Assembly: GCA_021846505.1 (NCBI GenBank) | Contig: JAJZWV010000023.1 | Span: 1-47,626 of the forward strand | DNA length: 47,626 nt | Source of the DNA: Bacillota bacterium | GTDB lineage: Bacteria > Bacillota > Sulfobacillia > Sulfobacillales > JAIMBI01 | Direction of reading: 5' to 3' | Part shown: one piece after another, positions 1-47,626 of the stretch | Layout of the letters: the number at the start of each line of letters is the position of its first letter | Numbering within the stretch: position 1 is the first letter of the stretch | Notes under the pieces: model-generated | Told to the model about the DNA's origin: nothing | The model's input: only the letters and a program-made list of their open reading frames with translations | Database searches by the model: none | Program-made: the position numbers and the translations under genes

Positions 1-147
1 ACAGCTGGCGCCGTCGGCATACGCCGTCAGCACCCGGGCCCGGGCTACAGCCCGGGCGGGCGCCGTGCGCGACCGCGCGAGGCGATCCACGTAGGTACGG
101 TCCTCGGCGCTGACGGTCACCGGTGGAATGGTGCGGGGATGGGCCAC
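1..147 (-). CDS. IS630-type transposase, N-terminal part (runs off the window)
   Basis: Forty-nine codons open to the window edge, starting at GTG (145-147) with GGAGG at 156-160, 8 nt upstream. The peptide contains ARSRTAPARAVARARVL followed by TAYADG, the N-terminal helix-turn-helix opening typical of IS630/Tc1-like DDE transposases, which bind the element ends. The DDE catalytic part lies outside the window, so I cannot say whether the gene is intact. It is an incomplete gene by truncation at the edge, not by visible mutation. Family assignment rests on the short N-terminal pattern only. Confidence 0.72.
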   Translation of the reverse strand, partial: MAHPRTIPPVTVSAEDRTYVDRLARSRTAPARAVARARVLTAYADGASC

Positions 148-1002
148 GGGGGTCACCTCCTAGAACGGATAAACCCAGTGTGCCCCCAACTCTTCCAATA
201 AGTCACCATCTAAGAATGGACCTACTAGTGGGAACAAACGGCACGGATCGGGGGATCGACCGACGAAGGCCGCGGGTGGCATGAGGGCATTCGCGGGGGA
301 GGACTGTCACGACCTCGTCGTGCAGCTAAACACGCACCCGGACGGGCGGCAGGAGATGCCCCGCCAGGCGCTCCGCGACGATATGCTTCACCAAAGCGTC
401 TTGCTGAGCTGCATGCTGCCCTTGGCCACCTGGCGGCGCAGGAATGCGCTGGAGGCAGACCCAAGGCGGGCAGAGTCTCGCGGGATCGCGGCCCAGCAGG
501 CTAGGGAAAGCGCGTCAGCCTCCCCCGGCTGCTATGAGAACCACCCACGACAACCTTTCGCTGAAATGCAGTCCGACCGGTGGCAGGTCGAGAATCGCCC
601 CTTGGCCGTCCTGCAGGAGCGTGGCTTGAGCATCAGTTCCAAAGCCGGGGACCGGCACAACTGAGCGGCAGTGGCTTACAGGATGAGAAGGTGGTCCCTG
701 CAGCGGATTGGATGCACCCATCCGGCAGGCGGCGGAGGCGGATCGGCGATCCGAAGGCGACGCGGAAGCGCTTCACCGAGACGCCGGTGCCACACGCCCG
801 CGACGGTGCGGGAGGCACGTGGCTGGCCGAGGCCCTTCCGCTGACAGTGAATCTTCATGTTGCGGAGCGAGCGGTGCGGCGCGCGGATCTGCCGGAGAAA
901 GCGCTGGGCAGGAGGCGCCCGGCCGTGGTGGGGCTGCGATTCACTAAGGGCCCAGATGCTGGCGCGGCCATGATTTTGTGGGCCTGTGACGGACACCACT
1001 CG
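148..1002. other. Region without a supportable gene; probable decayed insertion
   Basis: This is 855 bases between the transposase start and the HtrA-like gene. The open frames on both strands are short or run opposite to the protease gene, have arginine, proline and alanine-rich translations typical of GC-rich non-coding frames, lack good ribosome binding sites and resemble no family I know. Reverse-strand pieces around 350-460 (for example QVAKGSMQLSKTLW followed by a stop) could be transposase debris, but I cannot name the element. Confidence 0.5.
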
Positions 1003-2028
1003 TTACAGGGCGGGGGCATTGGCTTTGGGGCGCACGGCCAGCTTAATCGTGACCGACAGCGTTTCACTGCCACGGCCCAGCACCAGCGGGACAGCCGAGC
1101 CTATGGCTACGTGCTCCAGCACGGACACGACTTCTCGGACGCTTTTCACGGGGTGGCCGGCCATGCGCAGCAAGAAGTCGCCGGGCTGAATGCCGGCGTG
1201 GGCGGCGGGACTGCCGGGATACACCTCTACGACCAAAAGCCCCGCGCCACTGCGGGCGGGATTGGCCACTTGAATGCCGACCCACGGCCGGCGCACTTGC
1301 CCATAGCGCAAGATTTCCTGCAGCACATAGCGCACGGTGTCCGAGGGGATGGAAAAGCCAATGCCCTCCACCCCGGTGCGCGCAATCTTGCTGGAGTTAA
1401 TCCCCACCACCTGATCTTGCTGATTGACCAAGGGCCCCCCGCTGTTGCCAGGGTTGATGGCGGCGTCCGTCTGGATCAGGTGATAGGTCCAGCCGTCCCG
1501 GTACAGCGTCCGGTCCGGCGCCGATACAATCCCGGCGGTCACGGAGTGAGACAGCCCCAGCGCCTGGCCGATGGCCACTACCAACTCGCCTGGCTGCACT
1601 CGGCTGGAGTTTGCCAGCGGAAGGTACGGCAGATGGTGGTCGGGGATTTGCAGCACGGCCAGGTCGGTCGCGGGATCGACGCCCACCACCCGGGCTCGAT
1701 ACGGGTGCCCAGCGGCGACGACCACGACGGCGGAGGCTCCCGCCACTACGTGATAGTTGGTGACGATGTCGCCCTGCCCATTCACCACCACCCCCGAGCC
1801 CAGCCCACGTGTAGCCAGCACGCCGCCCCGCCGCTGCTCATTCAGCACCGCCACCACCGAGGGGTCCGCCCGCCGCACAATCTGCACCACCGGCCAGGCC
1901 GATGACGCCGCAGGCGCCGGCCGCACGCCGGACACTGGCCGCACCCACCAGAGGAGGGTCGCGGCCAACATCCCGCCGACCACACCTAGCCCAAGCGGTG
2001 CCCCATGGTGCTGCAGACGGTGGCCCAC
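1003..2028 (-). CDS. htrA: HtrA/DegP-like membrane-anchored serine protease with PDZ domain
   Basis: A 341-residue S1C-family protease. Residues about 11-30 form one hydrophobic segment, so the enzyme is probably tethered with its protease domain outside the membrane. The trypsin-like domain (about 45-240) shows the triad His93 (TNYHVV), Asp122 (DPATDLAVL) and Ser196 (GNSGGPL). A single PDZ domain follows (about 248-335; RRPWVGIQV, then PGSPAAHAGIQPGD). This is the usual one-PDZ layout of Gram-positive HtrA, which degrades or refolds misfolded exported proteins. The GTG start at 2028 is preceded by AAGGGGG. It is transcribed divergently from the sedolisin gene across a 223-base spacer, so the two extracytoplasmic proteases may share a control region (inference). 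Confidence 0.93.
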   Translation of the reverse strand: MGHRLQHHGAPLGLGVVGGMLAATLLWWVRPVSGVRPAPAASSAWPVVQIVRRADPSVVAVLNEQRRGGVLATRGLGSGVVVNGQGDIVTNYHVVAGASAVVVVAAGHPYRARVVGVDPATDLAVLQIPDHHLPYLPLANSSRVQPGELVVAIGQALGLSHSVTAGIVSAPDRTLYRDGWTYHLIQTDAAINPGNSGGPLVNQQDQVVGINSSKIARTGVEGIGFSIPSDTVRYVLQEILRYGQVRRPWVGIQVANPARSGAGLLVVEVYPGSPAAHAGIQPGDFLLRMAGHPVKSVREVVSVLEHVAIGSAVPLVLGRGSETLSVTIKLAVRPKANAPAL

Positions 2029-2251
2029 AGCTCAACCCCCTTACCCCAAACAGATATGGGGTGACGCGGAACTTAGAATGGCAAGCTCTCATCGGCCGCG
2101 GCCGCGCTCGAAACTTCACCTCTCACCCAGCAGGATTTGCCGCTGCATCCAGCGAAGTGCCAGTTTGCGGCAATCAGGCCCAGAGGTTGGGCTGCAAGTT
2201 GCCGCGGATGCAACGAGATTCCAGGTAGTCCTAAAAAGGGAGGCTTTGCTG

Positions 2252-4501
2252 ATGAACCAGTCGCCCTGGTCCCGAATTGGGAGCGGTGTGGCGCTGTCTG
2301 GGCTCGTCGCGCTGCTGGCTGCCGGAGTGCCGGCGGGCGCCCAGGCGGCACACACGCCCGCACCCCCCCGGCTGCCGGCCAGTGCCCACTTGCTTCCGCC
2401 TGCGGTGTTGGCGGCCAGCCATGCGGTGGGCCCGGCTTCATCGGGATCGCCATGGACGTTTGACCTTGTGCTCGCATCAAGAAATCCCACGGGCCTCGCG
2501 AACTTCGCCACGGCGGTGAGCACGCCAGGATCTTCCCAGTACCATCAGTTCCTGTCGCGCGCCCAGCTGCTGCGGCGCTTTGGGCCAAGCGCCGGTGCCG
2601 TGCACCAGCTGGAGTCATTCTTGACCCACCGCGGCTTCGCGGTGAGCCTCGCGGGCCCCATTCTGTCCGTGCGCGGCACCGTGGCCCAGGTCAATCATCT
2701 GTTTTCGACCACACTCACGCGGTTTTCCAGCAAGAAGGACGGGGCGTTCGTGGCACCGCTGGGCGCGATCGCGATTCCCTCCGCGCTGCGCGTGGCAGAA
2801 AGTGTGGGCGGGCTGACCACGTCCGCAGTGCGGCCCGCACCGCTGCATAAAATCTCAGGCCGCCACGCGCTGACCGTGGTTCACGAGGCGCTGTCCGCGA
2901 TGAAGCCGGCCCCACGTGGCAAAGTCGGGACCGCCCAGAGCGGGCCCTTTGCCGTGACGGCCGTGCGGCTGACCCAGGGGCACCGCACCCCGGGCCTGGC
3001 GGTGCACTACCTCATCACGGCCACGCTGAACGGCCAGCCGGATCCCAACGCCGTGCTCCAGGCGGTGGGGGGGACGATTCAAGGCGCCTCGTCGTTCGTG
3101 GACACCACCCTCACCAACAGTGCCGGCCAGTTTGTGGCCGACTTCTCCCTGTCCCAGGCTCAAAAGGCCCAGGTCGCGCTGACGGTGGGCGATGGCACCT
3201 ACAGCGCCACGGTGGTGTTGCCCACGGCCACGTTCCAGGGCCCGTCGGCCACTACCTGCCAGCTAAACCTGTTTGGCGTGCCGGCGGCCCAGATGCCTTC
3301 CACGATCTGTTTGTGGAACCCAGACACCAATTCGGTCAACACGGCGCTGAACGCCAGCGGATTGGTGAGCCAAGGGGGCCCGGGCAAGCTGGGGGTCTAC
3401 ACCGCAGGCAATGTGGCCAGCGTCTCCGAAAGTGACGTGAACCTGTTTGCCAGCCAGTTTGGCTTGCCGGCTCCCTCGGTATCGGTGGGCTACACCGGCC
3501 CCAACGCCTGCACCGATACCTCCTGCCCGAACAGCATGCCGGGCATTGAAGAAGAGCTGTCGCTGGACCTGCAGATGATGGAGACGGCGTCGCCAGGAGC
3601 GCACATCCAGGTTTTTGAGGCCGGCAGCATCCGGAGCGCGCTGGCCCATGCGGCGATGGAGCCCAAAGCCGTGCGCCCCAACGTGTTCAGCATCAGCTAC
3701 GGCGCTGGGGACCTGGTGATTCAGCAGCTGGAGCCGGGCGCGCAGCAGTCCATGGACATGATTGCCGCCATGGCCAACGCTGAAGGCATGACCGTGGTCG
3801 CGTCGGCCGGCGACAGCGGTGCGTTTTCCGGTGCTCAGTACGGCAACACCACCCCTCAGCCCAGCTACCCGGCCAGCAGCAGCAACGTCAGCGCGCTCGG
3901 TGGCCTGGAAGCGGCTGTTGCCGCAGGCCATGCCAACCAGCTGGCGATGTGGGGCGGCAACTTAGGGCGGGAGATTCCGCGCTCGACGCTGCTCTCGTTC
4001 CTAGAGATGGAGAACATGATGGCCTCCGGCGGGTACAGCCAAGTGGAGCCAGCCCCGTTCTACCAAGCGGGATTCGTGCCGCCTCGCGCGGGCCGCGGCA
4101 ACCCCGATGTGTCACTGCCGGCATCGGTGGTCACCCCCGGCTACTTCACCTATCTCGGCGGCATCGCCTACCCCGTGGGCGGCACCAGCGCCTCGGCCCC
4201 GCTGTTTGCCGGCTACGTGGCGGACTTGGCCAATGTGCTGGGCACCGGCCTCGGAAACGTCAACTACGCGCTGTACCCGCTGTCGCGCCTGGACCCGGGC
4301 ATCTTGAGCCCGGTGGCGTTTGGCAATAACGGCGTGTACTCGGTCCGCCCGGGCTACAACGCGGCCACGGGACTGGGCGGCCTGAACGTCGACCGCTTGG
4401 CCTCGGACCTCCTGCTCATCACTCGGGGGGGCCCTGGCGGGCCGGGTGGCCCGGGGGGCCCTGGCGGGCCGGGTGGGCCTGGCGGTCCTGGCCCCCACTG
4501 A
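2252..4501 (+). CDS. Secreted sedolisin-family (S53) acid serine-carboxyl protease
   Basis: A 749-residue pre-pro-protease. The ATG at 2252 follows AAAGGGAGG by 8 nt, and residues 1-32 are a signal peptide ending in an Ala-Gln-Ala type site. A propeptide with S53 features covers about 45-205. The catalytic domain (about 335-725) carries Glu435 and Asp439 (EELSLD), oxyanion Asp521 (SAGDSG) and Ser646 (GGTSASAP), with a C-terminal calcium-site-like segment (PGYNAATGLGG). Sedolisins cleave proteins at low pH after self-removal of the propeptide. Two oddities: an extra beta-rich stretch of about 100 residues (230-330), Ig-like in composition, sits between propeptide and catalytic domain, and the C-terminus is seven GGP triplets plus GPH. 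The longer upstream open frame is not used because it lacks a signal peptide and start site. Confidence 0.93.
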   Translation: MNQSPWSRIGSGVALSGLVALLAAGVPAGAQAAHTPAPPRLPASAHLLPPAVLAASHAVGPASSGSPWTFDLVLASRNPTGLANFATAVSTPGSSQYHQFLSRAQLLRRFGPSAGAVHQLESFLTHRGFAVSLAGPILSVRGTVAQVNHLFSTTLTRFSSKKDGAFVAPLGAIAIPSALRVAESVGGLTTSAVRPAPLHKISGRHALTVVHEALSAMKPAPRGKVGTAQSGPFAVTAVRLTQGHRTPGLAVHYLITATLNGQPDPNAVLQAVGGTIQGASSFVDTTLTNSAGQFVADFSLSQAQKAQVALTVGDGTYSATVVLPTATFQGPSATTCQLNLFGVPAAQMPSTICLWNPDTNSVNTALNASGLVSQGGPGKLGVYTAGNVASVSESDVNLFASQFGLPAPSVSVGYTGPNACTDTSCPNSMPGIEEELSLDLQMMETASPGAHIQVFEAGSIRSALAHAAMEPKAVRPNVFSISYGAGDLVIQQLEPGAQQSMDMIAAMANAEGMTVVASAGDSGAFSGAQYGNTTPQPSYPASSSNVSALGGLEAAVAAGHANQLAMWGGNLGREIPRSTLLSFLEMENMMASGGYSQVEPAPFYQAGFVPPRAGRGNPDVSLPASVVTPGYFTYLGGIAYPVGGTSASAPLFAGYVADLANVLGTGLGNVNYALYPLSRLDPGILSPVAFGNNGVYSVRPGYNAATGLGGLNVDRLASDLLLITRGGPGGPGGPGGPGGPGGPGGPGPH
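4427..4489 (+). repeat. GGP triplet repeat encoding the sedolisin tail
   Basis: Seven Gly-Gly-Pro triplets. At DNA level a 27-base unit (4427-4453) is repeated immediately at 4454-4480 with two mismatches, followed by one further GGP triplet, which points to growth by replication slippage. The tail resembles a short collagen-like or cell-wall-spanning linker. Confidence 0.9.
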
Positions 4502-4523
4502 TCCGCGGATCCTGTCTGTGAAA

Positions 4524-4558
4524 GCCAGCGCCCCTGGGAAGACCCAGGGGGCGCTGGC
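4524..4558. terminator. Stem-loop between convergent genes, probable two-way terminator
   Basis: GCCAGCGCCCCTGGG (4524-4538) pairs with the segment 4543-4558 over about 15 bp with one bulged base and a 4-nt loop. It lies 22 bases after the sedolisin stop and 54 bases after the end of the convergent serine hydrolase gene. There is no T-run on either side, so a classical Rho-independent terminator is not proven. Confidence 0.6.
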
Positions 4559-4612
4559 GCTACTTGGCGAGAGGTGGCGCGCTGCGGAGGTGAAGCCTCC
4601 CTCGCCAGATGC

Positions 4613-6004
4613 CTACGGCCCGTCCTGGCGCTGGCGCCAGGCCCGCTCGGGCCACATCGTGGATCCGGCATAGCTCACCGTCTCCACCTGGCCCTCGCGC
4701 CAGCGGAACCGCACCAGCTCTCCCTCTGACCCAAAGCTGCTGGCCTCGGCTACGCGGAGCGTATCTCCGTCCACGAACTCCAGCGCCTCCGAGGCGGCAA
4801 ACGGGTCCCACGACCCGGGATCCGCCGTCACCATCCTGCCGCCCGCAGCCACGAGCAGCACGGCCCCCCACAGGTTGAGATAGTGCCCCTCCAGCCGGCG
4901 GCCATCGTGTGTTGGGATAGCACTTGATGCGGTGGCGTGTTCCTGGAAGTATTGGATCACCTGATAGATGCCTTTGACGATGCTGGCCGCGGGGCCATCG
5001 GCATTGGTCAGCGCCACCACCGCCAAGCCGGCGTCGGGGGCGGCCGCGCTTAGGGTAATGAAGCCCGGAAACCCGCCCGAGTGCCCAAACACACGGTGCC
5101 CGCCCAGCTCCTGCACGACGAAACCCAAGCCATAGCCGGTGCGCTCGCTGGCGCCCGGGGTTTTGGCCGCCCACGCCTCGCGCTGCATCTCCTTCTTGGA
5201 CTCATCCGACAGGAGCTGCCCCGAGCCCACCATGTGGGCGGTAAAGCACCGGCACAGGTCGGCAGCCGTGGAAATAAAGCCTGTCGCCGATGACATGGCG
5301 TGGGTGCTCACATGCGGGAGCGGCCGGCGCTGCTGATTATCCCGCCGGGAGTACCCGGTCGCCAGATCGGCCTCGCCCGCTTCGTACTCGGGGGCGGTGT
5401 GCTGCAGTCCTAAGGGCCTTATAATGCGGTCCACGACAAATTGGTTATACGGCTGGCCCGACACCGCCTCGACCACGAGTCCCAGCAGGGTGTAGCCATA
5501 GTTTGAGTACTTCAGCCTCGTGTTGTTTTCCAGCACCAGGTCGTTGTCCAGCATCTCGGACTCGAACTGCGCTCGGTCCGGAAAGGGGCGCACCAGCTGC
5601 CAGTAGTCGGTTTCGCGGCCATCGCGAATCACCCCCGCGCCATGTGACAGCAGCTGCCGCAGGGTGACATGCGGCCACCGCTCGTCGCGGTGGCCGCGGA
5701 GCCACGGCACATACTGGACCACCGGGTCGTCCAGGCGCGCGCGCCCGTCCTCCACCAGCAGCATCAGGGCCGTAGCGGTAAACGTCTTCGAGTGGGAGGC
5801 AATCCGGAATCGATGCGCGGGCATCATGGGAATCCTTCGCTCCACGTTGGCCCAGCCATATGCTTCGTTCATCAAAAGGGTCCCACGCTGGGAAATCGCC
5901 ACCGCCGCGCCCGGCCAATCCGCCTCCGCGTGCCGAGCTTTCAGCCACACGCGAATAAACGCGATCGCCCGATCCAATGCCTCCTGGCTCATCTCCTGGC
6001 TCAT
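4613..6004 (-). CDS. Beta-lactamase-fold serine hydrolase (esterase / D-Ala-peptidase-like)
   Basis: A 463-residue member of the serine beta-lactamase-like superfamily (class C beta-lactamase, EstB, PbpE relatives). Visible motifs are Ser70-x-x-Lys73 (ASHSKTF), Tyr166-Ser-Asn168 (KYSNYG) and His308-Ser-Gly310 (FGHSGGF), with a C-terminal extension of about 120 residues of beta-rich sequence. There is no signal peptide, so it is probably cytoplasmic and acts on an ester or amide rather than on cell wall. ATG at 6004 is chosen because GGAGAGGAG stands about 8 nt upstream; a second ATG follows four codons later. It lies 38 bases after the thiolase gene as the last gene of the run that begins at 10579. 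Substrate unknown. Confidence 0.85.
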   Translation of the reverse strand: MSQEMSQEALDRAIAFIRVWLKARHAEADWPGAAVAISQRGTLLMNEAYGWANVERRIPMMPAHRFRIASHSKTFTATALMLLVEDGRARLDDPVVQYVPWLRGHRDERWPHVTLRQLLSHGAGVIRDGRETDYWQLVRPFPDRAQFESEMLDNDLVLENNTRLKYSNYGYTLLGLVVEAVSGQPYNQFVVDRIIRPLGLQHTAPEYEAGEADLATGYSRRDNQQRRPLPHVSTHAMSSATGFISTAADLCRCFTAHMVGSGQLLSDESKKEMQREAWAAKTPGASERTGYGLGFVVQELGGHRVFGHSGGFPGFITLSAAAPDAGLAVVALTNADGPAASIVKGIYQVIQYFQEHATASSAIPTHDGRRLEGHYLNLWGAVLLVAAGGRMVTADPGSWDPFAASEALEFVDGDTLRVAEASSFGSEGELVRFRWREGQVETVSYAGSTMWPERAWRQRQDGP

Positions 6005-6042
6005 GGGCTAGCTCCTCTCCTGCGGTGTCCGCTTGCCGCGTG

Positions 6043-7251
6043 CTAGACCCGCTCCACCAGGGTGGCAATCCCTTGCCCCACCCCGATGCACATCGTCGCG
6101 AGCCCGCGCCGGTCCCCGCGGCGCTTCATCCCATACAGCAGCGTGGTGAGGATGCGGGCCCCGCTCGCGCCCAGCGGATGCCCCAGCGCAATGGCGCCGC
6201 CGCTGACATTCACGCGCGCGCGCTCCAGCGGCAGCTCGCGCAGCACCGCCAGGCTCTGCGCCGCAAACGCCTCGTTGAGCTCCACCAGGTCTAGGCTGGA
6301 CAGATTCCAGCCCGCGCGGGCCAGCGCCTGGCGCGTGGCCGGCACCGGCCCAATGCCCATCACCGCCGGATCCACTCCGGCCACCCCCGTGGCCACCACG
6401 CGGGCCAACGGCTGGCAGCCATGCTGCCGCATGGCCCGCTCGGACATCAGCACCAGGGCCGCCGCCCCGTCATTGATGCCCGAGCTGTTGCCCGCCGTGA
6501 CCGTGCCTCCATCCCGAAACGCCGGCTTGAGGCGCCCGAGCTGCTCGAGAGTGGTGTCGCGCCGGGGATGCTCATCCTGGTCCACCACCACCAGGCCCGT
6601 GCGGCGCGGCACGGGCACTGGCACCAGCTCCTCGCCAAAGGCACCTGCATCCTGGGCCGCCACCGCTCGGCGATGGGACTCCAGGCTGAAGGCATCCTGC
6701 TCCTCGCGGGAGAGGTGGTATCGCTCCGCCAGGTTTTCCGCGGTTTCGCCCATGCTGTAGGGATGGTACTGCTCAGCCAGCCGCGGATTGATCATCCTCC
6801 ACCCGATGGTGGTGTCGTACATTGTCTGATTGCCTCCGGCAAAGGCGCGGTCGGCTTTGGGCAGCACCCACGGCGCACGGGTCATGCTTTCCACCCCGCC
6901 AGCCACCACGATGTCGCCTTCGCCGCACCGAATGGCGTGAAAGGCATGGTTTATCGCCTCGAGCGACGATCCACACAGCCGATTGACGGTCGCCCCCGGC
7001 ACGGTCACGGGAAACCCCGCCAGCAGCAGCGCCATGCGGGCCACATTGCGGTTGTCCTCCCCCGCCTGGTTGGCGGCCCCCAGCTGCACGTCATCGACAG
7101 CGGCCGGATCCACCCCCGCCCGCTCCACCACGGCTTTTAACACCAGCGCCGCCAAGTCGTCTGGCCGCACCGCGGAGAGCGCCCCGCGGTAGCGGCCCAC
7201 CGGCGTGCGCGCCGCAGCCACCACATAAACCTCCTGCAAGCCCTGCGTCAT
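6043..7251 (-). CDS. paaJ: Thiolase, beta-ketoadipyl-CoA/PaaJ type
   Basis: A 402-residue thiolase that would split a 3-oxoacyl-CoA with CoA to release acetyl-CoA. Active-site residues are present: Cys93 (RLCGSSLEA), His358 (GHPLGASG) and Cys388 (MCIGVGQG). The stretch [16 protein letters not shown] is characteristic of the PcaF/PaaJ branch, which releases succinyl-CoA plus acetyl-CoA at the end of the beta-ketoadipate and phenylacetate routes. It starts one base after the stop of the dehydrogenase gene, so the two are translated together. A general fatty-acid thiolase is the alternative. Confidence 0.88.
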
Positions 7252-7252
7252 G

Positions 7253-8800
7253 TCAGATCCCGCCTCTCTCTGCTAGTGATGCGTGAGGCTCCCGCTCCGC
7301 GGCACGCAGCAAATCTTCCGACGGCCGATAGCGCTCGCCGCCCACCAGGCGGAGCGCGGCCAGCACCGCCGCCACCCGCTCTGCCCCCAGGCGCCCCAGC
7401 CACGCATGCGGGCCCCGCGGGTGATTCACTCCAAGCTCCACGGCCCGGTCCACCACCGCCGGGTCGATCCGCGGGCGAAACCGCAGCGCCTCATCCACCA
7501 GCGAGCACACAATGCGGCTGAAAACGTGGCCAATGGCATCCTCCACCGGCACCACCCGGAGCGGCGCGAAAATTTGCGCCACCTCCGGCCCCTGGTAGCC
7601 CGACACGGTCATGACTTTCGCGCCCGCCAGCACCAAGGCGGGGTCAAAGCCCACGACGGGCCGCCCCCAGCGCGCCGCCAGGGGCTCCACGTGCTGGCGC
7701 GTGCCGTCCACCACTAACAGCGTGGCCGGCCCCGCCGGCCGCGGCGGCTCAGCCCCAGGATCCGGATCCACCCAAAAGCGGAGCAAACCGGGCTCCGGGG
7801 GCTCGTCGGACAGGCGGCCGGGTAGGGACAGCCTGCGCCACGCCTGCTGGAAGGCAGGCGAGCCGGCCACCAGTCCCCCTGACCGCGGAGCCTCCGGCGG
7901 TGGGGCGGGTGGCGCCTCCGTGGGGAGATCGGTGCTGGGCCGGTAGTCGTAAAACCCGCGGCCGCGCTTTCGCCCCAGCCACCCCAAATCTCGCATCATC
8001 TGCTGGCGGGGATGCGGCCGGTAGCGGTCCTCGCCAAAGGTTTGCGCGTACACCGCGGCGGTCACGGCCAGATTGACGTCGATGCCCACCAGATCCATTA
8101 GGCGAAATGGCCCCATGGGGAAGCCGGCCCCCTCCATGACTGCATCCACCACCTCGGGGGGAGCCACCTCTTCTTCCACCAGCCGGAGTGCTTCCGCATA
8201 GAAGGGGCGCATGACGCGGTTCACCAAAAATCCCGGCCGGTCCGGGGCCGGCACTGGGGTTTTGCCCAGGCCGCGCGCCAAGTCAAAGGCAGCCGCTGTC
8301 CACGCCGCCCCGGTCGCCGGGGAGGCAATCACCTCCACCAGCGCCATGCGCGGCACGGGATTGAAAAAATGAAGTCCCCCGAGCCGCTCGGGGTGGCGAA
8401 GGCCCCCCTGCAGCGACGCGATGGTGAGCGACGAGGTGTTGCTGGCCAGGCGGGTGCCCGCCGGCCACCGCGACTCCAACTCCGCCAGCAGCCGGCGCTT
8501 GAGCTCCAGATCTTCCGATGCCGCCTCAATCACCCAGGCGGGGGGCCCTTCGACCCGCTCATAGTCCGGCGCGGCGTCCAGCGATGCCTCGAGCGCGGCG
8601 GCGTGGGCCGCGTCCAGGCGGCCCCGGGCCACCGCCCGCGCCCATGCCGCCTGCACCGCCTCCTGCCCCTGGGCTGCCGCGTCACCCATCGGATCCACCA
8701 TATGCACGCGCCAGCCGGACTCCACCAGCACCTGGGCGATGCCGCGCCCCATCGTGCCAGCCCCCACCACCACCGCCGTCGATGACGTCATGCCCGCCAC
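7253..8800 (-). CDS. paaH: 3-hydroxyacyl-CoA dehydrogenase with two C-terminal domains, PaaH type
   Basis: A 515-residue NAD-dependent dehydrogenase. The Rossmann domain starts with GAGTMGRG (13-20); Asn121-Thr-Ser-Ser and His144 in GLHFFNP belong to the catalytic site. A first 3HCDH C-terminal domain follows (about 190-290), and a second related one lies at about 400-500 ([20 protein letters not shown]). This double C-terminal layout and length match PaaH of phenylacetate catabolism better than the roughly 280-residue short-chain butanoyl enzymes. The linker at 290-400 is rich in Pro and Ala. The GTG start at 8800 overlaps the upstream stop by one base (TAGTG), implying coupling; an ATG three codons later is possible. 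Confidence 0.88.
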
Positions 8801-9606
8801 TATCGGCCCGTGAAGCGGGCCGGCCGCTTCTCCAAAAAGGCCGCCAGTCCTTCTTGGTGGTCAGCCGTCGCGGCGGCCGTCGCCTGCAGCCACGACTCGT
8901 ACTGCAAGGCGTCCTGCAGGGCCTGCGCACTGCCCCGCCGGATGCCCCGCTTGATGAGCTCCACCGCCTTGGGCGCCGCCGCCGCCAATTCCTCGGCCCA
9001 CGCCACAGTGTTGGCCAGCACGGCCTCGTCCTCCACCACCCGGTTCACCAGGCCCCAGGCGAGGGCGGCGTCCGCGCCGACAGGCTTGCCGGAGAGCGCC
9101 ATCTCCAAGGCCCGCGCCGGCCCAACCAGCATGGGCAGCAGCAGCGTGGACCCGGAGTCGGGGACCAGCCCCACGCCCACAAACGCCTGCACCAGGCGGG
9201 TGTGGGTGCCCGCCACCCGAAGGTCGCATGCCAGCGCAAGGCTCATGCCCGCCCCGGCCGCCACGCCGTTCACCGCCGCCAGCGTGGGCTTCGCTAGCCC
9301 GTACAGCCGCTCGATGATGGGGTTGTACCGCGTGCGCAGATGATCCCCAATGCTGGCCGCCCCGCCGTTGGCCACGTGCTCTTTCAAGTCCTGCCCGGCG
9401 GAAAATCCCCGGCCCGCGCCGACAATCACCAGGGCACCCACCGCCGGGTCGCGCTGCGCCCGCTTTAAGGCATCTGAGAGCTCGTCCAGCATCTGGTTGG
9501 TAAACGCATTCAGCGCGTCGGGGCGGTTAAGGGTTAGCACCCCCACCCGCGTGTCTGGATTCACCGCCCACGTAATCGATTCGTAGCTGGGAGGATTACC
9601 GGCCAT
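8800..9606 (-). CDS. paaG: Enoyl-CoA hydratase/isomerase, PaaG type
   Basis: A 268-residue crotonase-fold enzyme. GRGFSAGQDLKEH and NGVAAGAGMSLALACDL provide the oxyanion hole, and FVGVGLVPDSGSTLLLP carries the Asp typical of PaaG, which isomerises 1,2-epoxyphenylacetyl-CoA to the oxepin and later shifts a double bond. The ATG at 9606 is preferred; a GTG at 9618 lies directly on the AAAGGAG motif and cannot use it. It overlaps the upstream gene by 11 bases and the downstream one by one base. The ring-activating genes paaABCDE, paaK and paaZ are not in the window, so a role in another CoA-thioester pathway remains possible. Confidence 0.87.
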   Translation of the reverse strand: MAGNPPSYESITWAVNPDTRVGVLTLNRPDALNAFTNQMLDELSDALKRAQRDPAVGALVIVGAGRGFSAGQDLKEHVANGGAASIGDHLRTRYNPIIERLYGLAKPTLAAVNGVAAGAGMSLALACDLRVAGTHTRLVQAFVGVGLVPDSGSTLLLPMLVGPARALEMALSGKPVGADAALAWGLVNRVVEDEAVLANTVAWAEELAAAAPKAVELIKRGIRRGSAQALQDALQYESWLQATAAATADHQEGLAAFLEKRPARFTGR

Positions 9607-10579
9607 CTTGCTCCGCACTCCTTTCGTGGCGGCGGCCGGAGCGCGGCGCGGGCGACAAGGTTGCCGCCATCGCCACCCCCAGCCGAAACGCCGCCTGCTC
9701 CACCATCGTCACCGACCGGCGCTCGGACTGGCGCTGGGTTTGAATCTGGTCCAGCAGCGGGTACAGTCCCACCGGCCCCGCGCGATACAGGTCCTGGTAG
9801 CCGCGCGCCAGCTGCCCCACCAGCACCCAGGTGGGGCGGCGGCCGCGCCGAGCGACTTCGGCCGCCCACGCCCCAATGCCGCCGTACACCGGCGGTCCCA
9901 CGGTCGGCACGACGGTCAAAATCCAGTCGGCCACGTCTAAGGTGGGCGCTAGCTTCAAATAGTGGATCAAGTACGCGGCCGCCGGCCGGGCGTCCACTCC
10001 CAAGGCCGCCAGCGCCGGACCCAGCTCGCCGCTGTAGTGGCCCACCGGGCGCTGGCGCCACTCCTCCAGCCGCGTCACCCACGCCCGCGCGCGCAACCCT
10101 GCCACGGGCACCGTGCTGGGCTCCAGCACCAAATGCGTGACCGGGGCCGGCAGGGGCCAGCGCGGCAAGCCGCCGCCCGGCTCGATGCCGAGGCCCTGGT
10201 ACAGGCCGCGGCCAAAGTCGGTCTGCCGCACACCGCCCAAGGCCAGCAACACTCGCCGCGGCGTGCGCTCCCACACGCGCTTCAGCACCACGGCCAAGCT
10301 CTGGGTGGTGTGCTCCTGTACGGAGGTGCGGTCCAAAATGGCGGTGCCATCGGCGAGGGCGCCATATCGAATCGGCTCGCCGCCGCGCACCGGCACGGAG
10401 TACACGCGCCCGCCCACTTGCCGGACCATCGCCTCCACCGTGCCGGCTTCTCCCAGCATCAAGGGGGCGCCCACCACGTCCCAGCCCGAGCGCTCTAGCC
10501 CGCGAGCGGCCGCGTCGCGCACCGCCGACGCGCCCATGTGGGGCCCGAGGCCGCCGGGCACCAGGAGCACCTGGCCCAT
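9596..10579 (-). CDS. Glycerate-kinase-like protein with altered active-site motifs
   Basis: A 327-residue protein aligning by eye along its length with GlxK/GarK-type glycerate kinases: opening VLLVPGGLGPHMGASAV, mid-region VLLALGGVRQTDFGRGLYQG in place of the family's GGSATNDGGAG stretch, and PVYGGIGAWAAEVARRG where the kinase has its GK-type segment. The hallmark motifs are changed: the usual DGGEGT reads MLGEAGT, ATNDGG reads RQTDFG, and TGEG reads VVPTVG. It may therefore be a diverged enzyme or a non-catalytic relative. ATG 10579 is chosen over the upstream open frame because GGGGGGAGG lies 6-7 nt before it. It is the first gene of the PaaG/H/J run and overlaps paaG by 11 bases. Confidence 0.65.
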   Translation of the reverse strand: MGQVLLVPGGLGPHMGASAVRDAAARGLERSGWDVVGAPLMLGEAGTVEAMVRQVGGRVYSVPVRGGEPIRYGALADGTAILDRTSVQEHTTQSLAVVLKRVWERTPRRVLLALGGVRQTDFGRGLYQGLGIEPGGGLPRWPLPAPVTHLVLEPSTVPVAGLRARAWVTRLEEWRQRPVGHYSGELGPALAALGVDARPAAAYLIHYLKLAPTLDVADWILTVVPTVGPPVYGGIGAWAAEVARRGRRPTWVLVGQLARGYQDLYRAGPVGLYPLLDQIQTQRQSERRSVTMVEQAAFRLGVAMAATLSPAPRSGRRHERSAEQDGR

Positions 10580-10904
10580 GGCCCGCCTCCCCCCAGCTGT
10601 CCCTTCGCTGGTCATTATAAGGGACACCGGGCGTGTCAGCATTGGCGCATCGGGGCTGGGGGCTGGCTCTTTCCTCGCCACCGCCCCGTGCCAGACGACG
10701 ATGGCCACTGGACCGAGGCGGGGCGCATCTCCTCAAAGACAGCCAACCGCGTCTCCGTCCGCTCTTGGCACACGGCCGGGACTGCTCTGACTCCCCTTCG
10801 CCAACCGTACACGAGACGGCGTACGGGCGGCAGGAGACCCGCACGAGGCACGTGTAGGCGGTGTTTTACCGGATCGCGCTCCCGGCGGCGGAGCAGGTCG
10901 CACG

Positions 10905-11160
10905 CCGCGAACAGGTGACGATCCGCCCCGCGCAGCACGATGGAGCCTCGCGCAGGCCGCGCGGCAGCACTGGTCCATCGAGGCGTTGCACCACATCGAA
11001 GAGCGAATCGCAGAAAGAAGCGGTGCCTCCGACGCCAGTTCCGTCCGCACGGGCCATGGGCCGGACATCGACACCACCTTGACGCGCCTGGCGATCGCGC
11101 TCATCTGGCACCTCAGCTTCGCGACGGCGCGGGATGGCCACCGCGACTGGGTCACCCATC
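10905..11160 (+). pseudogene. Transposase C-terminal fragment (ISAs1/IS4-like DDE)
   Basis: One frame reads RQHWSIEALHH (10959 on) and then VRTGHGPDI and LTRLAIALIWHL, matching the C-terminal H-W-x-I-E-x-x-L-H-(W/H) and RTG-x-x-P-x-x-x-x-x-L-R-x-L-A-I pattern of ISAs1/IS4-type transposases. No catalytic DDE domain precedes it, and the family's RDVTFGED segment is replaced by EERIAERSGASD. The flanking stretch 10580-10904 carries nothing recognisable. This is the tail of a deleted element. Confidence 0.6.
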
Positions 11161-11347
11161 CGCGCGGGGGGGTGAGCCGGCCACCAAGCCCCCCTCGTGC
11201 TCTTGGGGCGGCCGGAGCTGGCCTGCCGCCGCTTAAGCGTCGCGCCCGGCCCTAAGCCGCCGACCGTCCGTCACCTTAGGGTTTGCCTTGGTCATCCGAG
11301 GCCCGGCTGATGCCACCGCGTGCCGTCATTACGCGGGGAGGCATCTC

Positions 11348-11656
11348 ATGTCCACACGAGTTCCGTGGCTCCCGCCCGGGTTCGATAATCTGCCGGCCGA
11401 CGAAATAGTTGACGATGTGCAATCCCTGTGGGACCGCATGGCAACGTCTGACGGCTACGTTCCTTCACCGGATTGGCACCGGGAAATCATTCGGCAGCGG
11501 CTGGCCGACCCGGACCCCCACCCACAGGATTGGAACGACGTTCGCGATGCCATCAAGCGGAACTTGCGCCGACGATCTAAGCCCCTGCGTGAAGCGCGCG
11601 ATTCGCATGGCCTCGGCCTCTCATCGGGATATCGACGACACTGCTGCATGGTCTAG
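11348..11656 (+). CDS. Addiction-module antitoxin (unstable antitoxin family)
   Basis: A 102-residue acidic small protein starting at ATG 11348 after GGGGAGG. LPADEIVDDVQSLWDRM, PDWHREIIRQRLAD and DWNDVRDAIKRNL follow the signature of the Unstab_antitox family (PF09720), short proteins that neutralise ParE/RelE-type toxins. Members are usually 70-80 residues; here the frame continues about 25 residues into the toxin sequence. The downstream toxin is frameshifted, so the antitoxin is probably an orphan remnant. Assignment is from the pattern alone. Confidence 0.75.
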   Translation: MSTRVPWLPPGFDNLPADEIVDDVQSLWDRMATSDGYVPSPDWHREIIRQRLADPDPHPQDWNDVRDAIKRNLRRRSKPLREARDSHGLGLSSGYRRHCCMV

Positions 11657-11856
11657 GGCTGGGCGAGCGCTTCTTAGCGCTGCTGGACGGCTTGCTCCTT
11701 CGGGCAGAGGACAACCCTCTGCAATTCTCTGCCATTGATGGCGAGGTCCGCCGGGCACTCGTCTGTCGCTTTCCTTACGCGGTGTACTTCACAGTATCCA
11801 CCGACCGGATCACGGTCATCGCGGTCCTGCATGTGCGACAGTACCCCGAGGAATGA
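11589..11856 (+). pseudogene. ParE/RelE-family toxin, broken by a frameshift
   Basis: The N-terminal part (VKRAIRMASASHRDIDD, then TAAW, from GTG 11589) and the remainder (GLGERFLALLDG, VRRALVCRFPYAVYF, ITVIAVLHVRQYPEE, stop 11854-11856) lie in different frames; the switch is near 11648-11664. Together they are a normal ParE/RelE toxin of about 90 residues, directly overlapping the antitoxin gene as in intact modules. ParE-type toxins poison gyrase and RelE-type cut mRNA; which applies cannot be told. The break removes a few residues of the WYE...PGLG loop, so it is unlikely to be active. Confidence 0.75.
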
Positions 11857-12089
11857 CAGCGGCGGTAGCTTCCGGGCGCGGTGCGGGCCGCTCGCGCGCG
11901 CACCTGGCGTCACCACCGGCCGGACCAGCGTTGCCATGAGCTGTGACATAGCCCAGCCATGCCACGAACGCTGAGCAAAGGTTCAGGGCAGCTCGCAGCG
12001 TGACAGGCCGCGGCCCGCCTCACGATGATGGCGCCAAGAGCGGCCCTGCTGCATCCTGTCTAGGAGATCCAAAGAGAGGATGACGCTTG

Positions 12090-12521
12090 ATGGACTCGCG
12101 CACCTGCTTGGCCTGCCAGGTCAATGCCGGCGGCATTATTTATCGCGATAGCCTCTGGCAGGTGGATCACCGTGTCGACCCCGGCCCGATTCTGGGCTGG
12201 CTGGTGTTAAAGCCCCTGCGCCACGTGGAGTTTCTGGACGATCGGACACCGGAGGAAGCCAGCACCCTGGGGGTGATCGCGGCACGGATCGTGGGAGCGC
12301 TGCGCGCGGCCCTGCCCGAGCCTCCGGAGAAGGTTTATCACGTGCTGCTGGCGGAAGCCGCCGATTGCTCGCACCTCCACTGGCTCTTAGTCCCGCGCCC
12401 CAAAAGTCACCCGGTAGCGTTCCGCGGTCCCCGCATCTTCGGCACCCCCGGGCCCGATGTGGGTCTTGCGGCCATCGAGGCAGTGGCGGACCGACTGCGG
12501 GAGCGGATCCGCGTCCCGTAA
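12090..12521 (+). CDS. HIT-like (histidine triad) hydrolase
   Basis: A 143-residue protein starting at ATG 12090 after AGAGAGG. It opens with a Cys-x-x-Cys (CLACQ) as in many zinc-binding HIT proteins and ends with the signature loop CSHLHWLLVPR. HIT enzymes hydrolyse nucleotide phosphoramidates or dinucleoside polyphosphates through the middle histidine of H-x-H-x-H. Here the third histidine position is Leu (HLHWL), while the first two remain, so the activity may be changed. It stands alone between two decayed toxin-antitoxin modules, convergent with the vapC remnant. A diverged galactose-1-phosphate uridylyltransferase-like protein is a less likely alternative. Confidence 0.75.
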   Translation: MDSRTCLACQVNAGGIIYRDSLWQVDHRVDPGPILGWLVLKPLRHVEFLDDRTPEEASTLGVIAARIVGALRAALPEPPEKVYHVLLAEAADCSHLHWLLVPRPKSHPVAFRGPRIFGTPGPDVGLAAIEAVADRLRERIRVP

Positions 12522-12550
12522 GGCTCTGCCCGGCACCCGCGGCAGGCGGC

Positions 12551-12900
12551 TTAGGGGGACCCCCCGCCGCCTTGGCAGGACCCCGCGTCTATCCCCTGCA
12601 CATCGAGGAAGTGCCGCGCGTTAGACGTGGCAACCGTTAGATTGCCTTCCAGGGCAATCGCGGCCTGCAGCAAGTCGGGAAGAGGCCGCCGATTGCCGGC
12701 TCGGTCTTGTCGCCAGGAGAGGTGTCCCGCGCTGGTGAATGCTTGACAGGTGACGGCTCGCCAGCGCAGCGCCGACACCTGGTGCCGGTCCGGGGGCGCG
12801 ACACCCGCCAGTACTTCCGACACGCTCTATCCAGTCGCCGACAGGGTCGCGGCCACAGCCAGTCAATGACGACGCTGGCATCCAACAGGTACGCACTCAC
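12551..12900 (-). pseudogene. VapC-type PIN-domain toxin, frameshifted
   Basis: The start is a good PIN domain opening, VSAYLLDASVVIDWLW (GTG 12898-12900), with the first metal-binding Asp. The C-terminal part, LPDLLQAAIALEGNLTVATS followed by NARHFLDVQG, with its Asp pair region, is in another frame; the intervening segment is scrambled across frames. PIN toxins cut RNA, often initiator tRNA. The GTG overlaps the stop of the VapB-like gene (GTGA), the normal vapBC arrangement, confirming that this was a real toxin gene. Confidence 0.72.
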
Positions 12901-13154
12901 TTTGCTGCCCTGTCTTGGGATTGCGGAGGCTCTAAGGACCAATCGGGCCGGAGCGCTTCTACCCGGCCGCCTGCGTCCTGATCCGAATGCCGCGGGGTGT
13001 CGGCGCCTCTCAGCAGGCCGCGGCGTTGGCCAACCGCTTGCTGCAGGGCCCGCATGCGCAAGTACTCGCGCAGAGCCTCGGCGATAGCCACGCTGCGGTG
13101 CCCCACCTGAGCACCCGCGTCGACTGGCTTCAGCAAGTCCTCCGGGCGTCTCAA
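12897..13154 (-). CDS. VapB-like ribbon-helix-helix antitoxin, start uncertain
   Basis: The frame contains RTAIPLRRPEDLLKPVD, then RSVAIAEALREYLRMRA, the ribbon-helix-helix DNA-binding pattern of VapB/CopG antitoxins, and ends in a 4-base GTGA overlap with the vapC remnant. The TTG at 13154 lies inside the conserved beta-strand, so the true start must be upstream (codons remain open beyond 13200), but no ATG, GTG or TTG with a ribosome binding site is visible there. The gene may have lost its start, in line with the decay of its partner. The interval 13205-13384 holds no gene I can support. Confidence 0.6.
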   Translation of the reverse strand: MRRPEDLLKPVDAGAQVGHRSVAIAEALREYLRMRALQQAVGQRRGLLRGADTPRHSDQDAGGRVEALRPDWSLEPPQSQDRAAK

Positions 13155-13384
13155 GGGGATTGCCGTCCGCCGGCCAGGGGCATCACCCGTCGATACATCC
13201 TCATGCCCGCGGCGGACCGCCGCTTCTCGCGCCTGACTTCCCCGTCGCCGAGGGAGTGGCTACTTCTCCTCGCGCATTGGGGGCCTCGGGGCCATATGGC
13301 CGTCCGACGGGGTCGCCTGCGCGCCGGCCCACCGCCAGCAACAGACGCTCGGCATCATCCCGAAGCTCCGTGCCCGGCCGGCCC

Positions 13385-13413
13385 TTGCAGGAGCCATCCT
13401 ATCGCTGTAATAT
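13385..13413 (+). promoter_or_regulatory. Sigma-A-type promoter of the marR-MFS operon
   Basis: TTGCAG (13385-13390) and TAATAT (13408-13413) are separated by exactly 17 bases, close to the TTGACA/TATAAT consensus in an otherwise very GC-rich surround. The MarR start codon is 38 bases after the -10 box. Confidence 0.65.
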
Positions 13414-13431
13414 ACAATTATTGTAGCTTAC
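13407..13431. promoter_or_regulatory. Palindromic operator, probably for the MarR regulator
   Basis: A perfect 13-base palindrome, TACAATTATTGTA (13413-13425), is flanked symmetrically by GTAA (13407-13410) and TTAC (13428-13431), making a 25-base dyad. It overlaps the -10 box and start region, the usual place for MarR self-repression. Assignment to this regulator is from position and symmetry only. Confidence 0.65.
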
Positions 13432-13450
13432 CTATATAGGAGGCGAGGAG

Positions 13451-13906
13451 ATGGAGCCGAGGGATTCGGCCATGAACCTGCTGCGGGATGTGACGAGAAC
13501 CTTTGCGCGCCTGCAGCGCCGTGCGTTCACCTGCTGCGGGCTGGCGTCCGAAGCACAGTGCCTCACGCTGACGGCGCTGAGCTCCGGCACGGCCCTGCCG
13601 GTGTCAGAGCTAGCAGCCCACCTGGGCACCGATGTGCCCTGGGCGAGCCGTGCCGTTGAGCAACTCCACCGATCCGGAGAGGTGGAGCGGCGAGCAGACC
13701 CATCCGACCGTCGAGTGACTCTGATTCACCTGACGCCAGCGGGCGAGCGCCGCGCCCAAGCCGTGCAGCAGGCGCTGAACGACCAAGCGGAAGCCATCCT
13801 GGGCGAGATCCCCCCCGAGCACCGCAACACGGTGCTGGAGTCTCTTCGGCTGCTGCAGGGCGCTCTCAGAGTGGCCGAGGAGGCGCGACGGGAGCGGCGG
13901 GCGTGA
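13451..13906 (+). CDS. MarR-family transcriptional regulator
   Basis: A 151-residue winged-helix repressor. The core reads LTLTALSSGTALPVSELAAH (helices leading to the recognition region), then SRAVEQLHRSGEVERRADPS and the wing DRRVTLIHLTPAG, the classic MarR signature, followed by a C-terminal dimerisation helix. The ATG at 13451 follows TAGGAGG by 7 nt. Two adjacent cysteines (Cys29-Cys30 region, RAFTCCG) might allow redox sensing as in OhrR, but that is speculative. It overlaps the exporter gene by 4 bases (GTGA), so regulator and exporter form one operon under the promoter and palindrome just upstream, suggesting ligand-released self-repression that also induces efflux. Confidence 0.92.
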   Translation: MEPRDSAMNLLRDVTRTFARLQRRAFTCCGLASEAQCLTLTALSSGTALPVSELAAHLGTDVPWASRAVEQLHRSGEVERRADPSDRRVTLIHLTPAGERRAQAVQQALNDQAEAILGEIPPEHRNTVLESLRLLQGALRVAEEARRERRA

Positions 13907-15132
13907 CGGGCCGGCGGGGGCGGTGGCCGGGCCGCGCCACCACCCAAGCTGATTGGCCTCTAATGGCTCTTCAGTCCGCCGTAGTGTTTGGCGATGCCGC
14001 CCTGCCGCTCGCACTGTCCTGGATCGCCTATGACCTCAGCCGGTCACTGACCCTGATGGCCGCGTTGTATGTGGTGGAGTCGCTGGTGCCGCTCGCGGCT
14101 GGCCTCGCGATCACACCGTGGATCTCCCGATTCGGCCCGCACCGCACCCTCGGCCTGAGCCAGTGGGGCCGTGCGCTGATGCTTGGCGGCGTCCTGGTGC
14201 TGTACGGGACCGGCTGGCGCCTGGGTCTCTTCGTGTGGCTTTTTCTGGCAGCCGGAGGCATTGGCACCGGCGTCGTTTTGTCCGAGGCCGCCGTGCGCGC
14301 GCTCATTCCTGCCCTGGGAGCCTCCGCGACCGCCTATGCCGGCCGCCTTGAGCGTGTCGGGGCCATGGTGCGCCTAGCGGCGCTCCCGGCCGCCGGCATC
14401 GTCCTCGCGACGGCCGGGGCTTCAGGCCTCCTGGCGATCCTCACCGGGATCTCGATGGTGGGGGGTGCCCTCACTCCCGCCGCCGCGCCCGGCGCGCACA
14501 CGCCACCGGCGGCGCGCCCCACGCACCCAGCGGTAGGCCTCCAGCTGCTCTGGCGCATCGCTCCGCTCCGGTCGCTGGCCCTGCAGGCGCTCGTTGGCAA
14601 CTTTGGCTACACGCTGGTGATGGGTGCCCTGCTGTTCTACCTGCGAACCTCCCTGCACTTGTCTGCTGTCGGCGTCTCGCTGACGATGGCCGCCCTCTCC
14701 CTGGGCAGCATCCTTGGCACGCTCGCCCTTCCCCCCCTGCTGCGGCGCCTTCGCCGCGGCGTGCTCTACCCACTGTTCCTCACGGGCGGCCTGATGGGAA
14801 CCCTAATGCTCCAGATCCCCCGTCCCTGGGCTCCTGCCGCTGGGGAGGCTCTAGTCGCGGCTTGTGACACGGCCTGGGTGGTGATGAGCACGGGCCTTCG
14901 CCTTCAACTAATTCCGGCGGGTGACCGCACGGTGGTTCTCACAGCGTCGCGCCTCGTCTCCAACCTGATGGTGCCGGCGGGAGGGGCCATCGTGGCCACG
15001 CTGGGCCCGCTGGTCGGTGTCCCCGCCCTCTTCCTTGCGGCCGCCGCCGCGAAAGCGGCCGAGATAGCCATCGCCGGAAGCCGCGACATCCGCCGGATCG
15101 ACGCCGGCCGCTGCTGTGCCATGGGCACGTGA
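13903..15132 (+). CDS. MFS transporter, putative exporter under MarR control
   Basis: A 409-residue protein with about 12 hydrophobic segments and an MFS motif-A-like loop after the second (TPWISRFGPHRTLGLSQWGR). It resembles the MFS_3/EntS-like drug and siderophore exporters. A hydrophilic, Pro- and Ala-rich loop near residues 190-210 separates the two six-helix halves. GTG 13903 overlaps the marR stop. MarR-MFS pairs commonly protect against phenolic or antibiotic compounds, so export of a toxic compound is the likely role; the substrate cannot be read from sequence. Confidence 0.87.
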   Translation: MTGRRGRWPGRATTQADWPLMALQSAVVFGDAALPLALSWIAYDLSRSLTLMAALYVVESLVPLAAGLAITPWISRFGPHRTLGLSQWGRALMLGGVLVLYGTGWRLGLFVWLFLAAGGIGTGVVLSEAAVRALIPALGASATAYAGRLERVGAMVRLAALPAAGIVLATAGASGLLAILTGISMVGGALTPAAAPGAHTPPAARPTHPAVGLQLLWRIAPLRSLALQALVGNFGYTLVMGALLFYLRTSLHLSAVGVSLTMAALSLGSILGTLALPPLLRRLRRGVLYPLFLTGGLMGTLMLQIPRPWAPAAGEALVAACDTAWVVMSTGLRLQLIPAGDRTVVLTASRLVSNLMVPAGGAIVATLGPLVGVPALFLAAAAAKAAEIAIAGSRDIRRIDAGRCCAMGT

Positions 15133-15446
15133 AACCTGGGGGGCCTCCGAGGCGGACAGCTCCATGCGGTGGCTCGAAGGCCGGCATCTTTGGAGGGGCG
15201 CGTCCGCTGAGTGCCGCGAAGCTAACTTGGGCTCCCGTGGCCGGGGACTCCTCAGACAGTGGGCGGCCGATGCCCGAACGCACGCTGCCCACGGAGGTCA
15301 GGCTGGCGTCTGCGGCTGTGCCCCCCTCCCGAGAGTCAGGCGGCAGCCTGACCTTCTGCCGCCCAGAAGACCCGCCGGGTTCGTGAAAGCACGCCGCACG
15401 GCGTCGCCCCCGCCGCAGGACCGGCTGTTCGGCGAGAGCGGTGGGC
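15133..15446. other. Convergent spacer with an inverted repeat, no gene seen
   Basis: This 314-base stretch lies between the ends of the MFS gene (plus) and the broken terpene-cyclase-fold gene (minus). It contains an 8-base inverted repeat, TCAGGCTG (15298-15305) and CAGCCTGA (15344-15351), too widely spaced for a sure terminator. Open frames here have no recognisable family or ribosome binding site. Confidence 0.45.
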
Positions 15447-16380
15447 TTAGGCGCGGTCGCACCACCGCAGCACGCGCAGCGCACACAGCGTAATCCATCG
15501 GCTTGGCGCACCCACTCGCTCGCCCAGGTCGATGGGCATCGTGCCGGCATGCCAAGTGTCGAGCGGCCACCGGCCCGTCCCATCGCGCTTGGACCGCACC
15601 AGCGCCACCGCCTCCTCGACCCGGGCGTCGGGATCCGACCCGGCGCTGGCGAAGTAATCAAGTGCCCACAGGACGTCGTAGTGCCACCACGCAGGAAAGG
15701 CAAATTGCCTCCAGTCGCCGCCGCCTTTGCGGTCCTGGGTGATGGATTGGCCGGTCGAGCGCCGCCGCCCGAGACAGCGCTCCAGGAGATACTCCTGTCC
15801 GCGAAGCCGCGCTGCCGCCGTGTGCAGCCTTCCGCCCGCTCGTTCGTACGCAAGCAGCGCTTCCAGCAGGCAGAGGGTCGTGTTGAACGACGACCGCGCT
15901 GACTCGTGGGGCGCACAGTTCCACCCACCGTCCGCCAGCTGCTCGGAAAGCAGCCGGGCTATGAGGGGGGAGACGTCCTGGCGGAAATTGCACCGGCTGC
16001 GGCTACCTGTCCGTTGATGCACGGCTCCACCTCTCCGGCGAAGAATCCGTGGTCGTCGCATTCCGGGGGCCACACCCCTGCCAGGTTACGTGATCGCTCA
16101 CGCGCTGCACCGCGGCCTGGGCGGCCACACTTGTTGGATCGAGGCCCAGGTGCCGCAGCAGCTCCAACACGTGCAGGGTGGCGTCCCACCCATGGTTCCA
16201 CGCCGCACCGCCCCACCGCCCGTCCACACCCTGCCGGCCCAGCAGCTCGGCTCCCCAGCCAAGAGTGGCCACCCGGGATCGCTCGGCCGCTACGGCATCG
16301 GGCCGCGCCTGCTGAAGATCTTGCATGACTTGCCAGCGAATGGCGGGGTCGGCATCCAGCAGTCAGTCGATGACCGTCAT
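15447..16380 (-). pseudogene. Terpene-cyclase-fold (squalene cyclase-like) protein, broken
   Basis: The original ATG (16378-16380) overlaps the aminotransferase stop as ATGA, yet codon 6 is TGA where Trp fits (MTVID-stop-LLDADPAIRWQV). After that one frame runs to about 16040 (WGAELLGRQGVDGRWGGAAW, HGWDATLHVLELLRHLGLDP), a second frame supplies GFFAGEVEPCINGQVAAAGA, and a third continues with LLSEQLADGGWNC, FNTTLCLLEALLAYERAGG and FPAWWHYDVLWALDYFASAG to the TAA at 15447. QxxDGxW-like repeats and Trp/His-rich helices are those of the alpha/alpha-barrel prenyltransferase/squalene cyclase fold. One nonsense and two frameshifts in about 310 codons mean it is dead unless the assembly is wrong. 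Relatives often act as uncharacterised cyclase-like proteins, not true squalene cyclases. Confidence 0.78.
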
Positions 16381-17573
16381 GGCCGCGGCTCCGCAGTCGT
16401 CACCGCACCGGGCAGCGCGCAGACGGCCGCCACCAGCCGCTCGACGTCCGAGACGTTATTGTAGATGTGAAAGGCGGCCCGCACGGCCCCTTCTCGGGCG
16501 GCGCACACAATGCCGCGCTGCGAGAGCTCCGCCACCACCGCGTCCGCCTCCCAGCCTTCGACGCGGAATACCGCCAGCGACAGGCGCTCGGCATCGTCGC
16601 GAGGCGTCACGACGGATACTCCCGGCACCTCGGCCAGCGCGTCCAGCGCCAGGCCAGACAGCTGCTGCACCCGGTCCTTGATGGCCTCCCAGCCCAGCGT
16701 GTCAAAAAACGTGAGCAGGTCCGCCAGCGCCGACAGACCCTCGGTGTTCACATGCGCCAGCTGAAAGCGGCCCGCCTGGGTCCGGTAGCGCAGGGGGTCC
16801 CCGCGCCGCACCACGGTGGCTAGGCCCGCCACCTCATCGGCGCCGTCCATGTCCACGGAGGCGTATCCCACCATGGCCGGGATGAGGCGGTCGGCCACCT
16901 CAGGGCGGACGTACAGAAGGCCCAGGCCCCGCGGGCCCAACAGGTGCTTGAACGAGGCGCCCATGTAGAAGTCCACGTGCTGAAGCGAGGGCCGCATCAG
17001 GCCCAAGGCTTGGATCCCGTCCACCGACAGCCAAATGCTGCGCTCATGCAGGTACGCCCCGAGCGCGTCCAAGTCCACCCGGTAGCCGGTTTGATAAAAC
17101 ACGTGCGACAGCGCCACCAGGCGCGTCCGGGGCGTCACGGCCGCGGCCACCGCGGTGAGCGGCAGGCGGCCGGCCTCCGGATTGGCAAATTTGACCGCGA
17201 CCCCGCGATCGCTGAGGCGCACCCAGGGCAGCAGGTTGGACGGGAAGTCGATGGGGTTCACGATGACTTCGTCGCCCGGGTGCCAGTCAATGGACCCCGC
17301 CACCACGTTGATGGCTTCCGTGGTGTTGGTCCAAAACGACAGGCTGGCGGGGTCCACCGCCAGATACGCCGCGAGGGCGGCCCGAGCGTGCTCCGCCGCG
17401 TCGCTGGGCACGAGGTGCTGGCGGTCCAGCACCGCCTGCTGGTAGGTGGCCAAGAGAAAGTCCGGCATAGGCCCCAGCGCCGCACAGTTCAGGTAGGTTT
17501 GGCACTGCATCACCGGAAACCGCCGGCGAATCGGCGCCCACTCGCCATCGGAATCGGAATCTCGCAGCGACAT
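16377..17573 (-). CDS. Class V PLP aminotransferase (cysteine desulfurase / isopenicillin-N-epimerase-like)
   Basis: A 398-residue fold-type I PLP enzyme. Lys209 in ASFKHLLGPRG binds PLP, Asp185 and Gln188 (SVDGIQALG) contact the ring, and NTTEAIN (83-89) binds the phosphate. The C-terminus lacks the flexible Cys loop of true NifS/SufS enzymes, so sulfur transfer is not certain; relatives include epimerases, selenocysteine-lyase-like and kynureninase-like enzymes. ATG 17573 follows AGGGAGG by 9 nt. It lies 54 bases after the ABC exporter gene and its stop overlaps the start of the broken terpene-cyclase-fold gene, so it belongs to the same operon. Confidence 0.85.
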   Translation of the reverse strand: MSLRDSDSDGEWAPIRRRFPVMQCQTYLNCAALGPMPDFLLATYQQAVLDRQHLVPSDAAEHARAALAAYLAVDPASLSFWTNTTEAINVVAGSIDWHPGDEVIVNPIDFPSNLLPWVRLSDRGVAVKFANPEAGRLPLTAVAAAVTPRTRLVALSHVFYQTGYRVDLDALGAYLHERSIWLSVDGIQALGLMRPSLQHVDFYMGASFKHLLGPRGLGLLYVRPEVADRLIPAMVGYASVDMDGADEVAGLATVVRRGDPLRYRTQAGRFQLAHVNTEGLSALADLLTFFDTLGWEAIKDRVQQLSGLALDALAEVPGVSVVTPRDDAERLSLAVFRVEGWEADAVVAELSQRGIVCAAREGAVRAAFHIYNNVSDVERLVAAVCALPGAVTTAEPRP

Positions 17574-17627
17574 TCGCGATGCCTCCCTTGGCCCTGGGGT
17601 GGGCCAGTCTCTCCTGTCGGGCGGACG

Positions 17628-19517
17628 CTACAGCGCCGTGGCCGCGGGCTCGTCCCGCCCGGCAAACTGGCTCTCATACAAATCGCGATAGAATCCGCCC
17701 CGCTGCAGCAGCCCCTCGTGCGTGCCCTGCTCGATAATGCGGCCATGATGCATCACCAAGATGAGATCGGCCTCCCGTATGGTCGACAGGCGATGCGCGA
17801 TGACGAAGCTGGTGCGGCCCCGCATGAGGTTCGCCATCGCCTGCTGGATCGCCTGCTCGGTGCGGGTGTCCACGCTGCTGGTGGCTTCATCCAGGATGAG
17901 AATTGGCGGGTCGGCCACAAACGCCCGGGCAATGGTCAAGAGCTGCCGCTGCCCCGCCGAAATGTTGGACGCCTCTTCGTTCAGCACCGTATCATAGCCA
18001 TCCGGCAGTGTGCGGATGAAGTGATCCGCGTGGGCCGCCTCGGCCGCCGCCAGCACCTCGTCGGGGGTGGCTGAGGCCCGGCCGTAGGCGATGTTGTCGC
18101 GGATGGTGCCGTGAAACAGCCAGGTGTCCTGCAGCACCATGCCAAATAGCTGGCGCAGGCGGTGGCGGCTCAACGTTGACACATCGCGGCCATCCACCGA
18201 GATGTGCCCCTGCTGCACGTCGTAGAAGCGCATCAGGAGATTGACCAGGGTCGTCTTCCCAGCGCCCGTGGGCCCCACCACCGCCACCATGGCGCCGGCC
18301 GGCACCTCCACGCTGAGGTGCTCGATCAGGGGCTCCGCTTCCTGATAGCGGAAGCTCACGTCGACAAAGGCGACGGCACCGTCGGGGCGCTCAGCCTCTG
18401 CGGCCGCCACCGGGTCTGGCACCTCCTCGGGCTCGTCCAAAATCTCAAACACCCGCTCCGACGACGCCAGCGCCGACTGAATCACGTTGGAGATGCTGGA
18501 CAGCTGGGTGATAGGCTGAGTGAACTGCCGAGCGTACTGGATAAAGGCCTGGATGTCGCCAATGGGCATGGCGCCCCGCGCCACGAGCACCCCGCCAATG
18601 ACGGCCACCAGCACGTAGCCCAAGTTGCCGATGACGTTCATGAGCGGCATGATCATGCCGGTCACAAACTGCGCCTTCCAGGTGGACTCATACAGCTGGC
18701 CGTTGATGGCCTCAAACTGCTCGATGGAGCGGCGCTCATGCCCAAAGGCCTTGACGATGAGGTGCCCGGTGTACATTTCCTCGACGTGGCCGTTGAGCTG
18801 CCCGAGCCGCTGCTGGCGCGCGAGAAAGTAGCGCTGCGAGCGGGTGGCAATGCCTTTGGTCACCACGAACGAGAGCGGCAGCGTCAGCGCAATCACCAGC
18901 GTCAGCATCGGGCTGATGGTCATCATCATAATGACCACCCCGATAAACGTCACCACCGCGGTGATGGCCTGGGTCAAGCTTTGCTGCAGCGTCGAGCTGA
19001 TGTTGTCAAAGTCGTTCACAAACCGGCTCAGCACCTCGCCGTGCGGATGCGTGTCAAAGAAGCGCACCGGCAGCCGCGGCAGTTTCTCGGCCACTTGCTG
19101 GCGGATGGCAAACACGGTGCGCTGCGCCACGCCGGCCATGAAGTACTGCTGCACCCAGCTGAACGCTGCACTGAACACATACAGGAATGCCAAGTCGCCC
19201 AGCAGCCGCAGAATCTGGGGAAAGTTCACCCCGCCGCCCGGGACCCCGCGCAGCTTCGCCACCGCACCGGCAAACAGGTCCGTCGTGATGTTGCCCAAAA
19301 GCTTGGGGCTCAGCACGTTGAACACGGTCGACAGGATGGCTGCCGCCGCCACCACTGCCACCAGCGGCAGCGAGGGCCGGAAGTATGCCAAGAGCCGCAT
19401 CAGGGTGCCTCTCGCGTTTTTCGGCTTTTCCACCGGCATGGCGAACCCCATCGGGCCGCCAGCGCCAAAGCCGCCCGGCCGGCCGCCGGGCTCTCGGTCC
19501 CGTCCGTACGTGCTCAT
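17628..19517 (-). CDS. ABC exporter half-transporter, catalytic subunit (BmrD/TM288-like)
   Basis: A 629-residue fused membrane and ATPase subunit. A Gly-rich N-terminal tail of about 30 residues precedes six membrane helices (to about 330). The nucleotide-binding domain has Walker A GPTGAGKTT, an intact Q-loop (GMVLQDTW), signature SAGQRQ, Walker B with catalytic Glu (ILILDEATSSVD) and the switch His (IAHRLST). Compared with the partner subunit it carries the complete ATPase residues. The ATG at 19517 overlaps the partner's stop by 4 bases. Such heterodimers expel drugs, lipids or peptides; the substrate here is unknown. Confidence 0.93.
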   Translation of the reverse strand: MSTYGRDREPGGRPGGFGAGGPMGFAMPVEKPKNARGTLMRLLAYFRPSLPLVAVVAAAAILSTVFNVLSPKLLGNITTDLFAGAVAKLRGVPGGGVNFPQILRLLGDLAFLYVFSAAFSWVQQYFMAGVAQRTVFAIRQQVAEKLPRLPVRFFDTHPHGEVLSRFVNDFDNISSTLQQSLTQAITAVVTFIGVVIMMMTISPMLTLVIALTLPLSFVVTKGIATRSQRYFLARQQRLGQLNGHVEEMYTGHLIVKAFGHERRSIEQFEAINGQLYESTWKAQFVTGMIMPLMNVIGNLGYVLVAVIGGVLVARGAMPIGDIQAFIQYARQFTQPITQLSSISNVIQSALASSERVFEILDEPEEVPDPVAAAEAERPDGAVAFVDVSFRYQEAEPLIEHLSVEVPAGAMVAVVGPTGAGKTTLVNLLMRFYDVQQGHISVDGRDVSTLSRHRLRQLFGMVLQDTWLFHGTIRDNIAYGRASATPDEVLAAAEAAHADHFIRTLPDGYDTVLNEEASNISAGQRQLLTIARAFVADPPILILDEATSSVDTRTEQAIQQAMANLMRGRTSFVIAHRLSTIREADLILVMHHGRIIEQGTHEGLLQRGGFYRDLYESQFAGRDEPAATAL

Positions 19518-21247
19518 GCGGATTCTTCCGGGGACAGCTGCGACGCGACAATTTCGCGATACACCGGCGAGGACCGCATCAAGTCGGCGTGGCGGCCCGC
19601 GCCCGCCACGCGGCCGTCATCCAGGACGATGATTTGGTCCGCATCTCGCACCGTGCTGACTCGCTGAGCGACGAGAATCACGGTGGCGCCGCGCACCTCG
19701 CGGTACAGCGCCTGGCGCAGCTTGGCGTCGGTCTGGTAGTCCAGCGCCGAAAAGCAGTCGTCAAACAGATAAATCGGCACCCGGCGCGCCAGCGCGCGGG
19801 CGATGGCCAGGCGCTGCTTTTGGCCGCCGGACAAGTTGGCGCCCCCCTGCTGGATGGCCGTGTCGAAGCCCGCAAGCATCTGGTCAATAAACTCCGTGGC
19901 TTGGGCGGTTCGGGCCGCCCGCCGCACGGCCTCGCGGTCGGCCGCCACGTCGCCGTATCGGATGTTGTCCGCCACACTGCCCGTGAACAAGACGGCCCGC
20001 GACGGCACATAGCCGATTTCTGCCCTGAGCGCCGCCTGGGTCCACTGCCGAATGTCCAAGCCCCCCACCGCCACTTGGCCGGCGGTCACGTCATAAAACC
20101 GCATGATGAGGTTCACCAGCGTGGATTTGCCGGCGCCCGTGCCCCCGATAATCGCGGTGGTTTCCCCCGCCCGCGCCGTGAACGTGACGTCAGAAAGGGC
20201 CGGCGCCTCGGCGCCGGGATAGGAGAAGGTCACGTGCTCAAAGGTGATTTGCCCGCGCTCGCCGGCGGGCGGCCCCACCTGGCCCGCCGGCGGGTCGCTG
20301 ATATCGGTCTCCATCTCCAGCACTTCGTTGATGCGCAGCGCCGACGCCTGGCCGCGCGGGATCATGAACATCATCATGGACACCATCATGACGGCAAACA
20401 TGATTTGCATGACGTACTGGATGAACGCCATCAGCTGGCCAATCTGGAGGGTGCCGGCATTAATTTCGAGCCCGCCAAACCACACCACCGCCACCACCGA
20501 CAAGTTCATCACCAGCATCACGGCAGGCATGAGCAGCGCCATCAGCTGGAACACCGCGATGGACGTGTCCGTCAGGTCCTGGTTGGCGCCGCGGAAGCGA
20601 TCCACTTCGTAGGGCGTGCGGTTGAACGCCCGGATGACGCGCATCCCGGTCAAGCTTTCCCTTAGCACCCGGTTCAGCACGTCCACCTTGGCTTGGATAG
20701 ACCGGAACAGCGCGAGCCCGCTGCCCATGACCAGATAGATGATGCCGGCCATCACGGGGAGCGAAACCAGCACAATCCAGGTGAGGCGGGCGTCGGTGTA
20801 CATTGCGAGGATAATCCCGCCGAGGGCGGTCAGCGGTGCCATCACCACCATGCGCAGGATCATGCTCACCAGCTGCTGCACCTGCATGACATCGTTGGTG
20901 GTGCGCACAATCAGGGAGCTGGTGCCCACCTGGTCAAATTCTCTCAGAGCAAATGCACCCACATGCCGAAACAGCCGGCTGCGCAGGCGCTGCCCAAACC
21001 CCGCCATCGCGTGGGCGCTGTACAAGCTGGCAAGCACGGCGGCCACGCCGCCGGCCAGCGTCACCGCCAGCATGACGGCTCCCACGCGCACGATGTAGCC
21101 GATGTGCCCGGTGATGACGCCCTTGTCCACGATATTGGCCATCAGGGTGGGCAGGTACAGCGTGGACATGGTCTGCAAGAACGTCAGACCCAGCACCCAC
21201 ACCACGCGCCACCGGTCCGGGGCCAGAAACCTCCACAGCTTCAGCAT
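19514..21247 (-). CDS. ABC exporter half-transporter, degenerate-site subunit (BmrC/TM287-like)
   Basis: A 577-residue fused membrane and ATPase subunit. Walker A GGTGAGKS (368-375) and LSGGQ (472-476) are intact, but three catalytic positions are changed: Q-loop Gln to Ser416 (GYVPS), Walker B Glu to Asp497 (YLFDDCFSALD) and switch His to Gln (VAQRVST). This is the known pattern of the non-hydrolysing site in heterodimeric exporters such as TM287/288 and BmrCD. ATG 21247 follows GGGAGGAGC. It is the first gene of the operon that runs through the aminotransferase. Confidence 0.93.
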   Translation of the reverse strand: MLKLWRFLAPDRWRVVWVLGLTFLQTMSTLYLPTLMANIVDKGVITGHIGYIVRVGAVMLAVTLAGGVAAVLASLYSAHAMAGFGQRLRSRLFRHVGAFALREFDQVGTSSLIVRTTNDVMQVQQLVSMILRMVVMAPLTALGGIILAMYTDARLTWIVLVSLPVMAGIIYLVMGSGLALFRSIQAKVDVLNRVLRESLTGMRVIRAFNRTPYEVDRFRGANQDLTDTSIAVFQLMALLMPAVMLVMNLSVVAVVWFGGLEINAGTLQIGQLMAFIQYVMQIMFAVMMVSMMMFMIPRGQASALRINEVLEMETDISDPPAGQVGPPAGERGQITFEHVTFSYPGAEAPALSDVTFTARAGETTAIIGGTGAGKSTLVNLIMRFYDVTAGQVAVGGLDIRQWTQAALRAEIGYVPSRAVLFTGSVADNIRYGDVAADREAVRRAARTAQATEFIDQMLAGFDTAIQQGGANLSGGQKQRLAIARALARRVPIYLFDDCFSALDYQTDAKLRQALYREVRGATVILVAQRVSTVRDADQIIVLDDGRVAGAGRHADLMRSSPVYREIVASQLSPEESA

Positions 21248-21299
21248 GCGGCCGCTCCTCCCGCTCTCACCGCCGACACGGCGGCCTCACTAGGTATTT

Positions 21300-21328
21300 A
21301 TTATACTTGATATTTCACGTGGGGCTAA
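21300..21328 (-). promoter_or_regulatory. Probable promoter of the ABC exporter operon
   Basis: Read on the minus strand, a consensus -10 box TATAAT (21300-21305) is preceded at 17 bases by TTAGCC (21323-21328), a weak -35. The surround is unusually AT-rich for the window. A 5-bp stem-loop (CCGCC-GTGTC-GGCGG, 21270-21284) lies in the leader before the ribosome binding site. Confidence 0.55.
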
Positions 21329-21506
21329 CTGTTGGTGTCGAGCGATGTAGATGACGTAGAAGGGAAGCCGCCAACTGGCGTTTCCGGGGTGAGCCGTCTC
21401 GCCGCCGGGCCATCGGGCACGGCCACCGGATTCTTGACGCCGGCGGCTCGCTGTGGTGTCTTGTCAAGATAGCCGGCGGCCGGCATGGCCAGCGAGGAGG
21501 GCGCGC

Positions 21507-23297
21507 ATGGCTCTGGACATCGCCGTTGCCATCTTGGCCGTCACCATGGTGCTGTTTATCACCAACTGGGTCCGCATCGACGTGGTGGGCCTCATCGCGC
21601 TGGCGCTGGTGGGCATCTTTGGCCTAGTCCCGCTGGGCCAGCTGTTTTCTGGCTTCAGCTCCTACGCGGCCATTATCATCGGCGCGATGTTTGCGCTGGG
21701 AGAGGGGCTTCGACAGTCAGGCGTCACCGACCTGATGGCCAGCTACTTAGAAAGGGTGGGCCAGCGCGGCGAAAAGTCTCTCTTAAGCGCGCTGCTGATT
21801 CTTCCGCCGGCCCCGTCGGCCTTCATCTCGGACGTGGGCTTGATGGGAATTTTTCTGCCCACCATGGTCCGCCTGCGCAATGACCTGAAGGTGTCGCTGC
21901 ACCGCCTCCTGATGCCGCTAGCCATCTCGATTGCACTGGGTGGGCTCCTGACCATGATTGGCTCGGCTGGCCAAATTATTGCCAACACCGACTTGGCGGC
22001 CCACCACCTGGCGCCCCTCCCCCTGTTCGCCATCACCCCCATCGGCGTCACCCTCGTGATCGCCGGCTACTTTGCCATGCGGTGGTGGGGGGCCAATCAC
22101 CTGCCGGCCACGGGGTCGTCTGCGGAGTTTGCCTCGGACTACGCGCAGGTAAAATCCTATATGACCGAAATCCAGGTGCAGCCCCACTCGCGGCTCATCG
22201 GGACGCCGCTCAGCGACGTCGACTACTTTCGCCAGCACCACGTGAGCGTCGTGCGGGTGATTCATCCGGACCACACCCAGATCGTGTCCCCCGGGCCGCG
22301 CGACACGCTCGGGGCCCACGACCGGGTGGTGGTGCAAGGTGACCCGGATGCCATCGTCGGCCTCAGCGAGGACCATGGCCTGCATGTCGTGGGAACCGTG
22401 GCCGACCGCATTCGCCTCCGGCAAGGCCACGCCCGCGTCGTGGAGCTGCTGGTGCCCAGCGGCTCCCGCCTGTCCCGCCACACCCTCGCCGAGCTTGATC
22501 TCCGCCGCCGATATGAGGTGAGCGTGCTGGCCGTGCTGCGCCAGGGCGTCACGCGGATGACGAGCCTCGCCACGCTCAGACTGCGCGCGGGCGACGTGTT
22601 GCTGGTCCAAGGGCGCGAGGACGCCATCAGCCGCCTGCAGCTGTCGGACGACATTGTCGTGCTGGCCGAGCGCGAGCGCCCCACTCCGCGAGCCACCTGG
22701 CATCCCCTGGTGGCGGGCGGGGTGGTGCTGGCCGTGCTGGCGCTGGCCGCCTTTAACTTTCTCAATATTGAGGTGGCGGCCGTTGCCGGCGTGGGGGTGC
22801 TGGTGCTGACCCGCATCGTCACGCCGGACCAAATTTACCGGGCCATCGACTGGCGCATCATCATCCTGATTGGCGGCATCACCCCCCTGTCCATCGCGCT
22901 CAACGACACGGGATTTACGGCGGCCATTTCCCACTCGATGCTCGCGGCGTTTGGGCCCTTGGGGCCCTACGCGGTCGGCGCGGCGTTCTATTGGCTCGCA
23001 GCCTTTTTGACCCAGGTGATCAGCAACGTCGCGGCCGCGCTGGTGCTGGCACCGCTGGCCCTCACCATCGCCCACACCAACCTGTGGTCGCCGTATCCAC
23101 TGCTGCTCATGATGGCGGTGGCGCTCTCCGCCGCGCCCATCACTCCGCTGGCCAACAAAGTGTTCCTGATGGCCATGGGGCCAGGGCAGTATCGGTATCA
23201 GGACTTTCTCCGGGTGGGCATCCCTATCTCTCTTTTGATGTTTGTCATCACCATCGTGCTGGTGCCCTTCATGTTCCCGTTCATCGTGGCCCACTGA
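21507..23297 (+). CDS. SLC13/DASS-type anion carrier with two RCK_C (TrkA-C) domains
   Basis: A 596-residue membrane protein. Two blocks of membrane segments (about 1-200 and 400-596) flank a cytoplasmic insert with two RCK_C-like domains (about 215-300, SRLIGTPLSDVDYFRQHHVS; about 305-395, VVELLVPSGSRLSRHTLAEL). This is the layout of bacterial YbiR/SdcS-like SLC13 relatives that carry sulfate or dicarboxylates; the RCK_C domains may bind a nucleotide ligand. ATG 21507 follows GAGGAGG by 6 nt; the longer open frame upstream lacks a ribosome binding site. It is divergent from the ABC operon across 259 bases. Confidence 0.87.
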   Translation: MALDIAVAILAVTMVLFITNWVRIDVVGLIALALVGIFGLVPLGQLFSGFSSYAAIIIGAMFALGEGLRQSGVTDLMASYLERVGQRGEKSLLSALLILPPAPSAFISDVGLMGIFLPTMVRLRNDLKVSLHRLLMPLAISIALGGLLTMIGSAGQIIANTDLAAHHLAPLPLFAITPIGVTLVIAGYFAMRWWGANHLPATGSSAEFASDYAQVKSYMTEIQVQPHSRLIGTPLSDVDYFRQHHVSVVRVIHPDHTQIVSPGPRDTLGAHDRVVVQGDPDAIVGLSEDHGLHVVGTVADRIRLRQGHARVVELLVPSGSRLSRHTLAELDLRRRYEVSVLAVLRQGVTRMTSLATLRLRAGDVLLVQGREDAISRLQLSDDIVVLAERERPTPRATWHPLVAGGVVLAVLALAAFNFLNIEVAAVAGVGVLVLTRIVTPDQIYRAIDWRIIILIGGITPLSIALNDTGFTAAISHSMLAAFGPLGPYAVGAAFYWLAAFLTQVISNVAAALVLAPLALTIAHTNLWSPYPLLLMMAVALSAAPITPLANKVFLMAMGPGQYRYQDFLRVGIPISLLMFVITIVLVPFMFPFIVAH

Positions 23298-23316
23298 TGC
23301 ACGCCACGGGCCGCTG

Positions 23317-23970
23317 ATGGCGCAGGAGTTCAGCCGCGAGGCCGCGGTGGAGCAGGTGGTGCAGCGCTCGCGCTTCATCGGGTGCGCCGTGCGCCTCCTG
23401 CATCCCCCCGGGGAGCTGGATGATGCGCCGCTGGCCCGCGTCCGGCAGGAGTTTCCCGGCGCCAGCCACTACTGCTGGGCCTACCGCTGGGAGGCCGGTC
23501 AGGAGCGTGCGGAGGACGCCGGTGAGCCGCGTGGGACGGCGGGCCTCCCCATCTTGTCCGTACTCCAGCGGGAGCAGCTGATTCATGCCCTGGTGGTGGT
23601 GGTGCGCTACTTCGGCGGCGTCAAGCTAGGGCGAGCGGGCTTGTTCCGGGCCTATCACGACGCGGCGCTGGCCGCCGCCGCCGCGGCCCATCCCGAGCCG
23701 CTGGTGCCCGTCACCCGCGTGCGGCTCACGTGCGCGTATCCCGCGTTTGATGCGGTGCGCCGCTGGCTGGAGGACCTTTACAGGGCCACCCGACTCGAAA
23801 GGCCCTCGTTTATCTTTGGTGAGGCCGTGCACTGGACGGGCCTGCTGCCGGCCGGCGCGCTGGAGGCGGCCGCGCCGCTGTGGGAGCGGTGGCACGGCCA
23901 GGTGGAGTGGGCGGTGGAGTCCGAGGCGCTAGCGGTGTGGCCTCGGGCCGACGCGGCGCCACCCGCATAG
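23317..23970 (+). CDS. yigZ: YigZ/IMPACT family protein
   Basis: A 217-residue protein of the UPF0029/IMPACT family. The signature YFGGVKLGRAGLFRAYHDA lies near residues 100-118, SRFIG near the N-terminus, and a C-terminal DUF1949-like domain of about 80 residues is present. Bacterial YigZ is conserved but of unclear function; the eukaryotic relative regulates a translation kinase. ATG 23317 is 19 bases after the carrier stop and has only a weak ribosome binding site, suggesting translation by readthrough of ribosomes from the gene before. A six-codon mini-frame starts at 23297 in between. Confidence 0.88.
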   Translation: MAQEFSREAAVEQVVQRSRFIGCAVRLLHPPGELDDAPLARVRQEFPGASHYCWAYRWEAGQERAEDAGEPRGTAGLPILSVLQREQLIHALVVVVRYFGGVKLGRAGLFRAYHDAALAAAAAAHPEPLVPVTRVRLTCAYPAFDAVRRWLEDLYRATRLERPSFIFGEAVHWTGLLPAGALEAAAPLWERWHGQVEWAVESEALAVWPRADAAPPA

Positions 23971-24061
23971 GCGGCCCGAAGCGGCTTCCCTCGACCGGCG
24001 GCCGAGACGTCCTGCGCCATCGGTGAGAGAATGAGCCCAAGAGGCAGAGAGGGGCAGTGCT

Positions 24062-25231
24062 ATGAGCGACTTTGATCAACTGGTCGAGCGGCGCGGCACG
24101 GACTCAGTCAAGTGGGATGAGCTGGCCCAGAAATTTGGCCGAGCCGATGTGATTCCCATGTGGGTCAGCGACATGGATTTCCCCACCTACCCCGCCATAC
24201 AGCGGGCGCTGGCGGAGCGCGCGCAGCACCCGCTGTATGGGTACACGCTGAAGCCCCCCGACTACGGGGCCGTCGTGTTGGGGTGGCTCAAGCGCCGCCA
24301 GGGGTGGGAGCCGGACGCCGACGCGCTGGTGCATGTGAATGGGGTCGTGCGCGGGCTCGCGACCGCCGTCGCCTGCTTCACCCAGCCGGGCGATGCGGTG
24401 CTGGTGCTGTCGCCCACCTATCATCCGTTTCGCGCCATTGCCGAGCACCAGGGGCGCCGCCTCGTCGAAGTGCCCCTCGCTTGGGATGGGCGCCGCTTCG
24501 TCATTGACTTTGACGCCGTGCGGCAGGCGGTGGCATCCACCCGCGTCCCCGCCGCGATTTTGTGCAGTCCCCACAACCCGGTGGGCCGGGTGTGGGAGCG
24601 CGGCGAACTGCTGCAGCTGGGGCAGCTGCTGCTGGATCACGGGGTGCTGGTGCTGTCCGACGAGGTGCACAGCGACCTGATTTACCCGGAGTATCGCCAC
24701 ATTCCGTTTGCCAGCCTGTCGCCGGAGTTTGCCGCCAACTCGGTCACGTTTATGGCCGCCAGCAAGACGTTTGGGCTGGCTGGCTTGCAAACCTCGGTGG
24801 CGATTATTCCTTCGCCCACCTGGCGGGAGCCATTCGCAGCCATGCAGGACGCACTGGGGTCCGGCCTGGTCAACACCTTTGGCATCACCGCCACAATGGC
24901 GGCCTTTCGCGATGGGGACGGGTGGGTAGACGCCTTGATGGCGTACTTGGCCGCGTCGCGCGACCTGATGCTGCAGTACTTTGCCGAGCACATTCCGGCC
25001 ATTCGCCCGGTGCGCCCCGAGGGCACGTATTTGGCGTGGCTGGACTGCCGCGGGCTCTCGCTCGCGGACGACGCCCTGCCTCGATGGTTCCTGGACCGCG
25101 CGGGGGTGGCGCTCACCGATGGCCGGGACTTTGGCGAGCAGGGCCGCGGCTTCCAGCGCATGAATCTCGCCATGCCGCGGCCGGTGCTGCACGAGGCGTT
25201 CGGTAAAATCGCGGCGGCCGCGCAAGCTTAG
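24062..25231 (+). CDS. patB: PatB/MalY-type PLP C-S lyase (cystathionine beta-lyase family)
   Basis: A 389-residue fold-type I PLP enzyme. Lys235 in AASKTFGLAGLQ forms the aldimine, Asp200 (SDEVHSDLIYP) and Asn172 (PHNPVGRVW) hold the cofactor, and MWVSDMDFP at 33-41 is typical of PatB/MalY. The family splits cystathionine or cysteine S-conjugates into a thiol, pyruvate and ammonia, and in Bacillus takes part in methionine biosynthesis or thiol release. ATG 24062 follows GAGAGGGG by about 8 nt. Its TAG stop interlocks with the TAA of the convergent alpha-galactosidase gene (TTAG, 25228-25231). Confidence 0.9.
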   Translation: MSDFDQLVERRGTDSVKWDELAQKFGRADVIPMWVSDMDFPTYPAIQRALAERAQHPLYGYTLKPPDYGAVVLGWLKRRQGWEPDADALVHVNGVVRGLATAVACFTQPGDAVLVLSPTYHPFRAIAEHQGRRLVEVPLAWDGRRFVIDFDAVRQAVASTRVPAAILCSPHNPVGRVWERGELLQLGQLLLDHGVLVLSDEVHSDLIYPEYRHIPFASLSPEFAANSVTFMAASKTFGLAGLQTSVAIIPSPTWREPFAAMQDALGSGLVNTFGITATMAAFRDGDGWVDALMAYLAASRDLMLQYFAEHIPAIRPVRPEGTYLAWLDCRGLSLADDALPRWFLDRAGVALTDGRDFGEQGRGFQRMNLAMPRPVLHEAFGKIAAAAQA

Positions 25232-26346
25232 CCGGCGGCCACGCGCCACACCTTGGCTTGGTGCGGCTCCAGGTGGACCGGCCCCACGCGCTCGCGGGCG
25301 CCGGTCCACACGTCTATGGCTGGCCCCGCCGCCGACACGTGCTCTTGGGGCGCTGTGTCTTTTGCGCCATCGGTCTGGTTGAACACGGCCACCGCCTGCC
25401 CACCATCCGCCAGCGGCTTCGCCAGCACGTGCACGCCGCCTTCCTGCCACACGCGCCGCGCCTGCTGACCCAGCGGATCCTGGTTGATGGCGATGAGCTG
25501 CCGGTTGCCGACAATGGCCAGCGTCTCGGCCGACACCCCGCGAAGATCGCACCCCAGCAGCAGCGGCGCGGCCATCATGCACCACAGGGCAAAGTGGGTG
25601 CGATATTCGACAGCCGTCATACCGCCGTTGCCCACTTCCAGCATGTCGGGGTCGTTGAAGCCGCCCGGCCCAGCGAACGGGTCCAGCACCACGTTGCGCT
25701 CAAAGATAGCTAGCATGTCCTGCGTGCCGCGATGGGCGTCGCGGTGATAGGTGTCCATAATGTCGGGGGTCGTGCGCCACAGGTGCCCCACGCCCCGCGC
25801 CCACTCCCAGGGCTCGCCATGCCCCCAGCTGCACATCGACAGGACAACGGGCCGGCCGGTGGCCACCAGCGCGTCCGACATGCGGCCGTAGAGAATTTGC
25901 GCCACCTCGCGCTCGCTCGCTCCCGGAAAGTCTTCGAACGGCACGTGGCACCAGTCGTGCTTCAGGTAGTCGATGCCCCAGCGGGCAAACGTGTCGGCGT
26001 CCTGCCGCTCATGGCCGTAGCTGGCCGGCAGGCCCCCACAGGTTTTCCGGCCGCAGTCGGAGTAGAGGCCGAGCTTCAGACCCATGCCATGCGCGCGGTC
26101 CGCCAGGCGCTTAATGCCCCCGGGAAACCGCTGAGGGTCCGGCACCAGCGCGCCGGCCGCGCTGCGCTCGGGCGCCATCCAGCCATCGTCGATGTTTAGG
26201 TGCACATACCCGAGCTCCGCCAGGCCCGTCGACACCAGCGCGTCCATGGTTTCGTCAATCAGGGCTTCGCTGATGTCCATCCCAAATCGGTTCCAGGTGT
26301 TGAACCCCATCGGCGGCGTGGGCGCCAGTGTGAAATCAATGGGCAT
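25228..26346 (-). CDS. GH27 alpha-galactosidase
   Basis: A 372-residue cytoplasmic glycosidase without signal peptide. Family 27 landmarks are TPPMGFNTWNRFG (10-22), the nucleophile Asp131 in DYLKHDWCH, and the acid/base Asp234 in FNDPDMLEVGN; the C-terminal beta domain follows. It removes alpha-galactosyl groups from oligosaccharides such as melibiose or raffinose; alpha-N-acetylgalactosaminidase activity is possible within the family. ATG 26346 is chosen because GAGGGG ends 6 nt before it; the next ATG upstream (26352) lies directly on that motif. The binding-protein gene 163 bases upstream on the same strand suggests that imported sugars are its substrate. Confidence 0.92.
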   Translation of the reverse strand: MPIDFTLAPTPPMGFNTWNRFGMDISEALIDETMDALVSTGLAELGYVHLNIDDGWMAPERSAAGALVPDPQRFPGGIKRLADRAHGMGLKLGLYSDCGRKTCGGLPASYGHERQDADTFARWGIDYLKHDWCHVPFEDFPGASEREVAQILYGRMSDALVATGRPVVLSMCSWGHGEPWEWARGVGHLWRTTPDIMDTYHRDAHRGTQDMLAIFERNVVLDPFAGPGGFNDPDMLEVGNGGMTAVEYRTHFALWCMMAAPLLLGCDLRGVSAETLAIVGNRQLIAINQDPLGQQARRVWQEGGVHVLAKPLADGGQAVAVFNQTDGAKDTAPQEHVSAAGPAIDVWTGARERVGPVHLEPHQAKVWRVAAG

Positions 26347-26376
26347 GTGCATCCCCTCTCGCAAACGCATTGACGT

Positions 26377-26406
26377 GAACCCCACACCCTCGGGGGCGCG
26401 GGGTTC
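26377..26406. other. Stem-loop between binding-protein and alpha-galactosidase genes
   Basis: A perfect 7-bp inverted repeat (GAACCCC 26377-26383, GGGGTTC 26400-26406) with a 16-nt loop. It lies 30 bases before the alpha-galactosidase start. No T-run follows, so it could be an mRNA processing or stability element that separates expression of the two genes. Confidence 0.45.
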
Positions 26407-26508
26407 AGCATGGCGCTCTTTTGGGCCAAGGTCAAAAGGGAGCACCGGGTCTGCCCGCGCAAGGTAGCGGAGCCAGCCCGAAGGCCGACTCCGCCGCTTG
26501 GGGGACAC

Positions 26509-28206
26509 TCAGGAGCCGATGCGGATGTCGTTGGGCGGTGTGCCCAAGTAGGCACTGTAGTGGCTGTAGAACCCTTTCACGTAGCTAGCCACGGCGTAGA
26601 ACGTCGGCGGCAGCGGCACGTACAGGACAGGCAGCTGCTGAGCGGCATACACCTGGTACGCGTTGAAGCGCTGATGGATTTGAGCGGCGGTGCCGCCCTT
26701 GACCGTGGTTATCTGAATGAGGTGGTTCATCTCCGAGCTGGAGTACCCGCCAAAGTTGGCGCCGCCGCCCGGATTGAACAAGCCGTCCCCCGAGGGATAG
26801 TAGTCCGGCACGTAGCTCCAGCCCCCGCCCCACGACAGCAAGTTCCACTTGCTGGGGTCCGAGGTGCCGTTCGAGATAACCTGACTGAATGGCTCCTGGC
26901 GGATGGTGACGTCGATTCCTTCCCGCCCCCAGTCCTGCTTCAGCAGCTGGGCAATGTTGGTTTGCGTGGTGGACCCGCTGGCCACCAGGAAGTCAAACGC
27001 CAGCTTGACCCCGTTTTTGACCATCACCCCGTTTTGGAGCACCCAGCCGTGCTTCTCCAGCAACTTTTCTCCCTTGGCCGGGTTGAACGGATACGGGTTT
27101 TTCAGGTGCTTGTCAAAAAACACGTTGGGCGGCTGCTCGGGCACGGGGTCATATACGGGATAGGCGTACCCCTGGTACAGCGCCCGCACGATGGCCGGTT
27201 GGTCAATGCCCATTTGCATGGCCTGCCGGAAGTACAGCTGGTTGAACAGCCCGCCAATCACAGGCGCCTTGTTCGACAAATTGGGCTGGATGTAGTTAAA
27301 GCCGGGGTAGTACAGCGGCTTCACAACATACCCCTTCAGGTGTTTAGCCTGCTTCAGCAGAGAGAACGGAATCGTGCCCTGCTGCACGGTGCCTTTTTTC
27401 AGCTGGGCAAATTGGGCCACGTTCGACGTCTCGTAGGAATAGATCATGGTCTTGATGGTCGGCTTGGGCAACCCACTGAATGACGGGTTGATCTTAAACT
27501 CCCAGTACTGACTCGGCACCGCCTTCACCAAGCGGTACGGGCCGTCAATGACGCGGAAGTTCGCGTTCATCGGCTCGCCGCCCACCTTTTTGATATATGA
27601 AAGCTCCTGGGTCATGTTGGTCGGATACTTGTCCCACACCTTCGCAGGCACCGGGGTCAGCTGCGAAATGCCGTTGAGCTCAAACCACGACGGGTTGACA
27701 CTCTGCGGCGTGGTGATTTGCACCGTGTCTTGGTTCAGCGCGACCACGCTTTTGAAGTCCCCGGGCATGCCCCCAATACCCAGACCGCAGGCTGCCCATG
27801 GTGCATTGGTGGCGGCGGACGCCTTCATCACCTGAAACTGAAACACCACGTCCCGCGCGGTCACCGGGGTGCCGTTGGACCACTTCCAGCGCGGGTTGAT
27901 GTGCACATCAAACACCGTGTCCGACTTGCTCACGGAAATGCTCTGCGCCACCGACTGAGGCCAGTTGATTGTGCCGTTGCTGTTGATCCACAGCAAATCT
28001 TGATAGTTCATCCCAAACAAAGTGCCGCCGCAGGCGGTGGTGGACCAGATCGGATACCACCACGATGGCGACACTCCGGCGCCCAGCGCCATATTCAGCT
28101 GACTGGCGTGCGTCGGCTGCTGGGCGGCCGGCGCTGACCCACAGCCCGCCAGCAACAGGGCCAAGGCTGCCAGACCGGCCCCTACCGCACTCTTAAGGTG
28201 GCGCAT
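26509..28206 (-). CDS. Family 5 ABC substrate-binding lipoprotein (peptide or oligosaccharide)
   Basis: A 565-residue extracellular solute-binding protein (SBP_bac_5, OppA/DppA type). The lipoprotein signal LALLLAGCGS puts the acylated cysteine at residue 22. Family features include NGTPVTARDVVFQFQVM near the N-terminal third and WDKYP/YFRQAMQMGIDQPAIV in the hinge-proximal region. No permease or ATPase gene is adjacent, so it would rely on a transporter encoded elsewhere. Several family 5 proteins of thermophiles bind oligosaccharides, and the alpha-galactosidase gene follows on the same strand, so a galactoside ligand is a fair guess. ATG 28206 follows GGGAGC. Confidence 0.9.
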   Translation of the reverse strand: MRHLKSAVGAGLAALALLLAGCGSAPAAQQPTHASQLNMALGAGVSPSWWYPIWSTTACGGTLFGMNYQDLLWINSNGTINWPQSVAQSISVSKSDTVFDVHINPRWKWSNGTPVTARDVVFQFQVMKASAATNAPWAACGLGIGGMPGDFKSVVALNQDTVQITTPQSVNPSWFELNGISQLTPVPAKVWDKYPTNMTQELSYIKKVGGEPMNANFRVIDGPYRLVKAVPSQYWEFKINPSFSGLPKPTIKTMIYSYETSNVAQFAQLKKGTVQQGTIPFSLLKQAKHLKGYVVKPLYYPGFNYIQPNLSNKAPVIGGLFNQLYFRQAMQMGIDQPAIVRALYQGYAYPVYDPVPEQPPNVFFDKHLKNPYPFNPAKGEKLLEKHGWVLQNGVMVKNGVKLAFDFLVASGSTTQTNIAQLLKQDWGREGIDVTIRQEPFSQVISNGTSDPSKWNLLSWGGGWSYVPDYYPSGDGLFNPGGGANFGGYSSSEMNHLIQITTVKGGTAAQIHQRFNAYQVYAAQQLPVLYVPLPPTFYAVASYVKGFYSHYSAYLGTPPNDIRIGS

Positions 28207-28454
28207 GTCGCTTGATGCTCCCTTCGGCCTCCCGTTCGCGCGCGAATCTCGCAGACGGGGGCCGCTTAAGATTTCGACGAAAGTTGCCCGACTCCTATCG
28301 CGGGGCCGCCGCTTCTCCGCCCGCCGCCAAATATTTTTCTGCTGACCGGCGGGCTTGGAGTGGAACGGCCGGCTCCGCCTCCAGGCCGATGCGCGCGGCG
28401 GCCCTGGCCCGTACACTGTGAGCAGATGGAGCGGCGAAAGGCGGGCACCGACCC

Positions 28455-29717
28455 ATGGATCCTCGGTATCGGCGCCTCTTCGGGCACCCCATGTTTCGCG
28501 AATTTTGGGCCGGCACCCTGATGGTGCGGCTGGGCGGCCAAATCGTGGTGCTGGCCCTCACGTGGCTGGTGCTGCAAAGCACCGGCTCAGGGGCTCGCAT
28601 TGGCCTGGTGCTCGCGCTCTTCGCGGCCGGCGACATTGCGGCCAGCCCCCTGGCGGGCGTTTTGCTGGACCGCTGGCCCCGGCGCTTGCTGCTGACCGTG
28701 TCCAATGCGCTCCAAGGCGCCATCGTCCTGGCGATTGCCGTGCTGTTTCTCAGCCGCGCCCTGCCATTTTTGCTGCTGCTGGCGCTGGTCCTGGCTGCGG
28801 GGGCTCTGTCTCCGTTAGCATACCTGGGCCGGAGCGTCATTCTGCCCAATTTAGTGGAGGCCGGCGACTGGGAGCCGGCCAATGCCGCCCTGCAGCTGAA
28901 CCTCAACCTGGTGGCGCTGCTGGGGCCGGCGCTGGGGGGAATTTTGGTGGCCACCCTGGGGGTGGCGGCGTCCTTTGCCATCGCGGCGGCCTGTTTTGGC
29001 CTCTACGTGGTGGTGCTAGCACGGCTGCCCGCCAGTGGCTTTCAAAGCGCGCGCGCCACTCTTGCGGCCCCGGCGTCCTGGCGCTCCGACCTATCGAGCG
29101 GGTTTCATTACCTGGTCCGCACGCCAGTGCTGGCGCTCCTGGCGCTGGTCAGCCTGCTGTTTTCCCTCACCTATGGCCCCCTCGAACCCGCGCTGCCGCT
29201 GTTGGTGTCCGCCGTCTACCACGATGGCTCGGCGGTACTGGGATTGTTGTGGTCCAGCTTTGCGGCCGGGGCGGTGCTGGGCACGCTCGCGTGGGTGTAC
29301 TGGCGCCCGCGAGTGCCGCTGCGCGTGCTGGTCTCCGGCATCATTGTGCTGTGGGGTGTGTTCAGCGGCACCGTCGGCCTGGTGCCGGATCCCGTGGCCG
29401 CCGGTGCCGCCTTGGCGCTGGGCGGGTTCACGTATGCCCCGTACAACATTGTGTGGACGACATGGCGCCAGCGCTTGGTGCCGGATCACCTGCGCGGCAA
29501 AGTGTTTGGGCTCTTAAACAGCATTTCGGGCGTCGGCCTGCCCCTGGGGCAGGCCGCTGGCGGCTTGCTGGTCGCCGCGGTGGGGCCGGCCGGGACCGTG
29601 GTGGTGGGTGGCGTGGCGTGCATCGCCTTGGGGGTGGTGGTGTACGGCCAGCGCGCCGCCTGGGATTTCGAAGAGGCCAAGTGGCTCGGGGGCTCTGCGC
29701 CGTCGCCCGATGCGTAG
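28455..29717 (+). CDS. MFS exporter (EntS/MFS_3-like)
   Basis: A 420-residue protein with about 12 hydrophobic segments. The motif-A loop reads GVLLDRWPRRLLLTVSN, and a repeat of it, VPDHLRGKVFGLLNS, in the second half is common in EntS/enterobactin-exporter-like and macrolide-efflux-like proteins. The ATG at 28455 has only a weak ribosome binding site (AAAGGCGGG). It is divergent from the binding-protein gene over 248 bases. Function as an efflux pump is inferred from family; substrate unknown. Confidence 0.88.
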   Translation: MDPRYRRLFGHPMFREFWAGTLMVRLGGQIVVLALTWLVLQSTGSGARIGLVLALFAAGDIAASPLAGVLLDRWPRRLLLTVSNALQGAIVLAIAVLFLSRALPFLLLLALVLAAGALSPLAYLGRSVILPNLVEAGDWEPANAALQLNLNLVALLGPALGGILVATLGVAASFAIAAACFGLYVVVLARLPASGFQSARATLAAPASWRSDLSSGFHYLVRTPVLALLALVSLLFSLTYGPLEPALPLLVSAVYHDGSAVLGLLWSSFAAGAVLGTLAWVYWRPRVPLRVLVSGIIVLWGVFSGTVGLVPDPVAAGAALALGGFTYAPYNIVWTTWRQRLVPDHLRGKVFGLLNSISGVGLPLGQAAGGLLVAAVGPAGTVVVGGVACIALGVVVYGQRAAWDFEEAKWLGGSAPSPDA

Positions 29718-29876
29718 TGACGCAACTCCCGCGCCGCGCTACGCCGCACGCCCGCCTTTGCCTATCGAGAAGGCTCCGCCATGATCCCAGGGGCCTCCTC
29801 TCGCTAGGCTCGCCGCCGCCGGCTGTCGGCCGCGAAGGACTCTGCCCCACACATCCCGGCAAGGAGCAGGGTCTTC

Positions 29877-30064
29877 ATGCCGTCCGGCGCTTCCTCGGCC
29901 ATTACCCCCGGCCGGTGCGCCGCCTTGGGCGTGCTGTCCCTCTCTCGACTCGCCATCGCGCTGGATGGCACGATGGCAAGCGCGGCCGTCCCCACTGTGG
30001 CGGCGGAGCTCGCAAGCCCTGAGGGTCCGCTGCAGTGGATCGTCGGCGGCTGCGCACGGGGCTG
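29877..30064 (+). pseudogene. N-terminal fragment of a DHA2-type MFS transporter
   Basis: From ATG 29877 (AAGGAG upstream) the frame reads LSRLAIALDGTMASAAVPTV, then AAELASPEGPLQWIVGG, the first helix and the start of the second in EmrB/QacA-type 14-helix exporters (compare LDxTIVNVALPxI and LQWVVTAY). After residue 60 similarity stops and a frame end follows at 30110. A matching middle-to-C-terminal part is at 32674-33352. Confidence 0.6.
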
Positions 30065-30211
30065 TGCCTGCGAGTGCGGGGGAGGTTCAGAGCCCCAGGA
30101 GTTCCCTTAGCACAGAGCATCCCGCTTGGGTTTCCTTCGATTAGCGGACAACCTGAAAGGAGCCCGAGCGAGATGCCTGCGGAAAGTGGGTCATGGAGCG
30201 CCCTGCTGCGC

Positions 30212-30640
30212 TAGGCGAGGATTGATCACACCAAGTTTTTGCGGGTAGCGCTGGCACAGACGCTCCAAGCGTTCATGGCGGCCGGCGTGGACGCCCGCGT
30301 GGGCACGGATCGCGATGAGCGGATCGCGAACCGGGCGACCTATCGCCACGGCCATCGGGAGCGCCCCTGGCACACGCGGCTCGGAACGGTCCCCCGGCAG
30401 ATGCCCAAATTGCCGCGCGGCAGCGACGTTCGCGGCTTTCTCGAGCCGCGGCGGCGGAGTGAGCAGGGCTTGACCACCGCGATTCCCGAAGCCTTCGGGC
30501 ACGGGATGAGCACGCGGAGGGTGGCCGAACTCGTCCAGTCTTGGGGATGACCGATCTCAAGACGTCGGCGGTCTCCGTCGCCGGTGCGGGGCCGGACGAG
30601 CGGGTGACGGCGTTCCAGTGCCCGGTTCCCCGCTGCCCAA
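30212..30640 (+). pseudogene. IS256 (mutator)-type transposase, N-terminal remnant
   Basis: RIDHTKFLRVALAQTLQAFM, YRHGHRERPWHTRLGTVP, FLEPRRRSEQGLTTAIPEA and GMSTRRVAELVQSWG follow the IS256 N-terminal region in order. A frameshift at 30546-30550 then moves to MTDLKTSAVS and DERVTAFQC, the continuation of the same protein. An in-frame TAG stands at 30209-30211, and the DDE catalytic domain is missing. The element therefore cannot move itself. Confidence 0.75.
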
Positions 30641-31059
30641 TCAATCGGGAGCGTGGGCCAGCGCGCGGCAATCGCCGCGCGGCGGCGAGCGGCACCCCGC
30701 CTCTAGCGCGGTCGGCAGCAGCTGGGCCGAGTGGCCCCGCCGCCGCATAAGGGCCATCGACGCTTCTCTTCTCGGGGGTCGGGGCGCGCGGGCCGCCCCA
30801 GGCAGCGACAGCAGGCACCTGACATCAGGCGAGCGCCGCCACGGTCTCCGGGAGCACCGGGGGGAGCACTGTCGCCCTGGACTCCTGGCTGAAGTGCCGC
30901 CGGGGCGCGGCGAGCCCTTCATCACGCTGCTGCATCAGCACGGCCCCACAGAGGCGCCACGCACCCAAACAAGACGCGGAGCCGCGTCAACCCCCTGGAA
31001 CCATAATCGCCCCGATCTCGTTTACAGGCTAAAGCGAACGGGCTGTGGGGGAGTGCGCC
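30641..31059. other. Spacer without a recognisable gene
   Basis: About 420 bases between the IS256 remnant and the lipoprotein gene. Frames on both strands are open but low-complexity (Arg, Pro, Ala, Gly) and match nothing I know. The last 60 bases are less GC-rich and probably hold the promoter of the lipoprotein gene, but no clear boxes stand out. Confidence 0.4.
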
Positions 31060-32277
31060 GTGCCGAACCGATGGACAGCGCCACGCGATCTCGTCGGCAA
31101 GTTCGGCTCGCCGCTGCTCCGACGCAGTGTTTTCGTGAGCCTAGCCGTCCTTCTCCTTGCGGGCTGTAGTGCAACCTCAGCGGCCACCCGCAACGGGCCG
31201 TCACATCCTCCCGTGGCACGCCCCGGCGCTCCCCACCAGTTGGCACCTCGTCCCCTGAGCGGCCAGGCCTTGAGTGTTCTGCAGATGGGGACCGAGTTCT
31301 GGCTCGCCGTAAAGACGCCCCACGGCATCGTGGTCACGAGGGCCCAGGGTCAGCATGGGACCCAATCCACCGTTCCCAGTGCGGCGGCGTGTTCGGCGGC
31401 CGGCGGCCTCCTCCCGGTCGGATCGGCTCCCATGGTGCTGGGGTGCAAGCATGTTTGGACGCGTCACGATCACCGATGGGTGCCCACGAAACTGCCGTCC
31501 TTCTTAGGCGGGCGTCAAGACTTCACCATCGACGGGTCCCAGTGGTGGTTGCTCGGGTTTGGCGCCGGTGCCTCCGGCGGCGAAGCGGTGAGCCTCTGGG
31601 ATTCGTCCAGCGCGGGCCGGGCGTGGCATCGTGTGGCGGCGAGCGGCAATGGGCTCACGGCGGCACCGCCAGGGTCCTTGCCGTATTATGGGGACAAAAC
31701 TGGCCTGGCGATCAGCCCCGGCCCGCATGTGTGGCTGACGGGCCTAACGGCGGGAGAAGGGCGGGTATGGCTGTACCGCTCGTCGCACGGGGGACACACC
31801 TGGACCCCCGTATCCCTTATCGTGCCAAAGGCGTGGGCGCTGGCGCAGTGGGCCTCGTATCCTCCCGTCTGGGCATCCGCGCGCCAAGGCTATCTGCCGG
31901 TCACGGTCGACGGCGTCCCATTCACCGGTATCGCGGTCTATGCGGCCCAGGGGTCGACCACGACGTGGAGGCTGGCCGCCTCCATACCCGCACCCACCGT
32001 GTTGAACGCCCGTCTGAGCCTGGCAGTCGCAACACCCCGAGCCGTGTGGATCACGACGGGGCGCAATCTGTGGGCCAGCACCGACGGGGGTCATGATTGG
32101 CGCGCGACGTGGCGCCTCACCCCAGGCTGGACGTTTGAGGGCGTGAGTTTTTCCGGACGCAAGGACGGCGTGTTGCTGGCTATGCGCCGCCACGGCACCA
32201 CCTTCGATTATGCCGTGTGGCAGACCATCAACGGCGGGCAGACCTGGACGGCTTGCCAACCCCAGCCCAGCTCTTAA
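31060..32277 (+). CDS. Secreted lipoprotein with Asp-box (BNR-like) beta-propeller repeats
   Basis: A 405-residue protein. GTG 31060 is chosen because GGGGGAG lies 6 nt upstream; this places a lipobox, LLLAGCSA, with acylated Cys36. The mature part shows at least three Asp-box-like turns: YRSSHGGHTWTPV, WASTDGGHDWRAT and QTINGGQTWTA, the S-x-D/N-x-G-x-x-W pattern of sialidase, Ycf48 and VPS10 propellers. Such proteins bind or scaffold at the cell surface; catalytic residues of sialidases are not evident. It sits between decayed mobile and transporter pieces and appears intact, so it may be cargo of a transferred segment. Confidence 0.72.
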   Translation: MPNRWTAPRDLVGKFGSPLLRRSVFVSLAVLLLAGCSATSAATRNGPSHPPVARPGAPHQLAPRPLSGQALSVLQMGTEFWLAVKTPHGIVVTRAQGQHGTQSTVPSAAACSAAGGLLPVGSAPMVLGCKHVWTRHDHRWVPTKLPSFLGGRQDFTIDGSQWWLLGFGAGASGGEAVSLWDSSSAGRAWHRVAASGNGLTAAPPGSLPYYGDKTGLAISPGPHVWLTGLTAGEGRVWLYRSSHGGHTWTPVSLIVPKAWALAQWASYPPVWASARQGYLPVTVDGVPFTGIAVYAAQGSTTTWRLAASIPAPTVLNARLSLAVATPRAVWITTGRNLWASTDGGHDWRATWRLTPGWTFEGVSFSGRKDGVLLAMRRHGTTFDYAVWQTINGGQTWTACQPQPSS

Positions 32278-32673
32278 GCAATTGGCAACATGTAACTCTC
32301 GCCACCCCTGTCATCTGAGCTGTCCAGATCCAGATTCTAGCCGCCCGCAAAGTTTGATTCCCCGCACGCCAACGCAGTTCCACGTTCCATGTATTGGCAC
32401 AACTGCAGCAGCACGGAAACTTTACTTCCGCACCCCGCTTGCGCAAATCCACCAAACACAGATCGGTCGAGAGGGTATGTGGGATCTGTGGTGCAAGAGC
32501 ATAGGTTGAACGGATGGCTATATACTCTGATCTCGCAGTTGTTGATGTAGAGCCTGCCAGCCGCTGACAGGAAGGAAACAGGGGGGCGAATGAGGGCAGG
32601 CTCCTTCAGCCGAGATCGGTTTCCTCTTGCTGCGAGCTCGGAAGAGAGACGGAGTTCGACCCCGTCGAGTGTT
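32278..32673. other. AT-richer spacer, no gene seen
   Basis: About 400 bases, noticeably less GC-rich around 32280-32560 than the rest of the window, after the lipoprotein stop. No family-like frame or clear terminator hairpin with T-run is visible. The composition fits a foreign or insertion-derived segment. Confidence 0.4.
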
Positions 32674-33352
32674 GAGATGTGGTGCCGCGGCTGCCCGCGC
32701 GGGCCTTGCCTGTCTGATCGGCTGCCCTGGGCATCTGCGCGGTGCTGGGCCCGATCTTGACCCGGCGCCTGCCGGAGTCGTTCAACTGGGAAAGCGTGTT
32801 TTGGATCAATGTCCCCATCGTCGTGGGGCGATGGGTGCGCCGATCGGGTCGCCTGACTTATGACCGCGCTGGTGTGGGCCATTATTGGGGGCCTCCCGGG
32901 GGTGGACATCCGGACCAATCCTCAGCGGCTTCTTCACGGCGCAGATGGGGCTCACGGCGTTTGGGGTCCAGGAAAGCCGCCATCCCGCGCCGCTGCACTT
33001 GTTTCTCGCGCCGGCGCTTCCGCCTGGCCACCATATTCCTGGGCACCAAGCACGTGGCGGCCATCGCGCTCCTCCTGCCGGCGGCAGGGCTTTGCATGCT
33101 GTCGCCCCGCGGCCCCGGCCAAGCCTGGGGCGCCATCTGGCCCGGACTGGTGATGCTGGGCTCGCGCTGGGGGCCACCAGGGCGCCCTGCGAAGACTCCG
33201 TCAGGGGATCGCTGCCCAGCCGGAGCTGGGCGTCGGCTCATCCGTCAGCAGCACCCTTATCCAGGTGGGCTCTGGCTTGGGCGTGGCTGTGTTTGGCAGT
33301 GTCGACAGCGGCACCTATCCGCCCAGACGAGATCTGCCGCCGGCCCGGCCTA
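32674..33352 (+). pseudogene. DHA2-type MFS transporter, decayed middle and C-terminal part
   Basis: Family segments appear in order but in changing frames: AVLGPILTRRLPESF and NWESVFWINVPIVV (the helix 5-6 hallmark of EmrB/QacA exporters), RFRLATIFLGTKHVAAIALL (central helices), and GVGSSVSSTLIQVGSG with LGVAVFGSV (helices 13-14) near 33230-33310. An in-frame TGA lies upstream of the first block. At least three frame changes make it non-functional. It probably belongs with the N-terminal piece at 29877-30064. Confidence 0.65.
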
Positions 33353-33358
33353 GGGTAC

Positions 33359-35485
33359 TCAGCCGGGAAGCTGGTCGCGCCGCACGACGTGCGCCGCCAG
33401 CGCCACCTCACTGAACCACATCGGAATCAGCTGGCCCGACGCCCACGCGTCCAATTGGCTGAGCGCGCCCGGGCCTCGCTCGGCCGTCCCGCCAGGCACC
33501 ACCCACCCGGAGGCGTCCCAGTTGCCGAGGTCAAACACGTAGCGGGCCACCGATGCCCCCGTCACCTGGAAGCTTCCCGGCCCATACGAGGCCGCGCGCA
33601 CGGTATCGCCGTCGCCGGGCAGCTCCACCGCCAGGGTGGGCCAGCCTGCGTCTGAATCCTTGCTGGCACGGGGGTGCTGGGCGGCCAGGCGGTGAAGCGC
33701 CCCCCAGCGCCACCGGGACGGATCCGGGCCGCCTTGGGCGACTAGCTCGGCCACCGCCTGATGAAAGGCGGCCTCGGCAGCGCCAGCGGGCAGCACGGCC
33801 GCCAAGTCCACGGCGCGGGCGCGGAGCCGCGACAGCGTAGCGACGGCGCCGGGATGCGGCGCAGGGCCCGCCGCCTCCCGGGCGAGCTCCTCCCCGACAG
33901 CTTGGGCCAGCATCGCGGCCGCCACCCGCTCGCGCCAAGCGTTGTACACCAGCGGCAGCGGGCTGTCGCGGTCCAGGGTCCCGTCCCATCCTGACAGCGC
34001 GGCCAGTACGGCCGCCTCTGTGGGGCCTTCCGGCGAGAGGCGGCCTGCCCAGCGCGCAAAGGCCGCGGCCGGCGCCGACTGCACGTCCACATGCACCGCC
34101 GTCAGGGCGTCGGCGGTCCAGCCGCCCTCGCGCTGGAGCAGCAGCGCTTCGATGCGGCGCGCTCGATGCTCGGCGGCAAACACCGGAGCTATGGCGTAGG
34201 GATAGTCGGGGCCCGCCACCCGATTGTTGGCCGTGACCACCATGTCGCTCGGAGGGTCTATGGATCGCGGCGCTTCCTCAAATGGGATGAACCCGGTCCA
34301 GTCGTGGCGGGGATCGGCGGCCGGCACGGGGCCCAGCAGATTGTCCACCGGGCGAATGGGAACCCGGCCCCGCATGACGTACCCCACATGCCCGTCCACA
34401 TCGGCACCGAGAAAGTTGTTCACCGGGTCCACCCACTCGCGCTGCGACTGAAGCAGCGCTGACAAGCTGTCCGCGTGCAGCATAGTCCAGAGACAGCGAT
34501 ACTGCGCCGGAGCCGGCTCCAGCGCTGTCGCGCGCAGCACCAGCACCGTGTCCGGACTAAGCCACGCCACCACCGGGCCCACTGCCGTGCGGCCCAGGGC
34601 CACCGGCGCGTCGGGCCCGCCGGCCACCTTCACCGCCGCCGCCTCCGTGGCGACATCGGTGCGGCGGGCAACATACAGGTCCTGCGCATCCGCCCCGGTG
34701 TGGGTGATGGCCCACGCGACCCGGCGGTTGTGGCCAAAGTGCGGCAGCCCCGGAACGCCCGGGAACGAGAGGCCAATCGCATTCAGCGTCTGCCCGGTCA
34801 GATGCACCTGATAGTACACATTGGGCAGCTCCACCTCCCGGTGGGGATCCCCGGCCAACAGCGGGTGCCCCGACGCGGTCCGCGACCCGCCCAGCACCCA
34901 GCTGTTGCTGCCCTGCTGGTCGTCATTGGCGGCGCCACTCGTGCGCACCCCGTCCAGATCGACCGGGCACCCGCTGGCCGAGGCGCCCGGGGGCACAATG
35001 AGCCGCGAGGCGCCCGACAGGAGGCGGACCAGCGCCACCAGCGCTTCGCCGCCGGCCTGGCGGGCCACTCGGCTCCACCACAGCTTCCGCTCGATGACGC
35101 CCATCAGGAGGTGGCGTGCTTTGAAGACGGCCAGCGAGTCCACGCCCCGCCAGGCTTCCCCGCTCGCGGCACCCGCCGCCAAGGCGGCGTTCACGCCTGC
35201 CGTGTAGGCATCCACCATCGCCCGGCTGGACGCGTCGAGGCCGCGGTACTCTTGCTCCACCACACCCCGAATGCCCAGCGAGCGCCAAAACTGGTCGGAG
35301 GCCAGCATGGCCGGCCCACAGTGCTCGGCCAGCTGGCCATAGGCGCGCCGGCGGTCTTCATCCATCTGGGTCCACCGATCTTGCGCGTGGACCCACCCCT
35401 GCCCGAAAAAAGCACCGCTGTCCTCCTGGGCACGCACATGCGCGACACCATGCTCATCGCGCCGCACCTCCACCACGCCGGACAC
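33359..35485 (-). CDS. Penicillin-acylase-family (S45) N-terminal nucleophile hydrolase
   Basis: A 708-residue Ntn-hydrolase precursor. The alpha part (1-192) opens VEVRRDEHGVAHVRAQ and GQGWVHAQDRWTQMDEDRR; the self-cleavage site is Gly192-Ser193 (QQGSNSWVLGGSRT), making Ser193 the N-terminal nucleophile of the beta chain. VVTANNRVAG in the beta part provides the oxyanion Asn. Family enzymes hydrolyse amides such as penicillins, acyl-homoserine lactones or cyclic lipopeptides. Unlike most, there is no signal peptide: GTG 35485, after GGAAGG, starts directly at the conserved domain, implying a cytoplasmic enzyme or a missed upstream start. Its stop nearly touches the decayed MFS gene. Confidence 0.9.
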   Translation of the reverse strand: MSGVVEVRRDEHGVAHVRAQEDSGAFFGQGWVHAQDRWTQMDEDRRRAYGQLAEHCGPAMLASDQFWRSLGIRGVVEQEYRGLDASSRAMVDAYTAGVNAALAAGAASGEAWRGVDSLAVFKARHLLMGVIERKLWWSRVARQAGGEALVALVRLLSGASRLIVPPGASASGCPVDLDGVRTSGAANDDQQGSNSWVLGGSRTASGHPLLAGDPHREVELPNVYYQVHLTGQTLNAIGLSFPGVPGLPHFGHNRRVAWAITHTGADAQDLYVARRTDVATEAAAVKVAGGPDAPVALGRTAVGPVVAWLSPDTVLVLRATALEPAPAQYRCLWTMLHADSLSALLQSQREWVDPVNNFLGADVDGHVGYVMRGRVPIRPVDNLLGPVPAADPRHDWTGFIPFEEAPRSIDPPSDMVVTANNRVAGPDYPYAIAPVFAAEHRARRIEALLLQREGGWTADALTAVHVDVQSAPAAAFARWAGRLSPEGPTEAAVLAALSGWDGTLDRDSPLPLVYNAWRERVAAAMLAQAVGEELAREAAGPAPHPGAVATLSRLRARAVDLAAVLPAGAAEAAFHQAVAELVAQGGPDPSRWRWGALHRLAAQHPRASKDSDAGWPTLAVELPGDGDTVRAASYGPGSFQVTGASVARYVFDLGNWDASGWVVPGGTAERGPGALSQLDAWASGQLIPMWFSEVALAAHVVRRDQLPG

Positions 35486-35813
35486 CTACCTTCCTTCTTC
35501 ACTCCCCACTGGCCATGGGCACTCGCCAAGGGCCTGCCTGCAGAACGGGGCCGACTGGCCTGCTCGCATAGACGCTCTCCGACATCACGGCGCTGAGAGT
35601 TCCGCGGCCAAGCGCGCGATGTGCCAGCAACCTCGCGGCCCTCTTTTGGCAGCCCACCGTGACGGCCAGCAAGCCGCATGCGCTTTGATAAGATGCGTCG
35701 GCTCTGCTACCCTAACGGCAGCGCGGGCTGGTGACAAGAGCCCATAGGCTCTCCCAGCATAAGGTTGATGGCCTACTATTAATTAGTAATGCAGCGAACT
35801 GCAAATGCGGGAA
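35486..35813. other. Spacer with two small palindromes, no gene seen
   Basis: About 330 bases upstream of the acylase gene. An AT-rich inverted repeat TACTA-TTAAT-TAGTA (35774-35788) and a 6-bp hairpin AGAGCC-CATA-GGCTCT (35737-35752) stand out against the GC-rich background and could be regulatory. No open frame here resembles a protein family. Confidence 0.4.
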
Positions 35814-36077
35814 TCACCACAGCAACTCATAAGCGCAGCAGAATTCTTGCGAAGCATTTGGCCACCTGTCGGCTTTCCGCCGCGTGGAGCGCGCCGTGTA
35901 CTTCCGGTTTTCCCTGGCGAGCTGCCGGCAAAGCGCCTCCAGGTCCAGCGCGGCTTGGGGGGAGGAACGCACAATCATGGCCAAAATGAAAGAGGTCGTC
36001 CCCTGACGGGGCGAACAATCGAAGCTGCCGGCCTCGCCAGCGAAAATCAGGGGGAAGGGCACGTCACTGCCAACCAT
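35814..36077 (-). pseudogene. Possible DUF3800-family fragment
   Basis: The minus-strand frame reads FPLIFAGEAGSFDCSPRQGT, then TSFILAMIV and LEALCRQLARENRKYTARST. This resembles the start of DUF3800 proteins (Y/F-x-DEAG near the N-terminus, then a strand with F-x-L-A). The first acidic residue of the DEAG motif is Gly here, and the frame ends after about 87 residues where full members have about 200 or more. The ATG at 36077 has a poor ribosome binding site. I regard it as a decayed N-terminal piece, with modest confidence. Confidence 0.35.
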
Positions 36078-36292
36078 CGCCTTCTGCTCGCACACCAGGT
36101 CGAGCACCGCAGAAGGTTCAGGGATTATTTCCGCATGCGCCGGCACAATCCCGCAGAATCCGGGATGCTTCTCTGCTTCTGCCGCAAAGTGGGGCTCGCC
36201 AGCGCAGATTCTCTGAGGGCTGGGCCTGCGCTCCGCCCGTCCGGCGTGGCACACCTGTCCCCGGGAGGTTCGCTCGGCAGGCGCCTGGCGGA

Positions 36293-38791
36293 TTAATGAG
36301 GCGGGGCGGCCGCCGGCAGCGCTTCCCGCTCGCTCCCGGCCATGAGCTGGCCCAGCACGTAGAGGTGCTGGGCCCCATACGCCGTCCGGGAAGCCAGCCC
36401 GGCGGCGGCTCGCTGGGCAGCGGCGCGAAACTGGCGCTGTCCTTGCCACACGGCCTCGGCAGCCTCCACGAAGGCCGCCGCCGTGTACGATCGGGCCACC
36501 ACGCCCGCCCCCGTCTCACGCACGCGGTCGGCGGGCGCCCCAAACGGCGACACCACCGCTGGCAGCCCGGCCATCCAGGATTCCGACAGCGTCAGGCTGT
36601 AGGTTTCCGCAAAAGCCGACGGCAGAAGCGCGGCAAACGCCTTGGAGGCGGCCAAGCGGCGAAACACTTCGCGGGGGGCGTATGCGCCGCCAAACGACAC
36701 CCCGGCCACGTTTTGCAGGGTGGGCCACTGGCGGCCGGCGGTGCCGACAAAATGCACCCCGATGCCCGCCGCCACCAGTGCCGGCACCAATTCGCGCAAG
36801 AGGGCTTCGCCTTTCTGCACGCCTTGGTATCCGAGCACCACCACCACCCGCTCGGGATCCGCGAGGTCCAGCGGCCGCCGAGGGAACTCCCGCCACGGCG
36901 GGATCACCACCGCCGGGCTTGGGCCCAAAACTGCCTCGACTTGCGCTTGCGCCGCCGTGGACGGGTACTCAATCCGGTCCGCCAGGGCCATCGTGGCCTG
37001 ACTGTCGCTGCGCCAGCGCCGAATGTCGCCCCAGCGCGGCCGGCGCTCCTCCTTGAGCTCCGGCTTGGCCGCCAGGCACGCGCGGCAGCCGTCGGGGTCG
37101 TCCGGCGCCCCGCAGTGCCGCGCCTCGGGCCCCATGAGGGTGTAGTCGGGGCACAGCGCCGCATAGTCGTGCACCGCCAGCAGCACGGGCAGGCCCAGGG
37201 ACTTGGCCGCCGCCACCGCCACGGGAGCCGCGCCCAGCATGTGCACCACATACATCACATCCACCCGATAGCGGCGCAGCATGTCGGCCCAATCGGCCAC
37301 CAGCACCGGCGTGCGCACCACGCGGCCTCCGTCCCAGCTGACGCCGGCAAAGGGCCAGGAGGAGCGCGGGATTTGGCGCTCCCGGAGGCTCTCCGCCGGC
37401 TCCTCCAAGTACACCCGCGCCGCATCCGTCCAGCTGACCAGCACTTCGTAAAGCGGCGACAATAGCTCCACCAGCGTTCGGCTGGTGCTTTCCACCCCGC
37501 CCGAAGACTGATGGGGATCGCCCCACAGCTGGAGCCACAGCCGAGGCTTTCGCTTGGGCCGGTAGATGCGCAGCTGGCCCTCCCAGGCGCGGCGGACTTC
37601 CGCCACGTGGCCGGCAGCCAGAAAAACCTTCACGGAGAGCCGCAGATCCGGATGGCGGCGCAGCAGCTCCTCATCCGCGGCGCTGCTGCCCATCGTCGTA
37701 TCGCGCACCACGCCGTGTTCGTCCATTGATCGGTGGCCATAGTGAAACACAAACGTGCGGTCATCCAGCAGATTGGCAAAGCCCTGAGCGCGCGCGCGCC
37801 GGCAAAAGTCCACTTCTTCGCCATAGCCTAAGCCGAACGCTTCGTCGAGTGCACCCACGGCCTCAAGCGCCTCGCTGCGGATATATAGGCAAAAGCCCAC
37901 CCCGGACGGCACCTCAGGATACCACCGGGAGGCCCCGGCTGGCCGGCTCTGCAGGAAAGCCGAGCACTGGTCGGCCAGCCGGAGCGAGCACGGAATGGAC
38001 AAGTCCGCCGCCCAATTGGACAGCGGGGTGGCCGTGGCCACGGCCGGGCGGCTCCAGGCCGCCTCCGCCAGCTTCGACAGCCAGTGAGGCGTCACCACCG
38101 CGTCCGAGTTCAGCAGCACCACGTCGCTCCCTGCCGGCCGCCGCGCGATGCCTTCGTTGGCCGTGGCGGGAAATCCCCGGTTGTCCTGGTGCCGGATGAA
38201 CGCGGCCCCAGGCCAGCTGGCCGCCAGCTGGGCAATGCGCGCGGCGTCCGCCGCGTCCGGCGTGGCGTCATCAATAATCGCCAGCGACACGGGACAGTGC
38301 ACCGTGGTGGCAGCCAGTGCCGCCAGGCACTGCTCCAAGTAGGCGACCGCCCCATACACCGGCACCACCACGTGCACCGGCCGCTGCTTGCGGAAGACCT
38401 GGCGGCCCCCGGCGCCCAGCGGCTCGCCTGGCACCAGCCCCGCCGCGCGGCACGCGTCTGCAACGGCCGCCGCAGCGGGCCCCCACACCAGCCCCATCTC
38501 CGGCAGCTGCTCCACCAAGGCGGCAAAGTTGTGTGGCACCGCGGCGGAGGTGAGCAAAATCGCCTCCACCGGGCCACCCGCCGCCGCCAGGTTCGGCGCC
38601 AGTACGAGAAACCCGTGCTCCCGCCAATATTGGGTGGCCCGCACTCGCTCAGGCTCAGGGCCACACACCACCAGGCGGCGCCGCCAGCTCACCGCGGCCA
38701 ACAGCGCTCGCAGGGCTTCGCGGTCGGCCTCTTCCTCCCGGGGATCCTGGGCCGTGCCTATCCGGGCGCCCGCGGACCACGCGTCATCCAT
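36293..38791 (-). CDS. Two-domain glycosyltransferase (GT2 fused to GT4-like)
   Basis: An 832-residue cytoplasmic protein. After an unassigned N-terminal 130 residues, a GT2/GT-A domain (about 138-375) shows VVVPVYGAVAYLEQC, IIDDATPD, DNRGFPATANEG, LLNSDAVV (Asp230 as DxD-like) and the acceptor-site stretch YGEEVDFCRRARAQG. A GT4/GT-B domain (about 460-815) follows, with GGVESTSRTLVELL and the E-x7-E motif in AETYSLTLSESWMAG. Such fusions add two sugars in a row to surface polysaccharide or glycoprotein. The ATG overlaps the stop of the preceding GT gene by 8 bases. It is the last gene of the trio. Confidence 0.88.
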   Translation of the reverse strand: MDDAWSAGARIGTAQDPREEEADREALRALLAAVSWRRRLVVCGPEPERVRATQYWREHGFLVLAPNLAAAGGPVEAILLTSAAVPHNFAALVEQLPEMGLVWGPAAAAVADACRAAGLVPGEPLGAGGRQVFRKQRPVHVVVPVYGAVAYLEQCLAALAATTVHCPVSLAIIDDATPDAADAARIAQLAASWPGAAFIRHQDNRGFPATANEGIARRPAGSDVVLLNSDAVVTPHWLSKLAEAAWSRPAVATATPLSNWAADLSIPCSLRLADQCSAFLQSRPAGASRWYPEVPSGVGFCLYIRSEALEAVGALDEAFGLGYGEEVDFCRRARAQGFANLLDDRTFVFHYGHRSMDEHGVVRDTTMGSSAADEELLRRHPDLRLSVKVFLAAGHVAEVRRAWEGQLRIYRPKRKPRLWLQLWGDPHQSSGGVESTSRTLVELLSPLYEVLVSWTDAARVYLEEPAESLRERQIPRSSWPFAGVSWDGGRVVRTPVLVADWADMLRRYRVDVMYVVHMLGAAPVAVAAAKSLGLPVLLAVHDYAALCPDYTLMGPEARHCGAPDDPDGCRACLAAKPELKEERRPRWGDIRRWRSDSQATMALADRIEYPSTAAQAQVEAVLGPSPAVVIPPWREFPRRPLDLADPERVVVVLGYQGVQKGEALLRELVPALVAAGIGVHFVGTAGRQWPTLQNVAGVSFGGAYAPREVFRRLAASKAFAALLPSAFAETYSLTLSESWMAGLPAVVSPFGAPADRVRETGAGVVARSYTAAAFVEAAEAVWQGQRQFRAAAQRAAAGLASRTAYGAQHLYVLGQLMAGSEREALPAAAPPH

Positions 38792-39989
38792 GGCTGTCGG
38801 CAATCTCCTTCCACAAAATCTGCCACGGCCGCTCGCGGTCGGCCGCTTCGCCCAACAGCCGGGTCCCAAATGGCGCCAGACACTGCTGCATCCACGGCTC
38901 CATGGGAGCACCGGTCTGCACCAGCTGAGAGCCCGGAGCCGCCAGCCGCGACAGATACTGCTCATACGGGTACGGCTCCACGTGCAGCTCCACATGAGGC
39001 CCCCAGTGCAGGTTCAAGGCGGCTGCCGCGTCCCTGAGGTGCCGCCGCACCTCGTCGGCCGACTCCAGCTCTGGGTCCGCCAGCACCAGCCACGGATGGG
39101 GGGCTCCATAGCGCCCCACGCCATCGGCCCACCGGAGCGCTCGGGCCGCGGGCGGCTCAAGCCAGGGCGCCATCCCCATAACCGGGATTCCGAAAGGCAC
39201 CACCGCCGGAGCCAGCGGCAGGTGAAGGCCGCGGCGGGCCCCCACCGCCCGGCCCCGCCACTTCCGCTCAAACAGGCGGCCATGGCGGCGCAGCAGCGCC
39301 CGGGTGCGCTCCCGGTCCTCCCCAAACGACACGCTGCCCACGTGGTGCACATAGACGCGAGTGGAGATGCCCAGCTGGTAGCCCGCCATCTGCGCACGGA
39401 CACCCCAGTCGTCATCTTCAAACATGCCAGGGCTGAAGCGCACGTCCAGCCCTCCGATGCGGTCCACCACGGCACGGCGCGCCATGAGGCAAAAGCCTAC
39501 CAGCCGGGCGGTGGGCTGAACCGAGTGGCCGGGCTGCTCCCGCCACGCGGCAGCGTAGTCCAAAAACTTGCCCGGCGCATACGGGGCCGGGCGCTGCTGC
39601 GGCCCGGTGACCTGGTTGGACACTGGGCCAATCAGGCCGAGGGCGGGATGCGCCTCCAAGTCGGCCACCAAATCCTCATCCCAGTGCCGCGGCACCAGCG
39701 CGTCATTGTTCAAGAGCACGAGATACTCTCCCGCGGCCGCCTGCAGCCCTTGGTTGGCCCCGGCGGGAAACCCCACGTTCACCGCGTTGTCGATGCGCCG
39801 CACAGACACCAATCCCAGCTCGGGGGGCAGGCGATCTAAAAAGGCCCGGGTGCCGTCTTCGGAGGCGTTGTCCACCACGATAAGCTCAGTGGGAAGCGAG
39901 GCGTTCATCAAGACGTGGCCAATCGCTTCGGCCGTCACCTCCACGTGGTTCCATGCCAGCATGACAATGCTGACCCGCGGCCGCGTCAC
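38784..39989 (-). CDS. GT2 family glycosyltransferase
   Basis: A 401-residue GT-A enzyme. VTRPRVSIVMLAWNH begins at GTG 39989, overlapping the GT4 stop as GTGA. VVDNAS (39-43 region), NVGFPAGANQG, LLNNDALV (Asn95-Asp96 of the DxD-like site) and FEDDDWGVRAQMAGY (catalytic-base loop) are the rhamnosyltransferase-like GT2 pattern. The last 130 residues form an extra domain with an unknown role (GPHVELHVEPYPYEQYLSRL). The longer open frame upstream is read through the GT4 gene in another frame and is rejected. It very probably works with both neighbours on one glycan. Confidence 0.9.
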   Translation of the reverse strand: MTRPRVSIVMLAWNHVEVTAEAIGHVLMNASLPTELIVVDNASEDGTRAFLDRLPPELGLVSVRRIDNAVNVGFPAGANQGLQAAAGEYLVLLNNDALVPRHWDEDLVADLEAHPALGLIGPVSNQVTGPQQRPAPYAPGKFLDYAAAWREQPGHSVQPTARLVGFCLMARRAVVDRIGGLDVRFSPGMFEDDDWGVRAQMAGYQLGISTRVYVHHVGSVSFGEDRERTRALLRRHGRLFERKWRGRAVGARRGLHLPLAPAVVPFGIPVMGMAPWLEPPAARALRWADGVGRYGAPHPWLVLADPELESADEVRRHLRDAAAALNLHWGPHVELHVEPYPYEQYLSRLAAPGSQLVQTGAPMEPWMQQCLAPFGTRLLGEAADRERPWQILWKEIADSHG

Positions 39990-41080
39990 TGCGCCGTGGT
40001 GGGCGGCACGCCCAAGCGCTCCAAGATTCGCGGCACGGCGTCTTGGGCCGCCGGCGGCCGCCACGCCGACAGCCCGTGTACCAGCGCCTGCCTCATCTGC
40101 GCGGTGGCCCGCTCCCAGGTGTGGCGGGCCGCCTCCGCGCGCGCCCGCAGGCGGAGATCGTGTGACGCGGCGGCGCCGCCAGCCAGCACCTGCACTACGG
40201 CGCGCGCGGCGGCATCCACATCTCGCGGCGGCACCACCCAGGCGGTGTCCCCTCCGCGCGCAAATTCTTCGGTCCCGATGGGCTGCGTCACCACGGCGGT
40301 CCCAGCCGCCATCGCCTCCAACACGGGCAGATGAAAACTTTCCGCCCAGGAGACCGCCAGCATCACCTGCGCCCGCTGATACGCCTGGCGGAGCCGGTCG
40401 TGGGGCACGGTGCCCAGGCGGTGGATCCAAGGCTGCTCGGGCACCCGCGCCGCCGTACCGAACACGTGCCACTGCACGTCCAGGTCGGGGACCGCCGCCC
40501 GCACCAGCTCCATGGTCCGGTACGCCTCGGCGGTGCCTTTCCACAAAAACGTGTGAGCAAAGCTAATGACCACCGGCGGGCCGTCCGCCCACGCCGGCAG
40601 TGGGCCCTCGTCCGGGGCGTCCACGCCGTTGTGCACCAGCATGGGCCGCGATCCGTACAGGCGCTCATACTGCGCCTGCACCCAGCGCGAGTTCGCCAGC
40701 CGATACAGCGGCAGGCGGTAGCAGTAGCGCGCCGCCTCCGCAAACGAGGCGGGATCGGGCTCATCCACCGCGAAAATTTCCTCCATGTGCTGCATGAAGT
40801 GCACCTTGAGCTGGGCCCGCGCCTGCGCCACCACGGGCACGGTGGTGAAGTGCGTGGCCACCTGCACGTCGGCCGCGGGAAGGCCCTCCGGGTCAAGCTG
40901 CGCCACCGGAAGCGTTCGCACCACGCCCGGCAGCACGTCGCCTACGCCTGGATCGGGTGGGGTCATGCTGACCAGCGCCACATCATACCCCGCCTGCGTG
41001 AGCCCGGCGGCATGCCGCAGGACCGAAAAGACGCCGCCGCTGGCCGTAACCGACGGCAGCAAAAATTGCACGCGTGCCAC
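39986..41080 (-). CDS. GT4 family glycosyltransferase
   Basis: A 364-residue GT-B enzyme. The N-terminal domain has the early Gly loop (TASGGVFSVLRHAAG), the C-terminal domain the SFAHTFLWKGTAEAYRTME sugar-nucleotide loop and the E-x7-E motif in WAESFHLPVLEAMAAG. GTG 41080 is preceded by AAGGGGTGG. First gene of the overlapping GT trio, 114 bases after the HNH nuclease gene, so it may share transcription with the upstream genes or have its own promoter. Sugar specificity cannot be read. Confidence 0.9.
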   Translation of the reverse strand: MARVQFLLPSVTASGGVFSVLRHAAGLTQAGYDVALVSMTPPDPGVGDVLPGVVRTLPVAQLDPEGLPAADVQVATHFTTVPVVAQARAQLKVHFMQHMEEIFAVDEPDPASFAEAARYCYRLPLYRLANSRWVQAQYERLYGSRPMLVHNGVDAPDEGPLPAWADGPPVVISFAHTFLWKGTAEAYRTMELVRAAVPDLDVQWHVFGTAARVPEQPWIHRLGTVPHDRLRQAYQRAQVMLAVSWAESFHLPVLEAMAAGTAVVTQPIGTEEFARGGDTAWVVPPRDVDAAARAVVQVLAGGAAASHDLRLRARAEAARHTWERATAQMRQALVHGLSAWRPPAAQDAVPRILERLGVPPTTAQ

Positions 41081-41193
41081 ACTGCCACCCCTTGGCGACC
41101 CGCCCGCCGCTCACCCGCCGCGGGTGCCGTGGCTCATGATGCCGGACCTGCGCCGCCCGGTCCAACTTACGCAGGTTTTTCGCCGGCCGGCCG

Positions 41194-42099
41194 CTAAGAG
41201 CCCGTGGACAGAAATTCGGTCCAGCGCTCGGCCAGCCGCTCCCGGTCCGGCGCCAGCGCGCGCTCGGGGGGCACCGTCAAGGGGGACCCGTGCAGGTCTT
41301 TCAGCCCATGCTCCAGCATAGGGCCATCGCGAATGGCGGCAATGTCGGGGCGCACAGCCACGACCAGGTCGGGGCGGACGCCCACCAAATTTTGGTCGTA
41401 CGCCGCATGGTGAATCTTGCACAGCGACAAGCCGTTCGGAACCACCGGCAAGCCGCGCGGGTGGGCGTCCGGCAAAATGTGCGCGGCGTCCAAGAGGGTG
41501 GGCACCGCCAGCCGGCACATGGCGCACCGGTAGTGATACGCGTGCAGCACCTGAGCCCGAAAGCGCGCCTGATGCAGGCGCGCGCGCGTCACCCGCTCCA
41601 CCCAGTCCCGCTGGTCCCCCGAAAGCTCCTGGCCCACCGGCACCAGAAGCTGCCCCTCCAGCGCCAGCACAAACCGGAGCTGGCGCGGCTCCTCCCCCAC
41701 GACCCACACCGGATAGATGGGCAGATACAGGGCCGGCGCCACTCCGAGAAACCAAATCATCTGCAGGCCCGCTTCCTGGGCCCGGCGAACCGCCCGATTG
41801 GGCGGGGCGGACGGGTCCGTCCCGCGGTACATGTAGCGCTGCAGGCCTTCGGGGCCCAGCGCGTCTTCGTACGGCGGCGTCTTCCCCGGCGGCGTATAGG
41901 TGGTGCGGATGGACAGCGCCGCGTCGAGCTGCCGCGGCTTCATGATGCCGCCCTGCTCGTTCATGAGCGCAATGGGCTCCCCATCCACCGCCAGCCCGCG
42001 AAACTCCTCGCGCCGGAATGCCCGCCCGTGAGAAGGGTCCATGCGGTCGAGCCAGTCCATCGCCAGGGCCCGCACACGCCGCTCGTACTCCAGGTTCAC
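41194..42099 (-). CDS. HNH endonuclease with SRA-like N-terminal part, candidate type IV restriction enzyme
   Basis: A 301-residue protein. The C-terminal HNH domain shows Cys192-x2-Cys195 (CAMC), LDAAHILPD with His207, Asn222 (PNGLSLC) and His230-His231 (IHHAAYDQ), the HNH_2 pattern. The N-terminal 180 residues contain GIMKPRQLDAALSIRTTY, YMYRG and LYLPIYPVWVV, resembling the SRA-like domain of ScoMcrA-type enzymes that recognise modified DNA (from memory; not checked). No methyltransferase gene lies nearby, which fits a modification-dependent nuclease. GTG 42099 follows AAGGGGGC. It lies 26 bases after the MFS-cNMP gene and is probably co-transcribed with it. Confidence 0.75.
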   Translation of the reverse strand: MNLEYERRVRALAMDWLDRMDPSHGRAFRREEFRGLAVDGEPIALMNEQGGIMKPRQLDAALSIRTTYTPPGKTPPYEDALGPEGLQRYMYRGTDPSAPPNRAVRRAQEAGLQMIWFLGVAPALYLPIYPVWVVGEEPRQLRFVLALEGQLLVPVGQELSGDQRDWVERVTRARLHQARFRAQVLHAYHYRCAMCRLAVPTLLDAAHILPDAHPRGLPVVPNGLSLCKIHHAAYDQNLVGVRPDLVVAVRPDIAAIRDGPMLEHGLKDLHGSPLTVPPERALAPDRERLAERWTEFLSTGS

Positions 42100-42125
42100 C
42101 GGCCGCCCCCTTGTTGGCTTTTCGG

Positions 42126-43943
42126 CTACGCCGACCGCAGCTGGCTCATGGCCTCGGTCGTGCGCCGCAGGCGCTCCGACACGACGCGCGCCAAGTCCAG
42201 CAGCACAATCTGCGCCAGGCCCGGCTCCGCCGCGCTCAAGCGCTGGAAGCCTTCCCAGCTGAGTGACCGCACCCGGCATGGCTCTGCCGCCCGAATTGAC
42301 GCGGACCGCGGCAGGCCATCCAAGAAGGCCTGCTCGCCAAACACCGAGCCGGGCCTCATCTGGGTCAGCCGCTGCTCCTCGCCCTCGGCATTCGCCCCCA
42401 CCACGTCCAGCTCGCCGTCCTCCAGCAGGTACACGGTCCGGTCCGCGGCCCCGGCCTCCACCAGCATCGCTCCTGCCTCAACCACGGCGGAGGATCCGTA
42501 GCTCCACACCCGATCCCACCCCGACGCGTCCAGCGACTCCAGAAAGACAATTGGGGTGGTGTTGACCGGCACCCCGAAGATGGCCGTCTCCGACACCCGG
42601 GCGATGGGGAGAATCGCCCCACCCCCCTGGAACATGGGCACCGCCGCCACCTCGGCCGCCGGCGCTGGCGCCGCCGCAAAGCCGGGGGCGCGCACCTGCA
42701 CTTCCGCCGCGGCCAGCTGGCGCCGGGCCAGCGCCCCCGCCCCCTCCCGAAACGCCCACGCGCCCACCGCCGCCACGGCAATCATCCCCAGCCACAGCAC
42801 ACTCGGCGCACTGCGCAGCAGCGTGGGACCTACCGAGGTGCCAAGAAACATGGCACTGTACTGCGCCATCCCCACGACGCTGAAGTACGGCGCCTCGCGC
42901 CCGGGCAGCGGCAGCTCCCCCAGGAGCTGGTTCAGCTGGGCCGCCCACAAAATTTCGCCCAGGCCGTACAGCACCAAGGCCACAATCCAGACCCCGACCG
43001 AGTCCGCAAACCCTCCCACCGCGAGCCCGCCGGCCGCCAGCACGGCCCCCACGAAATACACCTGCGCGGGCTGAAAGCGCGCCAGATATTTGCCGACCAT
43101 CGGCTGAAACGCGAGCACCATCACGGTGTCAATCGCCAAAAGGGGGCCCAGCAGCTGGGAGCCATTCGAGAAATTCCGAGTCAGATCCAGCGGCAGGGTG
43201 GCATTGAGCTGCGACTCCACCAAAATCGCGGACAGCATGCTGACGGCGGCCAGCAGCAGCGCGCGGTCGCGCGCCAGCGTGCTCAGGGCCGCACCAAACC
43301 CGGGCGCGGGGCCTTTGGACTCATCCGGCGCGCCGCCATTCTCCCGCCCAAACACGGCGGCAATCGGGACCACCAGCGCGGCCGTCAGCCCGGCCACCAC
43401 AAACAGCGCCGTGGGCGAGTGCCCAGCGGCCAACAGCTCCGCCGCCACCAAGAGGCCCACCATGACACCCGCGTTGCCGATCCAATCAAGATAGTTCTGC
43501 ACCTGGCCGCGGTACTCCGGCTTCACACTGCGGTTGGCCAGCGCGTCGACGGTATTGCGGCCCACCGGCCGAATGGCGCCGTAGGCGACCAAAATCACCG
43601 CGACCGCCCAAAGGGGGTGCGCCAATGCCAGGGCCACCAGCAGCAGGGCTGTCAACAGGCCGCTGGCCGCGTAGGATCGGACCAAGCCGAGCCGGTCCGC
43701 CGCATAGCCCCCCACCACGCCCAAAAGCCACCCGGAGAGAAATGGCAGTCCCACCAGCACCCCGCTGATGGGCAGGGAGAATCCCAGCACCACGTGAAAG
43801 TAGATGGCCAAAAAGGGCGTCAGCATGTAGCCCGCCACTTGGCGCAGCCCATCCACCACCAGCAGCAGGGTCAAGCGGGGATTTAATACCTCGCGAATGC
43901 GGGGGGCCATCGGTCGCTCGGCATTTGCGGCCGCTTGGCTCAC
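42126..43943 (-). CDS. MFS transporter fused to a cyclic-nucleotide-binding domain (intact copy)
   Basis: A 605-residue protein. About 12 membrane segments of MFS type (1-405; motif A loop GGYAADRLGLVRSYAASG) precede a linker and a Crp-like domain (about 490-595). The phosphate-binding cassette reads FGEQAFLDGLPRSASIR, with the Glu and Arg needed for a cyclic nucleotide present. Transport may therefore be gated by cAMP, cGMP or another dinucleotide, with no DNA-binding part. GTG 43943 follows GAGGAGGAG; an internal ATG at codon 12 is an alternative. It lies downstream of a broken near-copy. Confidence 0.85.
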   Translation of the reverse strand: MSQAAANAERPMAPRIREVLNPRLTLLLVVDGLRQVAGYMLTPFLAIYFHVVLGFSLPISGVLVGLPFLSGWLLGVVGGYAADRLGLVRSYAASGLLTALLLVALALAHPLWAVAVILVAYGAIRPVGRNTVDALANRSVKPEYRGQVQNYLDWIGNAGVMVGLLVAAELLAAGHSPTALFVVAGLTAALVVPIAAVFGRENGGAPDESKGPAPGFGAALSTLARDRALLLAAVSMLSAILVESQLNATLPLDLTRNFSNGSQLLGPLLAIDTVMVLAFQPMVGKYLARFQPAQVYFVGAVLAAGGLAVGGFADSVGVWIVALVLYGLGEILWAAQLNQLLGELPLPGREAPYFSVVGMAQYSAMFLGTSVGPTLLRSAPSVLWLGMIAVAAVGAWAFREGAGALARRQLAAAEVQVRAPGFAAAPAPAAEVAAVPMFQGGGAILPIARVSETAIFGVPVNTTPIVFLESLDASGWDRVWSYGSSAVVEAGAMLVEAGAADRTVYLLEDGELDVVGANAEGEEQRLTQMRPGSVFGEQAFLDGLPRSASIRAAEPCRVRSLSWEGFQRLSAAEPGLAQIVLLDLARVVSERLRRTTEAMSQLRSA

Positions 43944-44058
43944 AGCGGGACTCCTCCTCGCTTTAGCGCTCGTTGAAGCTCTCATGGACCGGGCGCTTGA
44001 ACCCCCCGACTTACTGAGGGGCGACGTTCGCCACCAAGGACCCAATATCCTGCCAGCA

Positions 44059-45891
44059 TCACCGGCGGCGGCGGCCCTCAGCACGCCGCTTCCTAGCGTG
44101 AGGCTGCGCCGACCGCAGGTAGCTCATCGCTTCGGTCGTGCGCCGCAGGCGCTCGGACACGACGCGCGCCAAATCCAGCAGCCCGGCCGGCGCCAGATTC
44201 GGCTCCGCCGCGGAGAGGCGCTGGAAGCTTTCCCAGCTGAGCGACCGCCCCCGGCAAGGCTTGGCGGCGCGAATCGACGCCGAGCGCGGCAGGCCATCCA
44301 AAAGCGCCTGCTCCCCAAACACGGCGCCGGCCGCCATCTGCGTCAGCCACGGCTCCTGGCCATCGGCCGCCACCACCACGTCCAATTCGCCGTCCTCCAA
44401 CAGGTACACGGCTCGGTCCGCCGCACCCGCTTCCACCAGCATCGCCCCCGCCTCGACGGCCGCGGACGATCCGCAGCTCCACACGCGGTCCCGAGCGGGC
44501 ACAGCCGGCGCCTCCAGAAACATTAGCGGGGCGGTCTTCACCGAAACCCGGAAGATGGCCGTTTCCGACAGGCGGGCAATAAGGAACCTCGCGCTGGCCC
44601 CTTCGAACATAGGGCCCGCCCCCACCTCCGCGCTCGGCGCCGCTGCCTCGGCAAATCCCGGCGCCCACACCTGCCCCTCCGCCGCGGCCAGCTCGCGCTG
44701 CGGCAGCGCCCGGGTGCCCGCCGCAAACGCCCGCGCCCCCGCGACCAAGCCGACCCCCAGGACATCGGGCGCACTCACCAGCACGCCGGCCCGGTGCCAG
44801 TGGCCAGAAAGAAGCCGCCGGACTGCGCCATCCCCACCACGCTGAAGTACATCGCCTCTCGCCCCGGCCGCGGCAGCTTCCCCAGGAGCTGGTTCAGCTG
44901 CGTCATGAACTGCACTTCGCCAAAGCCGTACAGCACCATCGCGGCGATCCACGCCCCGATGGAGTCGCCCAGCCCTCCGACGGCCAGCCCCACCGCGATC
45001 ACGATGGTCCCCAGCAAAAACACGGACGTTGGGCCAAACCGCCTAGATACTTGCCGGCGATAGGCTGGAGCCCTAGCACCATCACGGTGTCAATGGCCAG
45101 CGGCGGCCCCAGCAACTTGGCGCCGTTGGCAAAATGCTGGGTGAGCTCCAGAGGGACCGTCGCATCCACCTGGGCCGCCACAAAGATAGTGGGGAGCATG
45201 GTGACGGCGGCCAGCAGCAGCGCGCGATCCGCCGCCAGCACGGCCATTGCCGCGCCAAACCCTTGGTGGGCCGCTGGGCCTTTAGGCGGCCCGGACTCTT
45301 CGCGCCGAAACACGATGTAAATGGGCACCACCAGCGCCAAAAACATCCCGGCCACCACAATCCGCACCGTGGCGGAGTGGCCAGCCGCCAGCAGCTCGGC
45401 CGCCACCAGCAGGCCCCCATGATGCCCGCCTGGGCGGTCCAGTACAAATAGTTTTCCACCGCGCCGCGGTGCTCCGGCTTGGCACTTCGATTCGCCAGGG
45501 CATCGATGGCGTTGCCGCCCACGGGCCGAAGCGCCCCGACGGTCACCAGGATCACCGCCACCCACACGAGGCCGTGCACCAAGCCCACCGCCGCCAGGGC
45601 GAAGGCCATCAGCACCCCGCCGACGGAATAGGCGCGCAGCAGTCCCAGCCGATCCGCCAGATACCCGCCCACCACACCCATGAGCCACCCAGACAGATAC
45701 TGCAAGCCCACCAACACCCCGCTGACCGGCGGATTGAAAGTAAGTGGCCAAAAAGGGCAGCAGCATAAAGCCGGCGACTTGGCGCACGGCACTCACCACC
45801 AGCAGCAGGGTCAAGCGTGGATGTAATACCTCGCGCATGGACGGAGAGGCGGAACTTTGGGGCGGTTTGCTTCCGCGGCAACTTGGCTCAT
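44059..45891 (-). pseudogene. MFS-cyclic-nucleotide-binding fusion, decayed tandem copy
   Basis: Segments of the neighbouring fusion protein recur in the same order across changing frames: ATG 45891 (MSQVAAEANR), MREVLHPRLTLLLVVSAVRQ, ISGVLVGL-type loop as PPVSGVLVGLQYLSGWLMGV, LLVAAELLAAGHSATVRIVV, FLLGTIVIAVGLAVGGLGDS, and the cNMP cassette FGEQALLDGLPRSASIR. At least five frame breaks (about 45840-45890, 45720-45745, 45415-45425, 45020-45050, 44775-44800) and loss of the stop (TAG to CAG at the position where copy one ends) make it non-functional. It arose by tandem duplication. Confidence 0.85.
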
Positions 45892-46064
45892 TCACCCATT
45901 CCCCCTCGACGATATTGCGCGCTTTCATACGCGGGGCCAGCTTGCATCCAGCGTCGCCACACACTGACGATCCCCTGCCGAGATCCCTGAGTGTTCCTAG
46001 GCCCACACCAAGCGAGTGGCGCTCCACAGGAAGCCGTGTGTCCACGTGTGGCCTCTTGCCGCAG

Positions 46065-46092
46065 TTGGCGAGTAGGCGGTACAACATATAGC
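46065..46092 (+). promoter_or_regulatory. Possible promoter of the oxidoreductase gene
   Basis: TTGGCG (46065-46070) and TATAGC (46087-46092) at 16-base spacing lie 33 bases before the ATG, in a small AT-rich island. Match is moderate. Confidence 0.35.
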
Positions 46093-46124
46093 AAGGCAAC
46101 CGGCTGAAGGAGGCGGGCACCCGC

Positions 46125-47093
46125 ATGGCGGACGCACTGCGATGGGGTATTCTGGGGACCGCCAACATTGCCCAGGCGGCGTTTCTCCCTGGGCTCCGAG
46201 CGGCCGGCGGGCAAGCGGCGGCCGTGGCGGGCCGCGATGCCGACCGCACTCGCGCCTATGCGCAGCAGCACGGAATTGAGCGGGCCGTGGCTGGCTACGA
46301 GGCGCTGTTGGACGACCCATCCATAGATGCCGTATACGTGCCGCTGCCCAACAGTCTGCACCAGTCCTGGGTGATTCGCGCGCTGGAAGCCGGCAAGCCG
46401 GTCCTGTGCGAAAAGCCCTTGGGCCTCAGCCACGGAGAAGTGGCGGCGATGGCCACTGCCTCCCAGCGCCTGGGGGTGCCGCTGTGGGAGGCGTTTGTCT
46501 TTGCGTTTCGGCCGCACTTTGCCCAAATTCAAGCGTGGGTGGGCGGCGGCGAGATTGGCCCGATCCTTGATGTCGCCTCCCGCTTTTCCTTTCGCCTGCG
46601 CTCCCGCGACAACATCCGCCTCCGCCCCGAGCTGGGCGGTGGGGCGCTGTATGACGTGGGCTGCTACCCGGTGCACCTGGCGGCGCAGCTGTTTGGCGGC
46701 CCGGCCCAGCGCGCCGCCGTGCTGGCCGAGTGGGACGCCTCGGGGGTGGACGCCTCGCTGGCCGGCGCGGTGCAGTTTGCCGCGGGCCGCCTGCTGCTGA
46801 GCTGCAGCTTAGCCGCCGGGCCCGACACCTTTACGCGGATTGTCGGGAGCGCCGGCGCCATCACGGTGTCCAATCCGTTCCATCCCGGAGATCGGGATTG
46901 GATGGCACTCCACCAAGGCGACCGCGTGACTTGGGTGCGCGCCGGCGACGGCACGCCCTCGTTCACCGCCCAGATTGCACACATTCAGCGCGTGGTGCGC
47001 GGCGAGGAGCCCCCGCGCCACACTGCGGCGGCCGCATCCCTCAACACGGCGGCCAGCATTGACGTGATCAAGGCGGCCGCCGGCCCCCGCTGA
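46125..47093 (+). CDS. Gfo/Idh/MocA-family NAD(P)-dependent oxidoreductase
   Basis: A 322-residue dehydrogenase. The Rossmann fold starts RWGILGTANIA, EKPLGL carries the conserved Lys of the family, and the catalytic stretch reads GGGALYDVGCYPVHLA (His as acid/base candidate). Members oxidise or reduce sugars, inositols or dipyrrole-type compounds; the closest pattern is to D-xylose/dihydrodiol dehydrogenases. ATG 46125 follows GAAGGAGG by 11 nt. Divergent from the dead MFS-cNMP copy, single gene, with no clear operon partner. Confidence 0.9.
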   Translation: MADALRWGILGTANIAQAAFLPGLRAAGGQAAAVAGRDADRTRAYAQQHGIERAVAGYEALLDDPSIDAVYVPLPNSLHQSWVIRALEAGKPVLCEKPLGLSHGEVAAMATASQRLGVPLWEAFVFAFRPHFAQIQAWVGGGEIGPILDVASRFSFRLRSRDNIRLRPELGGGALYDVGCYPVHLAAQLFGGPAQRAAVLAEWDASGVDASLAGAVQFAAGRLLLSCSLAAGPDTFTRIVGSAGAITVSNPFHPGDRDWMALHQGDRVTWVRAGDGTPSFTAQIAHIQRVVRGEEPPRHTAAAASLNTAASIDVIKAAAGPR

Positions 47094-47140
47094 CGGCACG
47101 CTTCTCCTAAGGCGAAGAGGCCACAGCACTCTGAACCACT

Positions 47141-47160
47141 CCCACGGATAAATCCATGGG
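47141..47160. repeat. Hairpin at the probable right end of an IS200/IS605-type element
   Basis: CCCACGGAT (47141-47149) pairs with ATCCATGGG (47152-47160) around an AA loop, one mismatch. It stands 18 bases after the stop of the TnpB remnant on its strand. Imperfect short hairpins of this kind form the ends bound by the transposase of IS200/IS605 elements. Confidence 0.5.
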
Positions 47161-47178
47161 TTCTAACATCCTATACCG

Positions 47179-47626
47179 TCACACGCTCAGCGGCTCTCGC
47201 TCCCGCTTGCGCAGGGGGTACACCATCCGCTGCGTGAGGCTCGGGCAGGCTGCCTTGCTCGGGCGACCCTCGGCCGCCCACGCGCAGGGCGGTTTGTCGT
47301 GGCCCGCTCCCAAGCCGTCCGCAGCGGGTTCCGCACCGGGCCACGACGCACGCGCCGCAGCGATTGGGAAGGCATCCTCTTCCACAGAGCGCGCCAGATG
47401 GGCGCTGAACAGATCCCGCTGCATGGTGTGGCGCCGCGCGGACACGCATGCACGCGCTCCGCGAGGCGCTGGGGGTGCTTGTCGCCACGCAGGCACCGCT
47501 GGGACAGGGCGGTGGTCCGCGTGCGGAGCGCGATGACCTGCCCGCCAGCCCTTTCAGCCTTGCGGGTCAGGATCATCAAGAACTGCTTCGGCGCCCGAAG
47601 CCCCACGGATCGGCCAAAGCGTTTCT
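47179..47626 (-). pseudogene. TnpB-type protein, C-terminal part, frameshifted (runs off the window)
   Basis: Open to the right edge: KRFGRSVGLRAPKQFLMILT, RKAERAGGQVIAL and TRTTALSQRCLRGDKHPQRL match the C-terminal RuvC-zinc-ribbon region of IS200/IS605 TnpB, an RNA-guided nuclease. A frameshift between 47425 and 47445 moves the rest (MQRDLFSAHLARSVEEDAF, with the last catalytic Asp, to TGA 47179) to another frame. In the ribbon, CLRG and CPRG stand where CxC pairs are usual, so the second Cys of each is probably lost. Not functional. Confidence 0.7.

Follow-up and report, generated by a model that had tools for sequence, protein, structure and literature searches.

In Mycobacterium tuberculosis, the proteins Rv3728 and Rv3239c combine an MFS carrier and a cyclic-nucleotide-binding domain (CNBD) in a single chain, together with a patatin-like domain. 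In the Bacillota, cAMP signaling is considered rare. Fusions of an MFS carrier with a CNBD are on record as uncharacterized proteins (PMC10710835), and those with a C-terminal CNBD have been surveyed by Willson et al. 2019, a study considered here as it is represented in that review (refs 146-147 of PMC10710835). Regulatory domains are commonly found fused to MFS carriers, but the functions of such fusions are not known according to the review, which cites no characterized MFS-CNBD (PMC10710835). The window analyzed here, that is, the whole stretch of 47,626 nucleotides of a Bacillota contig (JAJZWV010000023.1, assembly GCA_021846505.1), contains one such fusion gene beside a decayed copy of itself (Table 1). 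The most probable reading of this locus is that an exporter-like MFS carrier is gated directly by cAMP from a sensor-controlled receiver-cyclase.

Table 1. Position, strand, and supporting evidence of the features of the window.
Feature	Coordinates	Strand	Basis or remark
Live MFS-CNBD fusion gene, 605 aa (protein P0001)	42126..43943	(-)	MFS_1 and cNMP_binding profiles; GTG start; SD AGGAGGAG
MFS carrier domain (P0001 residues 2-389) with 12 TM helices predicted	42735..43898	(-)	Pfam, AlphaFold model, Foldseek
C-terminal cyclic-nucleotide-binding domain, P0001 residues 448-591	42129..42560	(-)	Pfam; predicted fold; CRP/GlxR/MtbCRP folds matched
Phosphate-binding cassette FGEQAFLDGLPRSA (E523, R532, S533 of P0001)	42300..42341	(-)	E, R, and S invariant in 6/6 fusions
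T581-T582, aligned with CRP T127-S128 (adenine recognition)	42156..42161	(-)	Invariant in 6/6 fusions
Decayed tandem duplicate of the MFS-CNBD gene	44104..45891	(-)	Four frameshifts, lost stop; directly upstream of the live gene
HNH_2 endonuclease-like gene	41194..42099	(-)	Syntenic in genus only
Glycosyltransferase (group 1)	39986..41080	(-)	Syntenic in genus only
Glycosyltransferase (family 2)	38784..40544	(-)	Listed ORF may exceed the gene; match begins at residue 133-143 in two relatives
Double glycosyltransferase (family 2 and group 1)	36293..38995	(-)	Profile search, genus synteny

The two domains of the live gene lie in a single open frame, and each was recovered by its Pfam profile, MFS_1 at 1.9e-31 (109.7 bits, curated cut-off 33.4) and cNMP_binding at 2e-17 (63.3 bits, cut-off 27.5). 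The GTG at 43943 is the best start, because a VSQ start is common to the relatives; the motif AGGAGGAG lies seven bases upstream, and the frame closes with the stop at 42126. No DNA-binding domain or helix-turn-helix was found in the protein by Pfam, which separates it from the Crp/Fnr transcription regulators, and the C-terminus is the C-helix of the CNBD, nine residues past the Thr-Thr pair. The architecture given in the preliminary description, a full MFS carrier followed by a cNMP-binding domain with no DNA-binding helix, is thus the one found.

The AlphaFold model of the full-length fusion shows twelve long helices in the membrane part, with the CNBD as a separate unit. The best Foldseek matches of the carrier half are the drug/proton antiporters LmrP, YajR, and NorA, and a TM-score of 0.82 to LmrP, by target length, places this half within the MFS fold. 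It also resembles the MdtH and YdeE models, with scores below the cut-offs of those models. These likenesses of sequence and predicted structure point to a carrier that is exporter-like and probably proton-driven. The linker between the carrier and the CNBD, QGGGAILPIARVSETAIFG, is conserved in the genus and largely in a genome from another genus of the same family (G004), while residues 398-454 of the full-length model score under 50, a low confidence at the linker from which no coupling geometry is readable.

The CNBD, predicted from an alignment of ten relatives, reaches a pLDDT of 94, and its fold matches the CRP-type cAMP receptors. The Glu and Arg of the phosphate cassette, which had been noticed previously, are E523 and R532, and the pattern FGEQAF.DG..RSA is invariant among the fusions. 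The fusion proteins are 40-74% identical, yet the cassette and the Thr-Thr pair are unchanged. This invariant pair, at the end of the C-helix, aligns with CRP Thr127-Ser128 in two MAFFT modes and in HMMER, with a Pasteurella CRP serving as the reference. Ser128 is the adenine contact, a position occupied by Asn for cUMP and by Glu for cGMP (PMC11224242). The predicted receptor carries Thr at the C-helix adenine-contact positions, where Thr/Ser marks CRP-like cAMP specificity, and the residues of the pocket indicate that cAMP is the most likely ligand. The preliminary description had proposed a transporter controlled directly by a cyclic nucleotide or dinucleotide. Control by a cyclic nucleotide is well supported by the canonical pocket, the adenine pair, and the strict co-occurrence with a receiver-cyclase; nothing points to a dinucleotide, which was rejected as a candidate, the predicted pocket being of the cAMP type.

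The remaining CNBD proteins of the six genomes with a fusion are Crp/Fnr-like and without the cassette, except for the solo CNBDs of G004 and of G019, a member of another family. Given this, the fusion is the sole predicted cAMP receptor in the four members of the genus (G000-G003), a statement that refers to assemblies that are 93-96% complete.

The gene directly upstream is a dead copy with the same architecture, recovered in pieces of roughly 47-71% identity by translated searches that change frame along its length, and its CNBD remains in frame (3.2e-15). Two adjacent genes of the same architecture, one of them dead, had been described at the outset, with at least five frame breaks in the upstream copy; the broken frame stands, and the count is corrected to four frameshifts plus a lost stop. 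In the codon alignment, the lesions consist of one 17-nt deletion and three 1-nt deletions, all of them frameshifting, and the loss of the stop codon. For the changes unique to each sequence, the rate at codon positions 1 and 2 relative to position 3 is 0.75 in the dead copy, 0.37 in the live copy, and 0.16-0.19 in the sister lineages (dead vs. live codon-position changes, Fisher p=0.008). As the first two codon positions carry an excess of changes, in addition to the four indels, an assembly error is an unlikely cause of the dead copy.

The live and dead copies cluster as a pair (support 0.999), which places the duplication within this lineage. The dead copy is confined to the species of the window, and no second copy was found in the three other members of the genus, which have one copy each. 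In two of these (G001 and G002), the corresponding place is occupied by two other transporter-like genes, which look like MFS by sequence (L043 12040-14727, L044 2981-5663). The codon-position ratios indicate that the live copy has been retained by purifying selection, less tightly than in the sister lineages, and this weaker constraint (0.37 vs. 0.16-0.19) was counted against the explanation by cAMP gating.

The distribution of the fusion was followed in 61 genomes, consisting of the window's own and 60 relatives, and in a wider sample of 154 genomes of the class. In the first sample, G000-G004 and G019 contain the full fusion, and the count is no higher, at six, among the 154. No full fusion was found beyond this group on the plasmids searched, nor in a 398-genome sample of the phylum at E<1e-40, and a search of a contig collection recovered close relatives only, with no full fusion outside the group. 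Among the 61 genomes, exactly these six have class III cyclases above the cut-off, and PF00211 cyclases occur in 14 of the 154 class genomes, all six fusion genomes included (hypergeometric p 1.8e-7 for the overlap, ignoring phylogeny).

The association becomes closer when the cyclase itself is considered. Only the same six of the 154 genomes have a response-regulator/class III adenylate cyclase (REC-AC) in complete form, and close orthologues (E<1e-90) are found in these and in G095 alone, where most of the receiver domain has been lost (L105 556-1323, G095:C52), a DUF3307-like gene adjoins, and no CNBD of the fusion's family was found. Neither the fusion nor the cyclase was found in G005, of the same family, or in G006, of the same genus as G004. 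The residues that define a class III adenylate cyclase are present in 6/6 of the REC-AC sequences: both metal Asp, the Lys/Asp pair for the substrate, and an Asn/Arg pair. In the class III cyclases, the former pair determines the choice of ATP, and the latter serves the transition state.

About two independent lineages (family f1 and G019) underlie the co-occurrence, with presence and absence matched around each; this small number, like the location of the fusion and the cyclase on different contigs in five of the six genomes, was counted against the link. It is the cyclase that follows the distribution of the fusion, and not the HNH and glycosyltransferase genes. The fusion is found only where the matching cAMP-making enzyme is present, which makes it look like a transporter that cAMP switches directly.

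Within 11 kb of a single strand, G019 has the MFS-CNBD gene, an NTPase-like gene, a solo CNBD, a 1767-aa sensor kinase with the domains Pkinase-AAA-GAF-HisKA-HATPase, and the REC-AC. The NTPase-like gene (L049 13875-15563), which separates the fusion from the solo CNBD, encodes a 563-aa protein with weak matches to STAND/AAA NTPases. The same type of kinase is found directly beside the cyclase in G003 and within the cyclase's cluster in G004, where the assignment is based on the start of its sequence, its length, and its location. A DUF3307 protein adjoins the REC-AC in G004 and G019 (L047 16360-16707, L049 6423-6776), with the call in G095 made by the look of the sequence.

In the window's own genome (G000), an N-terminal piece of the kinase gene with a stop and a frameshift lies near the end of contig C41 (C41:22800-23770; L109), a C-terminal piece lies at the beginning of C27, beside a serine-recombinase-like ORF (C27:3-1265; L051), and the middle of the gene was not found. 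The sensor kinase upstream of the REC-AC looks broken in this genome, a point against the explanation by cAMP gating, with the contig ends leaving room for an assembly gap. If the kinase is broken, the circuit of this species may be driven otherwise or be decaying; it may be losing its sensor, which would be in line with the decay of the tandem copy and the weaker constraint on the live one.

Solo CNBDs of the fusion's family, without a carrier, occur in G004, G019, and G112. In two families, a solo CNBD whose cassette is canonical has nonribosomal peptide synthetase (NRPS) genes on one side and a PPTase gene on the other (L047 5215-16196, G004:C141; L093 273-6670, G112:C101), the PPTase being called by Pfam in G004 and by the look of the sequence in G112; in G004, the receiver-cyclase and a kinase of the same type flank this cluster. 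Such an arrangement suggests that the stand-alone CNBD places the peptide product of these clusters under cAMP control. The most closely related carrier that has no CNBD is found immediately upstream of an NRPS gene (L094 4260-10001, G034:C61), a hint that the carrier family is able to export peptides. While these clusters made a nonribosomal-peptide exporter a tempting candidate, it was rejected, given that G000-G003 and G019 have no condensation domains and a nonribosomal peptide therefore cannot be the general substrate.

The proposed mechanism begins with the Ser/Thr-kinase/AAA/GAF/histidine kinase, which would phosphorylate the receiver-adenylate cyclase. The cyclase would then make cAMP, which would bind to the cytosolic C-terminal CNBD, and the conserved linker would relay the change in the CNBD to the carrier, the activity of which would be set by cAMP. 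The binding of cAMP, the phosphorelay from kinase to cyclase, the gating and its direction (on or off), and the substrate are inferred. A broader proposition, put forward here more tentatively and with somewhat less than even confidence, is that of a complete cAMP pathway running from sensor kinase to receiver-cyclase, in which the sole receptor is a secondary transporter and no transcription factor takes part, in a lineage of the Bacillota that is devoid of the cAMP-type Crp.

The location of the live copy, followed in the same orientation by an HNH nuclease and three glycosyltransferases, as had been noted earlier, might suggest that the set forms a single functional surface or defense island, signal-gated in the preliminary description. 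The true start of the HNH gene is the GTG at 42099, its longer ORF overlapping the end of the CNBD out of frame. In 4/4 species of the genus, the fusion, the HNH gene, the three glycosyltransferases, and a penicillin amidase gene follow one another in the same order, a point in favor of an island; the penicillin amidase family gene (window 33359-35485, 6e-157) lies beyond the glycosyltransferases. This link ends at the genus, with none found outside it: the HNH gene is on a separate contig from the fusion in G004, no HNH relative was found in G019, and the fusion exists in both without these neighbors. When three proteins were scanned with PADLOC, the HNH gene matched HNH restriction models only, and the glycosyltransferase tested had no match. 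As the link is limited to genus synteny, it provides no evidence of joint function, and an island, for which no support was found, is rated as very improbable. Equally remote is a Pycsar-like antiphage system, in which a cyclic pyrimidine made by a cyclase would activate a membrane CNBD effector, even with the HNH gene next door and the weak matches of the CNBD to the PADLOC Pycsar effector and PycC models (6e-10 to 6e-5). The cyclase has the Lys/Asp pair for ATP, is a receiver fusion with a link to a sensor kinase, and is not adjacent to the MFS-CNBD gene in five of the six genomes; the base-contact position is Thr-Thr rather than the Asn of the cUMP receptors (PMC11224242), and the fusion is inherited with genus synteny and has a full MFS carrier in place of a short TM effector, so that the locus falls outside the Pycsar systems.

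The other alternatives accept the domain and question its role. The CNBD may bind cAMP as an anchor, a dimerizer, a stability tag, or a cAMP buffer, leaving transport unchanged, and the solo CNBDs of G004, G019, and G112 indicate that the domain can work alone; the conservation of the linker that joins it to the carrier, in the genus and largely in G004, and the maintenance of the fusion order in both lineages make this role unlikely. It is more doubtful still that the CNBD is a relic that binds no nucleotide, or has another ligand, as in many Crp/Fnr proteins. Most of the CNBD-bearing genomes of the order have no class III cyclase, the Crp/Fnr proteins examined lack the cassette, and the live copy is somewhat relaxed, all of which would fit a relic, but the cassette and the Thr-Thr pair are invariant across such divergent fusions, and their presence follows the cyclase. 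Direct gating of the carrier by cAMP is the preferred reading.

The surveyed MFS-CNBD fusions, as represented in the review, have the same domain order, an MFS carrier and a C-terminal CNBD, and a regulatory role has been proposed for them (PMC10710835); relative to that account, the present lineage differs in the identification of a specific cyclase and kinase partner. Comparative genomics supplies a candidate ligand, source enzyme, and sensor for one MFS-CNBD, which makes direct cAMP gating simple to test. Fusions of this type have been noted before; within the limits of the literature search, the novelty lies in the pathway proposed for this one and in a transporter being the only predicted cAMP receptor. 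Direct gating would, if true, add a class of cAMP receptor to the Crp proteins, kinases, and channels.

By comparison with the descriptions of Rv3728 and Rv3239c, the present fusion ends at the C-helix of the CNBD. It shares the CNBD fold and the cassette with the CRP/GlxR-type cAMP receptors (PDB 4ev0, 3r6s, 1i5z), with Thr-Thr replacing Thr127-Ser128, but has no helix-turn-helix, its CNBD being attached to a carrier. Like the channels MloK1 (1vp6) and SthK (4d7s), it is a membrane protein with a cytosolic C-terminal CNBD of related sequence, although it is a secondary carrier rather than a channel pore, with no membrane fold in common. The Pycsar effectors PycTIR and PycTM also fuse a CNBD to an output module, whereas the present fusion lacks the cUMP-specific Asn and has an ATP-type cyclase partner. 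The drug-proton antiporters LmrP, YajR, NorA, and MdtH are the best neighbors of the carrier half in fold and sequence, at about 14-18% identity in the structural matches, but they have no CNBD.
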